DNA from: an archaeon GW2011_AR15
GTDB lineage: Archaea; Nanobdellota; Nanobdellia; Woesearchaeales; GW2011-AR15
Direction: 5' to 3'
Assembly: GCA_000830295.1 (NCBI GenBank)
Contig: CP010425.1
Span: 932,884-996,883, forward strand
DNA: 64,000 bases
The stretch's first letter is position 1. Each line of letters begins with the position of its first letter. Shown here piece after piece: positions 1 through 64,000 of this stretch. The notes beneath the pieces are model-generated. The model worked only from the letters and a program-made list of their open reading frames with translations. It was not told where the DNA came from and did not search any database. The translations under genes and the position numbers were made by a program.

Positions 1-19
1 CCAAAAATACAGTATGATA

Positions 20-679
20 CTAGTTTTTCTCTCCCCACTTTGAAATGCCGTGAAGGGCCTGCAGGGCTTTCATCTGGTCGTCTTCGTTGATTATGAAGAT
101 ATGTTCGCTTCCGCATATTACCCCGTCGATAATGCTTATATCGTTAAGCGCAAGCTCGCTTGTCAGCGCAGCGAAAACCCCGGGAGTTTCCTTTACATCC
201 TCAGAGTAAATAATGCTTATCTCACCTATTTTCTTCTCAATCTCAACAATATCTTTTTTTGTGAAAAGCTCCTCTACTTTTTTGAGGTTGGCCTCATCTA
301 TCACTATTTTTACGAACTGGCTCACTTCCAGTATCCTCAGAACTTCGCCTTTTGAGAAATCAATTTTATTATATAATTTTATCAGGGAATTCCTTACGTC
401 CATTTCTTTCCTGAAGAGCACAGAAGCCATTCTTGTTCTTGAGGAGACTTTTGCTCCTGCAATAAGCTTGTACCTTTTCTTTATATACTCTTTTGGCTCT
501 TCTTTTGTTTCGTATCTCCTTATCGCGCTTATCACAGCATCTATGGAAGATGAAAGCATAAGGTTCTTGTGGATGTACTTTGCCAGCGCCCTTGTATTGA
601 TTATTCCTCTTGTGAGGCCTCTTCTTATGGAAACGTCCTGCTCGATGAAATTTGTCACTTCATTCTGTATATTTGTCAT
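20..679 (-). CDS. ACT-domain regulatory protein
   Basis: The 219-residue protein has a helical, basic N-terminal half (about 1-105) and a C-terminal half with two ACT-like repeats. The second repeat reads like a classic aspartokinase-type ACT fold, with VKETPGVFAALTSELALNDI at about 165-185 followed by a strand ending in HIFIINEDD. ACT domains bind small ligands, usually amino acids. No kinase or dehydrogenase domain is attached, so this is a stand-alone regulator of unknown target. It is transcribed away from the HAD phosphatase at 765, and its start lies in an AT-rich divergent promoter region. Ligand and partner cannot be read from the sequence. Confidence 0.75.
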   Translation of the reverse strand: MTNIQNEVTNFIEQDVSIRRGLTRGIINTRALAKYIHKNLMLSSSIDAVISAIRRYETKEEPKEYIKKRYKLIAGAKVSSRTRMASVLFRKEMDVRNSLIKLYNKIDFSKGEVLRILEVSQFVKIVIDEANLKKVEELFTKKDIVEIEKKIGEISIIYSEDVKETPGVFAALTSELALNDISIIDGVICGSEHIFIINEDDQMKALQALHGISKWGEKN

Positions 680-764
680 ATTTAATAAAAATGTGTCATG
701 ATTTAAATATTTATCTGATTTGTGTCGTTGCTTTTAAAAAATCTTTTTCTGTTCCTGAAGTGTT

Positions 765-1424
765 ATGGATTACGGCTGTTATTATATCACAGAAAAAGGA
801 GACATACCGAGAAATGCGGAGTGGCTTGTGTTTGACATGGATGGCACCCTCACGCCAGAGTCACTGGATTATCTTGCAGGATTTTTCGGCCTGGAAAAAG
901 AAATAGCTGAAATAACAGAGCTTGGCATGCAGGGGAAAATTAGATTTGAGGATTCTGTAAGGCAGAGGCTCGGGATCATGAAAGGCATGCACAGGGAAAA
1001 AGTAATCATGGCGGGATATGAGATGCCTCTCCAGCAGGGAGCATTGGAACTTATAAGGGAATTAGGGTATGTGACAGCAATAATTACCGGCGGATTTTCA
1101 GATATTGCATACACCGTAGCAAGGAGACTGGGAGCCGATGTATACTGGGCCAATGAGCTTGTCTATGATAACAACAGGACAACTGAGAAATTCCTTATGA
1201 ATGTCAACGGGAACAAGCATGATATTATGGATTATATTCTTATGGCTCATGCGCCTGCAAGAATGATCTATATAGGAGACGGCGCAAATGATGCCAAAGC
1301 CCTTGCAAAGGCAGATATAAGCATTGCCACATACAATGCAAAACAGCCTGCAGTTGAAATCGCCAGATTCCGGCTCCCTACACCTGATTTATATCAGGCA
1401 GCAGAAATAATAAGACAAAATTAA
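765..1424 (+). CDS. HAD-family phosphatase, phosphoserine-phosphatase-like
   Basis: A 219-residue haloacid-dehalogenase hydrolase. Motif I is DMDGTLT with nucleophile D24 and acid/base D26. Motif II is IITGG near residue 107, and motif III is GDGANDA near 177. The short helical cap directly after motif I is the layout of the SerB (HAD-IB) group. It probably removes phosphate from a small phosphomonoester such as phosphoserine, but HAD substrate range cannot be fixed from motifs alone. It stands alone between the divergent ACT-domain gene and the convergent superoxide dismutase. No serA or serC lies in the window. Confidence 0.8.
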   Translation: MDYGCYYITEKGDIPRNAEWLVFDMDGTLTPESLDYLAGFFGLEKEIAEITELGMQGKIRFEDSVRQRLGIMKGMHREKVIMAGYEMPLQQGALELIRELGYVTAIITGGFSDIAYTVARRLGADVYWANELVYDNNRTTEKFLMNVNGNKHDIMDYILMAHAPARMIYIGDGANDAKALAKADISIATYNAKQPAVEIARFRLPTPDLYQAAEIIRQN

Positions 1425-1433
1425 AATAAAAAA

Positions 1434-2039
1434 TTAAGCCCCGTCAAACCTTCTTGCAACTTCTTCCCAGTTCACTACATTCCAGAATGCCCCGACATAA
1501 TCCGGCCTCCTGTTCTGGTAGTTGAGGTAGTAGGCATGCTCCCAGACATCCAGTCCCAACAGTGGCGTTTTGGCTTCCATTAAAGGAGAATCCTGGTTTG
1601 CTGTGCTGTATACTTCTAATTTTCCTTTGCTGACAACAAGCCATGCCCATCCTGAGCCGAATCTTGTTTTTGCAGCATTTGAGAATTTTTCCTTGAAAGC
1701 ATCAAAGCTTCCAAAGTCCCTCACAATAGCTTCGTTTAGTTTTCCAGATGGCTCGCCGCCGCCATCAGGGCCCATTATTGCCCAGAAAAGGTTGTGATTA
1801 ACATATCCCCCGCCATTGTTCCTGACAACCATCTTTATGTCCTCTGGCAGGCTGTTAAGGTTTCCTACAATCTCCTCAGCAGACCCTGATATGTTTTTTC
1901 CCTGCAGGGCATCGTTGAAATTTTTTGTGTAGGCAGCATGATGCTTGCTGTGATGTATTTCCATGGTCCTTGCATCTATATGCGGCTCAAGCGCATTGTA
2001 TGCATATGGTAATTTCGGTAGTTCAAAAATTTTTATCAC
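1434..2039 (-). CDS. sodA: superoxide dismutase, Mn-type
   Basis: A 201-residue iron/manganese superoxide dismutase, full family length. It has the N-terminal helical-hairpin metal ligands ([11 protein letters not shown]), the HNLFW segment, and the C-terminal signature [19 protein letters not shown]. The Gln of ANQDSP is the position that distinguishes Mn-type enzymes, as in E. coli SodA, so Mn is the likely metal. It detoxifies superoxide in the cytoplasm. The start is uncertain: the GTG at 2039 is embedded in a GGAGGTG Shine-Dalgarno-like stretch, which would leave no normal spacing. An ATT codon at 2028-2030 would give a well-spaced start and a typical N terminus (FELPKLPY). Confidence 0.93.
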
Positions 2040-2158
2040 CTCCAGAAATTTTTGAATATTGAAAAGTGGTTTTCATTTTCATAAGCTCAAACATTTTATA
2101 TCACCCATAAATGGAAAATAAGGCTGCTCTTATAAAAGTTATGGAAAGAACTTGCGGC

Positions 2159-2749
2159 CTAGAACGGCTTGCACTTTTCACAAGGTTTGAACTTACCAGA
2201 AGCAGCATATCTTTTTGAGCCTATAACTTTCGTATCTTTCTCGTCTTTGAGCAGCTCGCATCCTTCAGCATGAATAATGTTATCTTTTGTTGAGATATAT
2301 GATTTTATCTCAACTTTTTTCGGCTCTTCTTTTGGTTCTTCTGGCTTAGGGCTGTGCATTGGCAAAGGCTGTCCGCTGTCCTCAAATTCAAAACCGTCCT
2401 TAGGGGCATTTTTCGGGATATATTCTCCTTCCTTCAATCTCATTCTGTGCGCAATAAAGACCAATAGGATGCCCAGCGATAACGCAGCTATGGCAAGATA
2501 GCCTGAATATGCAAGATACCTGTTCAGAAGAATCAGGTCAAGCACGTAAAAAGAGACTCCGGCAATTACCAGATAAACCAGCCATGCCCCGATCTTCCAG
2601 TAAGGCTCAAGAGCCAGGAATACGAAAAGCACAACATTGAGGAACAGCAGCCCAAGGCTAAGAGCTGCAGAATCAAAGCCAGATACAAGCAGCAGGGCTG
2701 CAAGAAGCTGCAGTACAAGCACAACAAGTATCTCCCCGGTCCTTTTCAT
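2159..2749 (-). CDS. four-helix membrane protein with C-terminal H-C...CxxC tail
   Basis: The 196-residue protein starts with four hydrophobic helices in the first 100 residues or so, followed by a charged, proline-rich linker. The last 45 residues form a small domain with the pattern His-x3-Cys ... Cys-x2-Cys (HAEGC ... PCEKC). This resembles the Ada-type metal-binding fold often found at the end of secreted nucleases and membrane proteins; zinc binding is inferred. A diverged copy of the same tail ends the protein at 21763-22152. The function is unknown. It is not in an obvious operon, since the superoxide dismutase upstream region separates it from the next gene. Confidence 0.6.
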   Translation of the reverse strand: MKRTGEILVVLVLQLLAALLLVSGFDSAALSLGLLFLNVVLFVFLALEPYWKIGAWLVYLVIAGVSFYVLDLILLNRYLAYSGYLAIAALSLGILLVFIAHRMRLKEGEYIPKNAPKDGFEFEDSGQPLPMHSPKPEEPKEEPKKVEIKSYISTKDNIIHAEGCELLKDEKDTKVIGSKRYAASGKFKPCEKCKPF

Positions 2750-2843
2750 GACCAGAGAGCAGAATAATAAGCTAAATTTAAAGATTGTGGATGGCAGCTG
2801 AAATTCAAAAACCTTAATAACCCATTTTTTTTCTTCTATAGCA

Positions 2844-3866
2844 ATGATTCCGGATTCAGAGATTAAAGAGCTGAGGGAAGCGCTTGTAAATTCTACCCGG
2901 CCGCTGGTTTTCTTTGATGATGACCCTGACGGCCTGTGCTCTTTCCTCCAGTTCTACAAGCTGAACCCTGAATGCCACGGAGTTGTCTTCAAGAAGGCAG
3001 GCTCGCTTGATGCGGAATTCCTGAGGAAAGTCGGGGAATATCACCCCGATGCAATATTCATACTTGATATTGCGAATGTTGACCAGGAGTTTCTGGATAA
3101 GGTGAAAAACGCATACTGGCTTGATCACCATTCACCTTCTGAAAGGAAGAATGTGAAATATTACAATCCTATGATAAAAAGTAAGGGAAAGGACAACAAG
3201 CCCATAAGCTACTGGGCGTATAAGATTACAGGGGAGAGCTCATGGCTGGCAATGACAGGCTGCGTGGGAGACTGGTTCCTTCCTCCGGATATAAGGAAAA
3301 AATTTGATGAGGAATATCCCGGGCTTATTGACAAGAAGATAAAAAAGCCGGAAGATGCCCTGTTCAAAAGCAAAATAGGAACACTCTCAAGGGCGCTTTC
3401 ATTCATCCTGAAAGGCAAGACAAAAGAGGTAATGGATTGCGTTAAAGTGCTTACGCGAATCCAGCACCCAAATGATATACTGGAGCAGAGCACTTCCAGA
3501 GGTAAGTTTATCTGGAAAAAATACCTGAAGACCAACAGCATATACAATTTACTGATAAAATCAGTCAAAGTTACTAAGGATAAGATAATCCTGTTTAAAT
3601 ATTCCAGTGATAAAACCTCATTAACGTCTGAGATGAGCAATGAGCTTCTTTTCAGATATCCGAAAAAGTTTATAATAATTGCAAGGGAAAAGAACGGAGA
3701 GATGAAATGCTCACTCAGGTCATCAAAATACAAGGTCCGCATTATCCTTAAGAAAGCTCTTCAGGGAATTGACGGGTATGGCGGCGGGCACCTGCATGCA
3801 TGCGGAGCTGCGGTAAAGGCAACTGATTTTGACAGGTTTCTGGAGAATATAAGGCAGCAATTATAA
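2844..3866 (+). CDS. DHH-family phosphoesterase (RecJ-like)
   Basis: A 340-residue DHH/DHHA1 protein. The N-terminal domain carries FFDDDPDGL near residue 25, ILDIANVD near 72 and the name-giving DHHSP near 92. The C-terminal DHHA1 domain carries the GGGHLHACG substrate-binding motif near residue 315. These metal-dependent enzymes are 5'-3' single-strand exonucleases (RecJ, archaeal GAN) or cleave short oligonucleotides and cyclic dinucleotides (NrnA/GdpP). In archaea a RecJ-like protein associates with GINS/MCM, and a GINS gene lies at 59195, but nothing here shows which subgroup this is. The start is the ATG just after a TATA-like AT-rich region. Confidence 0.8.
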   Translation: MIPDSEIKELREALVNSTRPLVFFDDDPDGLCSFLQFYKLNPECHGVVFKKAGSLDAEFLRKVGEYHPDAIFILDIANVDQEFLDKVKNAYWLDHHSPSERKNVKYYNPMIKSKGKDNKPISYWAYKITGESSWLAMTGCVGDWFLPPDIRKKFDEEYPGLIDKKIKKPEDALFKSKIGTLSRALSFILKGKTKEVMDCVKVLTRIQHPNDILEQSTSRGKFIWKKYLKTNSIYNLLIKSVKVTKDKIILFKYSSDKTSLTSEMSNELLFRYPKKFIIIAREKNGEMKCSLRSSKYKVRIILKKALQGIDGYGGGHLHACGAAVKATDFDRFLENIRQQL

Positions 3867-3869
3867 TAA

Positions 3870-3960
3870 ATTTTATATATAGACCCGACCTACTTCTCCC
3901 CATGTTTTCAGATAATATCGTAGTTTCTATCATTATTATCTAGTTGGGGCTCTGAAAGGG
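3870..3960 (+). ncRNA. candidate structured RNA or leader upstream of ileS
   Basis: The gap between the DHH gene and ileS holds a long imperfect hairpin. CCCCA at 3898-3902 pairs with TGGGG at 3945-3949, and AGATAATA at 3910-3917 pairs with TATTATCT at 3934-3941. A TATA-like stretch (TTTTATATAT, about 3871-3880) lies roughly 25 bases before the hairpin, so the structure would begin near a transcription start. It could be the ileS leader, a small RNA, or a fortuitous AT-rich palindrome. Confidence 0.25.
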
Positions 3961-4027
3961 CTCTGGTAATTAATATGATAGAGAGCAAATTATTTAAAAC
4001 AGAACAAAAATACAGATAAGCACGAAG

Positions 4028-7000
4028 ATGGAAAAATACGACCCTGTAACTGAAGAGAAGAAAATTCTTGAATTCTGGGAAAAAGAAAAGATAAGGGAAA
4101 AAGCTGTTTCAAAGAACAAAGGGAAGAAACCCTTCTATTTTCTTGACGGCCCGCCATATACCTCCGGCAAGATCCATCTTGGAACTGCATGGAACAAGTC
4201 TATCAAAGACATGGTCACCAGATACAAAAGGATGAGGGGATTTGATGTCTGGGACAGGGCAGGCTATGATATGCACGGCCTTCCTACAGAGGGTAAAGTG
4301 CAGGCCAAGCTCGATATGAAGACAAAGGAAGAGATCCTCAAATATGGACTTGCAAAGTTCATAAAAGACTGCAGAGAATGGGCTGTTACCAACCTGAAGC
4401 AGATGAACAAGGACTTCAAAAGGCTTGGGGTCTGGCTTGATTTTGACAATGCTTACCAGACAATAGACAATGACTATATTGAGGGAACATGGTGGCTTGT
4501 AAAAAAAGCCCATGAAAAAAACAGGCTGTATGAAGGCCAGATGACAATGACCTGGTGCGGCAGCTGCCAGACAGCCCTTGCAAAGCATGAGCTTGAATAC
4601 AAGAATGTTGTTGACAAATCCCTTTATGTGAAATTCAAGGTAAAGGGCAGAAAAGACGAGTATCTGATTATATGGACAACAACGCCCTGGACAATCCCCT
4701 ACAACCTGGGAGTCATGGTCAATCCTGACCTCGTTTATGTAAAAGCAAAAGTGGGCAACGAGACATGGGTCCTTGCAAAAGAGCTTGTGAAAATCATTGA
4801 GGAAAAAGCAGGAAAAAAGTACAGGATAGCTGAGGAATTCAAGGGAAAGGAGCTTGTGGGCACGGAATACATACATCCGATGGAAGATGTCCTGAAGCAC
4901 CATTTTGATGCATTGAGGAAGAAAGCAAAAAAGCTTCATGTTGTTGTGCCAAGCACTGAGTATGTCATAACAGATTACGGAACAGGTCTGGTGCACATGG
5001 CTCCCGGATGCGGAGGCGAGGACTATGAAGTCGGCCACAGGGAAGGCCTCCCTCCTTTCAACCAGGTCAATGAAGAAGGATATTATGATAATACAATGGG
5101 TCCGTTCTCAGGGTTGCATGTAAAGAAAAATAACCTTGTTTTTGTAGAAGACTTAGAGAAAAGAGGCGCAGTTGCAGCCATGGAGGATTATCCACATGAT
5201 TACGCCCACTGCTGGCGCTGTAAAAACCCGATATTATACAGGACAACAAGCCAGTGGTTCTTCAGGGTTGAGGACCTTATCCCAAAGATGAGGAAGCTGA
5301 ATAAGGAGAAGATGTATTGGGTGCCTGACTGGGCAGGAAACAGGCAGTTTGACTCATGGCTGGAGAATTTAAGGGATAACGGAATTACAAGGCAGAGATT
5401 CTGGGGCTCTCCTCTTCCTGTCTGGAAATGCGATTCATGTAGCCACTATGTTGTTGCTGAATCCAGGAAAGAGCTGAAAAAACTAGGAGCATCCCATATC
5501 CCGGATGACCTTCACAAGCCCTGGATCGATGAAGTAACACTGCCCTGCGGGAAGTGCAGGGGAACAATGCACAGAAATCCCGATATAATGGATGTCTGGA
5601 TAGATGCAGGAGTTGATTCATGGGCATCACTTGGATATCCGCATGATGACAAGCTATTCAAGAAATTATTCCCTGCTGATTTCATAACAGAAGGGAAAGA
5701 CCAGATAAGGGGGTGGTTCAACCTGCTGTTTGTGGCAAGCATGCTGGCGATGGAAGATATATCCTTTAAGGCGTGCTACATGACCGGCTTTGTCAATGAT
5801 GCAATGGGCAGGAAGATGTCAAAGAGCCTTGGCAATGTCATAAGCCCTGATGAGATTACAGAAAAATACGGCGCAGACACTTTCAGGTATTATTCAATAG
5901 GCGCAACTGCCCCAGGCCTGGACCTTAACTATAATTTTGAGGATGTTGAGCTCAAGAGAAGAAACCTGAGCATTTTGTGGAACCTGCACAATTTTGTAAT
6001 TGACCTGGCAAAAACAAATGGCCTCAATCCTGAAAAACTAAAAAGCACAGTTCTGAAAAGCGCAGGTGATGAAGAGCGATATATTTTGTCAAAACTGAAT
6101 TCAGCAATCGCGCTTGTGACAGAGAAGCTTGACAACTACAATCTGAATGAAATTCCAATGATTACAGAAGAGCTTTACATGGAGCTGTCAAGGACATACA
6201 TCCAGCTTGTGAGGGAAAAGGCAAACGCAGGAACTGATGAGGAGAAGGAAGTAGTGCTTTATACAGTTTACAGTGTGATGAAAAGCCTGCTCATACTGAT
6301 GGCGCCCGTAACCCCTATGATTACTGAAATGATGTACCTCAATATGAAAAAAGAATTTGGCCTGAAAAAAGAGTCCATCCACCTTTATGACTGGCCTGAA
6401 GCAGACAGGAAGCTTATAGACAAAACCCTTGAAAAAGATATGGAGAATATAAAAGGAGTCATACAGGCAGTGCTGGGTGCAAGAGAGAGAGCGCAAGTGG
6501 GCACAAGATGGCCATTGCAGGAAGTCATAATCGAGACCTCAGATTCAGATGTAAAAAAGGCGGTTGAGGACCTCAAAGGGCTTATATTCTATCAGGCTAA
6601 TGTAAAATCAGTGAAGCTTGTCAAGAAATTCGACAAAGCTGACATAACCATAAAGCCTAATTTCAAGACACTCGGCCCAGAATTCGGGAAAGATTCAAAG
6701 GAGATAATCAAATACCTTTCAGAGACGGACAATTCAGCCCTTGTGAGCCAGCTCAAAGACGGCAGGCTGAAAGCAGGAAAGCATGTTCTTGAAGAAAAGC
6801 ACCTTGTGCTTGAGAAAACACTTCCAAAAGGGTATTTTACAGGAGAATTTCCTTTAGGCAATGTCTTCCTGACAGCAGATGTTCCTGACGAGCTTGTTTC
6901 AGAGGGGTATTTCAGGGAAGTGCTGAGAAGGATACAGTCTTTCAGGAAAGATGCAGGCCTGAAGAAAACAGATGACATTGAGCTCTACCTAAAGCTGGAC

Positions 7001-7165
7001 AAAGAGATTTACAGCAGGATATTGCCGTTCAAAAAAGAAATCAAAGAGAGGGTCGGAGCAAAATCCCTGGAAATTTCGACTGAGCCTGCAAAAAAGAAAT
7101 ATAAGCACAGCAGCAAGGACACAATAAAAGGCCTGAATGTCGAAGCAGGGTTTGATGTTGTTTAG
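4028..7165 (+). CDS. ileS: isoleucyl-tRNA synthetase
   Basis: A 1045-residue class I synthetase that charges tRNA-Ile. The HIGH-type motif is HLGT at residues 50-53 after the GPPYTSGKIH block, and KMSKS is present near 596-600. The CP1 editing insertion contains the typical TTTPWTIPYNLGV and the YGTGLVHMAPGCGGEDY segment. Zinc-binding Cys pairs are visible (CWRC near 398; CDSC and CGKC further on). The C-terminal region is the long anticodon-binding form of archaeal and eukaryotic-type enzymes. It is a single gene with its own upstream region, which contains the hairpin described at 3870-3960. Confidence 0.97.
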   Translation: MEKYDPVTEEKKILEFWEKEKIREKAVSKNKGKKPFYFLDGPPYTSGKIHLGTAWNKSIKDMVTRYKRMRGFDVWDRAGYDMHGLPTEGKVQAKLDMKTKEEILKYGLAKFIKDCREWAVTNLKQMNKDFKRLGVWLDFDNAYQTIDNDYIEGTWWLVKKAHEKNRLYEGQMTMTWCGSCQTALAKHELEYKNVVDKSLYVKFKVKGRKDEYLIIWTTTPWTIPYNLGVMVNPDLVYVKAKVGNETWVLAKELVKIIEEKAGKKYRIAEEFKGKELVGTEYIHPMEDVLKHHFDALRKKAKKLHVVVPSTEYVITDYGTGLVHMAPGCGGEDYEVGHREGLPPFNQVNEEGYYDNTMGPFSGLHVKKNNLVFVEDLEKRGAVAAMEDYPHDYAHCWRCKNPILYRTTSQWFFRVEDLIPKMRKLNKEKMYWVPDWAGNRQFDSWLENLRDNGITRQRFWGSPLPVWKCDSCSHYVVAESRKELKKLGASHIPDDLHKPWIDEVTLPCGKCRGTMHRNPDIMDVWIDAGVDSWASLGYPHDDKLFKKLFPADFITEGKDQIRGWFNLLFVASMLAMEDISFKACYMTGFVNDAMGRKMSKSLGNVISPDEITEKYGADTFRYYSIGATAPGLDLNYNFEDVELKRRNLSILWNLHNFVIDLAKTNGLNPEKLKSTVLKSAGDEERYILSKLNSAIALVTEKLDNYNLNEIPMITEELYMELSRTYIQLVREKANAGTDEEKEVVLYTVYSVMKSLLILMAPVTPMITEMMYLNMKKEFGLKKESIHLYDWPEADRKLIDKTLEKDMENIKGVIQAVLGARERAQVGTRWPLQEVIIETSDSDVKKAVEDLKGLIFYQANVKSVKLVKKFDKADITIKPNFKTLGPEFGKDSKEIIKYLSETDNSALVSQLKDGRLKAGKHVLEEKHLVLEKTLPKGYFTGEFPLGNVFLTADVPDELVSEGYFREVLRRIQSFRKDAGLKKTDDIELYLKLDKEIYSRILPFKKEIKERVGAKSLEISTEPAKKKYKHSSKDTIKGLNVEAGFDVV

Positions 7166-7230
7166 CATCTATTAATCTACTTTTTAGTACTAGCGCAATT
7201 TTATAAACCTGTAAAACATACTATCCTCAC

Positions 7231-8637
7231 ATGGGGACCGATAGTGACTTACTGAAAGGTATTGATGAGTATAAATTTGGCTTTAAAGATACCTCTAAGC
7301 CTGTCTTCAGGAGCAGGAAAGGCCTTGATGAGCTGGTTGTCAGGCAGATTTCAGAGCATAAGCATGAGCCTCAGTGGATGCTGGACTTCAGATTAAAGGC
7401 GCTGAAGCATTTCGAAAACAGGCCAATGCCTGCCTGGGGAGCTGATTTATCGGGACTGAATCTCAATGAGATATATTTCTACACAAAGCCAGCTGGAAAA
7501 GAAGGAAAATCCTGGGATGATGTTCCTGAAAACATAAAAAAGACATTTGAGAAGCTCGGGATACCAGAGGCAGAGCAGAAATTCCTGGCAGGAGTCGGAG
7601 CGCAGTATGAATCAGAGATGGTCTACCACAACATAAAAGAGAGCCTTGCAAAGAAGGGCGTCATTTTCAAGAGCATTGAGCAGGGGCTCAGGGACCACCC
7701 AGATTTGTTCAGGGAATATTTCGGGAAGATCATTCCAATAGAGGACAACAAGTTTGCATCTCTCAACTCTGCTGTCTGGTCAGGAGGCTCATTTGTATAT
7801 ATCCCGAAAAACGTCAAGGTTGACCTGCCCCTTCAGGCATATTTCAGGATCAATGACCCGGACATGGGGCAGTTTGAGAGGACACTGATTATAGCAGACG
7901 AGGGCTCAGAAGCCCAGTATGTTGAGGGATGCACTGCACCCATATACACTACAGACTCATTCCACAGCGGAGTCATTGAAATAGTTGTGAAGCCGGGAGC
8001 AAGGTTCAGGTACACCACAATCCAGAACTGGTCAAATAACATGTATAATCTTGTAACCCAGAGGGCATACGTTTACAGGGATGCAAAAATGGAATGGGTG
8101 GATGCGAATATAGGAAGCAAAGTTACGATGAAATACCCGTCATGCTACCTTCTTGAGGAAAAGGCTCACGGTGAGATACTTTCAATGGGATTTGCCTCAG
8201 GGCATCAGCATCAGGATACAGGAGGAAAGATGCTGCATTTTGCCCCGCATACAACAAGCAAGATAACTGCAAAGTCAATAAGCATGAAGGGAGGAAGGGC
8301 TTCATACAGGGGCCTGCTGGATATCAAGGAAAGCGCCTATGGCGCAAAATCAAATGTTGTCTGCGATGCCCTTTTGATGGATGAGGAATCCCGCTCGGAT
8401 ACATACCCCTATATGGAGATAAACGGGGATGATGCTACTGTCGGCCATGAGGCATCTGTTTCAAAAATAGGGGAGGAGCAGCTGTTTTATCTTACGAGCA
8501 AAGGTTTGTCTGCAGATGAGGCAAGGTCAATGGTTGTCTCCGGATTCATAGAGCCGCTTGTAAAAGAGCTGCCAATGGAGTATGCAATAGAGATGAACAG
8601 GCTTATACAGCTGCAGATGGAAGGTTCTGTGGGTTAG
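7231..8637 (+). CDS. sufB: Fe-S cluster scaffold protein SufB
   Basis: A 468-residue SufB, the scaffold of the SUF iron-sulfur assembly system. Family signatures include [28 protein letters not shown], the SDTYPY block and the C terminus [14 protein letters not shown]. The residue equivalent to E. coli Cys405 is Ser, as in Bacillus-type SufB, so this is not a defect. SufC and SufD are not adjacent. A SufT/MIP18-like protein is encoded at 22468 and may act in the same pathway. The gene follows ileS by 65 bases with an intervening AT-rich segment, and meets the MFS gene tail to tail with one base between stops. Confidence 0.95.
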
Positions 8638-8638
8638 T

Positions 8639-9877
8639 TTAATCAGGTATTTTTAGAGGCAGGAAAATTATCAATGCTGCTAGTGCCATAACTGCAAGCG
8701 AACCCATTGCTATTCTGTGGGAAATTTCTGTTCCGAATACTGCCAGCGCGTGTACTGTAACTCCCCAGATCAGAGGCCCTATAATTGATGCAAACCTGCC
8801 TAACATCGCATACAGTCCAAAAAATTCAGTAAGCTGGTTGTGGGGCGAGAGCTTTGTAATAATTATCCTGTCGCCGCTCCAGATGCATCCCTCTATAAGT
8901 CCGGACAAAATTCCGAATATTATAATTAATGTACGGGATTTCACCAAAGCCAGGCTAAATAAGCAAATTACAAGAAAAAACAGAACAGTTCTCTGAAACT
9001 TCTTAACTCCGAGCCTGTCAATAAGGTGCGCAGACAATAAACCCCCTATAATTGAAAATATTATCAGGAATGCAAAAAGATACTGGACCTCAGTATCTGA
9101 AAAGCCAAACACAGATGTAAAATAGATCGCCAGGAAAAAATATACTGTATGCATTGCATCGCTGTAAAAGAACCTGCTGATGTAATATCTAAGAGTGCCT
9201 GGGTATTTCTTTAAATTTCTGATTGTTTTCAGGACTCTGTTAACAGAATATTTAATGCTGACAGATGTTTTAATACTCCTGTTTTTCTCTTTTAAAAACA
9301 CTAATGCAGGCAGTGCAAACATTAAAAATAGAAATGCAATCGGCAAAAAGGCCGCGCCTCTGCCGGATTTTGTAACTACAGGCAATAGGAGCAGGATAAT
9401 CACTAAATATCCTACCTGTCCGAATGCAATGCCTATTCCGGATATCAGTCCTCGGTTTTTCTCGGTACTTACCTGAACAAGATATGAATCATATATCACC
9501 TGGCTTAGCTGCATTCCAAGGTATGCCAGCACATAGAATATAATAGAAAACAAAAGCCCGCCAAAGCCAAACAATGCAGTAAATATTACTGCCTGCAATG
9601 TGAAATAAACCAGGAACCATTTCTTTTTATGGTGTTTATCCAGCAGCGCGCCAACAACAGGAGCAGTCAGGATAATTATTATTTGGGTAAAGACAACAAC
9701 CCAGCTATAATGCAGTTCACTTAGGCCCATATCCTGAACAATCCAGAGAGGGAAATACAGCGTTCCGACCCCAAGCTGGAAGAATGAATTGGCAGCATCG
9801 TACAATATCCAGCTAAGCACAGCAGCCAAAGAGAGCTTTCCTTTGTCAGTCAGAGACTGGAATAGTTTATTTGCCAT
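8639..9877 (-). CDS. MFS transporter, Atg22/UMF1-like
   Basis: A 412-residue major-facilitator protein with about twelve hydrophobic segments. Near the start it has the YDAANSFFQLGVGTLYFPLW block typical of the UMF1/Atg22-like branch (usual form YDWANSAF), and a short basic loop (LDKHHKKKW) at the MFS motif A position. A large cytoplasmic loop follows helix 6. Atg22-like carriers export amino acids from fungal vacuoles; archaeal substrates are unknown, so no substrate is assigned. It stands alone, convergent with sufB and 38 bases downstream of rnhB. Confidence 0.8.
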   Translation of the reverse strand: MANKLFQSLTDKGKLSLAAVLSWILYDAANSFFQLGVGTLYFPLWIVQDMGLSELHYSWVVVFTQIIIILTAPVVGALLDKHHKKKWFLVYFTLQAVIFTALFGFGGLLFSIIFYVLAYLGMQLSQVIYDSYLVQVSTEKNRGLISGIGIAFGQVGYLVIILLLLPVVTKSGRGAAFLPIAFLFLMFALPALVFLKEKNRSIKTSVSIKYSVNRVLKTIRNLKKYPGTLRYYISRFFYSDAMHTVYFFLAIYFTSVFGFSDTEVQYLFAFLIIFSIIGGLLSAHLIDRLGVKKFQRTVLFFLVICLFSLALVKSRTLIIIFGILSGLIEGCIWSGDRIIITKLSPHNQLTEFFGLYAMLGRFASIIGPLIWGVTVHALAVFGTEISHRIAMGSLAVMALAALIIFLPLKIPD

Positions 9878-9915
9878 CTGCCAGGATTTAATTATTTATT
9901 ATAAATATGTTTTCA

Positions 9916-10566
9916 TCAGTAGTCAAATATCTTCTTCTGTGTTTTTTCTTTTTTCATGTTCTTCCATGAGACCCATTCTTTCCTGAAAAAAGTTACCTTA
10001 TGGTTGTCCCAGTTTTTCTCAAGGAATTTCTGGGTTTTCTCATCAGACATGTATCCTGAGCCGAAGTCCCCGAACTTTTCCTTAAGGAACTCGATGTATT
10101 TGTCCCTGGTTACTTTTGCGAGGATTGAGGCAGCTCCCACAACAGGATAGTTGAAGTCTGCCTTGTGCTCTGTTACCAGCTCGACTTTTGTTTTTAGATT
10201 TTCCTTTATGTAGCCCTGGTATCTTTTCGGGTTTTTTTCAGGCAGGTCAATTATTGCCCTGTCCGGCTTTAAATGGTTGAGAATTTCTGCGGTTGTTGCA
10301 GCCTCCAGCCTGTTTAAGTTCGTGTTATCTGACTTGAGCGCGTCGTCAATTATATCCGGCGTCAAACTTATTATTTTGTAGTCTTTTGCAACAGCAAGAA
10401 TTTTTTTGAAAAGCTTTTCCCTTGTTTCTGGCTCAAGAAGCTTGGAATCCTTTACACCCAGCTTTTTCAGCTTTTCCTCGTCTTTCTCATCAATGAGAAC
10501 ACCGGCCATCACCATCGGCCCGATTACAGGCCCGCGCCCGGCTTCGTCAATACCGCATATAATCAT
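9916..10566 (-). CDS. rnhB: ribonuclease HII
   Basis: A 216-residue RNase HII, which removes ribonucleotides from DNA and hydrolyses RNA in RNA-DNA hybrids. The start GIDEAGRGPVIGPMVMAG supplies catalytic D6 and E7. The further acidic positions lie near ATTAEILNHLKPDRAIID and in the HKADFNYPVVGAASILAKV block. The C terminus is rich in Lys/Lys-Glu. It is the archaeal-size enzyme. The gene precedes the MFS carrier on the same strand with no clear functional link. Confidence 0.96.
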   Translation of the reverse strand: MIICGIDEAGRGPVIGPMVMAGVLIDEKDEEKLKKLGVKDSKLLEPETREKLFKKILAVAKDYKIISLTPDIIDDALKSDNTNLNRLEAATTAEILNHLKPDRAIIDLPEKNPKRYQGYIKENLKTKVELVTEHKADFNYPVVGAASILAKVTRDKYIEFLKEKFGDFGSGYMSDEKTQKFLEKNWDNHKVTFFRKEWVSWKNMKKEKTQKKIFDY

Positions 10567-10615
10567 AAATGAAAAAAAGAGTATTCAAATTATAAACTTT
10601 GCTTAACGATGGCCC

Positions 10616-11146
10616 TTAATTTATTACTGAAGGCAGATGCTCTCTTACTGCTTTTGCCAGCCCTTCATCTCCTGTCAGGGCAGTGATATGTTTTGGAATC
10701 TTTCCTTCTTTTGGCAGGCTTTCCATCATGTACTGAATCCCCCAAAGGCTTTTATCCAGCCCGTTTGGGGTATAACCAGAGGCATCGTATATCATGTTTA
10801 TTACATAATCTAAAGAAGGTCTCAGGACAATGGAAGAATTTCCTTTATCCCTTTCAATTTCTATTATCACGATTTTTTCGCCAGATAAGCCATAGCCCAG
10901 GCCAATCATAGTCTCATCGTCATTTTCCCTGAATTCTTTGTACAGACTCGGGTCGTTCAGCTCTATTGGGTTAATAATGACAGCAGTGTAAGGTTTTTTT
11001 TTATCTTTGTTCTGTGTCCATATCTTTAATTCATAGGCATGCTTGTGGACTACTAATCTTGTTTCTTCATCTGCAGGTGAGATCCCATCTATTTTTGTAC
11101 TAGCATAATTTCGCCTGTGATCTATAAGTGGTTGTCTACAATCCAT
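10616..11146 (-). CDS. hypothetical protein
   Basis: A 176-residue soluble, mixed alpha/beta protein that I do not recognise. The central part (IIEIERDKGNSSIVLRPS) alternates strands, and the C-terminal half looks helical. There is no signal peptide, membrane segment or metal motif. It lies immediately downstream of the tRNA-Met gene and its partial 3' copy, on the same strand, a location where integrated genes often sit. Its upstream region (11147-11384) contains no other gene. Confidence 0.6.
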   Translation of the reverse strand: MDCRQPLIDHRRNYASTKIDGISPADEETRLVVHKHAYELKIWTQNKDKKKPYTAVIINPIELNDPSLYKEFRENDDETMIGLGYGLSGEKIVIIEIERDKGNSSIVLRPSLDYVINMIYDASGYTPNGLDKSLWGIQYMMESLPKEGKIPKHITALTGDEGLAKAVREHLPSVIN

Positions 11147-11289
11147 TTTTTTACCTTGTCCTTACTACCAACCAGTTAAGAGGCGGACGTAGTAATAAAT
11201 AATTAATCCACCTAGTGTAGGTATACCTATTCTACTTATTTTAAAAAAATAAGACTGAAAAATTAGACAGCGCTGAATGAAAAAAAAGA

Positions 11290-11312
11290 TAGTGGGGAAA
11301 GGATCTAGAACC
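11290..11312 (-). repeat. partial copy of the tRNA-Met 3' end
   Basis: Bases 11290-11312 match the 3' end of the neighbouring tRNA-Met gene (11385-11406) apart from about three changes and one inserted base, including the GGGGAAAGGAT core. Integrases that target tRNA genes leave such partial copies, but a decayed tandem tRNA duplicate is equally possible because the copies are only 95 bases apart. A small hairpin (AACTGA/TCAGTT) follows on the plus strand. Confidence 0.5.
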
Positions 11313-11384
11313 AACTGAGAAATCAGTTGACACTTTGTGAGTTTCCTTTCAGTCAAGCTCACATAGAACTCTTTTATAAAAAAG

Positions 11385-11459
11385 TAGCGGGGAAAGGATT
11401 TGAACCTCCGACCTACGGGTTATGAGCCCGTCGGGCACTCCTGGCTGCCCTACCCCGCT
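11385..11459 (-). tRNA. initiator tRNA-Met (CAU)
   Basis: A complete 75-base cloverleaf without intron. The acceptor stem is AGCGGGG/CCCCGCT with an A1-U72 pair, and the anticodon is CAT (plus-strand ATG at 11422-11424). The anticodon stem ends in three G-C pairs (GGG/CCC). The A1-U72 pair and the three G-C pairs are hallmarks of archaeal initiator tRNA. CCA is not encoded. The gene faces away from the 11.6-21.3 kb accessory block, whose promoter lies about 80 bases upstream of the tRNA 5' end. Confidence 0.95.
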
Positions 11460-11539
11460 GCATAGGGTTCCAGAAAATTATATCTTTTATAAATGTTGTT
11501 CCATTTCTGAGCTTTTTAATCTCTTATCCTGGAAATAGA

Positions 11540-11548
11540 TTTATATAT
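11540..11548 (+). promoter_or_regulatory. TATA box of the accessory operon
   Basis: TTTATATAT sits about 60 bases before the GTG start at 11609. It is flanked by CCTGG (11529-11533) and CCAGG (11553-11557), an inverted repeat spanning the box that could hold a regulator. The repeat arms are short and may be chance. Confidence 0.4.
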
Positions 11549-11608
11549 TAAACCAGGTTTCTGGACATTATTTTATCATTAAAAAGTAGTTACTAGAAGG
11601 CGATTGGT

Positions 11609-12850
11609 GTGCTGAACCCCTATACTGTAAAAGAACTCTGTAATCTGCCAGCAAATAGGCTGTATGACTTAACTCTGGACCCTAAAGCCAAAATTGCAGC
11701 TAATACTCCAAGACCAAAGGCAGACAGGAATTTCAGCCCAGGCGCACAGGCATATAAATTTACAAACGAAAATCTTGACAGCATAGTAGACGGGCTTAAG
11801 AAAGCCGAGATAGATCTGTCAGGAAAAACAGTTTTCAGTATTGCATGCTCGGGCGACCCTCTTATCCTCTTTTCAGCTCTTGGAGCTGACTACAATATAG
11901 CTTTTGATTCTTCATACAAAGCTGTGGCCTGGACAGAGTTTAAATGCGCAATGGTTAGAACCCTCACGCATCATGATGCCCTTGCTTCTCTTGGGCAGGT
12001 TAACCTATTGAGGAGTTCAAAGTATTATCTAAAACTCAATAAGCCTAATCTAGGCATAGATGCAAAATCGCAGGGGTTTAAAACCCAATCCGGGATGCCA
12101 TACATGTCCATAGAAAAAAACAGTACAGTTGCTGACGCCATCATAAGGCAGATGTCAAAATGGGCCGGTAGCATATTTGAGGAGCTCTTCAGAAACTATA
12201 CTTTTGACAATATACCGCAAGGTGCACCTCCCCATTCTTTAAGGCAGGATTATATCTCCTGCATAATCCCGGAAGATGGAACATCACAGTCCTCAGATTT
12301 CTTCAGGGGAGGAAGTCATGGGTATACAGGTGCATTTCCGGAACTGAATGGCTATCTAAAAGATAGAAGGCTGTATGAATCTGCCAGCAGGAATTTAGAG
12401 ATGGAAGAGACGGCATTTATTCCAGGAGATATTTTTAAGATGATAGAAATGCTTCTTGGAGTAAAGCAATATAGGATATTTTCAAAAGATTTTTTTAAGA
12501 GGGATAAAAGAAAAGCCACGAGATTTCTTGAGCAGTCACTAGATGCAGAGCAGAAAGCAGATCTATTCTATCTTTCAAATGTCCCAGATCACCTGAAAGA
12601 TTCCAAAGGCAACAAAAAGTACCATTCTAAAGTATTCGGTCCATTTGCTGATATGGTATGCGGGCTCCTAAATCCCGGAGGGGCACTCATAATAAACCAT
12701 GAGTGGAACGCTGAAAAGGAATTTAGGGATAATCCAGACCCGGATTCCAGCTTAGGCGAGTATTTAAAACAAGAGCATGGGCTTGAGAAGACAATATGTA
12801 GAGACGGCTCGGGATATGGTTGCGAAGTGATATATACAAAGAGAAGGTGA
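11609..12850 (+). CDS. SAM-binding transferase, BtaA/DUF3419-like
   Basis: A 413-residue protein and first gene of the accessory operon. A Rossmann-type SAM-binding motif (VFSIACSGDPLILFSALG, residues 75-92) is followed by IAFDSSYKAVAWTEFKCAM, which parallels the VDLNPAQ...ELKLAA block of BtaA/DUF3419 proteins. Further on, DLFYLSNVPDHL matches their SNI.D.L segment, and GLLNPGGALIINH looks like the late strand of the methyltransferase fold. BtaA transfers the 3-amino-3-carboxypropyl group of SAM to diacylglycerol lipid. The substrate here is unknown and a plain methyltransferase is an alternative. The start is GTG after an AGAAGG site. The stop overlaps the GTG of the next gene (GTGA). Confidence 0.55.
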   Translation: MLNPYTVKELCNLPANRLYDLTLDPKAKIAANTPRPKADRNFSPGAQAYKFTNENLDSIVDGLKKAEIDLSGKTVFSIACSGDPLILFSALGADYNIAFDSSYKAVAWTEFKCAMVRTLTHHDALASLGQVNLLRSSKYYLKLNKPNLGIDAKSQGFKTQSGMPYMSIEKNSTVADAIIRQMSKWAGSIFEELFRNYTFDNIPQGAPPHSLRQDYISCIIPEDGTSQSSDFFRGGSHGYTGAFPELNGYLKDRRLYESASRNLEMEETAFIPGDIFKMIEMLLGVKQYRIFSKDFFKRDKRKATRFLEQSLDAEQKADLFYLSNVPDHLKDSKGNKKYHSKVFGPFADMVCGLLNPGGALIINHEWNAEKEFRDNPDPDSSLGEYLKQEHGLEKTICRDGSGYGCEVIYTKRR

Positions 12851-13935
12851 GAAAAATTTCAGAAGTCTATTTTATCTGTACAGGAAACACGTGCAGGAGC
12901 CCAATGGCTGAGGTCTATGCTCAGCACACTTCAAAAGCATATGGCCTTGACAGGATCATTAATTTCCACTCAAGGGCACTAAAGCCCAGAGAGCTGCTCC
13001 TTGAAAAATTTTTCGGAGAGCTCGTCGCCTCTCCTATGAGCGAAACGGCATCTCCCGGGACTATAGAAGTAATATCCAAAAGACTGCCGGAGCAAAATGA
13101 TGCTATAAGCTCCCATAGATCAATGGCACTGAAGAGGGAAGAAATTAAATCCGCTGATATAGTCTTAACTATGACAGCATCCCACAAAGATAATATACTG
13201 ATTTATGCTCAGGATATACCGGATCTCGAAAAGAAGGTATTCACTCTAAAAGAGTATGCAAACTCAGTCAGCCATTACAGCGATTCAGCTGACATTGATG
13301 TTGTTGACCCCTATGGCGCAGGAGCAATACCAAACCTTACCAGTCTACTTTTAAGCAAGACAGACATAGAGATGCAAAAACTGGGAAGAAACTACCTGAA
13401 AAAAATAAAAGGTTATTTTGAAAGCAAGGCAAAAAAAATAAGAGAGAAAAAAGGCAATAGGGGTATTAGTTTCAGAACTAATGAATGGATAGCTAGGAGG
13501 GGATTCTCTTTCTGCGTATACTCTGAAACCTTGGAAAATGTAACGCTTTCGCAAATCAGGAACCTTCGGTCTAGGCCGAGCCACTTTGTAAAGAGCCCTT
13601 TTGAGATATCCATAGAGATTGACTCAGAAAGAAAAAAGGCGTATACTGAAACCTTTGATGAAATAAAAGAGGCAATTGACCATATATCCCCATCAGCCGC
13701 TCCTTATTCAAGCATAGGGTTGCCTTATATTATGAGGCCGAGAGCAAATGAAGATAGGCAGATTGTTAAAATGTGGTTAGCAGTAATAGAAAACCTGCTG
13801 CCTCAATATACTTCAGATGCTGCAGAAGATAATGAAGTGAATAACATGCTGCTTAAGCTGACCAATTCTTCTTTAGACAATCTGCTGGGAAGGGGAAGGA
13901 CGGAAATTCTGAAAAAGATAAAGGGAGAAGAATGA
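12847..13935 (+). CDS. low-molecular-weight phosphotyrosine phosphatase fusion protein 1
   Basis: A 362-residue protein from GTG 12847, which overlaps the previous stop as GTGA; a TTG 27 bases earlier is less likely. Residues 1 to about 175 are an LMW-PTP domain: P-loop CTGNTCRS with C11 and R17, and general acid D154 in DPYG. All catalytic residues are present, so it should hydrolyse phosphotyrosine or another phosphoester, or reduce arsenate. A basic linker follows, then about 150 residues that I do not recognise. Fusion of an LMW-PTP to a C-terminal domain is uncommon. The next gene encodes a second, different LMW-PTP fusion. Confidence 0.75.
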   Translation: MRKISEVYFICTGNTCRSPMAEVYAQHTSKAYGLDRIINFHSRALKPRELLLEKFFGELVASPMSETASPGTIEVISKRLPEQNDAISSHRSMALKREEIKSADIVLTMTASHKDNILIYAQDIPDLEKKVFTLKEYANSVSHYSDSADIDVVDPYGAGAIPNLTSLLLSKTDIEMQKLGRNYLKKIKGYFESKAKKIREKKGNRGISFRTNEWIARRGFSFCVYSETLENVTLSQIRNLRSRPSHFVKSPFEISIEIDSERKKAYTETFDEIKEAIDHISPSAAPYSSIGLPYIMRPRANEDRQIVKMWLAVIENLLPQYTSDAAEDNEVNNMLLKLTNSSLDNLLGRGRTEILKKIKGEE

Positions 13936-15494
13936 AAGATCTAGAAAAACTGCTTGAAAATGTACTTTTTGTCTGCACAGGAAACACATGCAGAAGCCCA
14001 ATGGCCGAGGCTATATACAGGCAACTTGCTGGGGAATTAAGACCAGATCTAGATACAGAAGTCAAATCAGCAGGCCTTAGTATAGATCCTTATTCACTTG
14101 ACAGATTTTCAGATATACCTTTTTTTGACGGTGAACATATGAGAGAAAGCATAAAGAGACTTGGTCTCGGTATTGGGATATCCGAAGATACGCTAAGCGT
14201 CCTTGAAGAATGGAGAGGGGGAATTTCAGAGGGATACATAAACAGGAAACCAAGGCAGCTTGTAAAAAAAGACCTTAAGGATGCAAGCCTCGTTCTCGTT
14301 ATGGAAAGGGCACATTATACCACCCTAATGAGAGATTTTGGCAAAAAAATAACGGACCTTGAAAAAAAACTTTACCTAATGACAGAATTTGCCAATCTTC
14401 CAGGAGAGGTCACAGATCCTCTTCGCCTCCCTAAGCAATATATTGTCTGCAGAGAGACTATGATTGAGGCCGTAACCAATATACTTACTGGAAAGATAGC
14501 AAAACATAAAGAAATTATTGAACACAGGAAGACAGCAAACCTAATAGAAGGGAGATATTCCCGCCAAAGGGAAATATCAGACAGAATGGATATAATGTGG
14601 GAGCTTGCAAAGACCCTGATAGCAGAATATGGCAGCCTAAACGAATCAGGAAAAGGCAGTGCTCTAAATATAATTGATACAATATATTCGTCCAGGCAAA
14701 TTATACCTCCACTTCCAGATGAAGCAAATAACATCACATTAAAAAAATGGAGAAAAGATTATGAGAAAATTGAAAGGCATAATGAAGCAATGTGGGAGAG
14801 ATTTATTTATTCGGCTTATTTAAAAGGTGAAACAGGGCATCCAAAGTCAGGAAATAAAAGGATACTTGACATAGTCCAATCGGCACTAGAAAGGAGAAGC
14901 TACCGGGAGAACACAGAAGAGATATTCACAATATACGCGGGCTCAAAATACCTAAGAAAACACAGCAGGGAAATAAAACGCAGCGATTCTAGGAAAGAAG
15001 AGATATATGAAGTAACCAAAGCCTCAGATATGCTGTTTAGGGGCAACAACATAAGAGAAAAAACCGGGCATGATAATATCTCCCTGGATTATGCTTTTCA
15101 GTTCTTTGATTTAGTTCAAAGAAAGCTAAGGGAAGACTCCTTTAGTATTAGTCTTTACAAGATAGCAGGAAGCCTCAATCTAATGGGAATAAACCGTAGA
15201 AGTCTGGATAATGTATACCATATCTTGGAAGAACAGGGAGAAGCGTCACTGGAAGGACTGATGAGGCTGGCAGAAAAAAAGCTGAAATCATTCAACCCCC
15301 CTACCGATGCGATATTGGCTCTTCTTCAGGAGGGTTATCAGCTGGACGTGAAAAATGAAAATGATATGGTCTCAATCCGTGATGCTTTGCGCAATAGAAT
15401 GAACAGAGTCGGCATGTTAGATAAAATTAAGGATGCTTCAGAATATGCCTCCAGAGAATATTTTCTTGATCATAGGAAAACAAATCTAGGTTAA
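13932..15494 (+). CDS. low-molecular-weight phosphotyrosine phosphatase fusion protein 2
   Basis: A 520-residue protein whose ATG overlaps the preceding stop (ATGA). The N-terminal LMW-PTP domain has P-loop CTGNTCRSPMAE (C15, R21) and acid D162 in TDPL. An insertion of about 30 residues around 50-105 makes it longer than the normal 155-residue domain. Residues 200-520 are helical and charged, with no family I can name. The two PTP domains share the P-loop but are diverged elsewhere, so they probably act on different targets or states instead of being a recent duplication. It is in the middle of the tightly packed operon. Confidence 0.75.
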   Translation: MKDLEKLLENVLFVCTGNTCRSPMAEAIYRQLAGELRPDLDTEVKSAGLSIDPYSLDRFSDIPFFDGEHMRESIKRLGLGIGISEDTLSVLEEWRGGISEGYINRKPRQLVKKDLKDASLVLVMERAHYTTLMRDFGKKITDLEKKLYLMTEFANLPGEVTDPLRLPKQYIVCRETMIEAVTNILTGKIAKHKEIIEHRKTANLIEGRYSRQREISDRMDIMWELAKTLIAEYGSLNESGKGSALNIIDTIYSSRQIIPPLPDEANNITLKKWRKDYEKIERHNEAMWERFIYSAYLKGETGHPKSGNKRILDIVQSALERRSYRENTEEIFTIYAGSKYLRKHSREIKRSDSRKEEIYEVTKASDMLFRGNNIREKTGHDNISLDYAFQFFDLVQRKLREDSFSISLYKIAGSLNLMGINRRSLDNVYHILEEQGEASLEGLMRLAEKKLKSFNPPTDAILALLQEGYQLDVKNENDMVSIRDALRNRMNRVGMLDKIKDASEYASREYFLDHRKTNLG

Positions 15495-15495
15495 A

Positions 15496-16791
15496 ATGGC
15501 ATTGACACCAAAACTTGAAGAGCTGCTCACTGACACCAGATTAATGAACGAGGAGCACGACTTTCTTGTTGAATACATACAACCAAGACTGCATCATTTC
15601 TTTTTGAAAGACCAGGAACAAATCTTGACAAGATACCGGGCCATTGTAGAGAATAGGCAGAAATTCGAGAGATCATTCCCTGAAGGAGAATACAGCAGGT
15701 CAGTTATAGGTCTAGAAGGGATAGTGCAACTTCCGGAAAGTCCTTATGACATGCTGGGATTATTTTCTAGAGCCATAATAACAATGAATAATAAAACACT
15801 ACATGAAATGTACAGGTATTTTGACAAAAACTCTCTTGATACTATAAGAAGCAACATAAACGGCAGGCGCCTATATTCGAAAATAAGGGCATATCTTAAT
15901 GGGGATTTGAATAAAGCCTCAGCAAGAGAACTCATAGCTATATTCAGAGATGGGCTAAACCCTAACAACCGCAAGCTGGAGAGAATCCTGGATTATATCA
16001 AGAAAGCCATAGAATCTGATAAATTTGAAAATGCGTCGTATATTGTAGCAAGAGTAAATACCCCCAGGATAGATTATACCCAGGACAAAGGCAAAACAGG
16101 AAGCTGTGCTTTTTTGGGCATTCTTGAGGGCGGCCATAATCCCCACTATCAGAGGGATCTTAACTCAAGGTACCATGCATCTTTACTCTATATGGCTGAT
16201 CCTGAAATTGGGATACTGGCATTGCAGGTTCAGAGAAAAAACAGGCTGGAGCATCCTTCAGGACTGCTTATAATGGCGGATCTGATTGGGAAGAAAACAA
16301 AAAACAGCAAAAAAGAGAGATATCTTCTTGTTGATTCTGTAGAGGCCTACAGACATAGCTATGACACCAGATTTGCAGGAGACATGCCTCTAAGGGAGAT
16401 GGATAAAAATACATGGACCAAAACGCTGAAAGAAGGGCTTCTGAATCTGGCTGCCAGAACAGAGCACGATTATATTTTTTATAATCCAAGATTTTATAAT
16501 CCGGGAGGAAAAGAATTTACAAAAAAATTTATAAGCTCTATAAAGGAAAATGGTTACCAAGTTGAGACAAGCACTGTCACTTTCTGGAAAAAACTTGGGG
16601 ATTCGGCCATACCAAAGGGATTCAACTATGAGTTTGGATATTACCTTGATGCATTTATGCCATCAGGTAACCCGAGATATTTCAGTGCTGCGGACCCTGA
16701 GCACGCAACCCAAGGAATTAAGAATATACAGGGAAGAAAGGCAAGAGGGTATGTTATAAGCAGGCCAAAAGGCGGATGGCTTTGTCCTTAA
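15496..16791 (+). CDS. hypothetical protein of the accessory operon
   Basis: A 431-residue protein beginning one base after the previous stop. The N-terminal 175 residues are predicted helical with many charged residues. The C-terminal part is alpha/beta with a compact block around 185-250 containing GKTGSCAFLG (C204), several His (214, 217, 227) and YMADPEIGILAL. A Cys plus His arrangement could be catalytic, but I cannot place it in a peptidase, transglutaminase or acyltransferase family. The tight coupling to the phosphatase genes and the GNAT gene (TAATG overlap) says it works with them. Confidence 0.6.
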   Translation: MALTPKLEELLTDTRLMNEEHDFLVEYIQPRLHHFFLKDQEQILTRYRAIVENRQKFERSFPEGEYSRSVIGLEGIVQLPESPYDMLGLFSRAIITMNNKTLHEMYRYFDKNSLDTIRSNINGRRLYSKIRAYLNGDLNKASARELIAIFRDGLNPNNRKLERILDYIKKAIESDKFENASYIVARVNTPRIDYTQDKGKTGSCAFLGILEGGHNPHYQRDLNSRYHASLLYMADPEIGILALQVQRKNRLEHPSGLLIMADLIGKKTKNSKKERYLLVDSVEAYRHSYDTRFAGDMPLREMDKNTWTKTLKEGLLNLAARTEHDYIFYNPRFYNPGGKEFTKKFISSIKENGYQVETSTVTFWKKLGDSAIPKGFNYEFGYYLDAFMPSGNPRYFSAADPEHATQGIKNIQGRKARGYVISRPKGGWLCP

Positions 16792-17369
16792 TGCAAGAAG
16801 AGATAATAATAAGAAAGGCAGAGTCAGGAGATTTAGACGGCATAATGAGGGTTGAGGAAGAGTCTTTCCTCCCTGGCGATAGGTATCCAAGGAGGTATAT
16901 ATCTGATGAGATTAAAAACCAAGATAGCCAAAGACAGTATTTTGTTGCTGAATATAATAGAAGGATTGTAGGTTACTCGGCTGCCGGCATCCAGGAAAGC
17001 GGGACAGCGCTCATGGGCCCTGTTTCTGATGTTGAAAAAGAACTTGGGATCCATCTGGAAGCAACCAGAGTGGGTGTTCTTATAAGTTTGGGGGTAATAA
17101 AGGAAGAAAGAAGGAAAAATATAGGGGGTATGCTAACGCAGGCCAGGCTGAGATGGATTGAGAATAATCTGGAGGACGATAAAAAGTATGTGTTTGCCCA
17201 TGCATGGCCGAATGGCGGATTCAACTACCTAGCAAAAAGCTTCGGTTTCAGGAGAGTAATGAACTGGGATAACAGAGAAGCCTATTCAGATGATAGCCAT
17301 GCAATATTGTATTTCCTTGACCTAAACCTGCAAGGTAAAAACGATCTTCAGACTGTTATTATTTTATAG
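16791..17369 (+). CDS. GNAT-family acetyltransferase
   Basis: A 192-residue N-acetyltransferase starting at the ATG that overlaps the upstream stop (TAATG); an ATG 15 bases earlier in frame is possible. The fold order is visible: IIIRKAESGDLDGIMRVEE as strand 1/helix 1, YFVAEYNRRIVGYSAAG as strands 2-4, and LGVIKEERRKNIGGMLTQA as the acetyl-CoA pyrophosphate-binding motif A (RRKNIGG). It ends with the FNYLAKSFGFRRV block typical of GNATs (usual form N..A..+YEK.GF). It would acetylate an amine on a protein or small molecule; the substrate is unknown. It is the last gene of the first transcription unit. Confidence 0.85.
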   Translation: MQEEIIIRKAESGDLDGIMRVEEESFLPGDRYPRRYISDEIKNQDSQRQYFVAEYNRRIVGYSAAGIQESGTALMGPVSDVEKELGIHLEATRVGVLISLGVIKEERRKNIGGMLTQARLRWIENNLEDDKKYVFAHAWPNGGFNYLAKSFGFRRVMNWDNREAYSDDSHAILYFLDLNLQGKNDLQTVIIL

Positions 17370-17388
17370 TAGTTAAGACTTAGAAAAC

Positions 17389-17397
17389 TTTATATAT
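17389..17397 (+). promoter_or_regulatory. internal TATA box before the PPDK-like gene
   Basis: TTTATATAT lies about 35 bases before the ATG at 17427, and a purine-rich GAGGGG site directly precedes that start. The second half of the block can therefore be transcribed on its own, although read-through from the upstream genes is also possible. Confidence 0.5.
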
Positions 17398-17426
17398 TTC
17401 CGGCAGATACCGAGGAAAGAGGGGAT

Positions 17427-19901
17427 ATGGCTAAAAGTGTCAATGGATTAGAGGCGATACTTAAGAATACGGCCTCCTCTGATTTGAGAAGAGCCATATC
17501 CAAAAGTAAGTTCCCAGAAAGCACTTCCTTACTCTTTCTTGACGGAAAAAGCATCGGGACAAGCGCCGACCCTGGTAAAATTAAAGCAGGCACTTACAGG
17601 ATTGAGTTATGGGATGAAGAACTGGATATAAAATACCCTTTTTCTATCCCTGATATTGGGCTGGATAGTAAAACTCCCGAGGAGCTTACCGAATATGGCA
17701 TTAGTGCAAATGAAGCAGCACCCAGACTAGTCAGGCTTGGAGCCTCACTTTACTCTCTTCTTGAGAAAAAACCACTATTTCAAACTACTGCTGAACTGGA
17801 GGATAAATCCAGGAATTACAAAGAAGAAATCATGAAGAAAGGAGGCACTTACGAGCCGTTTCATATTGCAAGAGAAATAACCCGCGACTATATACCCCAG
17901 GATCTTAATTTAAGAGATATTCTTGAAGCAATAAGGGAACTATATAAGGGGAGGGATAGGATGGAGACTACAGTATCATATATTCCTTTCTCAATGGATA
18001 GCATAAGAGGGAAGGTGGCTGTTGCTTCTTTCACAGGTGAAAAAGACGGGCTTCATGGGATGATAAGATTTAATGGAGCTGAGCTAAAATTTGGAGATAT
18101 CGGCCTTGCGAGATATAAAAAAAAGATAGGTCATTTGTTTGACACAGTCACTAAGCTGGAAAGAGATCTTATGCAGGCTGAAACCAGTTTAGATGACAAG
18201 GGATTTATTTATACAATCTCCGCTGGAGCAGAAGGGAACTATATCTTTAGAATAAGCAAAAGACCATATACAGAGCCGGAGATTAGGTTAGAAAGACTCA
18301 TGGGGGCATATAATTCCAAAAAAATAAGTATTTCTGATTTAATGGGTAAATTAACGCAGGATCTTCTAGTACATTATGAAGAATTTGAAACTAAAGGCAT
18401 TAAAGGTGTGAAGACAGGTGCAACTCCGTCAGGAAGCGGCCTTGCAATAGGCACACTAATACTGGATTCTGCTGAAAAAATTAATGAACTGGCTAAGAAT
18501 CAGGAGTTTATCCTTGTATCAAGAAGGGATGATTCGGATATTGGCAAAGCACTTTATGATAAGAGATGCGTAGGCTATATCAACCCTACAGCAAGCAAAT
18601 CCCACCATTACGTTATTCTGGCGGGGAATCTTAACATCCCGGTATTGCACAGTAGCCCATCATTAAAAATTGATAATGATGAGATGCAAGTCTCAGAAGG
18701 CGAAGAAGAATATTTTAATGATTTTGATACTGTCAGCGTTGATTTTGGTAACTCCCTGATATATCCTAAAAAACTCAAGGTTATAAAAAAAGAAAATAAG
18801 GGTTTGGAGAAACTGTTTGAGATTATAAAGGAGAACCAAAGTATTTCCGTATATGTAAACGCAGATTCTCCGAAAAAGATAAGGGAAGCACTTGAGAATG
18901 GGGCCAGAGGGATTGGTCTCTGCAGAACTGAAAGAATGTTTTATCATCCGCCCTATATGCAGATGCTGCAGAGGATTATACTAAGTGCATATAACTGCAA
19001 TAATGAGAAGCATAAGATAGAAAAGCATAGCATGAAAAAAGACCTCTCTCTCTTAGGAAAATACCTCTCAGATGCCTTCCTGGAGATGTACTCTGCAGCA
19101 GATGGGCTTCCTGTTGTTATAAGACTCCTGGATCCACCGCTCCATGAATTTATAAAAAGAGATATCCAGGAGTATGGCTGGAATGAATTCTCGTATAACC
19201 TCGGGGTATGTGCCAAGTGCGACAAGCCGGATTTTAAAACTTTGGAGGAGGCTAATCCAGCACTAGGGCTCAGAGGGGTAAGGGTTGGTATAGAAAGGCC
19301 CGAGATATACAAAGCCCAGATTGGCGCTATAATGACTGCAGCCGCAAGAGCAAAAAAAGAAGGCAAAAAAGTTATTCCCCAGATTTTAATACCTTTTGTT
19401 AATTCCACTGAAGAGATTAATATTATAAGGGGCTATATTGAAGAAATGAGGCAGACAGCGGAATCTAGCTACGGAATTCATATAGATTATAAGATAAGGG
19501 CAATGATTGAGACTCCAGCAGCATTATCTAGGATGCCTCAGATAGCTGAAGCAGTAGACGGGATAAGCTTTGGAACAAATGACCTTACCCAGGCATGGAT
19601 GGGACTTGACAGGGAAACAGCAGACAGCATAGGCAGCATATACTCTTCAAGGGGAATCAGCATAGGAGAGCCGTTTTCAAGACTCGATGAGGGGCTTATC
19701 CGGGAGATGGAGCTAAGAATAGATGAGACAAGAGAAAAAATTAAAAAATCAGGCAGGGAATTTACAATATCAGTCTGCGGTGAGCAGGCAGCGCATGAGA
19801 TAGGAAGATTGCACAATATCGGCATAGATTATGTAAGTATTTCCCCGGGGAAATTAGATTTATCAATTATAGAAAGTGTAAAGTTGAGGTATCATGGCTA
19901 A
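17427..19901 (+). CDS. PPDK/PtsI-like PEP-utilising phosphotransferase with divergent N terminus
   Basis: An 824-residue protein. Residues 330-420 form the swivelling phosphohistidine domain (GLAIGTLILDSAE, then SKSHHYVILAG with H393 at the phosphorylated position). Residues 470-824 are the PEP-binding TIM barrel, very close to pyruvate phosphate dikinase: GIGLCRTERMF, IRLLDPPLHEF (R566), GTNDLTQAWMGLDR and the catalytic VCGEQA (C784). All PEP-reaction residues look intact. The first 330 residues lack a recognisable ATP-grasp nucleotide site; only their end (about 260-310) recalls the edge of that domain. It should phosphorylate itself from PEP, as enzyme I does, and pass phosphate to an unknown acceptor. 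No HPr or other PTS protein lies in the window. Confidence 0.8.
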   Translation: MAKSVNGLEAILKNTASSDLRRAISKSKFPESTSLLFLDGKSIGTSADPGKIKAGTYRIELWDEELDIKYPFSIPDIGLDSKTPEELTEYGISANEAAPRLVRLGASLYSLLEKKPLFQTTAELEDKSRNYKEEIMKKGGTYEPFHIAREITRDYIPQDLNLRDILEAIRELYKGRDRMETTVSYIPFSMDSIRGKVAVASFTGEKDGLHGMIRFNGAELKFGDIGLARYKKKIGHLFDTVTKLERDLMQAETSLDDKGFIYTISAGAEGNYIFRISKRPYTEPEIRLERLMGAYNSKKISISDLMGKLTQDLLVHYEEFETKGIKGVKTGATPSGSGLAIGTLILDSAEKINELAKNQEFILVSRRDDSDIGKALYDKRCVGYINPTASKSHHYVILAGNLNIPVLHSSPSLKIDNDEMQVSEGEEEYFNDFDTVSVDFGNSLIYPKKLKVIKKENKGLEKLFEIIKENQSISVYVNADSPKKIREALENGARGIGLCRTERMFYHPPYMQMLQRIILSAYNCNNEKHKIEKHSMKKDLSLLGKYLSDAFLEMYSAADGLPVVIRLLDPPLHEFIKRDIQEYGWNEFSYNLGVCAKCDKPDFKTLEEANPALGLRGVRVGIERPEIYKAQIGAIMTAAARAKKEGKKVIPQILIPFVNSTEEINIIRGYIEEMRQTAESSYGIHIDYKIRAMIETPAALSRMPQIAEAVDGISFGTNDLTQAWMGLDRETADSIGSIYSSRGISIGEPFSRLDEGLIREMELRIDETREKIKKSGREFTISVCGEQAAHEIGRLHNIGIDYVSISPGKLDLSIIESVKLRYHG

Positions 19902-21255
19902 AAAAAAACCAGGCAGGCTTTCTATAGAAGATAAGGTGGCGCTATTCAAAAATCTGAACAATTATAACGAGATTGCCCTGGATAGTATGGAGATGCCAAT
20001 AGAGATTTTAGAGCGCGGATATCTTTTTTATTCTCCCGGGAGCATATCTGCTAGTGTTACCCGCAGCATACAGGGTATTGGGGGGATGATAGATACATAT
20101 GAGAGAGTTTCGCGGAAAAAACTCGAGAAGGAAGAGAAAAGGCACATCAGCAAAGTCCAGAGCATAGCAGCAGAAATTGCTGCAGAGCTTGACCAAGCCG
20201 TGTTTTCTGAAAATCAGGAAAAAATCAACCAAGAATATAAAAGGTATATAACAGGAGTCAGGGATATCAGGGAGAAGTTTTCCGATTCCGGAGCAGAGTC
20301 TATAATTGAAACCAAAACAATCCATGAGTTAATCCGTGTTCTCCATCAGCTTGGAATAAAAAATGCTTTTAAGCTGCCAAAAGCACCTACTTCAAAAAAG
20401 CGTTCCATGGGAGATTTTCACCATACCGCTGCAGCCCTTTATATCATAGACATAGGCGGGGCAATAAGAAAAGGCGCCCAAGATAAGTATTATAATCTTA
20501 GCATAGAAGATGTGGTAAATCCGCAGCTTGCAAAAATAGCCTCTATATATTCATCAATAGAGAAAAGGAATGAAGGAAGGGAAGACGGCAACCTTTTTGT
20601 TTCAGGAAAAGAACTTCTTGGTAGCATATCTCTTGGGGCTCATGCGTTTGAAATAGTAACCTCATTTGAATCCGGCCAGCAAATGATACTAATCAGATAT
20701 AAAGACACTTCACCAGGCTCCTACAAATATGCAGGGCACAGAATAAAAGCATTCAGTCAGGCACTTTTAGATCTTGGATTCAAGAGCAGCACCGACCGGC
20801 AATTCCTGAAAGCGCATTACTACGGGGAAAACCTTGAAAGCTCAATTGAAAAGTTCGGAAAACTCTGGACAATAGCTATGTCAACTAAGGACCTTGATGT
20901 AGATGAGTCACCAATAGGTAAGGCATATCACTTTGTAGTTCAGTCCTTTAAAGAAGGGATACTGAATGTTGAGGCTCTGGCAAAGTTTTATGTTAATGTA
21001 AGAAAAAAGATGAACAACGCCAATAGTGATAAGAAGATGAATATTCTAATGGATGAGCTTAAAAAATCAGCATCTAAGTATAGTGTAACAGAAAATGAAT
21101 TCGCATTTGCAATAAGATATACTGCTATGCTGCTTGAGCGTGAAATAAAAAAAGAACTAGGAAAAAAAGCTTTGAATGAAAAAATGGCAGGAAGATTTGC
21201 AGCACTATATGCAGAAATAGATAAACGAGGCCAGGATAACTATCTGAAGCCATAG
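19894..21255 (+). CDS. companion protein of the PPDK-like enzyme
   Basis: A 453-residue protein whose start overlaps the PPDK-like gene by eight bases. Residues 245-330 (MILIRYKDTSPGSYKYAGHR, then FSQALLDLGF and a later FGKLWTIAMSTKDLDV) resemble a domain at the C terminus of some large bacterial PEP-synthase-like proteins, with the pattern NYISFRFKGGAAD, ILEE.GF and LG.L..HTRQLDM. If so, a domain normally fused to the PEP enzyme is here a separate subunit. The N-terminal half contains SPGSISASVTRSIQGIGG and a His pair in GDFHHTAAAL. The C-terminal 100 residues are helical. The function is inferred only from coupling and this partial resemblance. Confidence 0.6.
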   Translation: MAKKKPGRLSIEDKVALFKNLNNYNEIALDSMEMPIEILERGYLFYSPGSISASVTRSIQGIGGMIDTYERVSRKKLEKEEKRHISKVQSIAAEIAAELDQAVFSENQEKINQEYKRYITGVRDIREKFSDSGAESIIETKTIHELIRVLHQLGIKNAFKLPKAPTSKKRSMGDFHHTAAALYIIDIGGAIRKGAQDKYYNLSIEDVVNPQLAKIASIYSSIEKRNEGREDGNLFVSGKELLGSISLGAHAFEIVTSFESGQQMILIRYKDTSPGSYKYAGHRIKAFSQALLDLGFKSSTDRQFLKAHYYGENLESSIEKFGKLWTIAMSTKDLDVDESPIGKAYHFVVQSFKEGILNVEALAKFYVNVRKKMNNANSDKKMNILMDELKKSASKYSVTENEFAFAIRYTAMLLEREIKKELGKKALNEKMAGRFAALYAEIDKRGQDNYLKP

Positions 21256-21337
21256 CTTCTTTATGGTATAAATATCAATACTCTTCTCATGTTTTTCTAC
21301 CGCCAAACTTATAAATAGCACGGGATTTCAGCTACAT

Positions 21338-21685
21338 ATGGGTAAAAAAGAAAGAGAAGAGCAGGCAGCCCAGGAAGCATTTCAGGAAGAGCTTAGAAGA
21401 ATCAAGCTGCCAAGAGGAATCCAGGTAATAGGTGTGCTTGACCAAAGGGTCGGAGGCTCGCGTTCTTTAGTAAGGTGCATGGATGGAAAAACAAGAAACT
21501 GCAGGATTCCCGGAAGGTTGAAAAGAAGCCTATGGGTAAGGCCCGGAGATGTTGTGCTTGTTGAGCCATGGGAGCTTAACCAGGATGACAAGGGGGATAT
21601 TATTTTCAAATACTCCAAGGCCCAGATAAACCTTCTTAAGAAAAGAGGGTTGCTCAAGGAAATGGATGAATTTAGCGGGTTCTAA
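21338..21685 (+). CDS. eif1a: translation initiation factor aIF-1A
   Basis: A 115-residue archaeal counterpart of eIF1A, which binds the A site of the small ribosomal subunit and helps position initiator tRNA. The OB-fold core is clear: GIQVIGVLDQRVGGSRSLVR, CMDGKTRNCRIPGR, then WVRPGDVVLVEPWE. The short charged N terminus and KAQINLLKKRG near the end are normal for the family. It has its own promoter (a TATA-like TTATAAAT about 25 bases before the ATG, so the message may be leaderless) and is not part of the accessory block upstream. Confidence 0.96.
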   Translation: MGKKEREEQAAQEAFQEELRRIKLPRGIQVIGVLDQRVGGSRSLVRCMDGKTRNCRIPGRLKRSLWVRPGDVVLVEPWELNQDDKGDIIFKYSKAQINLLKKRGLLKEMDEFSGF

Positions 21686-21762
21686 TTATATTACTTATTA
21701 GTAGTAACAAAACAGAAAGCTTTATATATAGGCAGCTGCTCACATCTATAAAGGTGAGCCTA

Positions 21763-22152
21763 ATGTTGGAAACAATTAGAAAACTTGACTCAAAGATAAG
21801 ACACGCTTTTATACTTGCAAAAAGGGATATTTATGACCTGAGGGCAGCTGTAAAGATGCAGCAGGAAGTCATAAAGAAGCTAAGCGACAGCCAGAAAACA
21901 CTGCTGGCCAGAATAGAGAAGCTGGAAAAAGCCAGGACAGTTGTTAAAACAATCAAAGTTGCGCAGCCAAAAGTTATTAGGACAAAGGTAATAAGGGCAA
22001 AAAAGACATATGTTGGAGCTAAGACAACACAGAAAGTCCACAGCATGGACTGTCCGTTCGGAAAGAACATAAAGCCAAAGAACAAGGTAATCTTTAGGAC
22101 AAAGACAAAGGCTTTCAATGAAGGTTTCAGCGCATGCGACTGCCTGCGTTAA
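21763..22152 (+). CDS. coiled-coil protein with H-C...CxC tail
   Basis: From ATG 21763 the protein has 129 residues; a GTG nine bases earlier overlaps the likely ribosome-binding site AAGGTGAG, so the ATG is preferred. Residues 1-55 form a heptad-rich coiled coil, followed by a basic linker. The C terminus carries His-x3-Cys (VHSMDC) and a terminal CDC, with an AFNEGFSACDC segment matching the Ada-like metal-binding tail on the membrane protein at 2159-2749. Metal binding is inferred. A TATA-like TTTATATATAG is at about 21720-21731. The role is unknown; the pattern suggests a DNA- or protein-binding adaptor. Confidence 0.6.
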   Translation: MLETIRKLDSKIRHAFILAKRDIYDLRAAVKMQQEVIKKLSDSQKTLLARIEKLEKARTVVKTIKVAQPKVIRTKVIRAKKTYVGAKTTQKVHSMDCPFGKNIKPKNKVIFRTKTKAFNEGFSACDCLR

Positions 22153-22153
22153 A

Positions 22154-22384
22154 TCAGTAGAACATAGGTTTTATTTTCATATCTTCTTTTTCTTCTTCAT
22201 CCTCATCAGAGTCTAGATTGTTATTGTCGTTATTATCATCTTTGGAGAATATGTCCATAGTGCCGGGCGCTATACTATCATAGCTGCCTGATGATCCTGG
22301 CTCAAGGAACTTCTGCAGGAACTCTATTGTCTTTTTTATATCATCAGCAGAATCTTTTTTTGTGTCTATCTTAATTACAACCAT
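22154..22384 (-). CDS. small acidic protein
   Basis: A 76-residue protein. The first 32 residues form a strand and helix (VVIKIDTKKDSADDIKKTIE), and the remainder is strongly acidic and Asn/Asp/Glu-rich with a basic last strand. Similar short acidic proteins are common in small archaeal genomes, but I know no function. It is convergent with the coiled-coil gene, one base apart, and divergent from the SufT-like gene at 22468. Confidence 0.5.
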   Translation of the reverse strand: MVVIKIDTKKDSADDIKKTIEFLQKFLEPGSSGSYDSIAPGTMDIFSKDDNNDNNNLDSDEDEEEKEDMKIKPMFY

Positions 22385-22467
22385 GATTATTGTTGTTTGG
22401 TTTTGAGTATAAATAACTTTTCATTCAAAACACAACCTTTATAAAAAATCCCCCCATCTCCAAATTA

Positions 22468-22758
22468 ATGGCTACAAAAGAACAGATCATTGAAGTCCTG
22501 AAAAAAGTCGATGACCCTGAGCTTAATATGGATGTATGGAGCCTCGGTCTCATATATGAGATAAATGTTGACAAGGCCAATGTCGGGATCCTGATGACAT
22601 TCACGACTCCGATGTGCCCTTATGGTCCCATGCTTCTTGAGATGATTGAGGATGCTATAAAAGACAAGCACAAGGACATCAAGAAAGTAAAGATAGATGT
22701 TACATTTGACCCGCCTTGGGAGCCTTCTGAAGAGCTCAAAGCCATGTTTGGCGTCTAA
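22468..22758 (+). CDS. MIP18/SufT-like Fe-S assembly protein (DUF59)
   Basis: A 96-residue protein covering the whole MIP18/DUF59 domain: an N-terminal helix, then DDPELNMDVWSLGLIYEI, GILMTFTTPMCPYG with the conserved Cys, and VTFDPPWEPS near the end. Family members (SufT, PaaD, CIA2) help deliver iron-sulfur clusters to target proteins. SufB is encoded at 7231, the likely upstream scaffold. The gene is preceded by a TATA-like AT-rich segment and stands alone. Confidence 0.88.
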   Translation: MATKEQIIEVLKKVDDPELNMDVWSLGLIYEINVDKANVGILMTFTTPMCPYGPMLLEMIEDAIKDKHKDIKKVKIDVTFDPPWEPSEELKAMFGV

Positions 22759-22869
22759 AAACTTCTCTTATTACCAAATTATTATATATTATTTATAAAC
22801 GAAATATTTATATATTGGTATACATATTCATATACTGAGATATATTTAATAAAAAGGGGCAAAGACCAG

Positions 22870-22947
22870 ATGTTAAACAGAAAAATACCACCAACAGCAC
22901 TTGTTGTCAAAGACTTGAACGGCAACATACTGGGGATAATAGAATAA
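22870..22947 (+). CDS. possible 25-residue small protein
   Basis: A short open frame starting ATG after an AAGGGGC stretch and a very AT-rich TATA-like region (22780-22850). The predicted peptide begins MLNRKIPPTALVVKDL and ends with a hydrophobic LGIIE. The promoter-like region would otherwise serve nothing, because the next gene (smc) runs the other way. There is no homology that I recognise, and it could be chance. Confidence 0.3.
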   Translation: MLNRKIPPTALVVKDLNGNILGIIE

Positions 22948-22987
22948 ACCCATACTAGTTTTCTGAATTTTTTATTATAATTAATTA

Positions 22988-25900
22988 CTATATCTTCAGG
23001 CTGACTACCTTGCTTATCCCATGCTCGTTCATGGATACTCCATAAAGGTTGTCTGCCTCAGAAATAACATTGTCATTATGGCTGATTATTACATACTGGG
23101 CTTTTGATACATACTGCCTCACGAGCTGCGCCAGCTTCTCTGAATTTCTCTTGTCAAGGGCTGCATCAACCTCGTCCAGCACATAGAACGGAGCAGGTTC
23201 GTGGTCCTGGACAGCGAACAGGAAGGCAAGTGCAGTCATTGTCTTTTCCCCGCCTGAAAGGCTCCTTATGTCCAGGAATTTTTTTCCTGTCAGCTTTACT
23301 TTTATGTTCAGCCCGCCTTCAAACACCGTCTCAGGCTCCTCAAGCTCCATTGTTGCCTCCCCCTTTGTTGAAAGCAGCGAGAATTTATTCTGGAAGTTCT
23401 TGTTTATCTGGTCATATGTTTCCATGAACAGGTCCTTTTTCTTTGTCTCAATCTCATTCATCATCAGAAGGACATCATGCCTTTCTTTTACAAGCTTGGC
23501 TTTCTTCTCCACTACCTCATTATATTCCTTCTCAACAGCATCGTATATCTCCAGGGCTTTCATATTGACGGCTCCCATATCCTTTACCATCTTCTCGAAT
23601 TCCCATATCTCTTTCTTTATCTGTTCAAAGTCCTTGTCCTTGTATATCTGGACGCCTTCATATTCCTTGTATTCTTCCCTGACCCCTTCAAGCTCTGCTG
23701 TTATCTTTGCATTGTCAAGCGAGATAACATTCCTCTTCTGCTCCTCATCCCTCCTGTCACTCTCTTTCTTGTATATCTTATTCTCCAGCTTATTGACTTC
23801 ATCATTGACCGCATCCCTTTTCTTGAACAATCCCTTGAACTTTGAATAAAACTCTTTTTGGGTGCTTTCTTTCTCTTTCAGCTCTTTTTCATTGTTCTTT
23901 ATCAGAGCCTCAAGCTTCTTAATCTCATTTCTGAAATCCAGCTCCTCTTTTTCATGCTGCTTTAATATTCTTCTGGTGTTTCCTTCTTCAGGCTCAAGTA
24001 TTGTTGATATCTGGACATCTATATTCTTCATATCAGCCTTTACCTGCATGATTTCCTCTTTTAGCTCTCCTTTCTTCTGCTCAAAGGTGTTGAGCTCTGC
24101 TAAAAGTGCAGGGTTCTTCAGGGCATTTATCCTGTCTCTCAATGCCTGCTTGCCTGATTTCACATTTGCAAGTTCCATGTTCGCCTTTGTTATGCCTGTA
24201 TTAAGCTCCCTAAGCTCCTTGTCCATCTCCGTAACTTTTGATTCAAGCTCTTTTTTCTGGTTCTTTGTAATATCAAGGTCAGAATCCTCAAGATGTAGGG
24301 ATTTTTCCAGCTTTATTATTTCAGCCTCAAGCTCAGCTTTCAGGTGCCTAAGCCTTGTTATCTCAGCTTCATTGTCATTTTTCCTGCTTTCAAGGTTTGA
24401 GACAACAGCCTCAAGGTCCAGCTCTTCTTTTTCAAACTCCTCTATTTTGGCAGCAATCTCCTTCTCCTGGAATGCCTGGCCGGCAGCCTTTTTTCTGTAT
24501 CCGCCGTGCATTGCTCCGCTCATCTCTGTAAGATCGCCGTCAAGTGTAACCATCCTGACCCTACCCACGCCTATTTTTCTTGCAGTGTCTATATCAGAGA
24601 CAACAACAGTATTCCCGAAAACATATGAAAATGCGCTTTTGTATTTTGCATCAAACTTAACAAGGTCAATCGCCCTGCCCTTCACTCCTGACTCATTCAG
24701 GATTTTTGTTATTTCAGGGTTTGGTTTTGCTGACTTTATCTTGTTGAGAGGGAGGAAGCTCGCGCTGCCGAACTTGTTTGTCTTGAGATATTTTATGCAC
24801 TCGGCAGCAATCTTGTCAGATTCAACAACAATGCTTTTCACTCTCGATCCTGCTGCAACCTCAAGTGCCACAGCATACTCTGAGCTTACCTGGCCGAGGT
24901 CTGAAATTGTTCCGTATATCCCTTTCAGCTTTTTCTTCAGCTCAAGGATTTTCTGGATTGCAATGTCCCTTGCATTATCCTTCATTCCCGACTGCTTTGC
25001 GCTCAGCCTTGCCAGCTCTTCTTTGGCTTTAAGCAGCCGCGAGCGAGCATTTGCAAGCTGGGCAGTTATTGAAGAATCGTCATTCAGCCTTTTGTTAAGC
25101 TCGAGAGTGGAGCTTTTGAATTCCTGCCTCTTCTGCTTCAGCGTGTCAAGGTCCTTGCTGTGCTCTTTCTTTATCTCAAGGACTTTGGTTATTTTTTCTT
25201 CAAATGTGCTTATCTGGTACTCATGCCTGTCCTTTTCCCTGAGAAGGTTCTGCTGTTTCTCTCTTAATGCATGTATCTCTGCCAGCTTTTCCTCTGCTTT
25301 TTTGTCAAGCTCTTCCAGCTCTTTTTCAAGGTTCTCTGAATCTTTCAGCTCGTGCTTTGATTTGAACTTCGCTATCTTCTCCTCAATTTCAGCCATCTGC
25401 TTTTCTTTGGCTGACGCAGATTTTTCCAACTCCTGCTTTTCTTTTTTCAGCCTTTCTATCTTTTCGCTCAATTCAGCGAATCCCTGCTCAAGCCCTGCTT
25501 TTCTTTCAGATATCTTCAGGAGACTGTCTTCAATAGAGCTTATCCTTGTCCTGCTGGTTCCTATAGAAACTCTCAGCTCTTCTATCTGCTTCTGTATCTC
25601 AACCTGGTCCTTATCGCCTTTTTTCTCTATCTCTTTGTTTATCTCCTCAATCTCTTTCTTCCTGTCTTCAAGCTCTTTCTTCAGCCCTGCTATTTCCCCC
25701 TCTATATTCTTTATCTCGTCTTCCTTCTTTTTTATGTCCCTGTCCAGCTGGTCTTTCTTTTTCTCTCTTGAAGACAGTTTATCATATGTCACACTCGCCT
25801 TGTTTCTCTTTATCTTGTCATCAAGCTCCCTGAATTTCATGGCCTGGTTTCTTTCCTTTTTCAGCTCTCTCAGATAAACATCTCTCTCAGCAAGTATGAT

Positions 25901-26509
25901 ATCCGATTCTTTCAGTTTTTCCTCGACCTTGTTGAGCTCATTTATAGCTCTCTGCTTTTTCTCTTCATATATGGATATTCCTGCAATCTCCTCTATTATT
26001 CTTCTTCTCTCAAGAAGAGACATCTCCACGATCCTTACGATATCTCCCTGCAGAATAATATTATACCCGTCGGGGTTGATTCTTGAATTTGTAAGAAGCT
26101 CGGCCACCTGGTTTCTTGTGACAGTTTCGTTGTTTATCCTGTAGGTGCTGCTTCCGGAAGCCTTTACAGTTCTTGAAAGCTTTATTTCTTCCTGCTCAAG
26201 AGGAAACACTTTGTCTTTATTGTCAAAATATATGGTGACTTCAGCGCTCTTGGCAGGGTTTTTTTTCTTTCCGCCGTTATATATCAGGTTGGCTGACTTT
26301 TCAGCCCTTAATGATTTGACAGAAGTCTTTCCAAGGACAAAGCACAGCGCATCAAGGACGTTTGATTTTCCTGAACCGTTCGGGCCAAGGACACAGTTGA
26401 ACCCATCTCCAAGTATTATTTCTGTCTTGTTCGCAAAGCTCTTGAACCCCTGCATCACAATCTTGTTTATCTTAGTCAATGTCTGCCCCTTCGAGATTAT
26501 ATACGACAA
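22988..26509 (-). CDS. smc: chromosome segregation ATPase SMC
   Basis: A 1173-residue SMC protein, the normal archaeal length. The order is: N-terminal ATPase part with Walker A GPNGSGKS at 42-49, a long coiled coil, a hinge around 510-670 (ISDLGQVSSEYAVALEVAAG and the later GDLTEMSGAMHGGY), a returning coiled coil, and the C-terminal ATPase part with signature LSGGEKTMTALAF and Walker B YVLDEVDAALD. It dimerises at the hinge and organises chromosomes. The start may be a few codons downstream, since the family usually begins close to KIVMQGFKSF. ScpA and ScpB are not adjacent. Large open frames on the opposite strand are shadows of the biased codons. Confidence 0.97.
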   Translation of the reverse strand: MSYIISKGQTLTKINKIVMQGFKSFANKTEIILGDGFNCVLGPNGSGKSNVLDALCFVLGKTSVKSLRAEKSANLIYNGGKKKNPAKSAEVTIYFDNKDKVFPLEQEEIKLSRTVKASGSSTYRINNETVTRNQVAELLTNSRINPDGYNIILQGDIVRIVEMSLLERRRIIEEIAGISIYEEKKQRAINELNKVEEKLKESDIILAERDVYLRELKKERNQAMKFRELDDKIKRNKASVTYDKLSSREKKKDQLDRDIKKKEDEIKNIEGEIAGLKKELEDRKKEIEEINKEIEKKGDKDQVEIQKQIEELRVSIGTSRTRISSIEDSLLKISERKAGLEQGFAELSEKIERLKKEKQELEKSASAKEKQMAEIEEKIAKFKSKHELKDSENLEKELEELDKKAEEKLAEIHALREKQQNLLREKDRHEYQISTFEEKITKVLEIKKEHSKDLDTLKQKRQEFKSSTLELNKRLNDDSSITAQLANARSRLLKAKEELARLSAKQSGMKDNARDIAIQKILELKKKLKGIYGTISDLGQVSSEYAVALEVAAGSRVKSIVVESDKIAAECIKYLKTNKFGSASFLPLNKIKSAKPNPEITKILNESGVKGRAIDLVKFDAKYKSAFSYVFGNTVVVSDIDTARKIGVGRVRMVTLDGDLTEMSGAMHGGYRKKAAGQAFQEKEIAAKIEEFEKEELDLEAVVSNLESRKNDNEAEITRLRHLKAELEAEIIKLEKSLHLEDSDLDITKNQKKELESKVTEMDKELRELNTGITKANMELANVKSGKQALRDRINALKNPALLAELNTFEQKKGELKEEIMQVKADMKNIDVQISTILEPEEGNTRRILKQHEKEELDFRNEIKKLEALIKNNEKELKEKESTQKEFYSKFKGLFKKRDAVNDEVNKLENKIYKKESDRRDEEQKRNVISLDNAKITAELEGVREEYKEYEGVQIYKDKDFEQIKKEIWEFEKMVKDMGAVNMKALEIYDAVEKEYNEVVEKKAKLVKERHDVLLMMNEIETKKKDLFMETYDQINKNFQNKFSLLSTKGEATMELEEPETVFEGGLNIKVKLTGKKFLDIRSLSGGEKTMTALAFLFAVQDHEPAPFYVLDEVDAALDKRNSEKLAQLVRQYVSKAQYVIISHNDNVISEADNLYGVSMNEHGISKVVSLKI

Positions 26510-26572
26510 TATACAGATAACTGTCTGTTTTTATACTTATTGGTCTGATTTTTATATTTTACTCTGGCAGAA

Positions 26573-27817
26573 TTATGTAAGCTGAGCCTCAATCCTCAGC
26601 AGCTGATTGTACTTCGCAACTCTTTCTCCCCTGCATGGCGCCCCTGCTTTTATCTGGCCGCAGCCAAGGCCGACAGCAAGGTCCGCTATAAAGGTATCCT
26701 CAGTCTCCCCGCTCCTGTGGCTTACCATAACCTTCCAGTTGTTTCCAAAAGCGAGCTTGGCTGCCTGTATTGCTTCAGTCACTGTGCCGATCTGGTTGAT
26801 TTTCAGGAGAAGGGCATTGCAGGCATTTTTTTCCAGAGCCAGCTTTATCCTTTCGATATTTGTGACAAGTAGGTCATCTCCGATAACAGTGACTCCTGCT
26901 TTTTTCATGAAATAGCTCCAGGATTCAAAATCATCTTCTGCAAATGGGTCCTCTATAGAGAGTATGGGGTATTTGACAAGAAGCTTCATATAATAGGCCG
27001 CAAGCTCTTTTCCGTCAAGCTCTTTCTGTCCTGCCTTTGCTTTGCTTCCAAGCACATATTTTCCTCCCCTGTAAAACTCAGATGCAGCGCAGTCCAGCGC
27101 AATTTTTATTTTTCCCCTGTATCCAGACTGCCTTATTGCTTCCTCTATAAGCAGCAGAGGGGCCTCGTTGTCTTTTATTGGAGGGGCAAATCCGCCTTCA
27201 TCACCTACATTGACAGCATCAATCCCATATCTCTCTTCCAGGATTTTTTTCAGGGCATGATAAACCTCTGAACCCATCATCAGGGCCTCTTTGAAATCTT
27301 CTGCTCCGACAGGAACAATCATATACTCCTGTATGTCAAGGAGGTTGCCTGCATGCTTCCCTCCGTTTATTATATTGAAATATGGAATAGGCATTTTTGG
27401 GGTTGTCTCGGCAAGCTCGCTTAGATAATTATAGAGCTTCATGTTCTTTGCCTTTGCGCCTGCCCTGCAGACTGCCAGGCTCACAGCCAGCACTGCATTT
27501 GCACCAAGCTTTGCCTTATTTGGGGTTGAATCAAGCCTTGTCATCAGTACATCTATGAATTGCTGCTGTGTAACATCAAGGCCTATAAGCTTCGGGGCAA
27601 TCCTCATATTAATATTCTCAATCGCCCTTAAAACCCCTTTCCCTCTGTATCTTTTTCCTCCGTCACGGAGTTCAACAGCCTCATGCTTTCCTGTTGATGC
27701 CCCTGACGGCACAGCTGCCCTGACAGAAAATTCCTTAGTAAATAACTCAACCTCAACAGTAGGGTCTCCCCTGGAATCAAGGATTTCTCTTGGCACTATT
27801 CTTACAATTTCAGACAT
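26573..27817 (-). CDS. eno: enolase
   Basis: A 414-residue enolase that converts 2-phosphoglycerate to phosphoenolpyruvate. Recognisable are the N-terminal [15 protein letters not shown], the [14 protein letters not shown] loop, [10 protein letters not shown], the metal ligands in [10 protein letters not shown] and GDDLLVTN, and the signature [20 protein letters not shown]. The length is normal for archaea. It makes the PEP that the PPDK-like protein at 17427 would use, but the genes are not linked. It is divergent from the tRNA-Ser gene. Confidence 0.97.
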
Positions 27818-27952
27818 GTTTCACCCCGTTATGTAAAGTAAAGCCCCCAGAATAAAAATATTTCTATAAACTTTATAAAGAACGTGGATTTCTTTTGTTT
27901 CAAGTACTAACAATGCCACGGTGGCACAATCTGGTACTGCGCAGGATTGGAA

Positions 27953-28003
27953 TGCTAAAAAATCAAAGATTTTTGGCACATCAGAAACCTTTGGTTTCCA
28001 ATG
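27953..28003 (+). other. tRNA intron at the canonical 37/38 position
   Basis: A 51-base intron in the anticodon loop. TTGG (27947-27950) pairs with CCAA (27998-28001) as the four-base-pair central helix, flanked by three-base bulges AAT and TGA. Cutting between the second and third base of each bulge is the archaeal bulge-helix-bulge rule and yields a seven-base loop. The intron itself folds into two hairpins. Confidence 0.85.
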
Positions 28004-28033
28004 ATCCTGTCCCTTTGGGATTCCCGGTTCAAA

Positions 28034-28065
28034 AGCCAAGGAGGTTAGTTCCTCCGGCATGAAAT
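28034..28065 (+). other. tRNA intron in the T loop
   Basis: A 32-base insertion in the T loop. TTCA (28028-28031) pairs with TGAA (28060-28063), with bulges AAA and ATT, the same geometry as the first intron. Excision leaves TTCAAAT. Inside, GCC...GGAGG pairs with CCTCC...GGC as a stable stem. Introns near position 59/60 are known from some Thermoproteales; here one is combined with an anticodon intron. Confidence 0.75.
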
Positions 28066-28117
28066 TCCGGGCCGTGGCGTTTTTCTTCTCGTGAAAACTA
28101 TAGCTTAACCAAAAAGC

Positions 28118-28126
28118 TTTTATATT
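28118..28126 (+). promoter_or_regulatory. TATA box of the arv operon
   Basis: TTTTATATT lies about 27 bases before the ATG at 28150. Archaeal transcription starts about 25 bases after the TATA box, so the message would be nearly leaderless. This supports ATG 28150 over an in-frame TTG that overlaps the box. Confidence 0.5.
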
Positions 28127-28149
28127 TGAGAGTAAATGGTAATTTCAAT

Positions 28150-28776
28150 ATGTTTGATATGTTTAAGCGCCTGTTAGATAGCTTCTTTAACAGACTTTTT
28201 AAAGGGAAGAAGAAGGCTAAATTAGGGCTTTACGGGCCTCCAAACGGAGGCAAGACAACTCTGGCAAACAAAATATGCCAGGACTGGCTTGGCGAAGATA
28301 TGGGAACGACTTCTCCGATAGCCCATGAGACAAGAGAAATCCAGATAAAAGAACAGATAACAATAAAATCAAAGGGCAAGGAGCTTACATTTAACCTTGT
28401 GGATACTCCCGGGATTGCTACAAAGATTGATTACGAGGACTTCCTGAAATACATGGATGCCAAGTCAGCCAAGAAAAGGGCTAAGGAGGCAACAAAGGGA
28501 GTTATTGATGCCATAAAATGGCTGGATGATATGGATGTTGTGATAGTTGTGCTTGATGCAACACTGGACCCTTACAGCCAGGTTAATATAACTATAATAG
28601 GCAACCTGCAGGCAAGGAACATACCTGTAATAATAGCTGCCAATAAGATTGACCTTAAGAAGGCAAGCATAAAAAGAATTGAATCAGCATTCCCACAGTA
28701 CAAGGTTTTAGGGATATCAGCCAAATTCGGCACGCATATGGATGAGTTTTACGAAGAATTAATTAAGGTTTCATAA
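28150..28776 (+). CDS. arvA: small GTPase ArvA (OapA), vesicle formation
   Basis: A 208-residue Era/Ras-like GTPase with all switch motifs: G1 GPPNGGKT (29-36), a threonine-containing G2 region (MGTTSP), G3 DTPG near 92, G4 NKID near 165 and G5 SAKF near 190. The N terminus is amphipathic (MFDMFKRLLDSFFNRLFKG) and could touch membranes. Gene order GTPase, DUF2073 protein, zinc-ribbon protein is that of the ArvABC/OapABC set, whose GTPase drives extracellular vesicle formation in haloarchaea. The function here is inferred from that match. ATG 28150 is chosen because of the TATA spacing. Confidence 0.8.
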   Translation: MFDMFKRLLDSFFNRLFKGKKKAKLGLYGPPNGGKTTLANKICQDWLGEDMGTTSPIAHETREIQIKEQITIKSKGKELTFNLVDTPGIATKIDYEDFLKYMDAKSAKKRAKEATKGVIDAIKWLDDMDVVIVVLDATLDPYSQVNITIIGNLQARNIPVIIAANKIDLKKASIKRIESAFPQYKVLGISAKFGTHMDEFYEELIKVS

Positions 28777-28840
28777 AAAGAGGTTGAAAAACAATGGAGC
28801 ATTCAGGGTTTGGTGTATTGGCCATTGGGGGTCTTTGCTT

Positions 28841-29242
28841 ATGCTGACACTGGAATTTATACCGTATACGGAAATTGCAGGCCTTGACTCTGAGGCACGC
28901 ATAAAGAAACTGATAAATGTCGTGAAGCAGGAGAAGATAGTCCTTCTGGAAGGCAGGCTCAAGGAAGAGGAAGAAGGAGAACTGATAAAGAAAACAATGG
29001 AATCAATAAACGACAAGTTCACAGGAATTGAACTTGGGGTAATAAACCCTGCAGAAAATGATACTTCTTTTTATAAGATAGTGCAGACCATGCTTGCCAG
29101 GATTCTTCTTGGCAAAAGGGAAGGGTTTACAATAATCGGCCCTGCGAATGTAGTCAAGCAGATAAAAAAAGATCCAAATAAGATACAGCTGTTTACAAAA
29201 GACAGTACAAGAAGGAAGAAAAGAGCTTCTGGGAGAAAATAA
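28841..29242 (+). CDS. arvB: ArvB/OapB family protein (DUF2073)
   Basis: A 133-residue DUF2073 protein starting MLTLEFIPYTEIAG, with the family's KIVLLEGRLKEEEEGELIKK block and a basic C terminus. The ATG at 28841 has a GGGGGT ribosome-binding stretch 6-11 bases upstream; an in-frame TTG at 28784 would add 19 residues unlike the family. It follows the GTPase gene by 64 bases and touches the zinc-ribbon gene. The partner role with the GTPase is established for haloarchaea; the biochemical activity is unknown. Confidence 0.8.
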   Translation: MLTLEFIPYTEIAGLDSEARIKKLINVVKQEKIVLLEGRLKEEEEGELIKKTMESINDKFTGIELGVINPAENDTSFYKIVQTMLARILLGKREGFTIIGPANVVKQIKKDPNKIQLFTKDSTRRKKRASGRK

Positions 29243-29623
29243 ATGCCTCACCAATGCGTAAGATGCGGAAAATTCTATGATGATGGCAGCAAAGAGATTA
29301 TGTCAGGCTGCGACTGCGGGGGCAGATTATTCTTTTTTGTAAAGAAAGAAAGGCTTCAGGAGATTCAGGCGGCCCAGTATAAGCTTACAAAAAGCGAGAA
29401 GAAACAGATTGAGGAGGATGTGTTTGACTTAATCGGGGTTTCAGACAGCCTGAGCAAACCTGTTATTCTTGATTTTGAGTCAATAAGGGTACTGAAACCA
29501 GGGAAATATGAGCTTGACCTTGTAAACCTTTTCAGGGACAGGCCTTTGGTCTACAAGCTTGATGAAGGAAAGTATGTGATAGATTTGCCTGAAACATTTA
29601 AGACAGAGCTCAAAAAGAAATAA
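29243..29623 (+). CDS. arvC: ArvC/OapC family zinc-ribbon protein
   Basis: A 126-residue protein whose ATG directly follows the arvB stop. The N terminus is a zinc ribbon with two cysteine knuckles (CVRC and CDCGG). A helical middle part follows, and residues 75-126 form a small beta-rich domain (VLKPGKYELDLVNLF). This is the third member of the conserved archaeal GTPase gene set. Zinc binding is inferred from the Cys spacing. Transcription of the three genes as one unit is likely. Confidence 0.8.
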   Translation: MPHQCVRCGKFYDDGSKEIMSGCDCGGRLFFFVKKERLQEIQAAQYKLTKSEKKQIEEDVFDLIGVSDSLSKPVILDFESIRVLKPGKYELDLVNLFRDRPLVYKLDEGKYVIDLPETFKTELKKK

Positions 29624-29628
29624 TTCTT

Positions 29629-32235
29629 CTAATTTTCATGCTTCATGTATTTCCATATTTCTATAAACACTGCCCCTGAGCTTGAAAGCAGGAGTATTGC
29701 GAGCAGTTCTGTGGTATGGAGAGGGACAATCCCTATTATGCTTCCCAGAGCAGGGATAAACACCAATGCCCCGGTTATGGCCAGTGAAACAGCTACTGCT
29801 GCAATAAGCCATATGTTTTTGAAAATCCCGACCTTGAAGACAGGGTAGATGATTGACCTGCATGTAAAAGAAAGGTAGAGCTCAAACAGGCTTATTGTTA
29901 CAAATGTCGCTGTCTGCGCCTTAAGCAGGTCGCCAGAACCAAAGTATATCCATGCGAATATAGACATGGCTACAATAGTCAGTATAATTGGTGCGTAGAG
30001 TATGAAAGGGGTAAGGTCTGCATAGATTGATTCATTCTTCTTCCTTGGCTTCCTGTTCATTGCATTAGGCTCAAATGGGTCAGCACTCAGGGCAACAGCA
30101 GGCAGGCCGTCTGTTACAAGGTTTATAAGAAGTATCTGTGTTGCAGTCAGGATCAATGGCCAGCCAAGCAGGATTCCAAGTGTTATTATCAGGACCTCTC
30201 CTACATTCCCTGACATCAGCAGGCTAAAATATTTTCTTATGTTGTCATAAACTCCCCTGCCTTCTTCCACTGCATTGACTATACTGGTGAAATTGTCGTC
30301 TGTTAGTATCATATCAGAGGCTTCCTTGGCAACATCTGTGCCCGTTATCCCCATTGATATTCCTATATCAGAGGCTTTGAGGGCGGGTGCGTCATTGACG
30401 CCGTCTCCGGTCATGGCCACAACATGTCCCCTTTTTTTCAGGGCGCTTACAATATGCATCTTGTGCTCAGGGTCAACCCTTGCATAGACACCTATATTTT
30501 CAACCTCTTTCTCAAGATCTATATCCTTGATTTCCGCTCCTGTTATAGCTTTCCCTTCTATCCCGAGCTCTTTTGCAATTGCCACAGCAGTCCCCCTGTA
30601 ATCCCCTGTTATCATGATGACCTTTATTCCTGCTGTTTTGCATTTCCTGATAGCTTCTTTTACTTCCTCTCTTGGCGGGTCAATCATTCCCTGCAGCCCG
30701 ACAAAAGTCAGCCCTGACTCATAATCTTTTCCTGAGACTTCCCTGTAGGCGAATCCCAGGACTCTCAAAGCCTGGGATGAAAACTCCTCATTTGCCTTCA
30801 GGACTTTTTTCTTTGATATATCATCAAGCTTCTTTACTCTGCCGTCTACTATTATACTGTCGCAGAGATTCAGGATTATGTCAGGAGCCCCTTTTACATA
30901 AGATACTTTTTTCCCTTCTATCTTGTGCACTGTAGTCATCCTCTTCCTTGTTGAGTCAAACAATATCTCATCGATTCTCGGATTTTCTCTTGAAAGGGCA
31001 TGGTAATCTATGCCTGCCTTGCCTGCCGAGACAAGAAGGCATCCCTCAGTGGGGTCCCCCATAACAGAATATTTCCCGTCTTCAGACACAAGCTTGGCGT
31101 CATTATTGAGCGCTCCAATTTCCAGAAGAAGGTCGAGGTCTTTTGTCTTTTCCGAAAACTTTCCTGAAGGCTCATAGCCTGAGCCTGAGACTTCAATTGT
31201 CTTCCCGTCAACATATATCTTCCTGACAGTCATCTCGTTTTTTGTCAGGGTCCCTGTTTTGTCTGTGCATATGACATCGGTGCTTCCGAGAGTTTCAACA
31301 GAGGGAAGTTTTCTGACAAGAGCATTTCTCTTTATCATTTTCCTCACTCCGAGGGCAAGCGATACAGTCACCACAACAGGGAGGCCTTCGGGTATTGCAG
31401 CCACAGCAAGGCTGGCAGCAGTCTCTATTGCAACCAGAAATGTTTCTTTCCTGAGGAAAAGAATTACAAACAGCACGCTGCATATTCCGAGGATAAGCTT
31501 TGTTAGGAATTTTCCGAGGTTTTCGAGCTTTATCTGAAGAGGGGTCATGGTTTCCTCAGCAGTCTCAATTAAAGTGGCAATTTTCCCGATTTCAGTTTTC
31601 ATTCCTGTCCTGACAACGATTGCCTCTGCCTTGCCTTCAGTGATGATAGTTCCTGAAAAGACCATATTTTTAATGTCGCCAAGCTGCAGCTCTCTTTTAT
31701 AGGTAGCAATCTCTTTTTTTACAGGCAGTGATTCTCCTGTAAGGGAAGCTTCCTGGGCCTGGAGATTGTTCAGGCTGATGAGCCTTGCGTCAGCCGGCAC
31801 CTTTGCCCCTGCATGCAGTATTATTATGTCCCCCGGCACAAGCTCCTCTGCATTTATCTCCTTTTCCTCACCGTCTCTTACCACAATGGCCTTTAGTGAT
31901 GCCATTTTTTTCAGTGCCTCAATGGCCTTTTCTGCCTTGTATTCCTGTATGAACCCTATGACTGCGTTTGCCATAAGAATGGCCAGAATAACATAGAGGT
32001 CTATGGTCTCGCCGAGAATCCCAGAGATTATGGCAGCCCCTATAAGCACCCAGATGACAGGGTCATTGAACTGCTGGAGAAATAATATAAAAGGATTTAT
32101 TCCCTTTTTGCCTTCTATCCTGTTATAGCCGTATTTCTCAAGCCTGGCTTTTGCTTCAGAAGCAGAGAGTCCTTTCTCTCCAGAGCCTAATTCCTTATAG
32201 ATTTCCCCCAAATCCACCCTGTAAAAGTCCATCAT
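29629..32235 (-). CDS. P-type cation ATPase (Ca2+-type)
   Basis: An 868-residue P2-type ATPase. The phosphorylation motif CTDKTGTLT has D325. Actuator motif TGES is in QEASLTGESLPVKK, membrane helix 4 carries PEGLP, and the hinge motif is MTGDGVNDAPALKASD. About ten membrane helices fit the SERCA/PMCA plan. PEGLP and the overall layout point to Ca2+ (or Mn2+) export from the cytoplasm. The N-terminal cation-ATPase domain (EKGLSASEAKARLEKYGYN) is complete. It converges with the arv operon, five bases between stops. Confidence 0.93.
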   Translation of the reverse strand: MMDFYRVDLGEIYKELGSGEKGLSASEAKARLEKYGYNRIEGKKGINPFILFLQQFNDPVIWVLIGAAIISGILGETIDLYVILAILMANAVIGFIQEYKAEKAIEALKKMASLKAIVVRDGEEKEINAEELVPGDIIILHAGAKVPADARLISLNNLQAQEASLTGESLPVKKEIATYKRELQLGDIKNMVFSGTIITEGKAEAIVVRTGMKTEIGKIATLIETAEETMTPLQIKLENLGKFLTKLILGICSVLFVILFLRKETFLVAIETAASLAVAAIPEGLPVVVTVSLALGVRKMIKRNALVRKLPSVETLGSTDVICTDKTGTLTKNEMTVRKIYVDGKTIEVSGSGYEPSGKFSEKTKDLDLLLEIGALNNDAKLVSEDGKYSVMGDPTEGCLLVSAGKAGIDYHALSRENPRIDEILFDSTRKRMTTVHKIEGKKVSYVKGAPDIILNLCDSIIVDGRVKKLDDISKKKVLKANEEFSSQALRVLGFAYREVSGKDYESGLTFVGLQGMIDPPREEVKEAIRKCKTAGIKVIMITGDYRGTAVAIAKELGIEGKAITGAEIKDIDLEKEVENIGVYARVDPEHKMHIVSALKKRGHVVAMTGDGVNDAPALKASDIGISMGITGTDVAKEASDMILTDDNFTSIVNAVEEGRGVYDNIRKYFSLLMSGNVGEVLIITLGILLGWPLILTATQILLINLVTDGLPAVALSADPFEPNAMNRKPRKKNESIYADLTPFILYAPIILTIVAMSIFAWIYFGSGDLLKAQTATFVTISLFELYLSFTCRSIIYPVFKVGIFKNIWLIAAVAVSLAITGALVFIPALGSIIGIVPLHTTELLAILLLSSSGAVFIEIWKYMKHEN

Positions 32236-32276
32236 TTTATAGGTTAAACCAGGTCATTTATATTTGTTTTTCTTTA

Positions 32277-33524
32277 TTAGTCGTTTTTTATTATCCTGTC
32301 AGGGCTTATGTCATTGTTCAGTGCATAGAACCCGGCATTTACGCTATCCTCAGCAATCTTGCAGTCACAGTTTGAGATAAGGTTGACAGGTATTGGATTC
32401 CCCACATAGCCTCTCTCAAGCAAGATTTTTCCTCTTCTTATCATTTCTGCAATCCCCTTTGCAAGTTTTTCCCCCCTGCCTGCTGACAGGCTGTACCACT
32501 GGCTGAATTTCAGATGGTTTTTTGACCAGTCAAAATTTCCGTAGCATATTTTTCCAGAGGTGTAGACAAATGGGTGCTTATACGGAACATTGAGCACTCT
32601 TGGGGGTTCAAGCACCATGACTCTGTGCCCATCTGACCTTACAGGCATTCCAAGCTCAGCTTCTCTAAAATAATAATATCTGCTGTCTTTCTCTATTATA
32701 TATGGCGGGACAGACAAGAGGACCATATATTCATCCATACCCAGCTTCCTTACTTTTATGCTTCCGTCTCCTTTTCCTGCAAATTTTTTATAGTTTTTCT
32801 GCATGTCTATCCCTTTTTCAACATTCTCTTTTTTTCTGTTTATGGCATCAAGGACATTAAGAAGCTTGTTTTCTTCTGCCATCATTTTTGATGAAATATG
32901 AGTCCTAAGGACTTCATTATATTCCTCGCAGAGCTGCTTAAGGCTCTTATAAGGCTTGAGTGAATATTTCCTGCTGCTTACACGCAGGTGCTTTTTTCCT
33001 CCGTTATATTTTTCCAGGGAAAAAGTCTTTCCTTTATGTGCAGCAATCCCGGCTTTATTGCCAAAGAGGGAAGCTATATGATTTTTAGGTGCAAAATCTT
33101 CAGGCTTCGGCATGGCAAGGCTTATTTCCTGAAGGATATCAATTCCTGCTTTCCCTGTTCTGTGGTTATAGGCATTCAGCACATCAATCATTATGAATTT
33201 CTCAACTGAATAATCGGAAATAGAGAGGTAGGCATCTTCTGCTGATTTAAGCTGCCCCCTTAGTTTCTCTATATCTCCTATGATAAAATTAAATCCAGCC
33301 ACAAGATAATCCGCAAATTCTCTGTCTGCTCTGAAAAGCATTTTTTCAAGTTCTGAAACTTCCTCAGATTCATGAAGGGAAAATGTTCCTTCCTCCAGAG
33401 AGATATGCCTGCCTGTATTTTCAGATTTATCGCCGAAAGTGTACAGCCTGTTATTGGCAACTGCAAAAGACTCCCCGGAATAATAAAAATTCTTTAGGAA
33501 ATTCGGGACAGGTAGTTCTGCCAT
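32277..33524 (-). CDS. E2 ubiquitin-conjugating-like protein
   Basis: A 415-residue protein. The N-terminal half is mixed and helical, without a family I recognise. Around 250-340 it has a UBC-like segment: YMVLLSVPPYI, then PPRVLNVPYKHPFVYTSGKI and Cys327. The HP...C arrangement (H317 to C327, ten residues) matches the spacing from the HPN motif to the active cysteine of E2 enzymes, and a Pro-rich strand precedes it as in that fold. Prokaryotic E2-like proteins (for example PRTRC-B type) show the same motif. No E1, JAB protease or ubiquitin-like gene is visible, so the role is open. It lies 17 bases after the helical protein gene and likely shares its mRNA. Confidence 0.55.
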   Translation of the reverse strand: MAELPVPNFLKNFYYSGESFAVANNRLYTFGDKSENTGRHISLEEGTFSLHESEEVSELEKMLFRADREFADYLVAGFNFIIGDIEKLRGQLKSAEDAYLSISDYSVEKFIMIDVLNAYNHRTGKAGIDILQEISLAMPKPEDFAPKNHIASLFGNKAGIAAHKGKTFSLEKYNGGKKHLRVSSRKYSLKPYKSLKQLCEEYNEVLRTHISSKMMAEENKLLNVLDAINRKKENVEKGIDMQKNYKKFAGKGDGSIKVRKLGMDEYMVLLSVPPYIIEKDSRYYYFREAELGMPVRSDGHRVMVLEPPRVLNVPYKHPFVYTSGKICYGNFDWSKNHLKFSQWYSLSAGRGEKLAKGIAEMIRRGKILLERGYVGNPIPVNLISNCDCKIAEDSVNAGFYALNNDISPDRIIKND

Positions 33525-33541
33525 TCTCTAATCCACATTCT

Positions 33542-34594
33542 CTAATCCATGTACTGGAGGGAATTCCTGAGGCTGCCTGAGTTGACGTCATTTACAAGCA
33601 ACCTCAGCTCATCATTGGTCTCTGCAATAAGGGCTACACCCGGGTGGCTGTCCACTACCTCTGATATTTCCCTCACAGCACTTACATATGCACTGTTCAG
33701 CTGCCTGTTGTATTCTGAAAGAGAGGCTATCCCGTCGCTCACAACCCCCACCACCTTTGCCAGGTCTATTATAGGCTGCCATGCTACAAAATTATTGTCA
33801 AGCGCCTGCTGGTAGAACTCTGTCTTCACAGCCATCTCCATTACCCTGTAGAGCGTCATCTCGAACAGTGCTTTCTGCAGTTTCAGGTTTTCCACCTGGC
33901 TTTCATAATGCTTCTTCCCGAATGAGCTCCTGTTGTAGTTGAACCCCTGCTTTCTTACAGCTGCCTCAACATCTATAAGTTTTTTCATAAGCCCGTAATA
34001 TTCTTCAGGCTGCTCATCCCTGCTGATCTCCTGAAGCTTTGTTTTTACTGCATCATACCGGCTAATCTCCTGGGGGATTATGGTCTTCAGCTCGTTCCTC
34101 TTCAGCGTCTCATTTGCGGCATCTCCAAGGATATTGTAAAGCCTTGATTCGATATCCTCCAGGTTGGAGCTGTAGGATTTTATCATTGATGCAAGGTTGT
34201 GGTTCAGGCTTCTGACATTTCCCTGCTGCTGCACAAAAAGGTCATATATCCCCTGCCTCAGCGGTTTCCTTCCGAAAAGTCCGAGAACAGCATCAGACAA
34301 AGTGACCATGCCCCTGTAGACAGCAGACCTGCTCATCCTTGCAACTTTTTCAAGCTGCTTCTGGTTCTCATTTATCCTCTTTACATAATGATCAATAGCC
34401 ATAAGGCCGTAGTATTCCCCGCTATTCTGGGAGGTGACGCTGTGTACTCTTCTGACCAGGGTATTACCGGGGTTTTCCTTTTCCAGGCTGAAATTATCAT
34501 CCCGCAGATTAAGATTATTATGTGTGTTTTGAGAAACAGCAGTTTCCAAACTGCGGCGCTTCTTTTTTAATCTCTGTCTTATGGTGTCGTGCAT
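33542..34594 (-). CDS. hypothetical helical protein upstream of the E2-like gene
   Basis: A 350-residue, nearly all-helical soluble protein with a basic N terminus (RQRLKKKRRS) and long amphipathic stretches around 80-310. It has no membrane helix, signal peptide or cysteine motif. I do not recognise a family. It is the first gene of a two-gene unit with the E2-like protein, so it may be its partner or substrate. The upstream TatD gene is separated by 62 bases. Confidence 0.6.
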   Translation of the reverse strand: MHDTIRQRLKKKRRSLETAVSQNTHNNLNLRDDNFSLEKENPGNTLVRRVHSVTSQNSGEYYGLMAIDHYVKRINENQKQLEKVARMSRSAVYRGMVTLSDAVLGLFGRKPLRQGIYDLFVQQQGNVRSLNHNLASMIKSYSSNLEDIESRLYNILGDAANETLKRNELKTIIPQEISRYDAVKTKLQEISRDEQPEEYYGLMKKLIDVEAAVRKQGFNYNRSSFGKKHYESQVENLKLQKALFEMTLYRVMEMAVKTEFYQQALDNNFVAWQPIIDLAKVVGVVSDGIASLSEYNRQLNSAYVSAVREISEVVDSHPGVALIAETNDELRLLVNDVNSGSLRNSLQYMD

Positions 34595-34656
34595 TGCTAT
34601 CTATATCAGATTATCTTTAATATCCGTTGTCCTGAAGAAAGCGGAAGATTTACGGC

Positions 34657-35448
34657 TTAAGCATCAAAAAAGAGTATCTCGCAGTTTCTGTTTATCATTG
34701 TTGAGACATCTATTTCAGGCAGCCTTTTCAATTCTGATATTTTTTTTACTGTTTCTGTTATGAAGCTCGGCTCGTTTTTCCTGTCTTTGAAAGGGCTCAG
34801 GAACGGCGAGTCTGTCTCAAGCAGAAGCTGCCTCAGCTGTGTTTCCTTCACTATCTTCTGGAAATGCTCGTCCCTCACAATAGAGGTTGGGATGGAGAAA
34901 TACCAGTTGTTCTCCCTTATCCTCCTCACCTGTGAATGCTTTCCGCCGAAGCAGTGCATTATCACCTTGCTATAATTGTATTCTTCCAAAATGTCGATGA
35001 CTTTTGACTCTGCTTTTCTTGAGTGGATAATTATAGGCTTTTTTATTCTCATGGCCAGCTCAATCATCTTCCTGAAAGTTTTCTCCTGCATCTCAAAGTC
35101 AGTGCCGTCCTTGAAATCCATTCCGACCTCCCCGACAGCCACAATATTGTCCTTGTTTTTCTCTATGAATTCTATTTCCCTGTCTATGTCATAGTCGAGG
35201 TTCAGCTTATTTTCTGATCCCTCGGTCTCTTTTTTCAGTGCGTCAGGAGGATATATGCCAAGGCTTGCATGGACCACATCAGGGTATTTTTTTTTCAGCA
35301 TCAGCACATTCCTGTTTGTGCCGGGATTTACTCCTGCTGCCACAGCAGACACATTATTCTGCCGGCATCTATCAATGACTTCATCAATATCCTCTTTGTA
35401 GAAGAACTCGTCAAGATGGCAGTGGACATCCAAAAGTTTCATACGCAT
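34657..35448 (-). CDS. tatD: TatD-family metal-dependent DNase
   Basis: A 263-residue amidohydrolase-fold protein. The metal ligands are visible in DVHCHLDEF at the start, GEVGMDF near 107, IIHSRKAE near 145, MHCFGG near 170 and ETDSPFLSPF near 220. TatD enzymes are 3'-5' DNA exonucleases acting in repair or DNA turnover. The gene may lead the two helical/E2-like genes downstream, but the 62-base gap leaves that open. ATG 35448 gives the usual N terminus. Confidence 0.92.
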   Translation of the reverse strand: MRMKLLDVHCHLDEFFYKEDIDEVIDRCRQNNVSAVAAGVNPGTNRNVLMLKKKYPDVVHASLGIYPPDALKKETEGSENKLNLDYDIDREIEFIEKNKDNIVAVGEVGMDFKDGTDFEMQEKTFRKMIELAMRIKKPIIIHSRKAESKVIDILEEYNYSKVIMHCFGGKHSQVRRIRENNWYFSIPTSIVRDEHFQKIVKETQLRQLLLETDSPFLSPFKDRKNEPSFITETVKKISELKRLPEIDVSTMINRNCEILFFDA

Positions 35449-35619
35449 TAGAAAATCCCAATTATTATATAAATCTTATACTGAAAAAAATAGACAGATA
35501 CTACTCTAAAGTTAAATCAAAATAATTAAATAGGCATTATAGCATTAAAATTAGAGTTATATTAATTTGGGCCTTACAAAGGCTTTGTGGGCAACCGGGA
35601 GGATTAGCGTACACATACA

Positions 35620-38600
35620 ATGAAATTTAAAACAGCTGTTTTGATTTTAGTATCGCTGCTTTCTCTCTCCATCTTCTCAAGTTTTTCTGTAGCTGAAACC
35701 CAATGCTGGAACTATGATGATAACCAGACAGGATGTGAAGCAGCAGCTGACTGTGACTGGGTAGAAGACCCGTGGGGAAGCTGGTGCCAGCAAAAAAGTT
35801 GCTGGAACATGTGGAGCCAAAATGATTGTAACCAAGCTTCCAATTCATCTAATTCTGCTTTTATAAATAAAACATGCAACTGGCGAACAAGCGGTTCAGG
35901 TTCTAGTGGGTGGTGTGGTCAAGTAAGTTGTTGGTCATTTGACGGCACAGATGCAAACTCATGTGTAAATAATTCCGTGGGTGTATCATGCGAATGGATT
36001 GATGAATATAATGCTTCAGAGTATGATTTTCCATGTTCTGGTCCAAGTTCAAAACAATGCTGGACATATACAGACTCTTCTGCATGCCAGGCAGTAGCGG
36101 GATGCAGCTGGGGTATGTGTGAAGAGCAGGGATGCTGGGATTCGAATTCTAAAACAGAGTGTGAAGCCTCAACAGAACAGAACACCACCTGTAAATGGAA
36201 TACGCAGTACAATTATTGTTATAAGCCGGGGTGCTGGGATTACACTGATAAATCAACCTGTGAAGCTAACAGCTGCAAATGGGATAACCAGTACTGCAGC
36301 AATAAATGGTGCTCAGATTTTTCAGGAAAAAATGAGTCCTTCTGTGTGAATAATACAGCTTCTTTGAATTGCAAATATGAGGCCGCCGGCAACACATGCA
36401 CAGACAACGGCTGCTGGAATGTGAACAATGAGGCATCCTGCAATGCAACCTCTTCATGCATCTGGGAAACATATGATGAGACTGGATGGTGTGAAGAAGT
36501 GAGGTGTTGGTCATTTGACGGAACAGATAATTCAACATGTGTGGGTAATAATGCAGGTCTTCGTTGCACATGGGACAACAGCACAGGAAATGAATGGTGT
36601 TATGAAGATTTTAGTGCTAAGAGCTGTACTAATTACCTGTCAGAAAAACAGTGCCTTGACACTTTCTATTGTATGTGGAACACGACAAATTGTCTAGAGC
36701 CGGGTTTCGCAGGCATTACAACAGACTTTAATCAATGGAATCCAGGATGCTATATATTTGATGGAAATGAGACACTATGCAATTCTACACTGGGATGCAC
36801 ATGGGATAATCCAACCCTAGACTGCAATGGAAATTCAACAATACAACAAAACGGTTTATCATGTGGAAATGTAAATAGTGCAAATCTATGCAATACAATC
36901 CCTGCCTTGGGCAGCTGCTGTTCATGGGTGAATAACACCTGCCAGACTGATAGGTATAAGACAACATGCTGGGATTCTATTGAGGAGCCTCCTGCAGGAG
37001 CAGCCTTCTGTGAAGATTATAAGGCTTTTACTGATGACGACCTATGTGCGAAGATAGCCGGAAGCCCATGGTTCATGCCTTGCAGGTGGAACAACGGAAC
37101 AGCTAGATGTGAGGCAAAACTGGATAAGATATTTACAGAAGGCAAGGAAAACATTATGCTTATAGACAATAAACAGAATTGTGAATATGCAGGAGGCAAA
37201 TGGATAACTGAAAGCTATTGTGAAGGCGCTACAGCAGTTCCTACAGGAAGGTGCGAATTAAAGTTTGATGAAGAGAGAAATTGTGATAAATCCTGTTTTG
37301 CGTGTGAATATAAGACAGATGGCACTAACTGGAGCACTGTCCAGAAGGCAAAGGATGCATGTACAGCTTCAAAACTTGGAGTGTGTGAATTTACAGAAAA
37401 CTCAGGTGCACCTAATGGGTTAGGATCTTGCAATATCAAACAGGGATTTAAGAACTTAGGCGGGAAAACCTGTGATGATGATTGTGGTGCTTGCGCATAT
37501 ACAGGAGACCCTACATCATCAGATCCTACTAATAGACCCTCTGCTTATTGTGCAGAGAGCGCGAAAGGATGCAAATGGCTGCCCGACCCTTTATACCCGA
37601 CAGACGAGAGCAAAGGAAAATGCACTGGGTTGTCAGAAAAAACATGCAATGACAAATGTGATAAATGCATTGAAACTAATTGTGAGGATGTAGGAGCCAA
37701 AAAAGGTGATTCTTCTCTATCAAAACAATGTAGCTGGAGCGCAACTGAGAACAAATGTAATCCTTTAAGTGGCGGCGATCAGATGGAGACTTGTTTTGAT
37801 GGTATAGATAATAACAATAATGGAGACGTAGATTGTGCTGATTCAATGTGTTTTTCAGATCCTTTTTGTGGCGGCGACTTTTTTTCAACTAATAATAATT
37901 GCTGGAACTATAACAATGATAATGAGACTTGTATAGCGAATGATTGTAATTGGGTAGAAGAGGCATGGGGCAGCTGGTGTGATATACCCGGAGCAAATTG
38001 CTGGAAATTTGACACTACAAATGAATCAGTATGTGAGGGCCAGTCAGGCTGCCAGTGGTATCCGTTCTCAGGAAATGGACAATGCGAAGAAAACTGGGAA
38101 AAAGAAGAGTTCAATACATGCTTTAATTTTAATAACCAAAGCGACTGCACAGGCAACTGTACATGGATAGTTGATACATGGTGCCAGGAGGTTGGTGGAA
38201 GGTGTGAAACAAACTGGAATTCTACAGGGAATGACTGGAAAGACTGTTGGCAGGTTTACGGGCAATGGGGACAGGAAGACAAAGCTGGGTGTATAGCTGA
38301 TCCTGCATGCAATTGGGTTAATGATACCTGGTGCCAATCCCAGGGAGTGAATACAGGATGGTGCGACCATGTTAAGTTTTCATGCTGGAATTATAAAAAT
38401 GAAACATCATGCACTGATGTAGTGGATTCTGTTAACAGGTCTGAATGGTGTGAATGGCGTTCAGATGAATGGGGCGATTGGTGTCAAAGCAAATCTGAGG
38501 GAGGATCATCATGTTGGAATGTTGAAAATGAATCAACCTGTACAAGTCAAGGGTGTAATTGGTTAGTAGGACTTTGTGATCCAATAGGATTTGGCGGTCA

Positions 38601-41475
38601 AGGTGGCAGTGGAGGAGGATTTGCGCAGACCTGCTTTAAGTATACAGGCAATGAGACAGCATGCACAAATACCACAGGATGCGGCTGGTTCCCTGAACCT
38701 CAGCCGTTCTGCGATGTTGATTTCAGCAGTGATTGCCCACAATACTGGAATGATAATACCAGCTGTATAAACAACCCTCAATGTGAATGGAAAACTGATG
38801 GATTTGGAGGAGGATGGTGTGATTCAAAAATATTTAATTGTTTCCAATTAAATGACAACGCATCATGTACAAACTCAACACATTGTACTTGGTCTGGATA
38901 TAGTTGTGAGCCTAGCTGTTTTGTTGGAAATAAAGACGAATCTGCCTGTGGAGCTGTCTTATTAAATAGTTCAAGTGTACCTGCATGCAGATGGACTTCA
39001 GGTTGGTGCGATTCTGGGTTGAATACACAGTTCTTTAAAGATATGGAGGGAGGAGAGCCTGTAATGCTTGGAGTTGACCCTGTAGGAGATGCAAGCACCA
39101 ATGAGACTGATATTATTGGACTGGGAATGAAAGATATGGGCAATGCATTTGGATTTGGCATCCCAGTTGTTGATTTGGCCAATGCAGCTGTATGTAATAA
39201 TATGAATCTGCGAAACGGAGGCAAGGGGGCCGGAAAAAACACAACAAAATTCTTCTGGTATCTTGATGCAGATGGTGATAAAACAAATAATTGTGCAGCT
39301 AAACATAATATCTCAGATACAGGATATGAATTTTACTTTACTTATGCTGTCGGATGGGACCAGCAGAGCAATGATATAAGCGAGAATATGACCTCATTTA
39401 AATGCTCATCAGGAAGCTTTGTTGCTACAGACATTAAATTAAGCGTATTTAGGAACATGTTATGCAATGAGATTGGCGGAGGCATGGTAGCTGTTGAAAA
39501 AACAGATTTAGAAAAATTCACAATATTATATAATGCAAGCGCAGATTTGAGAGTTAGTGCAGCAACAGCCGGAGATGGGAATAATATCACTTCTGTAAGT
39601 GATTACATAAGCCCAGGATTCGCTACTCCGGGAGCAATTGATTTCTCACTTGATTCCTTTGACCTATTTAAAATGCAGGGTAATAATTCAAATAATAAAG
39701 GCCAGGACAATGCTTTCAAAGGCTTTGTACAGTATGATGCAGATTGCTGGACGTCATCAGGATGTTCAGATTATTCATGTATGAACCATCCTTATTGTGT
39801 TGCTAACTCTTTAGGCGTGCATGCTGCAGGATTTGAGGATACAAGAATGCCTAAGATAAAGGCAATTACAAGAGAAACCTACAGGGATGCTGCACTGATA
39901 AACTATTTCACAGATAAGCCAGCTAACGGAACATTGCACTTCTATAGCACAGACAGCACATGCACAACAGAGAATGCTACAATATACGATACAGGAATTA
40001 ACAATTCATATGTGAGAGATTACAGACTGCCGCACGTAGCTGAGATATATAACGATGGCGGGGCAGATTCACTGCCATACGCTCTTTCAGAAGATACAAA
40101 ATATTACTTTAAGTTAGAAATATGTGATGAGGACGGAAAATGCGGAAAAAGTGCCTGCTCATCATTTAAGACAGAAACTACAGCATCATGCGGTTTCTGT
40201 AACTTTGTTACAAGGCTGCAGACGCCAGCAGGATGGGTTGTAAGCTATGACCTTGACCAGGACGGCACATATGAACATGTCCAGGGTGAAGTATGCGGTG
40301 TTAATGCGGGTATGAAGACTAATTATAGCACAGGTAGAGCAGCAAATATACTGCTTAAACAATCAGATAACACCTCCTGGATTGAATTTAAAGATGCCAG
40401 ATTGACAAAAACAGGACTTGGCAGTAAGATAAGCAATATACAATCAACATCAGCTCTTGCACAGGGAACCACAACAGATGCATCAGGAAATAACATAGGC
40501 TATGTTGGTATGGTATCTGACACAAGAGATAAAATCATAAATAATCTATATCCGGAACAATGCCTGATAAAGATACCCGGGACAGGAAGCTGTACAGAAT
40601 TATGGCACTGCAACGACGAGTTAACTACTTGCGTAGACAGGACAGATGAAGCAACATTAAATGAAACAGGCAGCGATTACTGCATCTGGGAGATACCTTT
40701 CTGTGAATTCTCTGTCTGGGCAGGAGGCCAGCCAAGCACCAATGAAGATAATGGCGGTGGAGGCAGCGGTGGCGGAGGCGGCGGAGGCGGGGGCGGCAGC
40801 TCAGGCGGAGGAGGGGGAAGTTCTGCGGCTTCAGATAAAACTTCAAGGAAAATGACATGGACGGCTGTCAGAGCCGGGCAGGTGCTGACTTTTAAACCAA
40901 ACAGCATCAGTATACCTGTTGATGACGTAGTGTTTACTTCAAAAAATGATATCTCCCTAATGGTTCTGGAAGTGATTGTACATGAAATAAAGCCAGGCAG
41001 CATAACTGAGCTTGAAAATTCATTTAATTATCTTGAATTTCAACCTGAGAATTTCACTCAGTCAGATATTGAAGGTGATGTTGAAATAAAATTCTCTATA
41101 GAAAAATCATGGGTAGATGAAAACGCGAAGGACAAAAATTCTGTTTACCTATACAAGTATTTTGGTGATACCTGGAATAGGCTTGAGACAGGGCTGATAA
41201 ACGAAAGCGAAGAAAAATACACCTACAAAGCCACAACAGCATTTTTCAGTTATTATGCTATTGCTGCAGATGAAAAGCCGGAAGAGCAGGCAGAAGATGA
41301 ACCTGAAGCTGCAGATAATGGTGAGGGGGAAGAAATCACATTCAATAAGATTATTGAGCCTATTGTAGAAAAAATTTCTGAGTTTAGATGGTGGATCGTG
41401 GGAGCAGGAATGATTGTGTTTGTTATATTATTACTGGTATTTCACAATCCGCATAAACATGTTGATAAGAAATAA
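35620..41475 (+). CDS. giant Cys/Trp-repeat surface protein with PGF-pre-PGF-like domain
   Basis: The protein has 1951 residues: a signal peptide at 1-27 (ending SVAET), then about 23 repeats over residues 27-1130, each built around C-W-x(4-8)-C-x(4-6)-C-x-W. The repeats are interrupted near 724-740 by CFDGIDNNNNGDVDC, similar to the DGxDNDxDGxxDC motif of secreted proteins. A beta-rich region (1150-1690) and a glycine stretch (about 1707-1740) follow. The domain starting MTWTAVRAGQVLTF resembles the archaeal PGF-pre-PGF domain. An acidic stalk, one membrane helix near 1925 and a basic tail anchor it. Many Asn-x-Ser/Thr sites suggest glycosylation. The Cys pairs imply disulfide cross-links outside the cell. 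Likely role: envelope or host-contact protein. Confidence 0.8.
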   Translation: MKFKTAVLILVSLLSLSIFSSFSVAETQCWNYDDNQTGCEAAADCDWVEDPWGSWCQQKSCWNMWSQNDCNQASNSSNSAFINKTCNWRTSGSGSSGWCGQVSCWSFDGTDANSCVNNSVGVSCEWIDEYNASEYDFPCSGPSSKQCWTYTDSSACQAVAGCSWGMCEEQGCWDSNSKTECEASTEQNTTCKWNTQYNYCYKPGCWDYTDKSTCEANSCKWDNQYCSNKWCSDFSGKNESFCVNNTASLNCKYEAAGNTCTDNGCWNVNNEASCNATSSCIWETYDETGWCEEVRCWSFDGTDNSTCVGNNAGLRCTWDNSTGNEWCYEDFSAKSCTNYLSEKQCLDTFYCMWNTTNCLEPGFAGITTDFNQWNPGCYIFDGNETLCNSTLGCTWDNPTLDCNGNSTIQQNGLSCGNVNSANLCNTIPALGSCCSWVNNTCQTDRYKTTCWDSIEEPPAGAAFCEDYKAFTDDDLCAKIAGSPWFMPCRWNNGTARCEAKLDKIFTEGKENIMLIDNKQNCEYAGGKWITESYCEGATAVPTGRCELKFDEERNCDKSCFACEYKTDGTNWSTVQKAKDACTASKLGVCEFTENSGAPNGLGSCNIKQGFKNLGGKTCDDDCGACAYTGDPTSSDPTNRPSAYCAESAKGCKWLPDPLYPTDESKGKCTGLSEKTCNDKCDKCIETNCEDVGAKKGDSSLSKQCSWSATENKCNPLSGGDQMETCFDGIDNNNNGDVDCADSMCFSDPFCGGDFFSTNNNCWNYNNDNETCIANDCNWVEEAWGSWCDIPGANCWKFDTTNESVCEGQSGCQWYPFSGNGQCEENWEKEEFNTCFNFNNQSDCTGNCTWIVDTWCQEVGGRCETNWNSTGNDWKDCWQVYGQWGQEDKAGCIADPACNWVNDTWCQSQGVNTGWCDHVKFSCWNYKNETSCTDVVDSVNRSEWCEWRSDEWGDWCQSKSEGGSSCWNVENESTCTSQGCNWLVGLCDPIGFGGQGGSGGGFAQTCFKYTGNETACTNTTGCGWFPEPQPFCDVDFSSDCPQYWNDNTSCINNPQCEWKTDGFGGGWCDSKIFNCFQLNDNASCTNSTHCTWSGYSCEPSCFVGNKDESACGAVLLNSSSVPACRWTSGWCDSGLNTQFFKDMEGGEPVMLGVDPVGDASTNETDIIGLGMKDMGNAFGFGIPVVDLANAAVCNNMNLRNGGKGAGKNTTKFFWYLDADGDKTNNCAAKHNISDTGYEFYFTYAVGWDQQSNDISENMTSFKCSSGSFVATDIKLSVFRNMLCNEIGGGMVAVEKTDLEKFTILYNASADLRVSAATAGDGNNITSVSDYISPGFATPGAIDFSLDSFDLFKMQGNNSNNKGQDNAFKGFVQYDADCWTSSGCSDYSCMNHPYCVANSLGVHAAGFEDTRMPKIKAITRETYRDAALINYFTDKPANGTLHFYSTDSTCTTENATIYDTGINNSYVRDYRLPHVAEIYNDGGADSLPYALSEDTKYYFKLEICDEDGKCGKSACSSFKTETTASCGFCNFVTRLQTPAGWVVSYDLDQDGTYEHVQGEVCGVNAGMKTNYSTGRAANILLKQSDNTSWIEFKDARLTKTGLGSKISNIQSTSALAQGTTTDASGNNIGYVGMVSDTRDKIINNLYPEQCLIKIPGTGSCTELWHCNDELTTCVDRTDEATLNETGSDYCIWEIPFCEFSVWAGGQPSTNEDNGGGGSGGGGGGGGGGSSGGGGGSSAASDKTSRKMTWTAVRAGQVLTFKPNSISIPVDDVVFTSKNDISLMVLEVIVHEIKPGSITELENSFNYLEFQPENFTQSDIEGDVEIKFSIEKSWVDENAKDKNSVYLYKYFGDTWNRLETGLINESEEKYTYKATTAFFSYYAIAADEKPEEQAEDEPEAADNGEGEEITFNKIIEPIVEKISEFRWWIVGAGMIVFVILLLVFHNPHKHVDKK
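35701..39020 (+). repeat. coding repeat array (Cys/Trp units)
   Basis: About 23 units of 35-60 codons encode the repeated C-W...C...C-x-W pattern. Most units are diverged, but two are nearly identical in DNA (TGTTGGTCATTTGACGG at 35929 and at 36505), showing recent copying inside the gene. Unit number and spacing vary, so array length probably differs between strains. Confidence 0.8.
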
Positions 41476-41500
41476 CTTTTTATTCTAATTATAAATTATA

Positions 41501-42214
41501 GTGAATATGGAGATATATGACCATATTGAGATGCTTGACCTTGGGCTTTACCTGAAGGATTACGGGATTCTTGCTATTTCAGACACGCAGATAGGCTATG
41601 AGGAGTCTCTTAACAAGCAGGGGATCATGCTTCCGAGGTTCCAGCATAAGGACCTTATGAAAAGGGTAAAGAAACTTGTGGAGATATGCAGGCCCGGGAA
41701 AATAATCATAAACGGAGACCTGAAGCACGAGTTCGGCAGGGTTAGCGGGACAGAGTGGAGATATACGCTTGAGCTTATAGACTTCCTTGGAGAGAAAGCA
41801 GAGCTGGTGCTGGTAAGGGGAAACCATGACAAGACTCTCGGGCCGATTGCTGAGAAAAAAAACCTTGAGATTGTGGATTACTATGTCGTGGGGGATATTT
41901 ATTTCTGCCACGGCCACGAAATCCCGGAAAACAGCGATTTCAAAAAAGCAAAGGCAGTCATCATAGGCCATGAGCATCCTGCAATAGGATTAAGAGAGAA
42001 TGGCAGAGTTGAGAGATTCAAATGCTTTCTCAGAGGGAAGTATAAGAACAAAACACTCTTGGTGCTGCCGTCATTCAACCTGCTTACAGAAGGCACTGAT
42101 GTGCTCAGCGAAAAACTTTTGAGCCCGTTCCTGAAGCAGAATATTAAAGACTTTGAGGTTTTTGTGGCTGCGGATAGAATAAGGAGTTTTGGAAAAATAA
42201 AAGAGCTGCTGTAA
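41501..42214 (+). CDS. metallophosphoesterase (COG1407-like)
   Basis: A 237-residue calcineurin-like phosphoesterase with the metal and catalytic motifs in order: ISDTQIGYE near 26, NGDLKHEFG near 72, RGNHDK near 107, CHGHE near 142 and IGHEHP near 158. This is the archaeal COG1407-type stand-alone enzyme, sometimes linked to DNA repair helicases. The substrate is unknown. The start is GTG 41501 or the ATG six bases later. Its stop directly abuts the stop of the convergent HTH-CBS gene. Confidence 0.85.
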   Translation: MNMEIYDHIEMLDLGLYLKDYGILAISDTQIGYEESLNKQGIMLPRFQHKDLMKRVKKLVEICRPGKIIINGDLKHEFGRVSGTEWRYTLELIDFLGEKAELVLVRGNHDKTLGPIAEKKNLEIVDYYVVGDIYFCHGHEIPENSDFKKAKAVIIGHEHPAIGLRENGRVERFKCFLRGKYKNKTLLVLPSFNLLTEGTDVLSEKLLSPFLKQNIKDFEVFVAADRIRSFGKIKELL

Positions 42215-42808
42215 TCAGCTGCTGTAAAGCACCTTGAGAAGATCAGCCTTGGTTATGACGCCAAGCAGCTCTCCCCTTTCTTCTATAAGGACAAGGGGAA
42301 AATCCTTCAGCAGATTTCCTATAACTTCCTGCGAAGTGTAGGGCGGCATTACAGGAGGGTTGCCTTTCATGACCTCACGGACAAGGGAAAGAGATTTACC
42401 CTCTATTACTTTATCAAGGAGAAGGGATTCGGATATATAGCCTACAACCTTATTCTGCTTTACAACAGGCATCTGTGAAATGTTTTTCTGCCTCATCTTC
42501 AGTATAGTATCCTTTATTGTGTCTGACTCCTTTGCGGATATGATTTTCCTGTACATTATGTCTTTTGCAGTGAGCCCGCTGCCCTTATCCATGCCCCTCA
42601 GGGTCTCAAATATCTTCTTTGCGTTGGTATAGCTGGGGTCGATTTTCCCTGACTCAATCTTTGCAATCAGGGACTGGGATACACCTGATTTATAAGCCAG
42701 TTCAGACTGGGTCAGCCCAATTTTTTTTCTCATTCTCTTTATCTCTGAAATATCTTCCATAGTCCAGGTTAATCTTGGTTTATTTATTAATTTTCTGTTT
42801 TTATTCAT
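42215..42808 (-). CDS. HTH (XRE-type) transcription regulator with CBS pair
   Basis: A 197-residue protein. A helix-turn-helix (MRKKIGLTQSELAYKSGVSQ, about 26-75, ending ESGKIDPSY) is followed by two CBS domains (about 80-135 and 140-197). CBS pairs bind adenosine compounds such as AMP, ATP, SAM or methylthioadenosine. The gene is divergent from metK, and a long inverted repeat lies between them, so a SAM- or adenylate-sensing regulator of metK is a reasonable inference. A basic N-terminal extension precedes the HTH. Ligand and target are unproven. Confidence 0.8.
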   Translation of the reverse strand: MNKNRKLINKPRLTWTMEDISEIKRMRKKIGLTQSELAYKSGVSQSLIAKIESGKIDPSYTNAKKIFETLRGMDKGSGLTAKDIMYRKIISAKESDTIKDTILKMRQKNISQMPVVKQNKVVGYISESLLLDKVIEGKSLSLVREVMKGNPPVMPPYTSQEVIGNLLKDFPLVLIEERGELLGVITKADLLKVLYSS

Positions 42809-42851
42809 AGCGGAATGAAATGTTTCTCAGAGGGCAGTTTTTTTCGTTGTT

Positions 42852-42895
42852 CTGAAAATAACCATTTAATATTCTAATAGGAATATTATTTTCAG
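42852..42895. promoter_or_regulatory. inverted repeat between the HTH-CBS regulator and metK
   Basis: CTGAAAATAA at 42852-42861 is mirrored by TTATTTTCAG at 42886-42895, with a second inner pair AATATTC/GAATATT. It ends just before the metK TATA box (CTTTATAAC near 42900), where an activator or repressor would act. Probably an operator for the neighbouring regulator. Confidence 0.5.
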
Positions 42896-42946
42896 TAAGC
42901 TTTATAACTAAAAGCGGGGAACCAGAACCCAATAGGAGGGATCATC

Positions 42947-44113
42947 ATGATAAACAACAAGAAGAAATTTTTATTCACATCAGAGAGCGTTACAGAAGGC
43001 CACCCTGACAAGATATGCGACCAGATAAGCGACGGAATACTTGATGCCATATACAGGGAAGACCCCAATGGCAGGGTTGCTGTTGAGTGCCTTACAAAGA
43101 CAGGCAGTGTCATGATAGGGGGAGAAGTCACTACCTCCACTTATGTTGAGATGCAGGATATTGCCCGCAATGTGCTGAAGAGGATAGGGTATGACAAGCA
43201 CCATTACGGATTTGAGTCAGAGACAGTGGGCGTCTGGATCAATATAAGCAAACAGAGCCCTGAGATAGCTCAGGGAGTTAATGAATCCGGCAATCATGAG
43301 CAGGGTGCAGGAGACCAGGGCATGATGTTCGGGTTTGCCACAAACGAGACTGCTGAGCTGATGCCTCTCACTATATTGCTTGCCCACAGGCTTACACATA
43401 AGCTTGCGGAGGTAAGGAAAAACAAGAAACTGCCATATCTGAGGCCGGACGGCAAGTCGCAGGTTACAGTTGAATATGAGAACGGAGAGCCGAAAAGGGT
43501 GCATACGGTCGTGATTGCTGCACAGCATGATGAAGAGGCCACACTGGAGCAGATAAGGAAGGATGTGATAGAGCATGTCATAAAGCCTGTCTGCGGGAAA
43601 TGGATTGATGCCAAAACAATCTATCATGTCAACGGCACAGGAAAGTTTGTCATCGGAGGCCCTGTTGCTGATGCAGGCTGCACAGGAAGGAAAATAATCG
43701 TTGACTCATATGGCGGAGTCGGAAGGCACGGAGGAGGGGCGTTCTCAGGGAAGGATCCGAGCAAGGTTGACAGAAGCGGAGCCTACTTCGGCAGGTATGT
43801 GGCAAAGAACATTGTCGCAGCAGGGCTTGCAGATGTCTGCGAGGTCCAGGTTGCATACTGCATCGGAGTTGCACAGCCTGTTTCAGTCATGGTTGAAACT
43901 TTCGGGACTAATAAAATTCCCGAAGAGAAGATTGAGAGCCTTGTCAAAAAGCACTTTGACTTCAGGCCTGCCAGGATAATTGAGAAGCTGAAATTAAGGA
44001 GGCCAATATACGAGAAAACTGCCTCATACGGTCATTTCGGCCGCAATGACCCGGATTTCACATGGGAAAAGACAGATATGGCTGCTCTGCTGAAAAAAGA
44101 AGCAGGCCATTAG
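42947..44113 (+). CDS. metK: S-adenosylmethionine synthetase, bacterial type
   Basis: A 388-residue MetK that makes SAM from methionine and ATP. Bacterial/eukaryotic-type signatures are present: [19 protein letters not shown] at the start, [16 protein letters not shown], and [19 protein letters not shown]. Most archaea use a different MAT family, so this form suggests ancient transfer, although it occurs in some small-genome archaea. The start is fixed by a strong GGAGGG ribosome-binding site. An inverted repeat and the divergent CBS regulator suggest ligand-controlled expression. SAM is used by the BtaA-like protein, and MtnP recycles its by-product. Confidence 0.97.
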
Positions 44114-44158
44114 GTTTTTTAAATTAGATTTAAATATAAGCTGTTCCTCCGTTGATAA

Positions 44159-45487
44159 ATGCAGCGGATTGATGAGAACACAGTGATGTTTGATAACGGG
44201 GTAATGGCGGTTGCTGACCCGACTAAAGACCCGGAAATAAAATATTCTGCAACAACAGTGGGAATACATGTCGGCGCTAACGGGGACAAGATTGAAGGGG
44301 AAGCGCATGCCCTGGAGCATATGGTTCTGAATGAGGATGGCATAAGAAAAGATCCTATCTCACTTGCAAGGTATCTGGAGTTTAAAGGATTTAATTTCAA
44401 CGCCCATACTTCTAATGACTATACGACTTATGAGGTGCAATGCCTTCCTGAGCTGCTTCATACGGGTATTGATTTCCTTGATAATACTATAAGAAACGAG
44501 AATTACAGCTATGAGGAGACAACAAGGGAAGTCAGGGGAGTAATAGGCTCTGAGCTTGAGACATATGATAAAGACCCTGTGCAGAGGTTTGGTTCAAGGG
44601 TTGTAACTTCAAGAGTTTTTGACGGGACAGGATATGCACACGATGAAGTAGGCACCCATAAATCACTGGCTCAGATGACCATACCAACGTTTATAGATTT
44701 TAAGAGGAGAAATTATAAGACAAAGGCAAAGCAGGGGGAAAGCAACATCATAATAGCTTCAGCCGGCAGAGTCAATAAGGATGAATTCTTCAATTACGCT
44801 GAGGAAGTATTCGGCAAAATGAAAGATGAGAGGGCGGTTGAGATAGAGGAAAACTGGAATTTCAGGCCTGGAGTTAAGTATGTAGAATACGATGAACTCA
44901 TTGTCAGAAGCAGGGAGGATTTTGACCAGGCACTGCTTTCGGTTTCATACAGGATTCCGCCTGTCAGCCATCCTGACAGCTTCGGGCTTGAATTTATTGA
45001 ATTTATGTTTGGAGAGGGCTTTACTTCAAGGATGATGGAAGAGATAAGAGTGAGAAGGGGACTTACATATGACGCAGGATCCACTTATCTTTCCATGGGG
45101 AACTGCGGAGTTATGGAGCTCCATGTTACAATGTTCCCGGCAAAAAAGATTGACCAGACTGTTGGACTGGTTCTTGACGTTATTGAAAGCTTTCCTAAAA
45201 AGATAAAGGAAGATAAGGAGTTATTTGAAGGCAAACTTACGCACTATAAGTCAACAATTGCGCAGAAGACATACGCCCCTGACGAATTATGCGAAGAATG
45301 GATACTGCATTATTTTGGTAAATATCCTTACTCTTTTAAGGAGGAATTTGAACTTGCCAGCAGAATAAACAAGGATATGATCCTTGACATTTATGAGAGG
45401 AATTTTGCCAATGCAGAGCCCATAATAGCAATTGCAGCTGCTCCGGGCTACAAGAACAATTATTCTAAATACCTTAACCAAAAATAG
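44159..45487 (+). CDS. M16-family zinc peptidase
   Basis: A 442-residue single-chain M16 (pitrilysin/MPP-like) peptidase. The inverted zinc motif is HALEH (H50, E53, H54), and the third ligand is probably in GSELETYDKDP further on. The C-terminal half repeats the fold without the motif (FMFGEGFTSRMMEEIRVRRG near 280-300). M16 enzymes cleave short peptides in a closed chamber. There is no signal peptide, so it is likely cytoplasmic. It overlaps the convergent secreted-protein gene by 14 bases. Confidence 0.88.
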   Translation: MQRIDENTVMFDNGVMAVADPTKDPEIKYSATTVGIHVGANGDKIEGEAHALEHMVLNEDGIRKDPISLARYLEFKGFNFNAHTSNDYTTYEVQCLPELLHTGIDFLDNTIRNENYSYEETTREVRGVIGSELETYDKDPVQRFGSRVVTSRVFDGTGYAHDEVGTHKSLAQMTIPTFIDFKRRNYKTKAKQGESNIIIASAGRVNKDEFFNYAEEVFGKMKDERAVEIEENWNFRPGVKYVEYDELIVRSREDFDQALLSVSYRIPPVSHPDSFGLEFIEFMFGEGFTSRMMEEIRVRRGLTYDAGSTYLSMGNCGVMELHVTMFPAKKIDQTVGLVLDVIESFPKKIKEDKELFEGKLTHYKSTIAQKTYAPDELCEEWILHYFGKYPYSFKEEFELASRINKDMILDIYERNFANAEPIIAIAAAPGYKNNYSKYLNQK

Positions 45488-46025
45488 GCAGCAGGTCCCT
45501 TATGCTCTGCGAGAATAGGCCGAGGAACTTGGCAAGTGCTTCCAGCATACTCATTTTAAATCTCAGCCATCCTGAAGTTATCTCATAGATGATATTCCCA
45601 TCTCCGACTTCAGCAGCAGCCTGCTTTGCCCCGTTTTCAGATTCAAATACCCTGAGCGCAGAAGCCTCGGATGCAAGGATTATGACATCCGGCTCTTCAT
45701 CCAGCATTTCGCCTTCCTTTATGGATTTCAGCCTGCTTGACTTTGTCTCCGCTATAATTGCATAAGTAAATGTTTTGTTTTCCCAACTGACAAATGATAT
45801 CGGGTCATCATCAAGCTTTGCAGCATAGTCAGAATAGTATTCTTCCGGCACTATGTATGCCTGTATTGTGCTTCCGCTAAGAATAAGGGAAACTCCTGAA
45901 GGCAGCTTCTCATCTGAGCCGTCTTTTGCAAGAAGCTCATTCATATGCTCGTCAAGGGTCTTTGCAGTTACTGAAGACACAAGAAGCAGCATTGCGAGAA
46001 CAATCAACAGAAGTTTCAATTTCAT
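45474..46025 (-). CDS. secreted hypothetical protein
   Basis: A 183-residue protein with a clear signal peptide (LLLIVLAMLLLVSSVTA, residues 5-21). The remainder is mixed alpha/beta: a region around 30-130 looks like a small sheet domain, and the C-terminal 35 residues form a hydrophobic-amphipathic helix. It lacks metal or catalytic motifs that I recognise. It lies downstream of the beta-helix surface protein on the same strand with a 73-base gap, and may be a periplasm-like or membrane-associated accessory protein. Confidence 0.65.
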   Translation of the reverse strand: MKLKLLLIVLAMLLLVSSVTAKTLDEHMNELLAKDGSDEKLPSGVSLILSGSTIQAYIVPEEYYSDYAAKLDDDPISFVSWENKTFTYAIIAETKSSRLKSIKEGEMLDEEPDVIILASEASALRVFESENGAKQAAAEVGDGNIIYEITSGWLRFKMSMLEALAKFLGLFSQSIRDLLPIFG

Positions 46026-46098
46026 TTAGGGAACTGATGGATAGCCGGTATATAAATTTTTCTGTAAGGTTAATTTAATAAAAAATAAAAGAAAAAAA

Positions 46099-49000
46099 CT
46101 ATTCTTTTGCTTTACGGACTTTCATGTAAAGCAGCAGCCCGCCTACTATTATGGCAAATACAATCAGGTATGTAGCAAGGTTTGCTCCTGCTCCCCCTGT
46201 TACTGCTCCTGTAATTCCTGTAAGGCCAGTATCAGGTGTTTCTGTGGTTCCTGCTGGTGCTGTTTCTTCAGCTGGTGCTGCCTCTTCTGCAGCAGGTGCT
46301 TCTTCCTCACCAGATTCGCCATATGAGAATGCAGTTCCTCCGCTGTTTGAGCCTCCGCCTGATGTTGATCCTGCAGAGCCACTGTCACTCGGATTTGAAT
46401 TCAGGTTTCCGTATGATGTGAAGTGGTAGGTCACAATCTTTGTATTGGTGCCGTCTGTTATGTAACATTCTCCTGGGAAAGTTGGGTTTTCAGGCGCATC
46501 ATATGTTCCGCCGCACACAGTTGTTATCTGCACCCACTGTGATGATCCGGCCGGCTTGTATCCGACAGAACCAGTGACGCCGTTCAGCATGATTGTTACT
46601 GCAGTATCAAATATCAATACTGAGCTGGATGAGCCGACTTCAATCACAGTTCCGCCTACTGAGAACCCTGATGGCGCAGTGCCATTGCTGGTGCCGCTTG
46701 TCGGAGGCAACAGTATTCCGTCCCATGAAGATGAGGCAAGTATTGTTGTGCCGTTAGGTATGGATACGGTTACACCTGTAAGGTTGGCATTTGTCAGATT
46801 TATTGTAGCCCCTGATGATGTTGTCAGCTGCACTGCCTTATCTATGCTGACGTTTACATCCCCTATTGTCTCTAAGCTCACGTTAGTGTTATTGAGGTCT
46901 CCGCCTGTGTAATCTTCAATATCTTTTACTTCTCCCCCTATAACAATGCTGCCGTCTGTTGCGTTGTTTGTCTGGTTATTCAGGTCAAGCTCTTCTTCTA
47001 TCTCTTCATCTACTGTTGTCTGCCCCTCTTCTTCTGTTGCAGAGCAGCTGGAATCTGTGCAGTATGGTGAGTAGTCGACATTTCCCTCAACATTATCGCT
47101 TGGCTCTGTGTCGCCCCACCAGTTGCTTGTTGCGTCAATCTCGTTGTCTGTATCCTCAACAATCAAACCTTTGCTGTCATCAGTAATTGAGTTTTGATTG
47201 ATAGAGACGTCTGCACTTTCAACATACAGGAGGTGAATACCGGTTCTCTCAGACTCCCCGCCATTGTCTGAGATGGTGTTTTCTTCAATCGTAAGAGTTG
47301 CAGGGAGCTCTTCATCACCCTCAATGTATTCAACATAGATGCCGGCTTGTCCGTTATCCTCAATAGTGTTGTTTCCGGAAATCGTCACTAGGGCATCGAT
47401 TGAATAAATATAGATTCCCTTTCCTATATTGCCGGAAATCGCAGGGTTATCAGTAATATTAAGTGTGCTTCCCTCACCACTTACATATTCGACATAAATG
47501 CCGTCGCCCCATCCATCTTCATTGCCGTTATCTTCAATTCTATTCCTGGAAAATGTGGCCTCTGCGCCCTCACTAACTTCATATACATATATGCCGCCTT
47601 CGCTGTTTCCTGAAATAGTGTTTTCTGAGAAGGTAAGTATATCAAAGTAGGTATCGCTGAGATAGACTCCCGAATAATCATTGTCTTCAATGATGTTCCC
47701 TGAAATGTTAATGGTCTCGTAGGAAACAGAGTCATCTTTTCCGGCATAGATACCATAGCCTTCAGTTGTGACATTGTTGTCGGCAATTGTAAGCTCAAAG
47801 CCATCTTCAGCAGAGCCGATAACAATTCCGTCACCTGTTATACCAGCCAACGCATTATTGCGAATACTGACTTGGTTGGCTCCATAAATGAAGATGCCGT
47901 CTCCCTCGTCTTCCCCAATATTGTTCATGAGGGTATTCTCTACTGTAAAGACACCCCCTGCATAGTCATCTTCCAGCCAAACAGCACCTCCGGTTATATC
48001 CTGAAATACTGTCCCGCCCGGCACATCAGCCGTAACAGTAATGCGCTCTGTGTAACAGCAGGAATAAACGCCGTAATAAAGGTCAAAGAAGCCGCTGTTG
48101 GAAATAATGATGTTGTCAAGTGCTTCTTCCCCTTCATAGTTAATCTCTACGCCTGTACCTGTTCCATCATCCCCTTCAAATCTAAAACCATCAATAGTTA
48201 TGTTTGAAGAAAAAATGCTGAAACCATAGCCATCTTCTGTAATATCAATCACTGTTGTTTCCTCAAACCCGGAACCCTGCAGGGTTATGTCGGATGTTTC
48301 AATATCAATGCCTCCTTCATAGGTGCCGTCGGCAACATTTATTGTATCTCCCTCAAATGCAGCATCTATAGCTTTTTGTATTGTTGCCGGGGATTCGACA
48401 TTGAATGTATTCCCTGTTCCGGTTGCATCTGATGCTGCTGTTCCGCCGATAACTTCCTCTGTATCTTCAGTCATTTCAAATGTGTTTGAATTGATTTCTA
48501 TGCTACTTATTATGCCATCTCCGTTTCCAGCACCGACTCTTATAGCCCTTAATCCCCAATTGCTGAATGTATTGTTTTCAAATGAAACCCCGGAAATATC
48601 GTAATCTGTTTCTGTCTCGATAAAGTTTGTAAGCACCGCTACTTCACTTCCACTTGAGCCGCTAACAGTATTGTGTTCAAAAGCAAGATTGCTTAAATCT
48701 GATAATTCAGCTGTCCAGAGGACGTTTGTGCTCTTTGTTGGATCATTTAGGGTTATTTCGTTATAGCTCACTTCAGACTCTGAAACATCATGCAGATCAA
48801 GGCCGTCTCCTGTTCCACCTTCGCCGTCATTTATTGTAATGAAATTTCCATGTTCTGAGCCTCCTATTAACCAGCCTGTGTGAGGAGAACTTACTTGTTC
48901 AGCATATATTCCTGTGGAGTATCCATCAACAACTATTATAGTATCTTGTACTGTTAGACCTGTTGTTGCTCCATACTCGTTTGGCGTTCCGCCAACCCAG

Positions 49001-49377
49001 ATTCCGTGCGAATCTGTTCCTGTAGTGTGTATCTTCAGATTTGCTATTGTTATATCTGAGGAATCTGTTATTGCAAACCCTATTCCTAAGGAAGGTTCAA
49101 TCAGTGTAGTATCTCCAACACCCTGTATTGTCAAATCTGTTTTAGAATCTATAACAATATTTTCATCATAAGTCCCAGCAGCGATAATTATTGTATCCCC
49201 GGGGTTTGCAGCATCAATTGCAGTTTGAATTGTTGCATACTCTCCAGGTACATTTCTAATCGTAGGATCAGGAACAACAGCAAAAACAGACGCGAGGGTT
49301 AAAAGGAATATAAGAGAAAGAACAGCGAACTTAATCGTGTCGTTGTAAATAGAATCCAAGTTAATAGTGGTTTTCAT
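46099..49377 (-). CDS. right-handed beta-helix surface protein
   Basis: A 1092-residue surface protein: N-terminal hydrophobic segment (about 17-35), then PTIRNVPGEYATIQTAIDAA, the usual opening of a right-handed parallel beta-helix, and more than twenty short NosD/pectin-lyase-like coils rich in Asn, Gly, Ile and Thr (examples ENNTFSNWG, NTIEDNGQAGIYVE) up to about residue 760. A second beta domain, a Ser/Gly linker, a Glu/Ala/Pro/Thr stalk and a terminal membrane helix with a basic tail (MKVRKAKE) follow. Such proteins bind or cleave polysaccharides or form surface layers. No catalytic acids can be assigned. Asn-x-Ser/Thr sites are abundant. Confidence 0.85.
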   Translation of the reverse strand: MKTTINLDSIYNDTIKFAVLSLIFLLTLASVFAVVPDPTIRNVPGEYATIQTAIDAANPGDTIIIAAGTYDENIVIDSKTDLTIQGVGDTTLIEPSLGIGFAITDSSDITIANLKIHTTGTDSHGIWVGGTPNEYGATTGLTVQDTIIVVDGYSTGIYAEQVSSPHTGWLIGGSEHGNFITINDGEGGTGDGLDLHDVSESEVSYNEITLNDPTKSTNVLWTAELSDLSNLAFEHNTVSGSSGSEVAVLTNFIETETDYDISGVSFENNTFSNWGLRAIRVGAGNGDGIISSIEINSNTFEMTEDTEEVIGGTAASDATGTGNTFNVESPATIQKAIDAAFEGDTINVADGTYEGGIDIETSDITLQGSGFEETTVIDITEDGYGFSIFSSNITIDGFRFEGDDGTGTGVEINYEGEEALDNIIISNSGFFDLYYGVYSCCYTERITVTADVPGGTVFQDITGGAVWLEDDYAGGVFTVENTLMNNIGEDEGDGIFIYGANQVSIRNNALAGITGDGIVIGSAEDGFELTIADNNVTTEGYGIYAGKDDSVSYETINISGNIIEDNDYSGVYLSDTYFDILTFSENTISGNSEGGIYVYEVSEGAEATFSRNRIEDNGNEDGWGDGIYVEYVSGEGSTLNITDNPAISGNIGKGIYIYSIDALVTISGNNTIEDNGQAGIYVEYIEGDEELPATLTIEENTISDNGGESERTGIHLLYVESADVSINQNSITDDSKGLIVEDTDNEIDATSNWWGDTEPSDNVEGNVDYSPYCTDSSCSATEEEGQTTVDEEIEEELDLNNQTNNATDGSIVIGGEVKDIEDYTGGDLNNTNVSLETIGDVNVSIDKAVQLTTSSGATINLTNANLTGVTVSIPNGTTILASSSWDGILLPPTSGTSNGTAPSGFSVGGTVIEVGSSSSVLIFDTAVTIMLNGVTGSVGYKPAGSSQWVQITTVCGGTYDAPENPTFPGECYITDGTNTKIVTYHFTSYGNLNSNPSDSGSAGSTSGGGSNSGGTAFSYGESGEEEAPAAEEAAPAEETAPAGTTETPDTGLTGITGAVTGGAGANLATYLIVFAIIVGGLLLYMKVRKAKE

Positions 49378-49511
49378 TCTAGTAACCCCCGATAAATTAA
49401 GTAGAGGTAGCCTAAGTTTATTTATAAATATATGCCCTAAAAGTTATTTTGCAGAACAAGCTAATCCAGAAATTAAAAAACCTTAAATATCTGTTCCATA
49501 TAAGATAGGCC

Positions 49512-50201
49512 ATGAGAATCAAAGAATTTGTATTCCTGTTCGTGAAGTCCCTGAGCCCGCAGCAGTACACCATGCTGATAACCAGGAAAAAAAGGGATGC
49601 CGCCCTTTACTTTACTTACCTTATGATACTGTTTGTTCTCATATCAGCGGTAATCAATATCCCCTCTTTTTACGATTTTCCACAGACAATCCAGAAATTC
49701 AACTTTACAGGCATAGGTGAGAAGACAACAGTCCTCCAGCAGCCGAAAGTAGTGCTGGATTTCACGCCAGGGGAAAAGGACCTCACAAACGAGGCGCTTA
49801 TAATCACAGAAGAGAAGATTGTGCAGTGGAAATTCCAGCCTAATATCTCCACATTCAGATTATTCGAGCAGGAAACAAAAGAGATCCCCGGATACTTTTA
49901 CTGGATACTGCTTTTGTTCCTGCTGCCCTCATACTTCTTTGTGGCATTTGTGATGACCTCAGTAAAATACCTCCTATTAGGCCTTCTTTTTGTAGCAATA
50001 GGAATTATATTTGACCTGATACTGAAAAGGAAAGCAGGAGTGTTCAAGCTTGCAAGGGCAGCAGCATTCTCACTTACCATTCCTGTCCTGCTGGCCTCGG
50101 CATCAATCCTGCTGGGAATCAATCTTTATCCGGTGTTATTCTACCTTGTTTTCTCTGTCATAATCCTTTTAGTAATAACAAAAAAGCCAATGCTTGGATA
50201 A
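49512..50201 (+). CDS. membrane protein, DUF1189/YIP1-like
   Basis: A 229-residue protein with five hydrophobic helices: one near residue 40, then an external loop of about 75 residues (FNFTGIGEKTTVLQQPKVVL), then four helices close to the C terminus. This layout resembles the DUF1189/YIP1 membrane families of unknown function. The basic N terminus (TRKKRDAA) would face the cytoplasm. It is followed one base after its stop by a 52-codon gene, so they are probably co-transcribed. Confidence 0.6.
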   Translation: MRIKEFVFLFVKSLSPQQYTMLITRKKRDAALYFTYLMILFVLISAVINIPSFYDFPQTIQKFNFTGIGEKTTVLQQPKVVLDFTPGEKDLTNEALIITEEKIVQWKFQPNISTFRLFEQETKEIPGYFYWILLLFLLPSYFFVAFVMTSVKYLLLGLLFVAIGIIFDLILKRKAGVFKLARAAAFSLTIPVLLASASILLGINLYPVLFYLVFSVIILLVITKKPMLG

Positions 50202-50202
50202 A

Positions 50203-50361
50203 ATGCCTAAAAAAACAGATATTCTCTACGAAGAGATAAAGAGAAAAGATGAAATAATCAGGAGGCTAAAGGAGGAAAACATGCTCCTGATGAAGGCAGC
50301 CCTGAAAGCCTCTGAAAGGCAGAAAAAGGCTGAGGAAGAACTCATGAGGCAGGCTAAATAA
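50203..50361 (+). CDS. small coiled-coil protein (52 residues)
   Basis: A 52-codon gene beginning one base after the membrane-protein stop. The product is a single charged helix with heptad spacing (DILYEEIKRKDEIIRRLKEE) and may pair with itself or with the membrane protein. Coding is supported by the coupled start, a codon pattern like the neighbours and the clean amphipathic design. It overlaps the end of the convergent HEPN gene by eight bases. Confidence 0.6.
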   Translation: MPKKTDILYEEIKRKDEIIRRLKEENMLLMKAALKASERQKKAEEELMRQAK

Positions 50362-50818
50362 GCTTTTTTTCAATCTCTTTTTTTAAAGCATTGATGTGAA
50401 GCTCAAATTTCAATTTTAGAATTTTCCAGTCCCGATATCTCAGCAGCTGCCCCATATAATTTATCGCGTTCCTTTTTAGCCTGATTATTTCTAAAAAATC
50501 CCAGTCCAGCTCTAATTCAGGATGCTTAAAGCAGAGATAAGCATTCTTGCACTGGTGATTATCTGCTTTTATACCGTCAAAGAGGAGATAAGCCTCAATC
50601 AGCCCTCTTAATGATTCATAATGCTCCCTGAATACAAATGTCCAGTCTGTGCTGCTTTCTGGGATGCCTTTTGATTTGCTATTGATGAATTCAAGCCCCT
50701 TTTCAGCAACAGTCCTCAGCGATTTTATAAGCTCAATATCTACAGATTTTTCCTTTATTATTCCAGTGCTTATGCACTGCATGTATGTTTTTTCAAGGTT
50801 ATCCACTCTGGCTTTCAT
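50354..50818 (-). CDS. HEPN-domain protein (toxin-like)
   Basis: A 154-residue all-helical HEPN protein, paired with an adjacent nucleotidyltransferase as in MNT-HEPN toxin-antitoxin modules. HEPN toxins are RNases with an R-x(4-6)-H motif. Here the conserved block is RLKRNAINYMG, where R116 is followed five residues later by Y121 instead of His, so RNase activity may be lost or altered. The start directly follows the MNT stop. Similar HEPN proteins also serve as non-toxic binding partners. Confidence 0.75.
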   Translation of the reverse strand: MKARVDNLEKTYMQCISTGIIKEKSVDIELIKSLRTVAEKGLEFINSKSKGIPESSTDWTFVFREHYESLRGLIEAYLLFDGIKADNHQCKNAYLCFKHPELELDWDFLEIIRLKRNAINYMGQLLRYRDWKILKLKFELHINALKKEIEKKLI

Positions 50819-51370
50819 CTATGCAACCTCTGCAATATCATGTATTTGTCCTTTTATTACATATCCATTGATGATATTTTTCATAAGTCCTGTCCTAACT
50901 TGATCGATTTCTTTTTTGCTTTCAAAGACATGCATCTCTATATTTCTCCGCAGCCTTTTTTCATAAAGATTTTTGTCAAAATCCGAAACATTTCCGAAAA
51001 CAAAAATGTCGACATCAGAATCTTTATACCAGTCTCCCTTTGCAATGCTTCCAAAAAGTATTATTGTTCTCGCTGATTTCAGCGACAAAAGCTTTGGTAT
51101 AAGCCCGCTTTTGTGAAGCTGCTCCAGAGCATAAATTCTTTTTAGAGAGTAATAAATGTGATTATTGCTTCCGGCTGTAAAATAAGGGAATTTTCCTTTT
51201 TCCTTTGTGTAATTAAGCAGCCCTTCAGCAGTATATTTCCTTAGCCATTTATTAGCAACTGCTTTTGTAACCCCTGCTTTCCTGACTATTTCCTGGAAGT
51301 GCCATTCTTTTAACGGGCTGTCCTCTAAAATTAATTTCAGCACGTTTTCTTCTTTGCTCGGGCTTGCCAT
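50819..51370 (-). CDS. MNT-type nucleotidyltransferase with winged helix (antitoxin-like)
   Basis: A 183-residue protein: an N-terminal winged-helix DNA-binding domain (about 1-80, with VTKAVANKWLRKY as recognition helix region), then a minimal nucleotidyltransferase with the GS...D-x-D motif (GSIAKGDWYKDSDVDIF; D119 and D121). MNT antitoxins transfer AMP to a partner HEPN toxin. The winged helix gives it DNA binding for self-control, and a perfect inverted repeat lies four bases before the start. It is first in a two-gene unit with the HEPN gene. Confidence 0.85.
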   Translation of the reverse strand: MASPSKEENVLKLILEDSPLKEWHFQEIVRKAGVTKAVANKWLRKYTAEGLLNYTKEKGKFPYFTAGSNNHIYYSLKRIYALEQLHKSGLIPKLLSLKSARTIILFGSIAKGDWYKDSDVDIFVFGNVSDFDKNLYEKRLRRNIEMHVFESKKEIDQVRTGLMKNIINGYVIKGQIHDIAEVA

Positions 51371-51373
51371 AAA

Positions 51374-51396
51374 ATAGTATAACTGAGATATACTAT
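51374..51396. promoter_or_regulatory. operator of the MNT-HEPN pair
   Basis: A perfect eight-base inverted repeat ATAGTATA/TATACTAT with a seven-base spacer, located between the ATG at 51370 and an upstream AT-rich TATA-like region (51396-51406). It would overlap the transcription start, as expected for autorepression by the winged-helix MNT protein. Confidence 0.6.
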
Positions 51397-51486
51397 TTAA
51401 ATATTTGTATCTTTATTCAATACTAAGCATTGCACTATAGAATTTGAGCATCATATTTATAAATAACTTTTCACTACTCATTAGTA

Positions 51487-52176
51487 ATGGTAAAAAAAGT
51501 ATTTTGGGGAGACTACGGAAACTCTGCTGTGAGGGATGAGGGAACTCTAAAACTGCAGAAGCTTGTAGAGGAGAAGGCAGAGCTTACATATTCAAAAGAT
51601 CCCGCTTCAATAGAAGAGCTGCTTGAAGGGGAATTTGATTTTGTAATACTAACTCCGTACTGGCCTCCGTTAGCAGGGACTGGAGAAGATATATCCGAAA
51701 AAATCTACCCATATGAAGCAATCTTCGGAAAAGGAAAATTCAGGGAATTCCAGACAGAAAGAAACATGCTTATGCTTGGTATGCTCCTATATGACCAGCC
51801 AGGCTTATCCAGGTTAAGTATAGAGGAGCTTCCTGATGAAATAAGGTCAGAGTTGGAAAATGCGAATTATGATGCGGGCACAAGAAGATTCCCGGATATG
51901 AATTCGCTTTCAAAGGCCCTGGAAAGGATAGAAACACTGATAGACTATGTGAAGCTCCCATTAAGTGTAAAGGCAAAGCTTGATGAGCACGGCCTGTATT
52001 CCACGTCAGGGTTCTATGTTGCTGACAGGCTCAGGAAAAAAAGCGATTCTCCTATAGTTTTTCTCACATATAATGATTATGACGAGAAAGCTGCCGGCGC
52101 AATAGGGAATGTATTTTTTGTAAAGGAATCTGAAATATACAGCGGCTTCCAAAAACTCCTGGACGCACTGAATTAA
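51487..52176 (+). CDS. hypothetical alpha/beta protein
   Basis: A 229-residue cytoplasmic protein. Its ends look like a split Rossmann or response-regulator-type sheet: VKKVFWGDYGNSAV at the start, FDFVILTPYWPP near 52, and SPIVFLTYNDYDEKAAGAIG near 184 followed by a strand-helix end. The middle is helical. The phosphoacceptor Asp of true receivers is not evident. I cannot assign a function. It stands alone with a TATA-like region about 30 bases upstream. Confidence 0.55.
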   Translation: MVKKVFWGDYGNSAVRDEGTLKLQKLVEEKAELTYSKDPASIEELLEGEFDFVILTPYWPPLAGTGEDISEKIYPYEAIFGKGKFREFQTERNMLMLGMLLYDQPGLSRLSIEELPDEIRSELENANYDAGTRRFPDMNSLSKALERIETLIDYVKLPLSVKAKLDEHGLYSTSGFYVADRLRKKSDSPIVFLTYNDYDEKAAGAIGNVFFVKESEIYSGFQKLLDALN

Positions 52177-52242
52177 TTCTCAGAGAAAAGTTTAAATACC
52201 GCAAAGCCAATTGAATCTTAAAATTAATCTGAGGTATAAAAA

Positions 52243-52461
52243 ATGGCGAAATCCAAAAAAGTTTCTAAAAAATCAAAAGCAAAAATTCCTGCTGAAGAAT
52301 TGTACGAGCTGGAGCACGCGGCAAAGGTCTATCTTTCATTCGTGCTTGAATACGCTGAAATTCTTGATCCGAAAAAAGGGGTGTCTAAAATAAAAAAGCA
52401 TGCCTTGGCAATTGCCAGGGGCGTGGATGAACTGGCTGCTGAGGCCGGAAAGGTGAGATAA
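52243..52461 (+). CDS. small basic helical protein
   Basis: A 72-residue protein: a Lys-rich start (MAKSKKVSKKSKAK), then two helices. It has no recognised domain. A one-base gap separates it from the coiled-coil gene at 52463, so the two are co-translated and probably bind each other. A GAGGT ribosome-binding site precedes the ATG. Confidence 0.55.
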   Translation: MAKSKKVSKKSKAKIPAEELYELEHAAKVYLSFVLEYAEILDPKKGVSKIKKHALAIARGVDELAAEAGKVR

Positions 52462-52462
52462 A

Positions 52463-53128
52463 ATGGGAGTTGGAGACTGGCTTAACAGGAAACTTACAGG
52501 AAAGGCCCCTGCAGCTGTAAAAGCTATGGAACAGGTAAAGCATGATGAGATGGAACTAAATAAGCTTATCCAGGCTGAGGGAGAGCTTGTGAGCGGCCTG
52601 AGGCTTATGTATGCAAACAAGGCAGGGCTTACAGAGAAGCTTGTAGCAGTGGTTGACTGGGAAATTAAAAGAGATGCTATTGGGCTGGAAAGACTGAAGG
52701 CATGGAAAGCCAGGCAGGCAGGAGCATTCAGGAAATGGAGAACAAGAATCGGCTCAATGAGAACCGCATTTAAGGAAGGCAAGGCAGATATCACAAAAGA
52801 CATAGCAAGTCTTGAAAATGAGCTCAGGACCATTGAACTGCAGAAAAATCAGACAATTCATGCACTGGATCCGACAAGGGCAAGAGTTTCAAGGAATCTT
52901 GCGCAGGTCACAGACCAGCTCAGGCAGGCAGAGGCCCTTGTAAAGAACCTGAAGATGCAGAAAACAAAGCTTACCAATGTCCAGAGGGATATGGGAAGAG
53001 TAGTGACAAGAGATGTCAATCCTGATGATATCCACAGGCAGGTGCTTCAGCTTGCAGCATCCATGAATCAGTTACAGGCAGCAAGGAGCCCGGCAGAGGT
53101 TCAGGAAGCAGTAAAAAGAATTAAATAA
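52463..53128 (+). CDS. hypothetical coiled-coil protein
   Basis: A 221-residue, almost entirely helical protein with an amphipathic start (MGVGDWLNRKL), an antiparallel coiled-coil pattern through 25-175 and a small C-terminal helical part. The basic charge and tight linkage to the small basic protein suggest a cytoskeletal, membrane-remodelling or DNA-associated pair. It is similar in general plan to Snf7/ESCRT-III-like helical proteins, but no specific motif supports that. Confidence 0.5.
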   Translation: MGVGDWLNRKLTGKAPAAVKAMEQVKHDEMELNKLIQAEGELVSGLRLMYANKAGLTEKLVAVVDWEIKRDAIGLERLKAWKARQAGAFRKWRTRIGSMRTAFKEGKADITKDIASLENELRTIELQKNQTIHALDPTRARVSRNLAQVTDQLRQAEALVKNLKMQKTKLTNVQRDMGRVVTRDVNPDDIHRQVLQLAASMNQLQAARSPAEVQEAVKRIK

Positions 53129-53200
53129 TTTTTTCTTTTATTTACTATAAAGTAGTGAAAAATAGAAACATTTATAAGCCATGCAGAAGTTTCTCTGCTT

Positions 53201-53974
53201 ATGGGCTTAGGAAGCATTATAAAGGCAGCCGCAGGAGGCCTATTGGCATTCTCAGTCTGCGGAATGGTATATTATGGGTTTATGCAGCCGGCCGACAGCA
53301 TGCCTGCAGCCAAGGCAGCAGAGCCACAGCCAGTCTATGCTGAAGCATCAGTGGATGAAGCAAATCAGCAATCTGGTGTTTTATGCTATACTGTTCAGCC
53401 CGGAGACACGCTTTCTGAAATAACTGTCAACACGCTCGGCTATGATCATACTCTGGTAGATGTCATTGCAGGGCTCAGCAATATTAAAAACTCGGGCATC
53501 ATTGAAGCAGGCCAGCAGATTTACTGCCCCGATAATAATTTTAATATTAATCAGGATGCCCCTGAAGAAGAACCGGCTTATGATGCACAAAGCAGCCCTG
53601 AAGAGCAAAGCCCTGCAGAAAATCCCGCGGTTCCAGAGTACTCAAAAAATTTGTCAATGGAAGAAATAAGGGAAGTTGCGTTCCAGGTATTTCCTGCTAA
53701 TGTGGCAGAATATTTTGCAAGGCTTAGCAGTGAATGCGAAGTAAAAGATGGGAATACAGGAGCCATAGGCGGGGCAGGGGAAAGAGGGCTGTGGCAGATT
53801 CATCCGGTCCACGCAGCAACTTTCCCTGAACTTTGGGAAGACTGGCAGAACCCGTACAGCAATGCGCAGATGGCTTATATTGTAAGCACGCAGTATATGC
53901 CTGACGGTGTTTTTGATCTAAGTCCCTGGACATGCCAGGCAGTATTAGGTCTGCCAGCACAGGTCACAGAATAA
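53201..53974 (+). CDS. secreted LysM plus lysozyme-like protein
   Basis: A 257-residue protein with an N-terminal membrane/signal segment (about 7-27), a LysM glycan-binding domain at 61-110 (YTVQPGDTLSEI to AGQQIYCP), an acidic Pro/Glu linker, and a C-terminal domain (165-257) that looks like a lysozyme/lytic transglycosylase fold: ARLSSE with E178 in the catalytic position, then GGAGERGLWQIHP. Peptidoglycan is absent in archaea, so the target would be a bacterium or another cell-wall glycan. The start at ATG 53201 is preceded by a TATA-like TTTATAAGCC. Confidence 0.7.
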   Translation: MGLGSIIKAAAGGLLAFSVCGMVYYGFMQPADSMPAAKAAEPQPVYAEASVDEANQQSGVLCYTVQPGDTLSEITVNTLGYDHTLVDVIAGLSNIKNSGIIEAGQQIYCPDNNFNINQDAPEEEPAYDAQSSPEEQSPAENPAVPEYSKNLSMEEIREVAFQVFPANVAEYFARLSSECEVKDGNTGAIGGAGERGLWQIHPVHAATFPELWEDWQNPYSNAQMAYIVSTQYMPDGVFDLSPWTCQAVLGLPAQVTE

Positions 53975-54427
53975 TCATTTCTGGCCGAAGTAGAAGTATT
54001 TCTCTATTGAGAAATCATCATTCTTGAACTTTTCCCTGCTGACAGCCAGCTCAACCTTCTCTTCTTTTTTCTTTTCCTGGACAAGCTGTGTCTGCGGCTC
54101 TTCCCTCTGCACAGGCCTTTCAACATAGACCGGCTTGGCGTTCACCCTTACATCATTAATTTCCCTTTCAAGCTTTCCGACTTTTAGTTTAAGGTCTTTT
54201 ATTTCAAGAATAGCATCCTTAAGCGCAAATGTCAGTTTCCTTACATCCTTCTTGAGCTCGGCGCTGTCATCAAAATGCTCCTCGTCAGCGAACTCAGTTG
54301 AGAAATTATTTTCATTCCCATATATCCTTTCGGCGTGGGAGAGCGCGTCTTCTTTGTTGAAGACGAGATTGTGTCTTTTCAACTCTACAGCAAGATTGTT
54401 CAGCTTTTGTACTTTTGCGATATCCAT
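53975..54427 (-). CDS. hypothetical coiled-coil protein
   Basis: A 150-residue, highly charged protein: N-terminal helix-rich region, a heptad segment around 55-95 (LKDAILEIKDLKLKVGKLER), then a Pro/Glu/Gln linker and a short C-terminal aromatic segment (IEKYFYFGQK). It could be an adaptor with a C-terminal binding peptide. It lies tail to tail with the LysM gene, with no gap, and divergent from the fucosidase gene. Confidence 0.55.
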   Translation of the reverse strand: MDIAKVQKLNNLAVELKRHNLVFNKEDALSHAERIYGNENNFSTEFADEEHFDDSAELKKDVRKLTFALKDAILEIKDLKLKVGKLEREINDVRVNAKPVYVERPVQREEPQTQLVQEKKKEEKVELAVSREKFKNDDFSIEKYFYFGQK

Positions 54428-54489
54428 GCCCGATTTTATGATATAATTAGTATATAAATATATCGTTTTTTGATATTAGTATAGTAAAA

Positions 54490-54506
54490 AGTATATTAAT
54501 TATACT
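54490..54506. promoter_or_regulatory. inverted repeat upstream of the fucosidase gene
   Basis: AGTATA-TTAAT-TATACT is a six-base inverted repeat in the AT-rich divergent promoter region, about 30 bases upstream of the TATA-like TTTTTATATATG at 54521-54532. It may be an operator, but AT-rich repeats occur by chance. Confidence 0.3.
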
Positions 54507-54550
54507 TACTCCTCCAAGAAATTTTTATATATGCCTAACTCAAAAGAAGT

Positions 54551-56559
<2,009 letters not shown>

Positions 56560-56573
56560 TTAGCTTATAAAAC

Positions 56574-57044
56574 TTATTTAACATCCGTCACCAGGCTCAG
56601 CAGATCAGGCTCTGCCATAAACTCCTCTTTTTTTATGTCCTCAACAATATAGTATGTCTCTTTTTCCTCAATCTTGAATTTCTGGTCCAGCTTCTCGATA
56701 AAACCCTCAAGCTCCACTATGCTCCTGAAAACAGCCTCGAACATATAGTCAAAGCCGTTGTTTATCCTGAAGACAGAATTTATGTTAGGATGCTTCTGGA
56801 GATAATTCCCTGCTTCTGCCCTGAACTCTCTGCTTACTTTTACAAGGATATGTGCCCTTGTGTGGAAGCCGAGGGTGCTGAAATCTATAAGAGTTGTATG
56901 CCTGACAATAATATTCTCCTCATTTGCCTTTATCCTGTCAAATATTGTAGAAACCGGTATGCTTGTCTCCCTGCTCAGCTTTGTCAGCGGCACTCTTGCA
57001 TTTTTCCTGAGGTGCGATATAATCCGGTAATCTTTTGATTTCAT
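56574..57044 (-). CDS. Lrp/AsnC-like regulator
   Basis: A 156-residue protein with an N-terminal winged-helix DNA-binding domain (ISHLRKNARVPLTKLSRETS, SIPVSTIFDRI as recognition helix) and a C-terminal RAM-type alpha/beta domain (75-145). Lrp proteins respond to amino acids and other ligands. An inverted repeat 44 bases upstream (57088-57103) is a possible self-control site. Effector and regulon cannot be read from the sequence. Confidence 0.82.
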   Translation of the reverse strand: MKSKDYRIISHLRKNARVPLTKLSRETSIPVSTIFDRIKANEENIIVRHTTLIDFSTLGFHTRAHILVKVSREFRAEAGNYLQKHPNINSVFRINNGFDYMFEAVFRSIVELEGFIEKLDQKFKIEEKETYYIVEDIKKEEFMAEPDLLSLVTDVK

Positions 57045-57087
57045 GCAGAAACGCTAATTGGAATGTTTTAAAATAGATTGTTCCCGT

Positions 57088-57103
57088 GATAATGGAGATT
57101 ATC
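57088..57103. promoter_or_regulatory. inverted repeat upstream of the Lrp-like gene
   Basis: GATAAT-GGAG-ATTATC is a perfect six-base inverted repeat with direct CGTG copies close to each side, 44 bases before the Lrp-like start. It may be the regulator's own operator. Confidence 0.4.
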
Positions 57104-57158
57104 CGTGTTTTATGGAAATCATTTAGGGGTGATGGAAAGATTTCGGAAAATTAAAAAG

Positions 57159-57176
57159 ATGTAGAAAATCCTACAT
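57159..57176. terminator. inverted repeat after pstB
   Basis: ATGTAG-AAAATC-CTACAT is a six-base inverted repeat ten bases past the pstB stop. In transcription direction it leads into a T-rich stretch (RNA U-run), so it may be a terminator, or it may be a binding site in the region between pstB and the Lrp-like gene. Confidence 0.35.
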
Positions 57177-57186
57177 TATAGCTGAA

Positions 57187-57972
57187 CTATCCAAACCTCC
57201 CGGTCACATAATCCTCAAGAGTCTTGTCCTTTGGATTGACAAATGTATCTTCCCTGGTTCCAAAATGATGGAGGTATCCTTTCCTGCTGCCGTCGCTGTC
57301 ATCAACATTGAGGAAGATTACCCAGTCAGCAATCCTTGCAGCCTGCTGTATGTTGTGCGTCACAAGCACGATTGTCCTTTCTTTTTTGAACTCATTGATA
57401 AGGTCCTCAATCCTTTTTGTTGCAATCGGGTCGAGCGCAGAGCACGGCTCATCCATTAAGATAACATCAGGGTTCACTGCAAGCGCCCTGGCAATGCAGA
57501 GCCTCTGCTGCTGCCCTCCTGATAATGCATAAGCTGATTTTTTTAAATTATCTTTAACTTCATCCCATAATGCAGATTTCTTCAGTATGTATTCAACGTG
57601 CTCGTCCATATTTCCTCTATAGCCATTTATTCTCGCTCCCCATGCAACATTTTCATATATGGATTTCGGAAAAGGGTTCGGCTTCTGGAATACCATGCCT
57701 ATGTGCCTTCTTACCTCCACAGGGTCAACTGATTTACTGTCAGGATTGTATATATTCAGTCCCCTGTATAGCACTTGGCCCTCTGTTTTGCTGTGCGGGA
57801 TAAGCTCGTTCATCCTGTTCATTGCCCTTATGAATGTAGATTTTCCGGAGCCGGATGAACCGATTATGGCAGTAACCTGATTCTCATATATATCAACACT
57901 AACAGGTTTAAGAACACTCCTGCCGTTGTAAGAAACAGAGACATCTCTTAACTCGATGATGGGGTTCATCAC
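57187..57972 (-). CDS. pstB: phosphate ABC transporter ATPase PstB
   Basis: A 261-residue ABC ATPase with Walker [10 protein letters not shown] (38-46), signature [16 protein letters not shown] and Walker [14 protein letters not shown]. The N-terminal region ([17 protein letters not shown]) and the [16 protein letters not shown]-loop area are typical of PstB, which powers high-affinity phosphate uptake with PstC and PstA. None of pstS, pstC, pstA or phoU is next to it; they may lie elsewhere or be missing. It is divergent from cdc6. Confidence 0.93.
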
Positions 57973-58089
57973 TATTATGCAGAAACCCTTTGTTTTATTA
58001 ATTTTTACTATAACTCTGGGGAGGCTGGGAGCAGGACTTTTGGTTTTTCAAGGCAAAATTTTAAATACAAACCTGAATTAAGCATTCTT

Positions 58090-59160
58090 ATGGGTATTTT
58101 TGACAGGATGCTTGGGGATTCTGAATCGCTGTTCATGGACCCTGTTCCACTTGACTATGATTTCATGCCTAAACTTGTGCCGTACAGGGAGAAAGAGCAG
58201 CAACAGATAGCTGTTGCTATAAAGCCTCTTTTTTCAAACAGGAACGGGAAGAACATACTTATCCATGGTCCGCCGGGAGTGGGAAAGACCGTTGCAGTGC
58301 GCCATGTCCTCAATGAGCTTGGCGAGAAGACAGACGATATTATCCCCATCTACATAAACACCTGGCAGAAGAACACCACATTTAAGATAGTGATTGAGCT
58401 GTGCGACCAGCTGGACTATAAATTCACGCATAACAAGAAGACAGAAGAGCTTTTCAACATAGTCCAGAAGGACCTTAACAAGAAATCCGTGGTGTTCTGT
58501 TTTGATGAGATAGACAAGGTGGAAGACCTTGATTTCCTCTATATGCTGCTGGAGCAGATATACAGGAAGACCATAATCATGATAACAAACTACAAGTCAT
58601 GGGCAATTGAGATGGATGAGAGGATAAAATCCAGGCTCTCCCTTGAATTTCTCGAGTTCAGGAAGTACACACCTGCCGAAGTTACAGGGATACTGAAGGA
58701 GAGGCTCAGGTATGCGTTTGTCCCTGATGTCTGGCAGCCTGAGGCATTCAATATTGCAGCAGAGAAGACAGCTGAGATAGGCGACATCAGGACAGGGCTC
58801 TACATACTCAGGGAAGCAGGCAATATTGCAGAGAACAGGGCATCAAGGAAAATAGAGTCTAAAGACACAGAAGAAGCCATTAAAAAAATTTCTGAGATGA
58901 AGGTTAAAAAGACAGCAGAGCTTAAGGATGACGAGCAGGCAATACTTGACCTTATAAAAAACAATTCAGGAAAGAAAATAGGAGACCTTTTCAGCATCTA
59001 CAAGGAAAAGGGAGGGGAGGGAGTGTACAAGACATTCCAGAGAAAAATAGAATTCCTCAGCAGGAACAAGTTCATCTCAACAGAAAAACAGCTCGGCGGA
59101 ACAGAGGGCACGACCACAATAGTGAAATATGAAAGGGATGCCAAACTGGATGAATACTAA
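58090..59160 (+). CDS. cdc6: Cdc6/Orc1 replication initiator
   Basis: A 356-residue AAA+ initiator with Walker A GPPGVGKT (60-67), Walker B VVFCFDEID near 137, sensor 1 region MITNYKSW and a C-terminal winged helix (about 280-345). It marks replication origins and loads the MCM helicase. The promoter region (57973-58089) has a GGGGAGG stretch but no clear origin-recognition box, so I cannot call an origin here. GINS follows by 34 bases, a sensible replication cluster. Confidence 0.93.
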   Translation: MGIFDRMLGDSESLFMDPVPLDYDFMPKLVPYREKEQQQIAVAIKPLFSNRNGKNILIHGPPGVGKTVAVRHVLNELGEKTDDIIPIYINTWQKNTTFKIVIELCDQLDYKFTHNKKTEELFNIVQKDLNKKSVVFCFDEIDKVEDLDFLYMLLEQIYRKTIIMITNYKSWAIEMDERIKSRLSLEFLEFRKYTPAEVTGILKERLRYAFVPDVWQPEAFNIAAEKTAEIGDIRTGLYILREAGNIAENRASRKIESKDTEEAIKKISEMKVKKTAELKDDEQAILDLIKNNSGKKIGDLFSIYKEKGGEGVYKTFQRKIEFLSRNKFISTEKQLGGTEGTTTIVKYERDAKLDEY

Positions 59161-59194
59161 ATTTTAAATACTACTCTGACTTGTCATTTTTTCT

Positions 59195-59830
59195 ATGGGG
59201 GAAGATTCAGCAATCACTTTTGAGTCGCTTTATAATCTCGTGAGAAATGAGAAAGTAAATGAGGCTATCCAGAAACTCAGCCCAGATATACACAGCGAGA
59301 TAATAAGCTATCTCAACACCAAAATAAGCATATACAAGGACGCGAAAGCCAAGAACCTGAATCCTGATGAAGCCGAGAAAATCAGAACCCAGATTGTAAG
59401 CGCGAGGAAGCTCATAAAAGAGATTTATGAGAGGAGGGAAAGGAAAATCCTGCAGCTTGCAATCAACAAAAGCAGGATAAGGAAAGTTGATGAAACCACT
59501 TTGCTCACGCATGAGAGAATGCTGCTTGATGAAGTGACAGAGATTCTTGACACTTACAGGAAAGATATCCTGCTCAGCCTTGTGAATGCAAAGCTCCCTT
59601 CAGGATCTCCGCAGCAGGAAAAAAAGGAAGCAGCTGAGCCTGAAGAGGAAGATATGGTCCAGGAAGCAGAGGAAGTAATCTTGATTGAGGTGAAATTCAC
59701 AAAGCCTGTCCCGAAATTCTTAGGGAAAGAAGCTGAGGTTCTCGGGCCTTTTAATCCAGGTGATACTGCAAAGCTGGATAAGGACATTGCGAATATCCTG
59801 ATAACTAAAGAACACGCAATAAAAATTTAG
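59195..59830 (+). CDS. GINS subunit (Gins51-like)
   Basis: A 211-residue GINS protein. Residues 1-125 are the helical A domain (ARKLIKEIYERRERKILQLA near 70-90), followed by an acidic Gln/Glu linker and a C-terminal B domain (165-211, IEVKFTKPVPKFLGKEA and GDTAKLDKDIANIL). A-then-B order marks the Gins51 (Sld5/Psf1) type. It stimulates the MCM helicase in the replisome. It is placed directly after cdc6 and overlaps the end of the L44e gene on the other strand. Confidence 0.82.
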   Translation: MGEDSAITFESLYNLVRNEKVNEAIQKLSPDIHSEIISYLNTKISIYKDAKAKNLNPDEAEKIRTQIVSARKLIKEIYERRERKILQLAINKSRIRKVDETTLLTHERMLLDEVTEILDTYRKDILLSLVNAKLPSGSPQQEKKEAAEPEEEDMVQEAEEVILIEVKFTKPVPKFLGKEAEVLGPFNPGDTAKLDKDIANILITKEHAIKI

Positions 59831-60135
59831 ACAAGTTCTAATCTCTTTGTCCTGAAACCCTTTCTCTGAAGGTGGTATTTCTTGCAGACACTGCACTGGA
59901 ATTTCAAATCTGTCTTTTTAGTCTGCTTCTTTCCTGTCATCTTGAATTTTGTGACAGCCGGCTTGGAATACCTGCCTAGGTTACCGAAACCCCTGGCCCT
60001 TCCCCTTTTTCTTGCCCTTACTTTAGAACCATAGCTGAGACTGCTGGGCTGGCCTTTCTTCACTTCAAAGACTTTATGCTCTGTATGCTTCCTGCATGTA
60101 GGGCAGTAAGTCCTCTTTGTCTTGGGCATTTTCAT
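59827..60135 (-). CDS. rpl44e: ribosomal protein L44e
   Basis: A 102-residue archaeal/eukaryotic L44e of the large ribosomal subunit. The zinc fold has cysteine pairs CPTC near 11-14 and CSVC near 81-84; the basic middle (RARKRGRARGFGNLGRYSK) contacts rRNA. The start may be the Met two codons later (family starts vary). It converges with GINS and overlaps it by four bases. Confidence 0.97.
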   Translation of the reverse strand: MKMPKTKRTYCPTCRKHTEHKVFEVKKGQPSSLSYGSKVRARKRGRARGFGNLGRYSKPAVTKFKMTGKKQTKKTDLKFQCSVCKKYHLQRKGFRTKRLELV

Positions 60136-60174
60136 GCTACTCTGGAAAAAAGGGGGATTTAAAAAGGTTTCTAA

Positions 60175-61611
60175 TTAAGAATAAGAGGGAATATTCTCAT
60201 ACATGAATTCCTGACCCTTTAGGTTTTTGCTGGCCCAACTCCATTCAGGAAACAGACCCATTTTATTGAATTCTCTTGCCAAGTCCAAAGCATAGCTGAA
60301 ATACCCTCTGGAAGGAGCCCGCCCAAAGCCAATAGTGTAGTTTGGTATTCCGGGGTCAACTGTGCCTGTCCTGAACTGCCTGATGAAATTTTTCATGAAT
60401 AATTTTTGCATGTCAAGAGTATTGAAAACATCTCCGTTGCTTCTTCTTTCCTGCATATGAAAATATCTTATTGAGCAGCTCTCAATATTGTTGAAATCAG
60501 CCTCAGGATTCTCGTATGCCCATTTTATGAGGTTTTTCGACTCATCAGAGTATCCATCAAACATTGTTTTTACCTTAGGTATTTTAAGAAGGTCTTTTAC
60601 AATGTGTTCGTCCTGCCCGCCATCATAGCTGAGAAGAGCAACTTTTTCAAGAGTGTCCTCTAGGTCGCCGTCATTTATGCCGTCAAAGCCCTTCCTCCCA
60701 AAAAGGAACCATCCCCATATTCTCGCCATGAAATCAGAAGTCCCTGCATTTTTAGGGGCTTTGAATACTCTTATATATCCGTTGCTTAGGTCTTCATTCT
60801 GCTCTGAAATTCCCGGGACAACAATTCCCATATCATGAAAGCTAGGCAAATAAGCATTGTAGAATCTTTGCAGGGTTTCCATTTTGGAAACAGTTTCATC
60901 AAGGCCAAGCTCCTTTCTTACATCTGTCTGGGACAGCGATTTCATATCATGGGCAAAGCCATCAATGCCATATTGTTCTATCAGCCTTTTCCTGCTCAGT
61001 GTGACGCTTGTTCCTGCCCCTATCTCCTTAACTCCGGAGATTGCTCTCCAGTAGTCACTGTCCATGACTCCCAGGCTCATAAGACTTGTAACAAGATATG
61101 CATCAGCTTCCTTCTGGCTCGCAAACCTGTTGTCATTGCCGCCATTAGCTATATTGACAAGTGAATTCCTGTAATTATCGATATAATTCTGCACAGAAAG
61201 CATCAGTTCACGCGGTGTTTTTTTCATTAACCGTTTTTCATGCCATACAGCCAGTATGTCATGTGGGGTTGTATTGACATATGGCATGCCTATTGCATCC
61301 ATATACTCCTCTTTGCTCGTTATATCTCTTGGAACCTTTACATTATACTCTCTGCGCATGTTTCTCCTGTTTTTGAACAAAAATCTAAGGGCATTATTGA
61401 GATGGCCGCTGGACATATGGCCCTGAATTGAAAGAGCCCTTATGGCAGCATCCAGATCAGGATCAGTAAAGCCTTTTAATGTAACCCTCTCCCTGAAGTC
61501 CAGGGTGTCAGCAACAACCAGGCCAGAAAATAAACCATAATCAGGAGAGCCTTTCTGAGCCATGTCGATTCTTAAATCTAAAGAACCAGTGTATCTGCCA
61601 TAAGCCCCCAT
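60175..61611 (-). CDS. hypothetical protein, 478 residues
   Basis: Taken from ATG 61611, giving 478 residues. The frame stays open further, to 61890, but that would run through the mtnP promoter and start, so the longer version is rejected. The protein is soluble, mainly helical with some strands, rich in Arg/Asp/Asn, with no signal peptide or membrane segment. It has blocks such as GHMSSGHLNNALRFLFKNRR and GSPDYGLFSGLVVADTLD that I cannot place in any family. A TATA-like region about 60 bases upstream (61668-61682) supports this start. A divergent promoter is shared with mtnP. Confidence 0.6.
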   Translation of the reverse strand: MGAYGRYTGSLDLRIDMAQKGSPDYGLFSGLVVADTLDFRERVTLKGFTDPDLDAAIRALSIQGHMSSGHLNNALRFLFKNRRNMRREYNVKVPRDITSKEEYMDAIGMPYVNTTPHDILAVWHEKRLMKKTPRELMLSVQNYIDNYRNSLVNIANGGNDNRFASQKEADAYLVTSLMSLGVMDSDYWRAISGVKEIGAGTSVTLSRKRLIEQYGIDGFAHDMKSLSQTDVRKELGLDETVSKMETLQRFYNAYLPSFHDMGIVVPGISEQNEDLSNGYIRVFKAPKNAGTSDFMARIWGWFLFGRKGFDGINDGDLEDTLEKVALLSYDGGQDEHIVKDLLKIPKVKTMFDGYSDESKNLIKWAYENPEADFNNIESCSIRYFHMQERRSNGDVFNTLDMQKLFMKNFIRQFRTGTVDPGIPNYTIGFGRAPSRGYFSYALDLAREFNKMGLFPEWSWASKNLKGQEFMYENIPSYS

Positions 61612-61722
61612 TGCCAAATCATTTTTTTGATTATTATTAAACCTTTCCACCACATATGTTCTCAAAAACAGATATATTTTTAAAGTGGTTTTTCGCATGT
61701 ATGTGCTGGGTGATTTACAGGT

Positions 61723-62505
61723 ATGGCGATAGGGATTATTGGGGGGACAGGGGTATATGACCCGGATCTTCTTGAAAGTATAGAGCAGGTAAAGGTCGAG
61801 ACGCCTTTCGGAGAGCCATCTGGCCTCATAACAAAGGGGAAGATTGAAGGCAAGGATATAGTTATAATCCCAAGGCACGGAAGCAAGCATTCTTTCAATC
61901 CGGGCAAAGTGCCGTACAGGGCAAATATCTGGGCCATGAAGCAGCTCGGAGTTACAAAACTGATTTCTGTCTCTGCTGTGGGTTCATTGAAAGAGGACAT
62001 AAAGCCCGGTGATTTTGTTTTCACAGACCAGTTCATAGACAGGACAACAAAAAGGGATCAGACATTTTATGAAGAAGATAAGGTCTGCCATATCTCAGTT
62101 GCAGAGCCTTTCTGCAGGGGGCTGAGGGGAAAGCTTGTCCCAAGGGCAAAAGAGCTAGGATACCACTTTCATGAGAACGGAACATGCGTTGTAATAGAGG
62201 GCCCCAGATTCAGCACAAAGGCAGAATCCAGCCTTTTCAGGTCATGGGACGCTGATATAATTAATATGACTCTCGTTCCTGAGGCAGTGCTTGCAAGGGA
62301 AGCTGAGATGTGCTACGCAAACATTGCAATGGTTACAGACTACGATGTCTGGCATGACAAGCCTGTGAGCAATGAGGAAGTTCTGAAGACAATGAAGCAG
62401 AACATAGAGAAAGTAAGGAAGCTCCTTATGGCAGTTGTGCAGGACATTGACGATACAAAAGTCTGCCCCCAGTGCAACCAGGCATTAAAGGATGCAATGA
62501 TGTGA
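61723..62505 (+). CDS. mtnP: S-methyl-5'-thioadenosine phosphorylase
   Basis: A 260-residue MtnP-type nucleoside phosphorylase that cleaves methylthioadenosine, the by-product of SAM-dependent aminopropyl and aminocarboxypropyl transfer, to adenine and methylthioribose-1-phosphate. It has the phosphate-binding GGTGVYD and RHGSKH motifs, the substrate-binding EGPRFSTKAES and the NMTLVPEAVLAREAEMCYA block. The start ATG follows a GGT ribosome-binding motif. The BtaA-like protein at 11609, if an aminocarboxypropyl transferase, would make its substrate. Confidence 0.94.
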   Translation: MAIGIIGGTGVYDPDLLESIEQVKVETPFGEPSGLITKGKIEGKDIVIIPRHGSKHSFNPGKVPYRANIWAMKQLGVTKLISVSAVGSLKEDIKPGDFVFTDQFIDRTTKRDQTFYEEDKVCHISVAEPFCRGLRGKLVPRAKELGYHFHENGTCVVIEGPRFSTKAESSLFRSWDADIINMTLVPEAVLAREAEMCYANIAMVTDYDVWHDKPVSNEEVLKTMKQNIEKVRKLLMAVVQDIDDTKVCPQCNQALKDAMM

Positions 62506-62548
62506 TTTTCCAGCAAATTTATTAAACATAGTTGTTTCTGAGCATAGT

Positions 62549-63325
62549 ATGAAAGTCTCGCTTAATCCAAGAAAATCTGTTGAAGAGAATGCAGCAGAAT
62601 ACTTTGAGAAGTCAAAAAAAGCCAAGAGAAAAATAGAGGGGGCTAAAAAAGCCCTTGAGGAAACAAGAAAAAAGCTTAGCAGGATAGACGAGCTAATAAA
62701 AAAAGAGCAGGAGATACAGGACAGGCCTGAAAGAAAAAAAGAGTGGTATGAGAAGTTCAGGTGGTTCTATACATCAGATGATATGCTGTTCATAGCTGGA
62801 AGGGATGCAACTACAAATGAGATTATAGTAAAGAAACATACAGAGAAGAATGACCTTGTTTTCCATTCAGAGATGGCAGGCAGCCCCTTCGGAGCATTGA
62901 AAACAGAAGGCAGGATCCCCGGGGAAAAAGCCGTCCGGGAGTGCAGCCAGTTCATTGCCTGCTACTCAAAGGCATGGAAAGGCGGAAGCACCATAACTGA
63001 TGTTTTCTATGTGAACCCGGACCAGGTTACAAAAGAAGCGCCTTCAGGAGAATACATAGGCAAGGGCTCTTTCATGATTTACGGCAAGAAAAATATTGTT
63101 ACAGCAGAGCTGAAGCTTTTCATCGGAAAAACTAATGACGGGAAAATAATGCCTGGTCCAGAATCAGCAGTGAAAAAGCACTGTAAAGAGTATATCCAGA
63201 TAAGGCAGGGCGATGAAAAAACAAGCAGCCTGGCAAAAAAATTAAGGGCAATACTTAATTCTGATGACCTGGATGACATAATAAAAGTTATCCCGGTAGG
63301 AAGCGCATTGATGCAGAAGAGATAG
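62549..63325 (+). CDS. stand-alone NFACT-R domain protein
   Basis: A 258-residue protein with an N-terminal coiled coil (about 10-65) and an NFACT-R (DUF814) domain: WYEKFRWFYTSDDMLFIAG, then GRDATTNEIIVKKH, VFHSEMAGSPFGALK and later VFYVNPDQVTK. Full-length NFACT proteins (RqcH/NEMF, about 550-650 residues) also have NFACT-N and HhH domains and add Ala or Ala/Thr tails to stalled nascent chains. Those domains are missing here, so this half is a split or reduced form. It is two bases from the YhbY-like gene, consistent with a ribosome-linked operon. Confidence 0.85.
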   Translation: MKVSLNPRKSVEENAAEYFEKSKKAKRKIEGAKKALEETRKKLSRIDELIKKEQEIQDRPERKKEWYEKFRWFYTSDDMLFIAGRDATTNEIIVKKHTEKNDLVFHSEMAGSPFGALKTEGRIPGEKAVRECSQFIACYSKAWKGGSTITDVFYVNPDQVTKEAPSGEYIGKGSFMIYGKKNIVTAELKLFIGKTNDGKIMPGPESAVKKHCKEYIQIRQGDEKTSSLAKKLRAILNSDDLDDIIKVIPVGSALMQKR

Positions 63326-63326
63326 C

Positions 63327-63590
63327 ATGGCTGACATAAAAGAATTAAAAGAGAAAACCAGGAATCTTGAGCCCATAATCAGGATAGGGAAGAACGGCCT
63401 GAATGAAAATGTGCTTCTTGAAATAGAAAAATTAGTTAAAAAGAGGAAACTCATAAAGATAAAAATACTGAATAACTGCCAGCAGGATAAAAATGAAATT
63501 ATTGATACTGTTCTTCAAAAGACTAAAGCACTTCTTGTCGGAGAAGTTGGAAATACATTCTCTGTTTTCAGAGAAAAGCAAGAGAAATAA
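63327..63590 (+). CDS. YhbY/CRM-domain RNA-binding protein
   Basis: An 87-residue CRM (CRS1-YhbY) protein covering the whole domain: EPIIRIGKNGLNENVLLEIE, the basic KKRKLIKIKIL strand and VGEVGNTFSVFRE. These proteins bind ribosomal precursor RNA or 50S particles. Coupling with the NFACT-R gene suggests ribosome quality or assembly work. Its end overlaps the start of the partial membrane-protein gene. Confidence 0.9.
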   Translation: MADIKELKEKTRNLEPIIRIGKNGLNENVLLEIEKLVKKRKLIKIKILNNCQQDKNEIIDTVLQKTKALLVGEVGNTFSVFREKQEK

Positions 63591-64000
63591 GTATATACTT
63601 AGACTTTTCCTTGTGTTTGCAATATTTTTATTTCTCATTTTTACTTTTAGTGCATTCAGGAAAATAACAGTCCTTATGCTGTTCATAACAGCAAATTATG
63701 TCTTTGCCTTCTTAAAGAGAAAGGTGCCGTTTTCTTTTGTAAGAAAATACCTTTTCGGCCTTGAAATAATAATGATATGCACAGTTGCAACGAGCATTGC
63801 AATGGGGCCCAAAACAGGCGCAGTGATGGGAGGGCTTCTTATGATTGTAAACTATCTTGCTGAAGGCAGATCCTCAGAGTATTTTATAGTAACTATCCTG
63901 CTCTATACAATTGCAGGGTACGCTGCCTATTATTATAGGAGCTATGATTTTATTGCCCTCGGTGTACTTATTACCTCCATATACAATTTCTTTGCATTTA
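63547..64000 (+). CDS. membrane protein, cut by the window end
   Basis: An open frame from TTG 63547 (GGAG nine bases upstream) to the window end, about 151 codons, overlapping the YhbY gene by 44 bases; an internal ATG could be the start instead. It has at least four hydrophobic helices (FLVFAIFLFLIFTFSAF, TVLMLFITANYVFAFL and two more) and basic connecting segments, typical of a small polytopic membrane protein. The 3' end is missing, so no family is assigned. Confidence 0.6.
   Translation, partial: MEIHSLFSEKSKRNKYILRLFLVFAIFLFLIFTFSAFRKITVLMLFITANYVFAFLKRKVPFSFVRKYLFGLEIIMICTVATSIAMGPKTGAVMGGLLMIVNYLAEGRSSEYFIVTILLYTIAGYAAYYYRSYDFIALGVLITSIYNFFAF

Follow-up and report, generated by a model that had tools for sequence, protein, structure and literature searches.

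Position 59/60, in the T loop, is already listed as a tRNA intron site, and Nanoarchaeota are rich in noncanonical introns (PMC4090602). The α4 form of the splicing endonuclease EndA is narrow in specificity, whereas the (αβ)2 and ε2 forms are broad; efficient cutting by α4 enzymes is said to be limited to canonical motifs, and the D and T loops host canonical as well as relaxed motifs (PMC6379350). Because canonical motifs occur in T loops, a T-loop intron per se needs no broad enzyme. In the literature, with subscription journals incompletely covered, we found no account of T-loop introns or of tRNA-end elements in Woesearchaeota. Here we describe a doubly interrupted tRNA gene from the archaeon GW2011_AR15, which lies in a 64,000-nt stretch (positions 932,884 to 996,883 of CP010425.1, hereafter the window). 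Our main reading, to which we assign a probability of about 0.87, is that this tRNA-Ser(GGA) gene is functional and would give a 165-nt precursor with two bulge-helix-bulge (BHB) introns cut by a probable α4 EndA, that its T-loop intron belongs to a widespread 59/60 class, and that some introns of the lineage are copies of a short hairpin element.

The gene, at window positions 27915-28079 on the forward strand, lies between genes named from their sequences as enolase (26573-27817, −) and a small GTPase (28126-28776, +). Reading of the sequence, in silico splicing and ARAGORN identify it as a class II tRNA gene, tRNA-Ser(GGA), with two interruptions. A TATA-like box read from the sequence, CTTTATAAA (27871-27879, +), is located ∼36-44 nt 5′ of the tRNA, and AT-rich TATA-like stretches likewise precede many other tRNA genes in the genome. 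Exon 1 (27915-27952, +) provides tRNA positions 1-37, comprising the 5′ strand of the acceptor stem, the D arm, the 5′ strand of the anticodon stem and TTGGAA. Intron 1 (27953-28003, +), of 51 nt, interrupts the anticodon loop at position 37/38 and contains two hairpins, AAAAATCAAAGATTTTT and GAAACCTTTGGTTTC. Exon 2 (28004-28033, +) spans positions 38-59, from the 3′ strand of the anticodon stem through the variable arm and the 5′ strand of the T stem to TTCAAA. Intron 2 (28034-28065, +), of 32 nt, interrupts the T loop at position 59/60 and consists of a hairpin, GCC-AA-GGAGG/CCTCC-GGC, followed by A28059, the central-helix (H) strand TGAA (28060-28063) and the AT of the 3′ bulge. Exon 3 (28066-28079, +) supplies positions 60-73, with T60, the 3′ strands of the T and acceptor stems and the discriminator G73, and its end is abutted by a T run (28080-28084, +), which from its sequence is likely a transcription terminator. 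Removal of both introns leaves an 82-nt cloverleaf with a variable arm and G73, an anticodon loop of TTGGAAA and a T loop of TTCAAAT, which ARAGORN calls tRNA-Ser(gga) with or without CCA. ARAGORN found no tRNA in the unspliced gene or in a version lacking intron 1 only, and over the whole window it reported the initiator tRNA-Met only; Rfam gave no match at 27915-28079. The earlier note, made from the sequence alone, had given these coordinates, both insertions and the two restored loops correctly.

Several comparisons show that the restored tRNA is not a product of chance. In the same genome, tRNA-Ser(TGA) has an uninterrupted T arm, whose sequence, CCCGGTTCAAATCCGGG, is exactly that of the spliced tRNA-Ser(GGA). 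Moreover, a genome of the same genus (G001) contains an intronless tRNA-Ser(GGA) that is 73/83 identical to the spliced gene, and its alignment with the precursor opens a 32-nt gap that coincides exactly with the predicted intron 2; for intron 1 the gap is displaced, owing to a difference in the anticodon stem. In the 1.16-Mb genome, the pattern GGTTCRA-N10-40-TGAANNYCC occurs at three sites, compared with one for a reversed-pattern control. These sites are located in tRNA-Ser(GGA), in tRNA-Ala(TGC) and at the end of tRNA-Arg(GCG), and thus two of the three are tRNA T-loop introns. The tRNA-Ala(TGC) gene (L100, G000:C1:1043082-1043124, −), the second in this genome with a T-loop intron, also carries an anticodon-loop intron and was missed by the Rfam tRNA search. 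The presence of two BHB-type introns in a genuine tRNA-Ser(GGA) gene of a DPANN genome, as first proposed, is supported.

At each splice site the earlier note had described a BHB with a four-base central helix and three-base bulges, and this stood in part. At the T-loop site, RNAfold pairs TTCA (28028-28031, +), the 5′ strand of the central helix, with TGAA at 28060-28063, next to a 3′ bulge of ATT and a T stem of CCCGG (28023-28027) and CCGGG (28067-28071). On the 5′ side, the AAA bulge faces one unpaired base, A28059, forming a 3 × 1 internal loop. As modeled, the T-loop site is nonetheless close to a canonical BHB. At the anticodon site the central helix, TTGG/CCAA, could form together with a 3-nt 3′ bulge, TGA; the outer helix, however, is interrupted, so that the 5′ bulge has no continuous helix to close it, with the two hairpins coming next. 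The minimum-energy fold of the isolated anticodon arm favors a slightly shifted register, and in the RNAfold fold of the whole precursor the anticodon arm is absent altogether. An α4 enzyme would be strained on the 5′ side of each site, by the 3 × 1 loop in the T loop and by the lack of closure in the anticodon loop.

The earlier note had taken the T-loop intron to imply an endonuclease of broad specificity and proposed that the subunit type be identified. A search with PF01974, carried up to E = 1, found one EndA gene only, encoding a 184-aa protein that has both an N and a C domain, and neither a second structural subunit gene nor a fused three-unit chain of ∼390 aa. Alignment with the M. 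jannaschii α4 enzyme (1a79) reveals a conserved Tyr/His/Lys triad and an acidic C-terminal, L10-like loop, DEEQD, opposite DADGD of that enzyme. Aligned with both 1a79 and 3iey chain A, the protein carries the triad and acidic loop on a single chain, while the N. equitans α subunit is two residues shorter and less acidic in the loop stretch. Nearly all of 60 genomes of the order have one short EndA gene. These sequence features indicate that the EndA of this genome is probably an α4 homotetramer. The alternative, splicing of the T-loop insertion by an (αβ)2 or ε2 enzyme, draws on the slightly relaxed BHBs and on a good match (122 bits) to the catalytic subunit of N. equitans, an (αβ)2 organism. 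Indeed, catalytic subunits from two organisms with (αβ)2 enzymes, M. kandleri and N. equitans, are among the PDB chains that match best, which leaves room for a very divergent β subunit. However, with a single PF01974 gene, the triad and acidic loop on one chain, a length far below that of the fused ε type (390 aa) and an order dominated by single short EndA genes, we regard a broad enzyme as unlikely. Thus, the narrow, α4-type features of the only EndA gene and the near-canonical T-loop site do not support the broad specificity first claimed.

T-loop introns had also been presented as rare, which the distribution contradicts. The pattern GGTTCRAAN{8,38}YGAANNTCC is matched in 232 of 288 genomes of the order. 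In the 60 genomes G000-G059, hand-summed counts gave 176 matches compared with 21 for the reversed-pattern control, so that roughly one match in eight may have arisen by chance, the tRNA location being shown for some of the matches. A stricter pattern with 22 fixed bases finds 89 stretches in named GTDB genomes, mainly of Woesearchaeota and Nanoarchaeota, with some from Aenigmatarchaeota, one from a Pacearchaeota and a few from Bathy-, Loki-, Heimdall- and other archaea, taxa that are partly metagenome bins whose names may be wrong. Among 80 named loci, ARAGORN reports a junction-spanning tRNA in 73 when they are spliced at 59/60 and in 4 when the intron is left in; the commonest are tRNA-Pro(TGG) (27) and tRNA-Ser (21). 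In relatives collected by BLAST, the T-loop intron of tRNA-Ser is present in G004, G009, G041, G052 and G059, as well as in tRNA-Ser(GCT) of G005, and is absent in G001, G008, G022 and others, giving a patchy distribution; splicing yields a junction-spanning tRNA in all of the intron-bearing genes except that of G052. Judged from these patterns, T-loop introns are common in Woesearchaeota and their relatives, neighboring DPANN lineages included.

The splice-site geometry of this class was assessed in the 73 named introns. A strict 3-4-3 BHB is present at minimum energy in 5 of these, compared with 0.1 for shuffled intron bodies. The central helix forms in 35, compared with 45.7 for shuffled bodies, which is no excess, while the central and outer helices form together in 33 (21.5 for shuffled bodies). 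Strict BHB geometry was rejected as a general trait of the class, as only the 5 of 73 fold in this way.

These data also bear on whether the gene is a decayed pseudogene with two insertions, the UCC and UCU codons being read by another tRNA. Its concealment from ARAGORN and Rfam as a raw gene and the many tRNA fragments in the genome would fit such a decay. Against it, all stems are intact once the gene is spliced, the discriminator is G73, the TATA-like box and T run are present, and dozens of species share the intron site with intact exons. The existence of another, intact tRNA-Ser(GGA), which the earlier note had named as grounds for regarding this copy as a pseudogene, was also addressed. 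None was found among the tRNAs of this 1.16-Mb single-contig genome, in which visual inspection supplied the anticodons of genes with introns, several of which ARAGORN misassigns, and none of the 36 tRNAs above the RF00005 cut-off is Ser-GGA. The tRNA list is incomplete, other expected tRNAs such as Asp being likewise missing, and a second Ser-GGA gene could therefore be hidden. The codons concerned are used 126 (TCC) and 196 (TCT) times in the 17,417 codons of window ORFs of at least 150 codons. As no other Ser-GGA was found, a dispensable pseudogene is improbable, and we give this explanation very little weight. Least credible is that the T-loop insert persists after maturation and lengthens the T arm, as the conserved T loop and its D-loop contacts would then be disrupted, the boundary of the excision product is exactly that of the intronless relative and the splice motif is common to many species.

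We thus return to a functional, spliced tRNA-Ser(GGA). The gene would be transcribed as the 165-nt precursor, and EndA would cut on both sides of each four-base helix, TTGG/CCAA at the anticodon site and TTCA/TGAA at the T-loop site, splicing being deduced from sequence. The ligase, which in archaea is RtcB, would then join the exons. Intron 2 would be part of the large, patchy class of 59/60 introns of Woesearchaeota and related DPANN lineages, and at least some tRNA introns of this lineage, including two T-loop introns in a genome of the same family, appear to be copies of the hairpin element.

The element is most evident beside tRNA genes. In 18 of the 41 tRNA genes of the genome, the end of the gene's own 3′ strand recurs exactly, over 11 to 17 nt, within 41 to 86 nt downstream (matches belonging to a neighboring tRNA were left out). 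More decayed copies at the Phe, Ile-TAT and Ser-GCT genes bring the total to 21 of 41, and seven of the copies match at 16/16 positions. Loci L050, L012, L047, L056 and L063 of this genome (G000) are examples of a downstream insert with a 3′-end copy, as is window segment 11290-11364. In the latter, a copy of the element (11306-11364, −) is located 3′ of the initiator tRNA-Met (11384-11459, −), and beyond it lies an imperfect (14/16) copy of the 3′ end of that tRNA (11290-11305). The inserts are hairpin-rich and mostly interrelated, with local alignment scores of up to 122, compared with at most 24 after shuffling; the short inserts of the Arg, Glu and Thr-TGT genes show a weaker relation to the others. 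At several tRNA genes, the element is located upstream in reverse complement, flanked by a copy of the 5′ end. Tandem repeats of an insert plus the tRNA 3′ end are found 3′ of tRNA-Ser at L070 (G038) and L084 (G047). The possibility that the downstream copies mark giant spliced T-loop introns was rejected as a general rule, as the pairing required ahead of the second copy is missing in many genes and several of the second copies are decayed.

A covariance model built from 12 elements, with E-values that are rough, finds 21 places in the genome and gives hits in 16 of the 30 genomes to which it was applied. It scores the window copy at E 3.2e-10, though that copy is among the model-building sequences, and, at E 1.3e-10, it recovers in antisense a held-out sequence, the tRNA-Gly(CCC) anticodon-loop intron. 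The element is also found away from recognized tRNAs, between direct repeats of ∼23-70 bp and apparently at the ends of genes (L266, L267, L268 and L269 in this genome, L238 in G005). In G005, which is of the same family, T-loop introns of 106 and 157 nt (L257 and L264) contain the element in antisense, and ARAGORN recognizes a tRNA when they are spliced out. ARAGORN likewise supports anticodon-loop introns with the element in two tRNAs of G006 and in G029. Thus, in the lineage, related introns interrupt more than one tRNA and more than one site, namely the anticodon loops of Gly-CCC, Arg, Thr and Ser and the two T loops of G005. In the window gene, intron 1 shares a 27-nt block (25/27), a simple palindrome, with the element 3′ of tRNA-Ser(TGA), whereas intron 2 shows no similarity to the element above the shuffled null, its 32 nt being short for such a comparison. 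We infer that the introns of the window gene too may derive from the element.

Homologous copies inside and beside tRNAs, together with the target duplications, argue for mobility, and the element is apparently mobile, as judged from sequence comparison. The lengths of the duplications vary more than is usual for a single transposase. Searches of the genome for candidate movers gave no match to PF01867 (Cas1), PF00078 (reverse transcriptase) or PF01797 (Y1 transposase), and an enzyme of these kinds encoded by the genome was rejected as the mover. No pair of close strains with an empty and a filled site was found, and when 14 loci, the majority of them with elements, were searched against Rfam, nothing but tRNAs scored above cut-offs. 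A broader reading, which we hold tentatively and at slightly less than even odds, is that two-hairpin elements of ∼70 nt in Woesearchaeota insert preferentially at the ends and loops of tRNA genes, keep the tRNA whole by duplicating the target end, and become BHB introns when inside a tRNA. They would thus be archaeal introners, creating T-loop and anticodon-loop introns that an apparently α4 EndA cuts even at relaxed motifs.

Other tRNA genes of the genome are also unusual. L050 (Ile-GAT) and L035 (Val-TAC) have probable D-loop introns whose removal yields an ARAGORN tRNA; that of L050 is labeled Ala because ARAGORN misplaces its anticodon intron. On visual reading, L021 (G000:C1:75138-75241, −) would be a tRNA-Ile(UAU), which decodes AUA in an unusual way. 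L039 (G000:C1:580538-580663) is an intron-bearing tRNA gene with an ambiguous anticodon, CCA by position, yet a separate tRNA-Trp is present. In addition, this small genome contains two differing tRNA-His(GTG) genes, L006 and L019.

The findings matter in several ways. tRNAs such as Ser-GGA, on which both gene finders failed, make genomes seem incomplete, in a lineage that is known chiefly through metagenomes. The abundance of T-loop introns alongside a single short, α4-like EndA provides a test of the rule that α4 enzymes cut only canonical motifs. Finally, element copies found as introns, beside tRNAs and elsewhere offer a concrete system for studying the origin of archaeal tRNA introns.

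Compared with known systems, the 59/60 BHB introns are a known class, of which tRNA-Ser(GGA) is a sound member and which is widespread in this lineage; the hairpin element is the more novel lead. As in Thermoproteales and other archaea with noncanonical BHB introns, the intron occupies the 59/60 T-loop site, has a BHB-type motif, accompanies an anticodon-loop intron and leaves a restored tRNA; in contrast to the Thermoproteales type, it occurs in another lineage, with a single short EndA with α4 features in place of a broad (αβ)2 enzyme (PMC4090602). In work from 2010, as far as it is described in PMC4090602 and PMC10714607, similar introns across tRNAs and sites likewise imply intron movement; compared with that description, the element here is also found outside tRNAs and at their ends, flanked by target copies, and is seen in antisense in introns. 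In Caldiarchaeum, a disrupted tRNA-Thr gene also shows how integration of a mobile element explains tRNA intron gain and tRNA fragments, though that element is 1.8 kb and encodes a recombinase, whereas the present one is ∼70 nt and geneless (PMC3293823). Casposons duplicate their targets over a comparable length, 14 nt in the case of MetMaz-C1, and their tested targets include a tRNA-Leu-like site (PMC10359463). The present genome, unlike casposons, has no Cas1, and its element is ∼70 nt, with duplications of ∼11 to >57 nt. Eukaryotic introner elements are short repeats whose insertions turn into introns. The hairpin element resembles these introners (cited in PMC11782384) as a short repeated element becoming introns, and differs in that the introns are those of archaeal tRNAs, cut by a protein endonuclease rather than spliceosomal.
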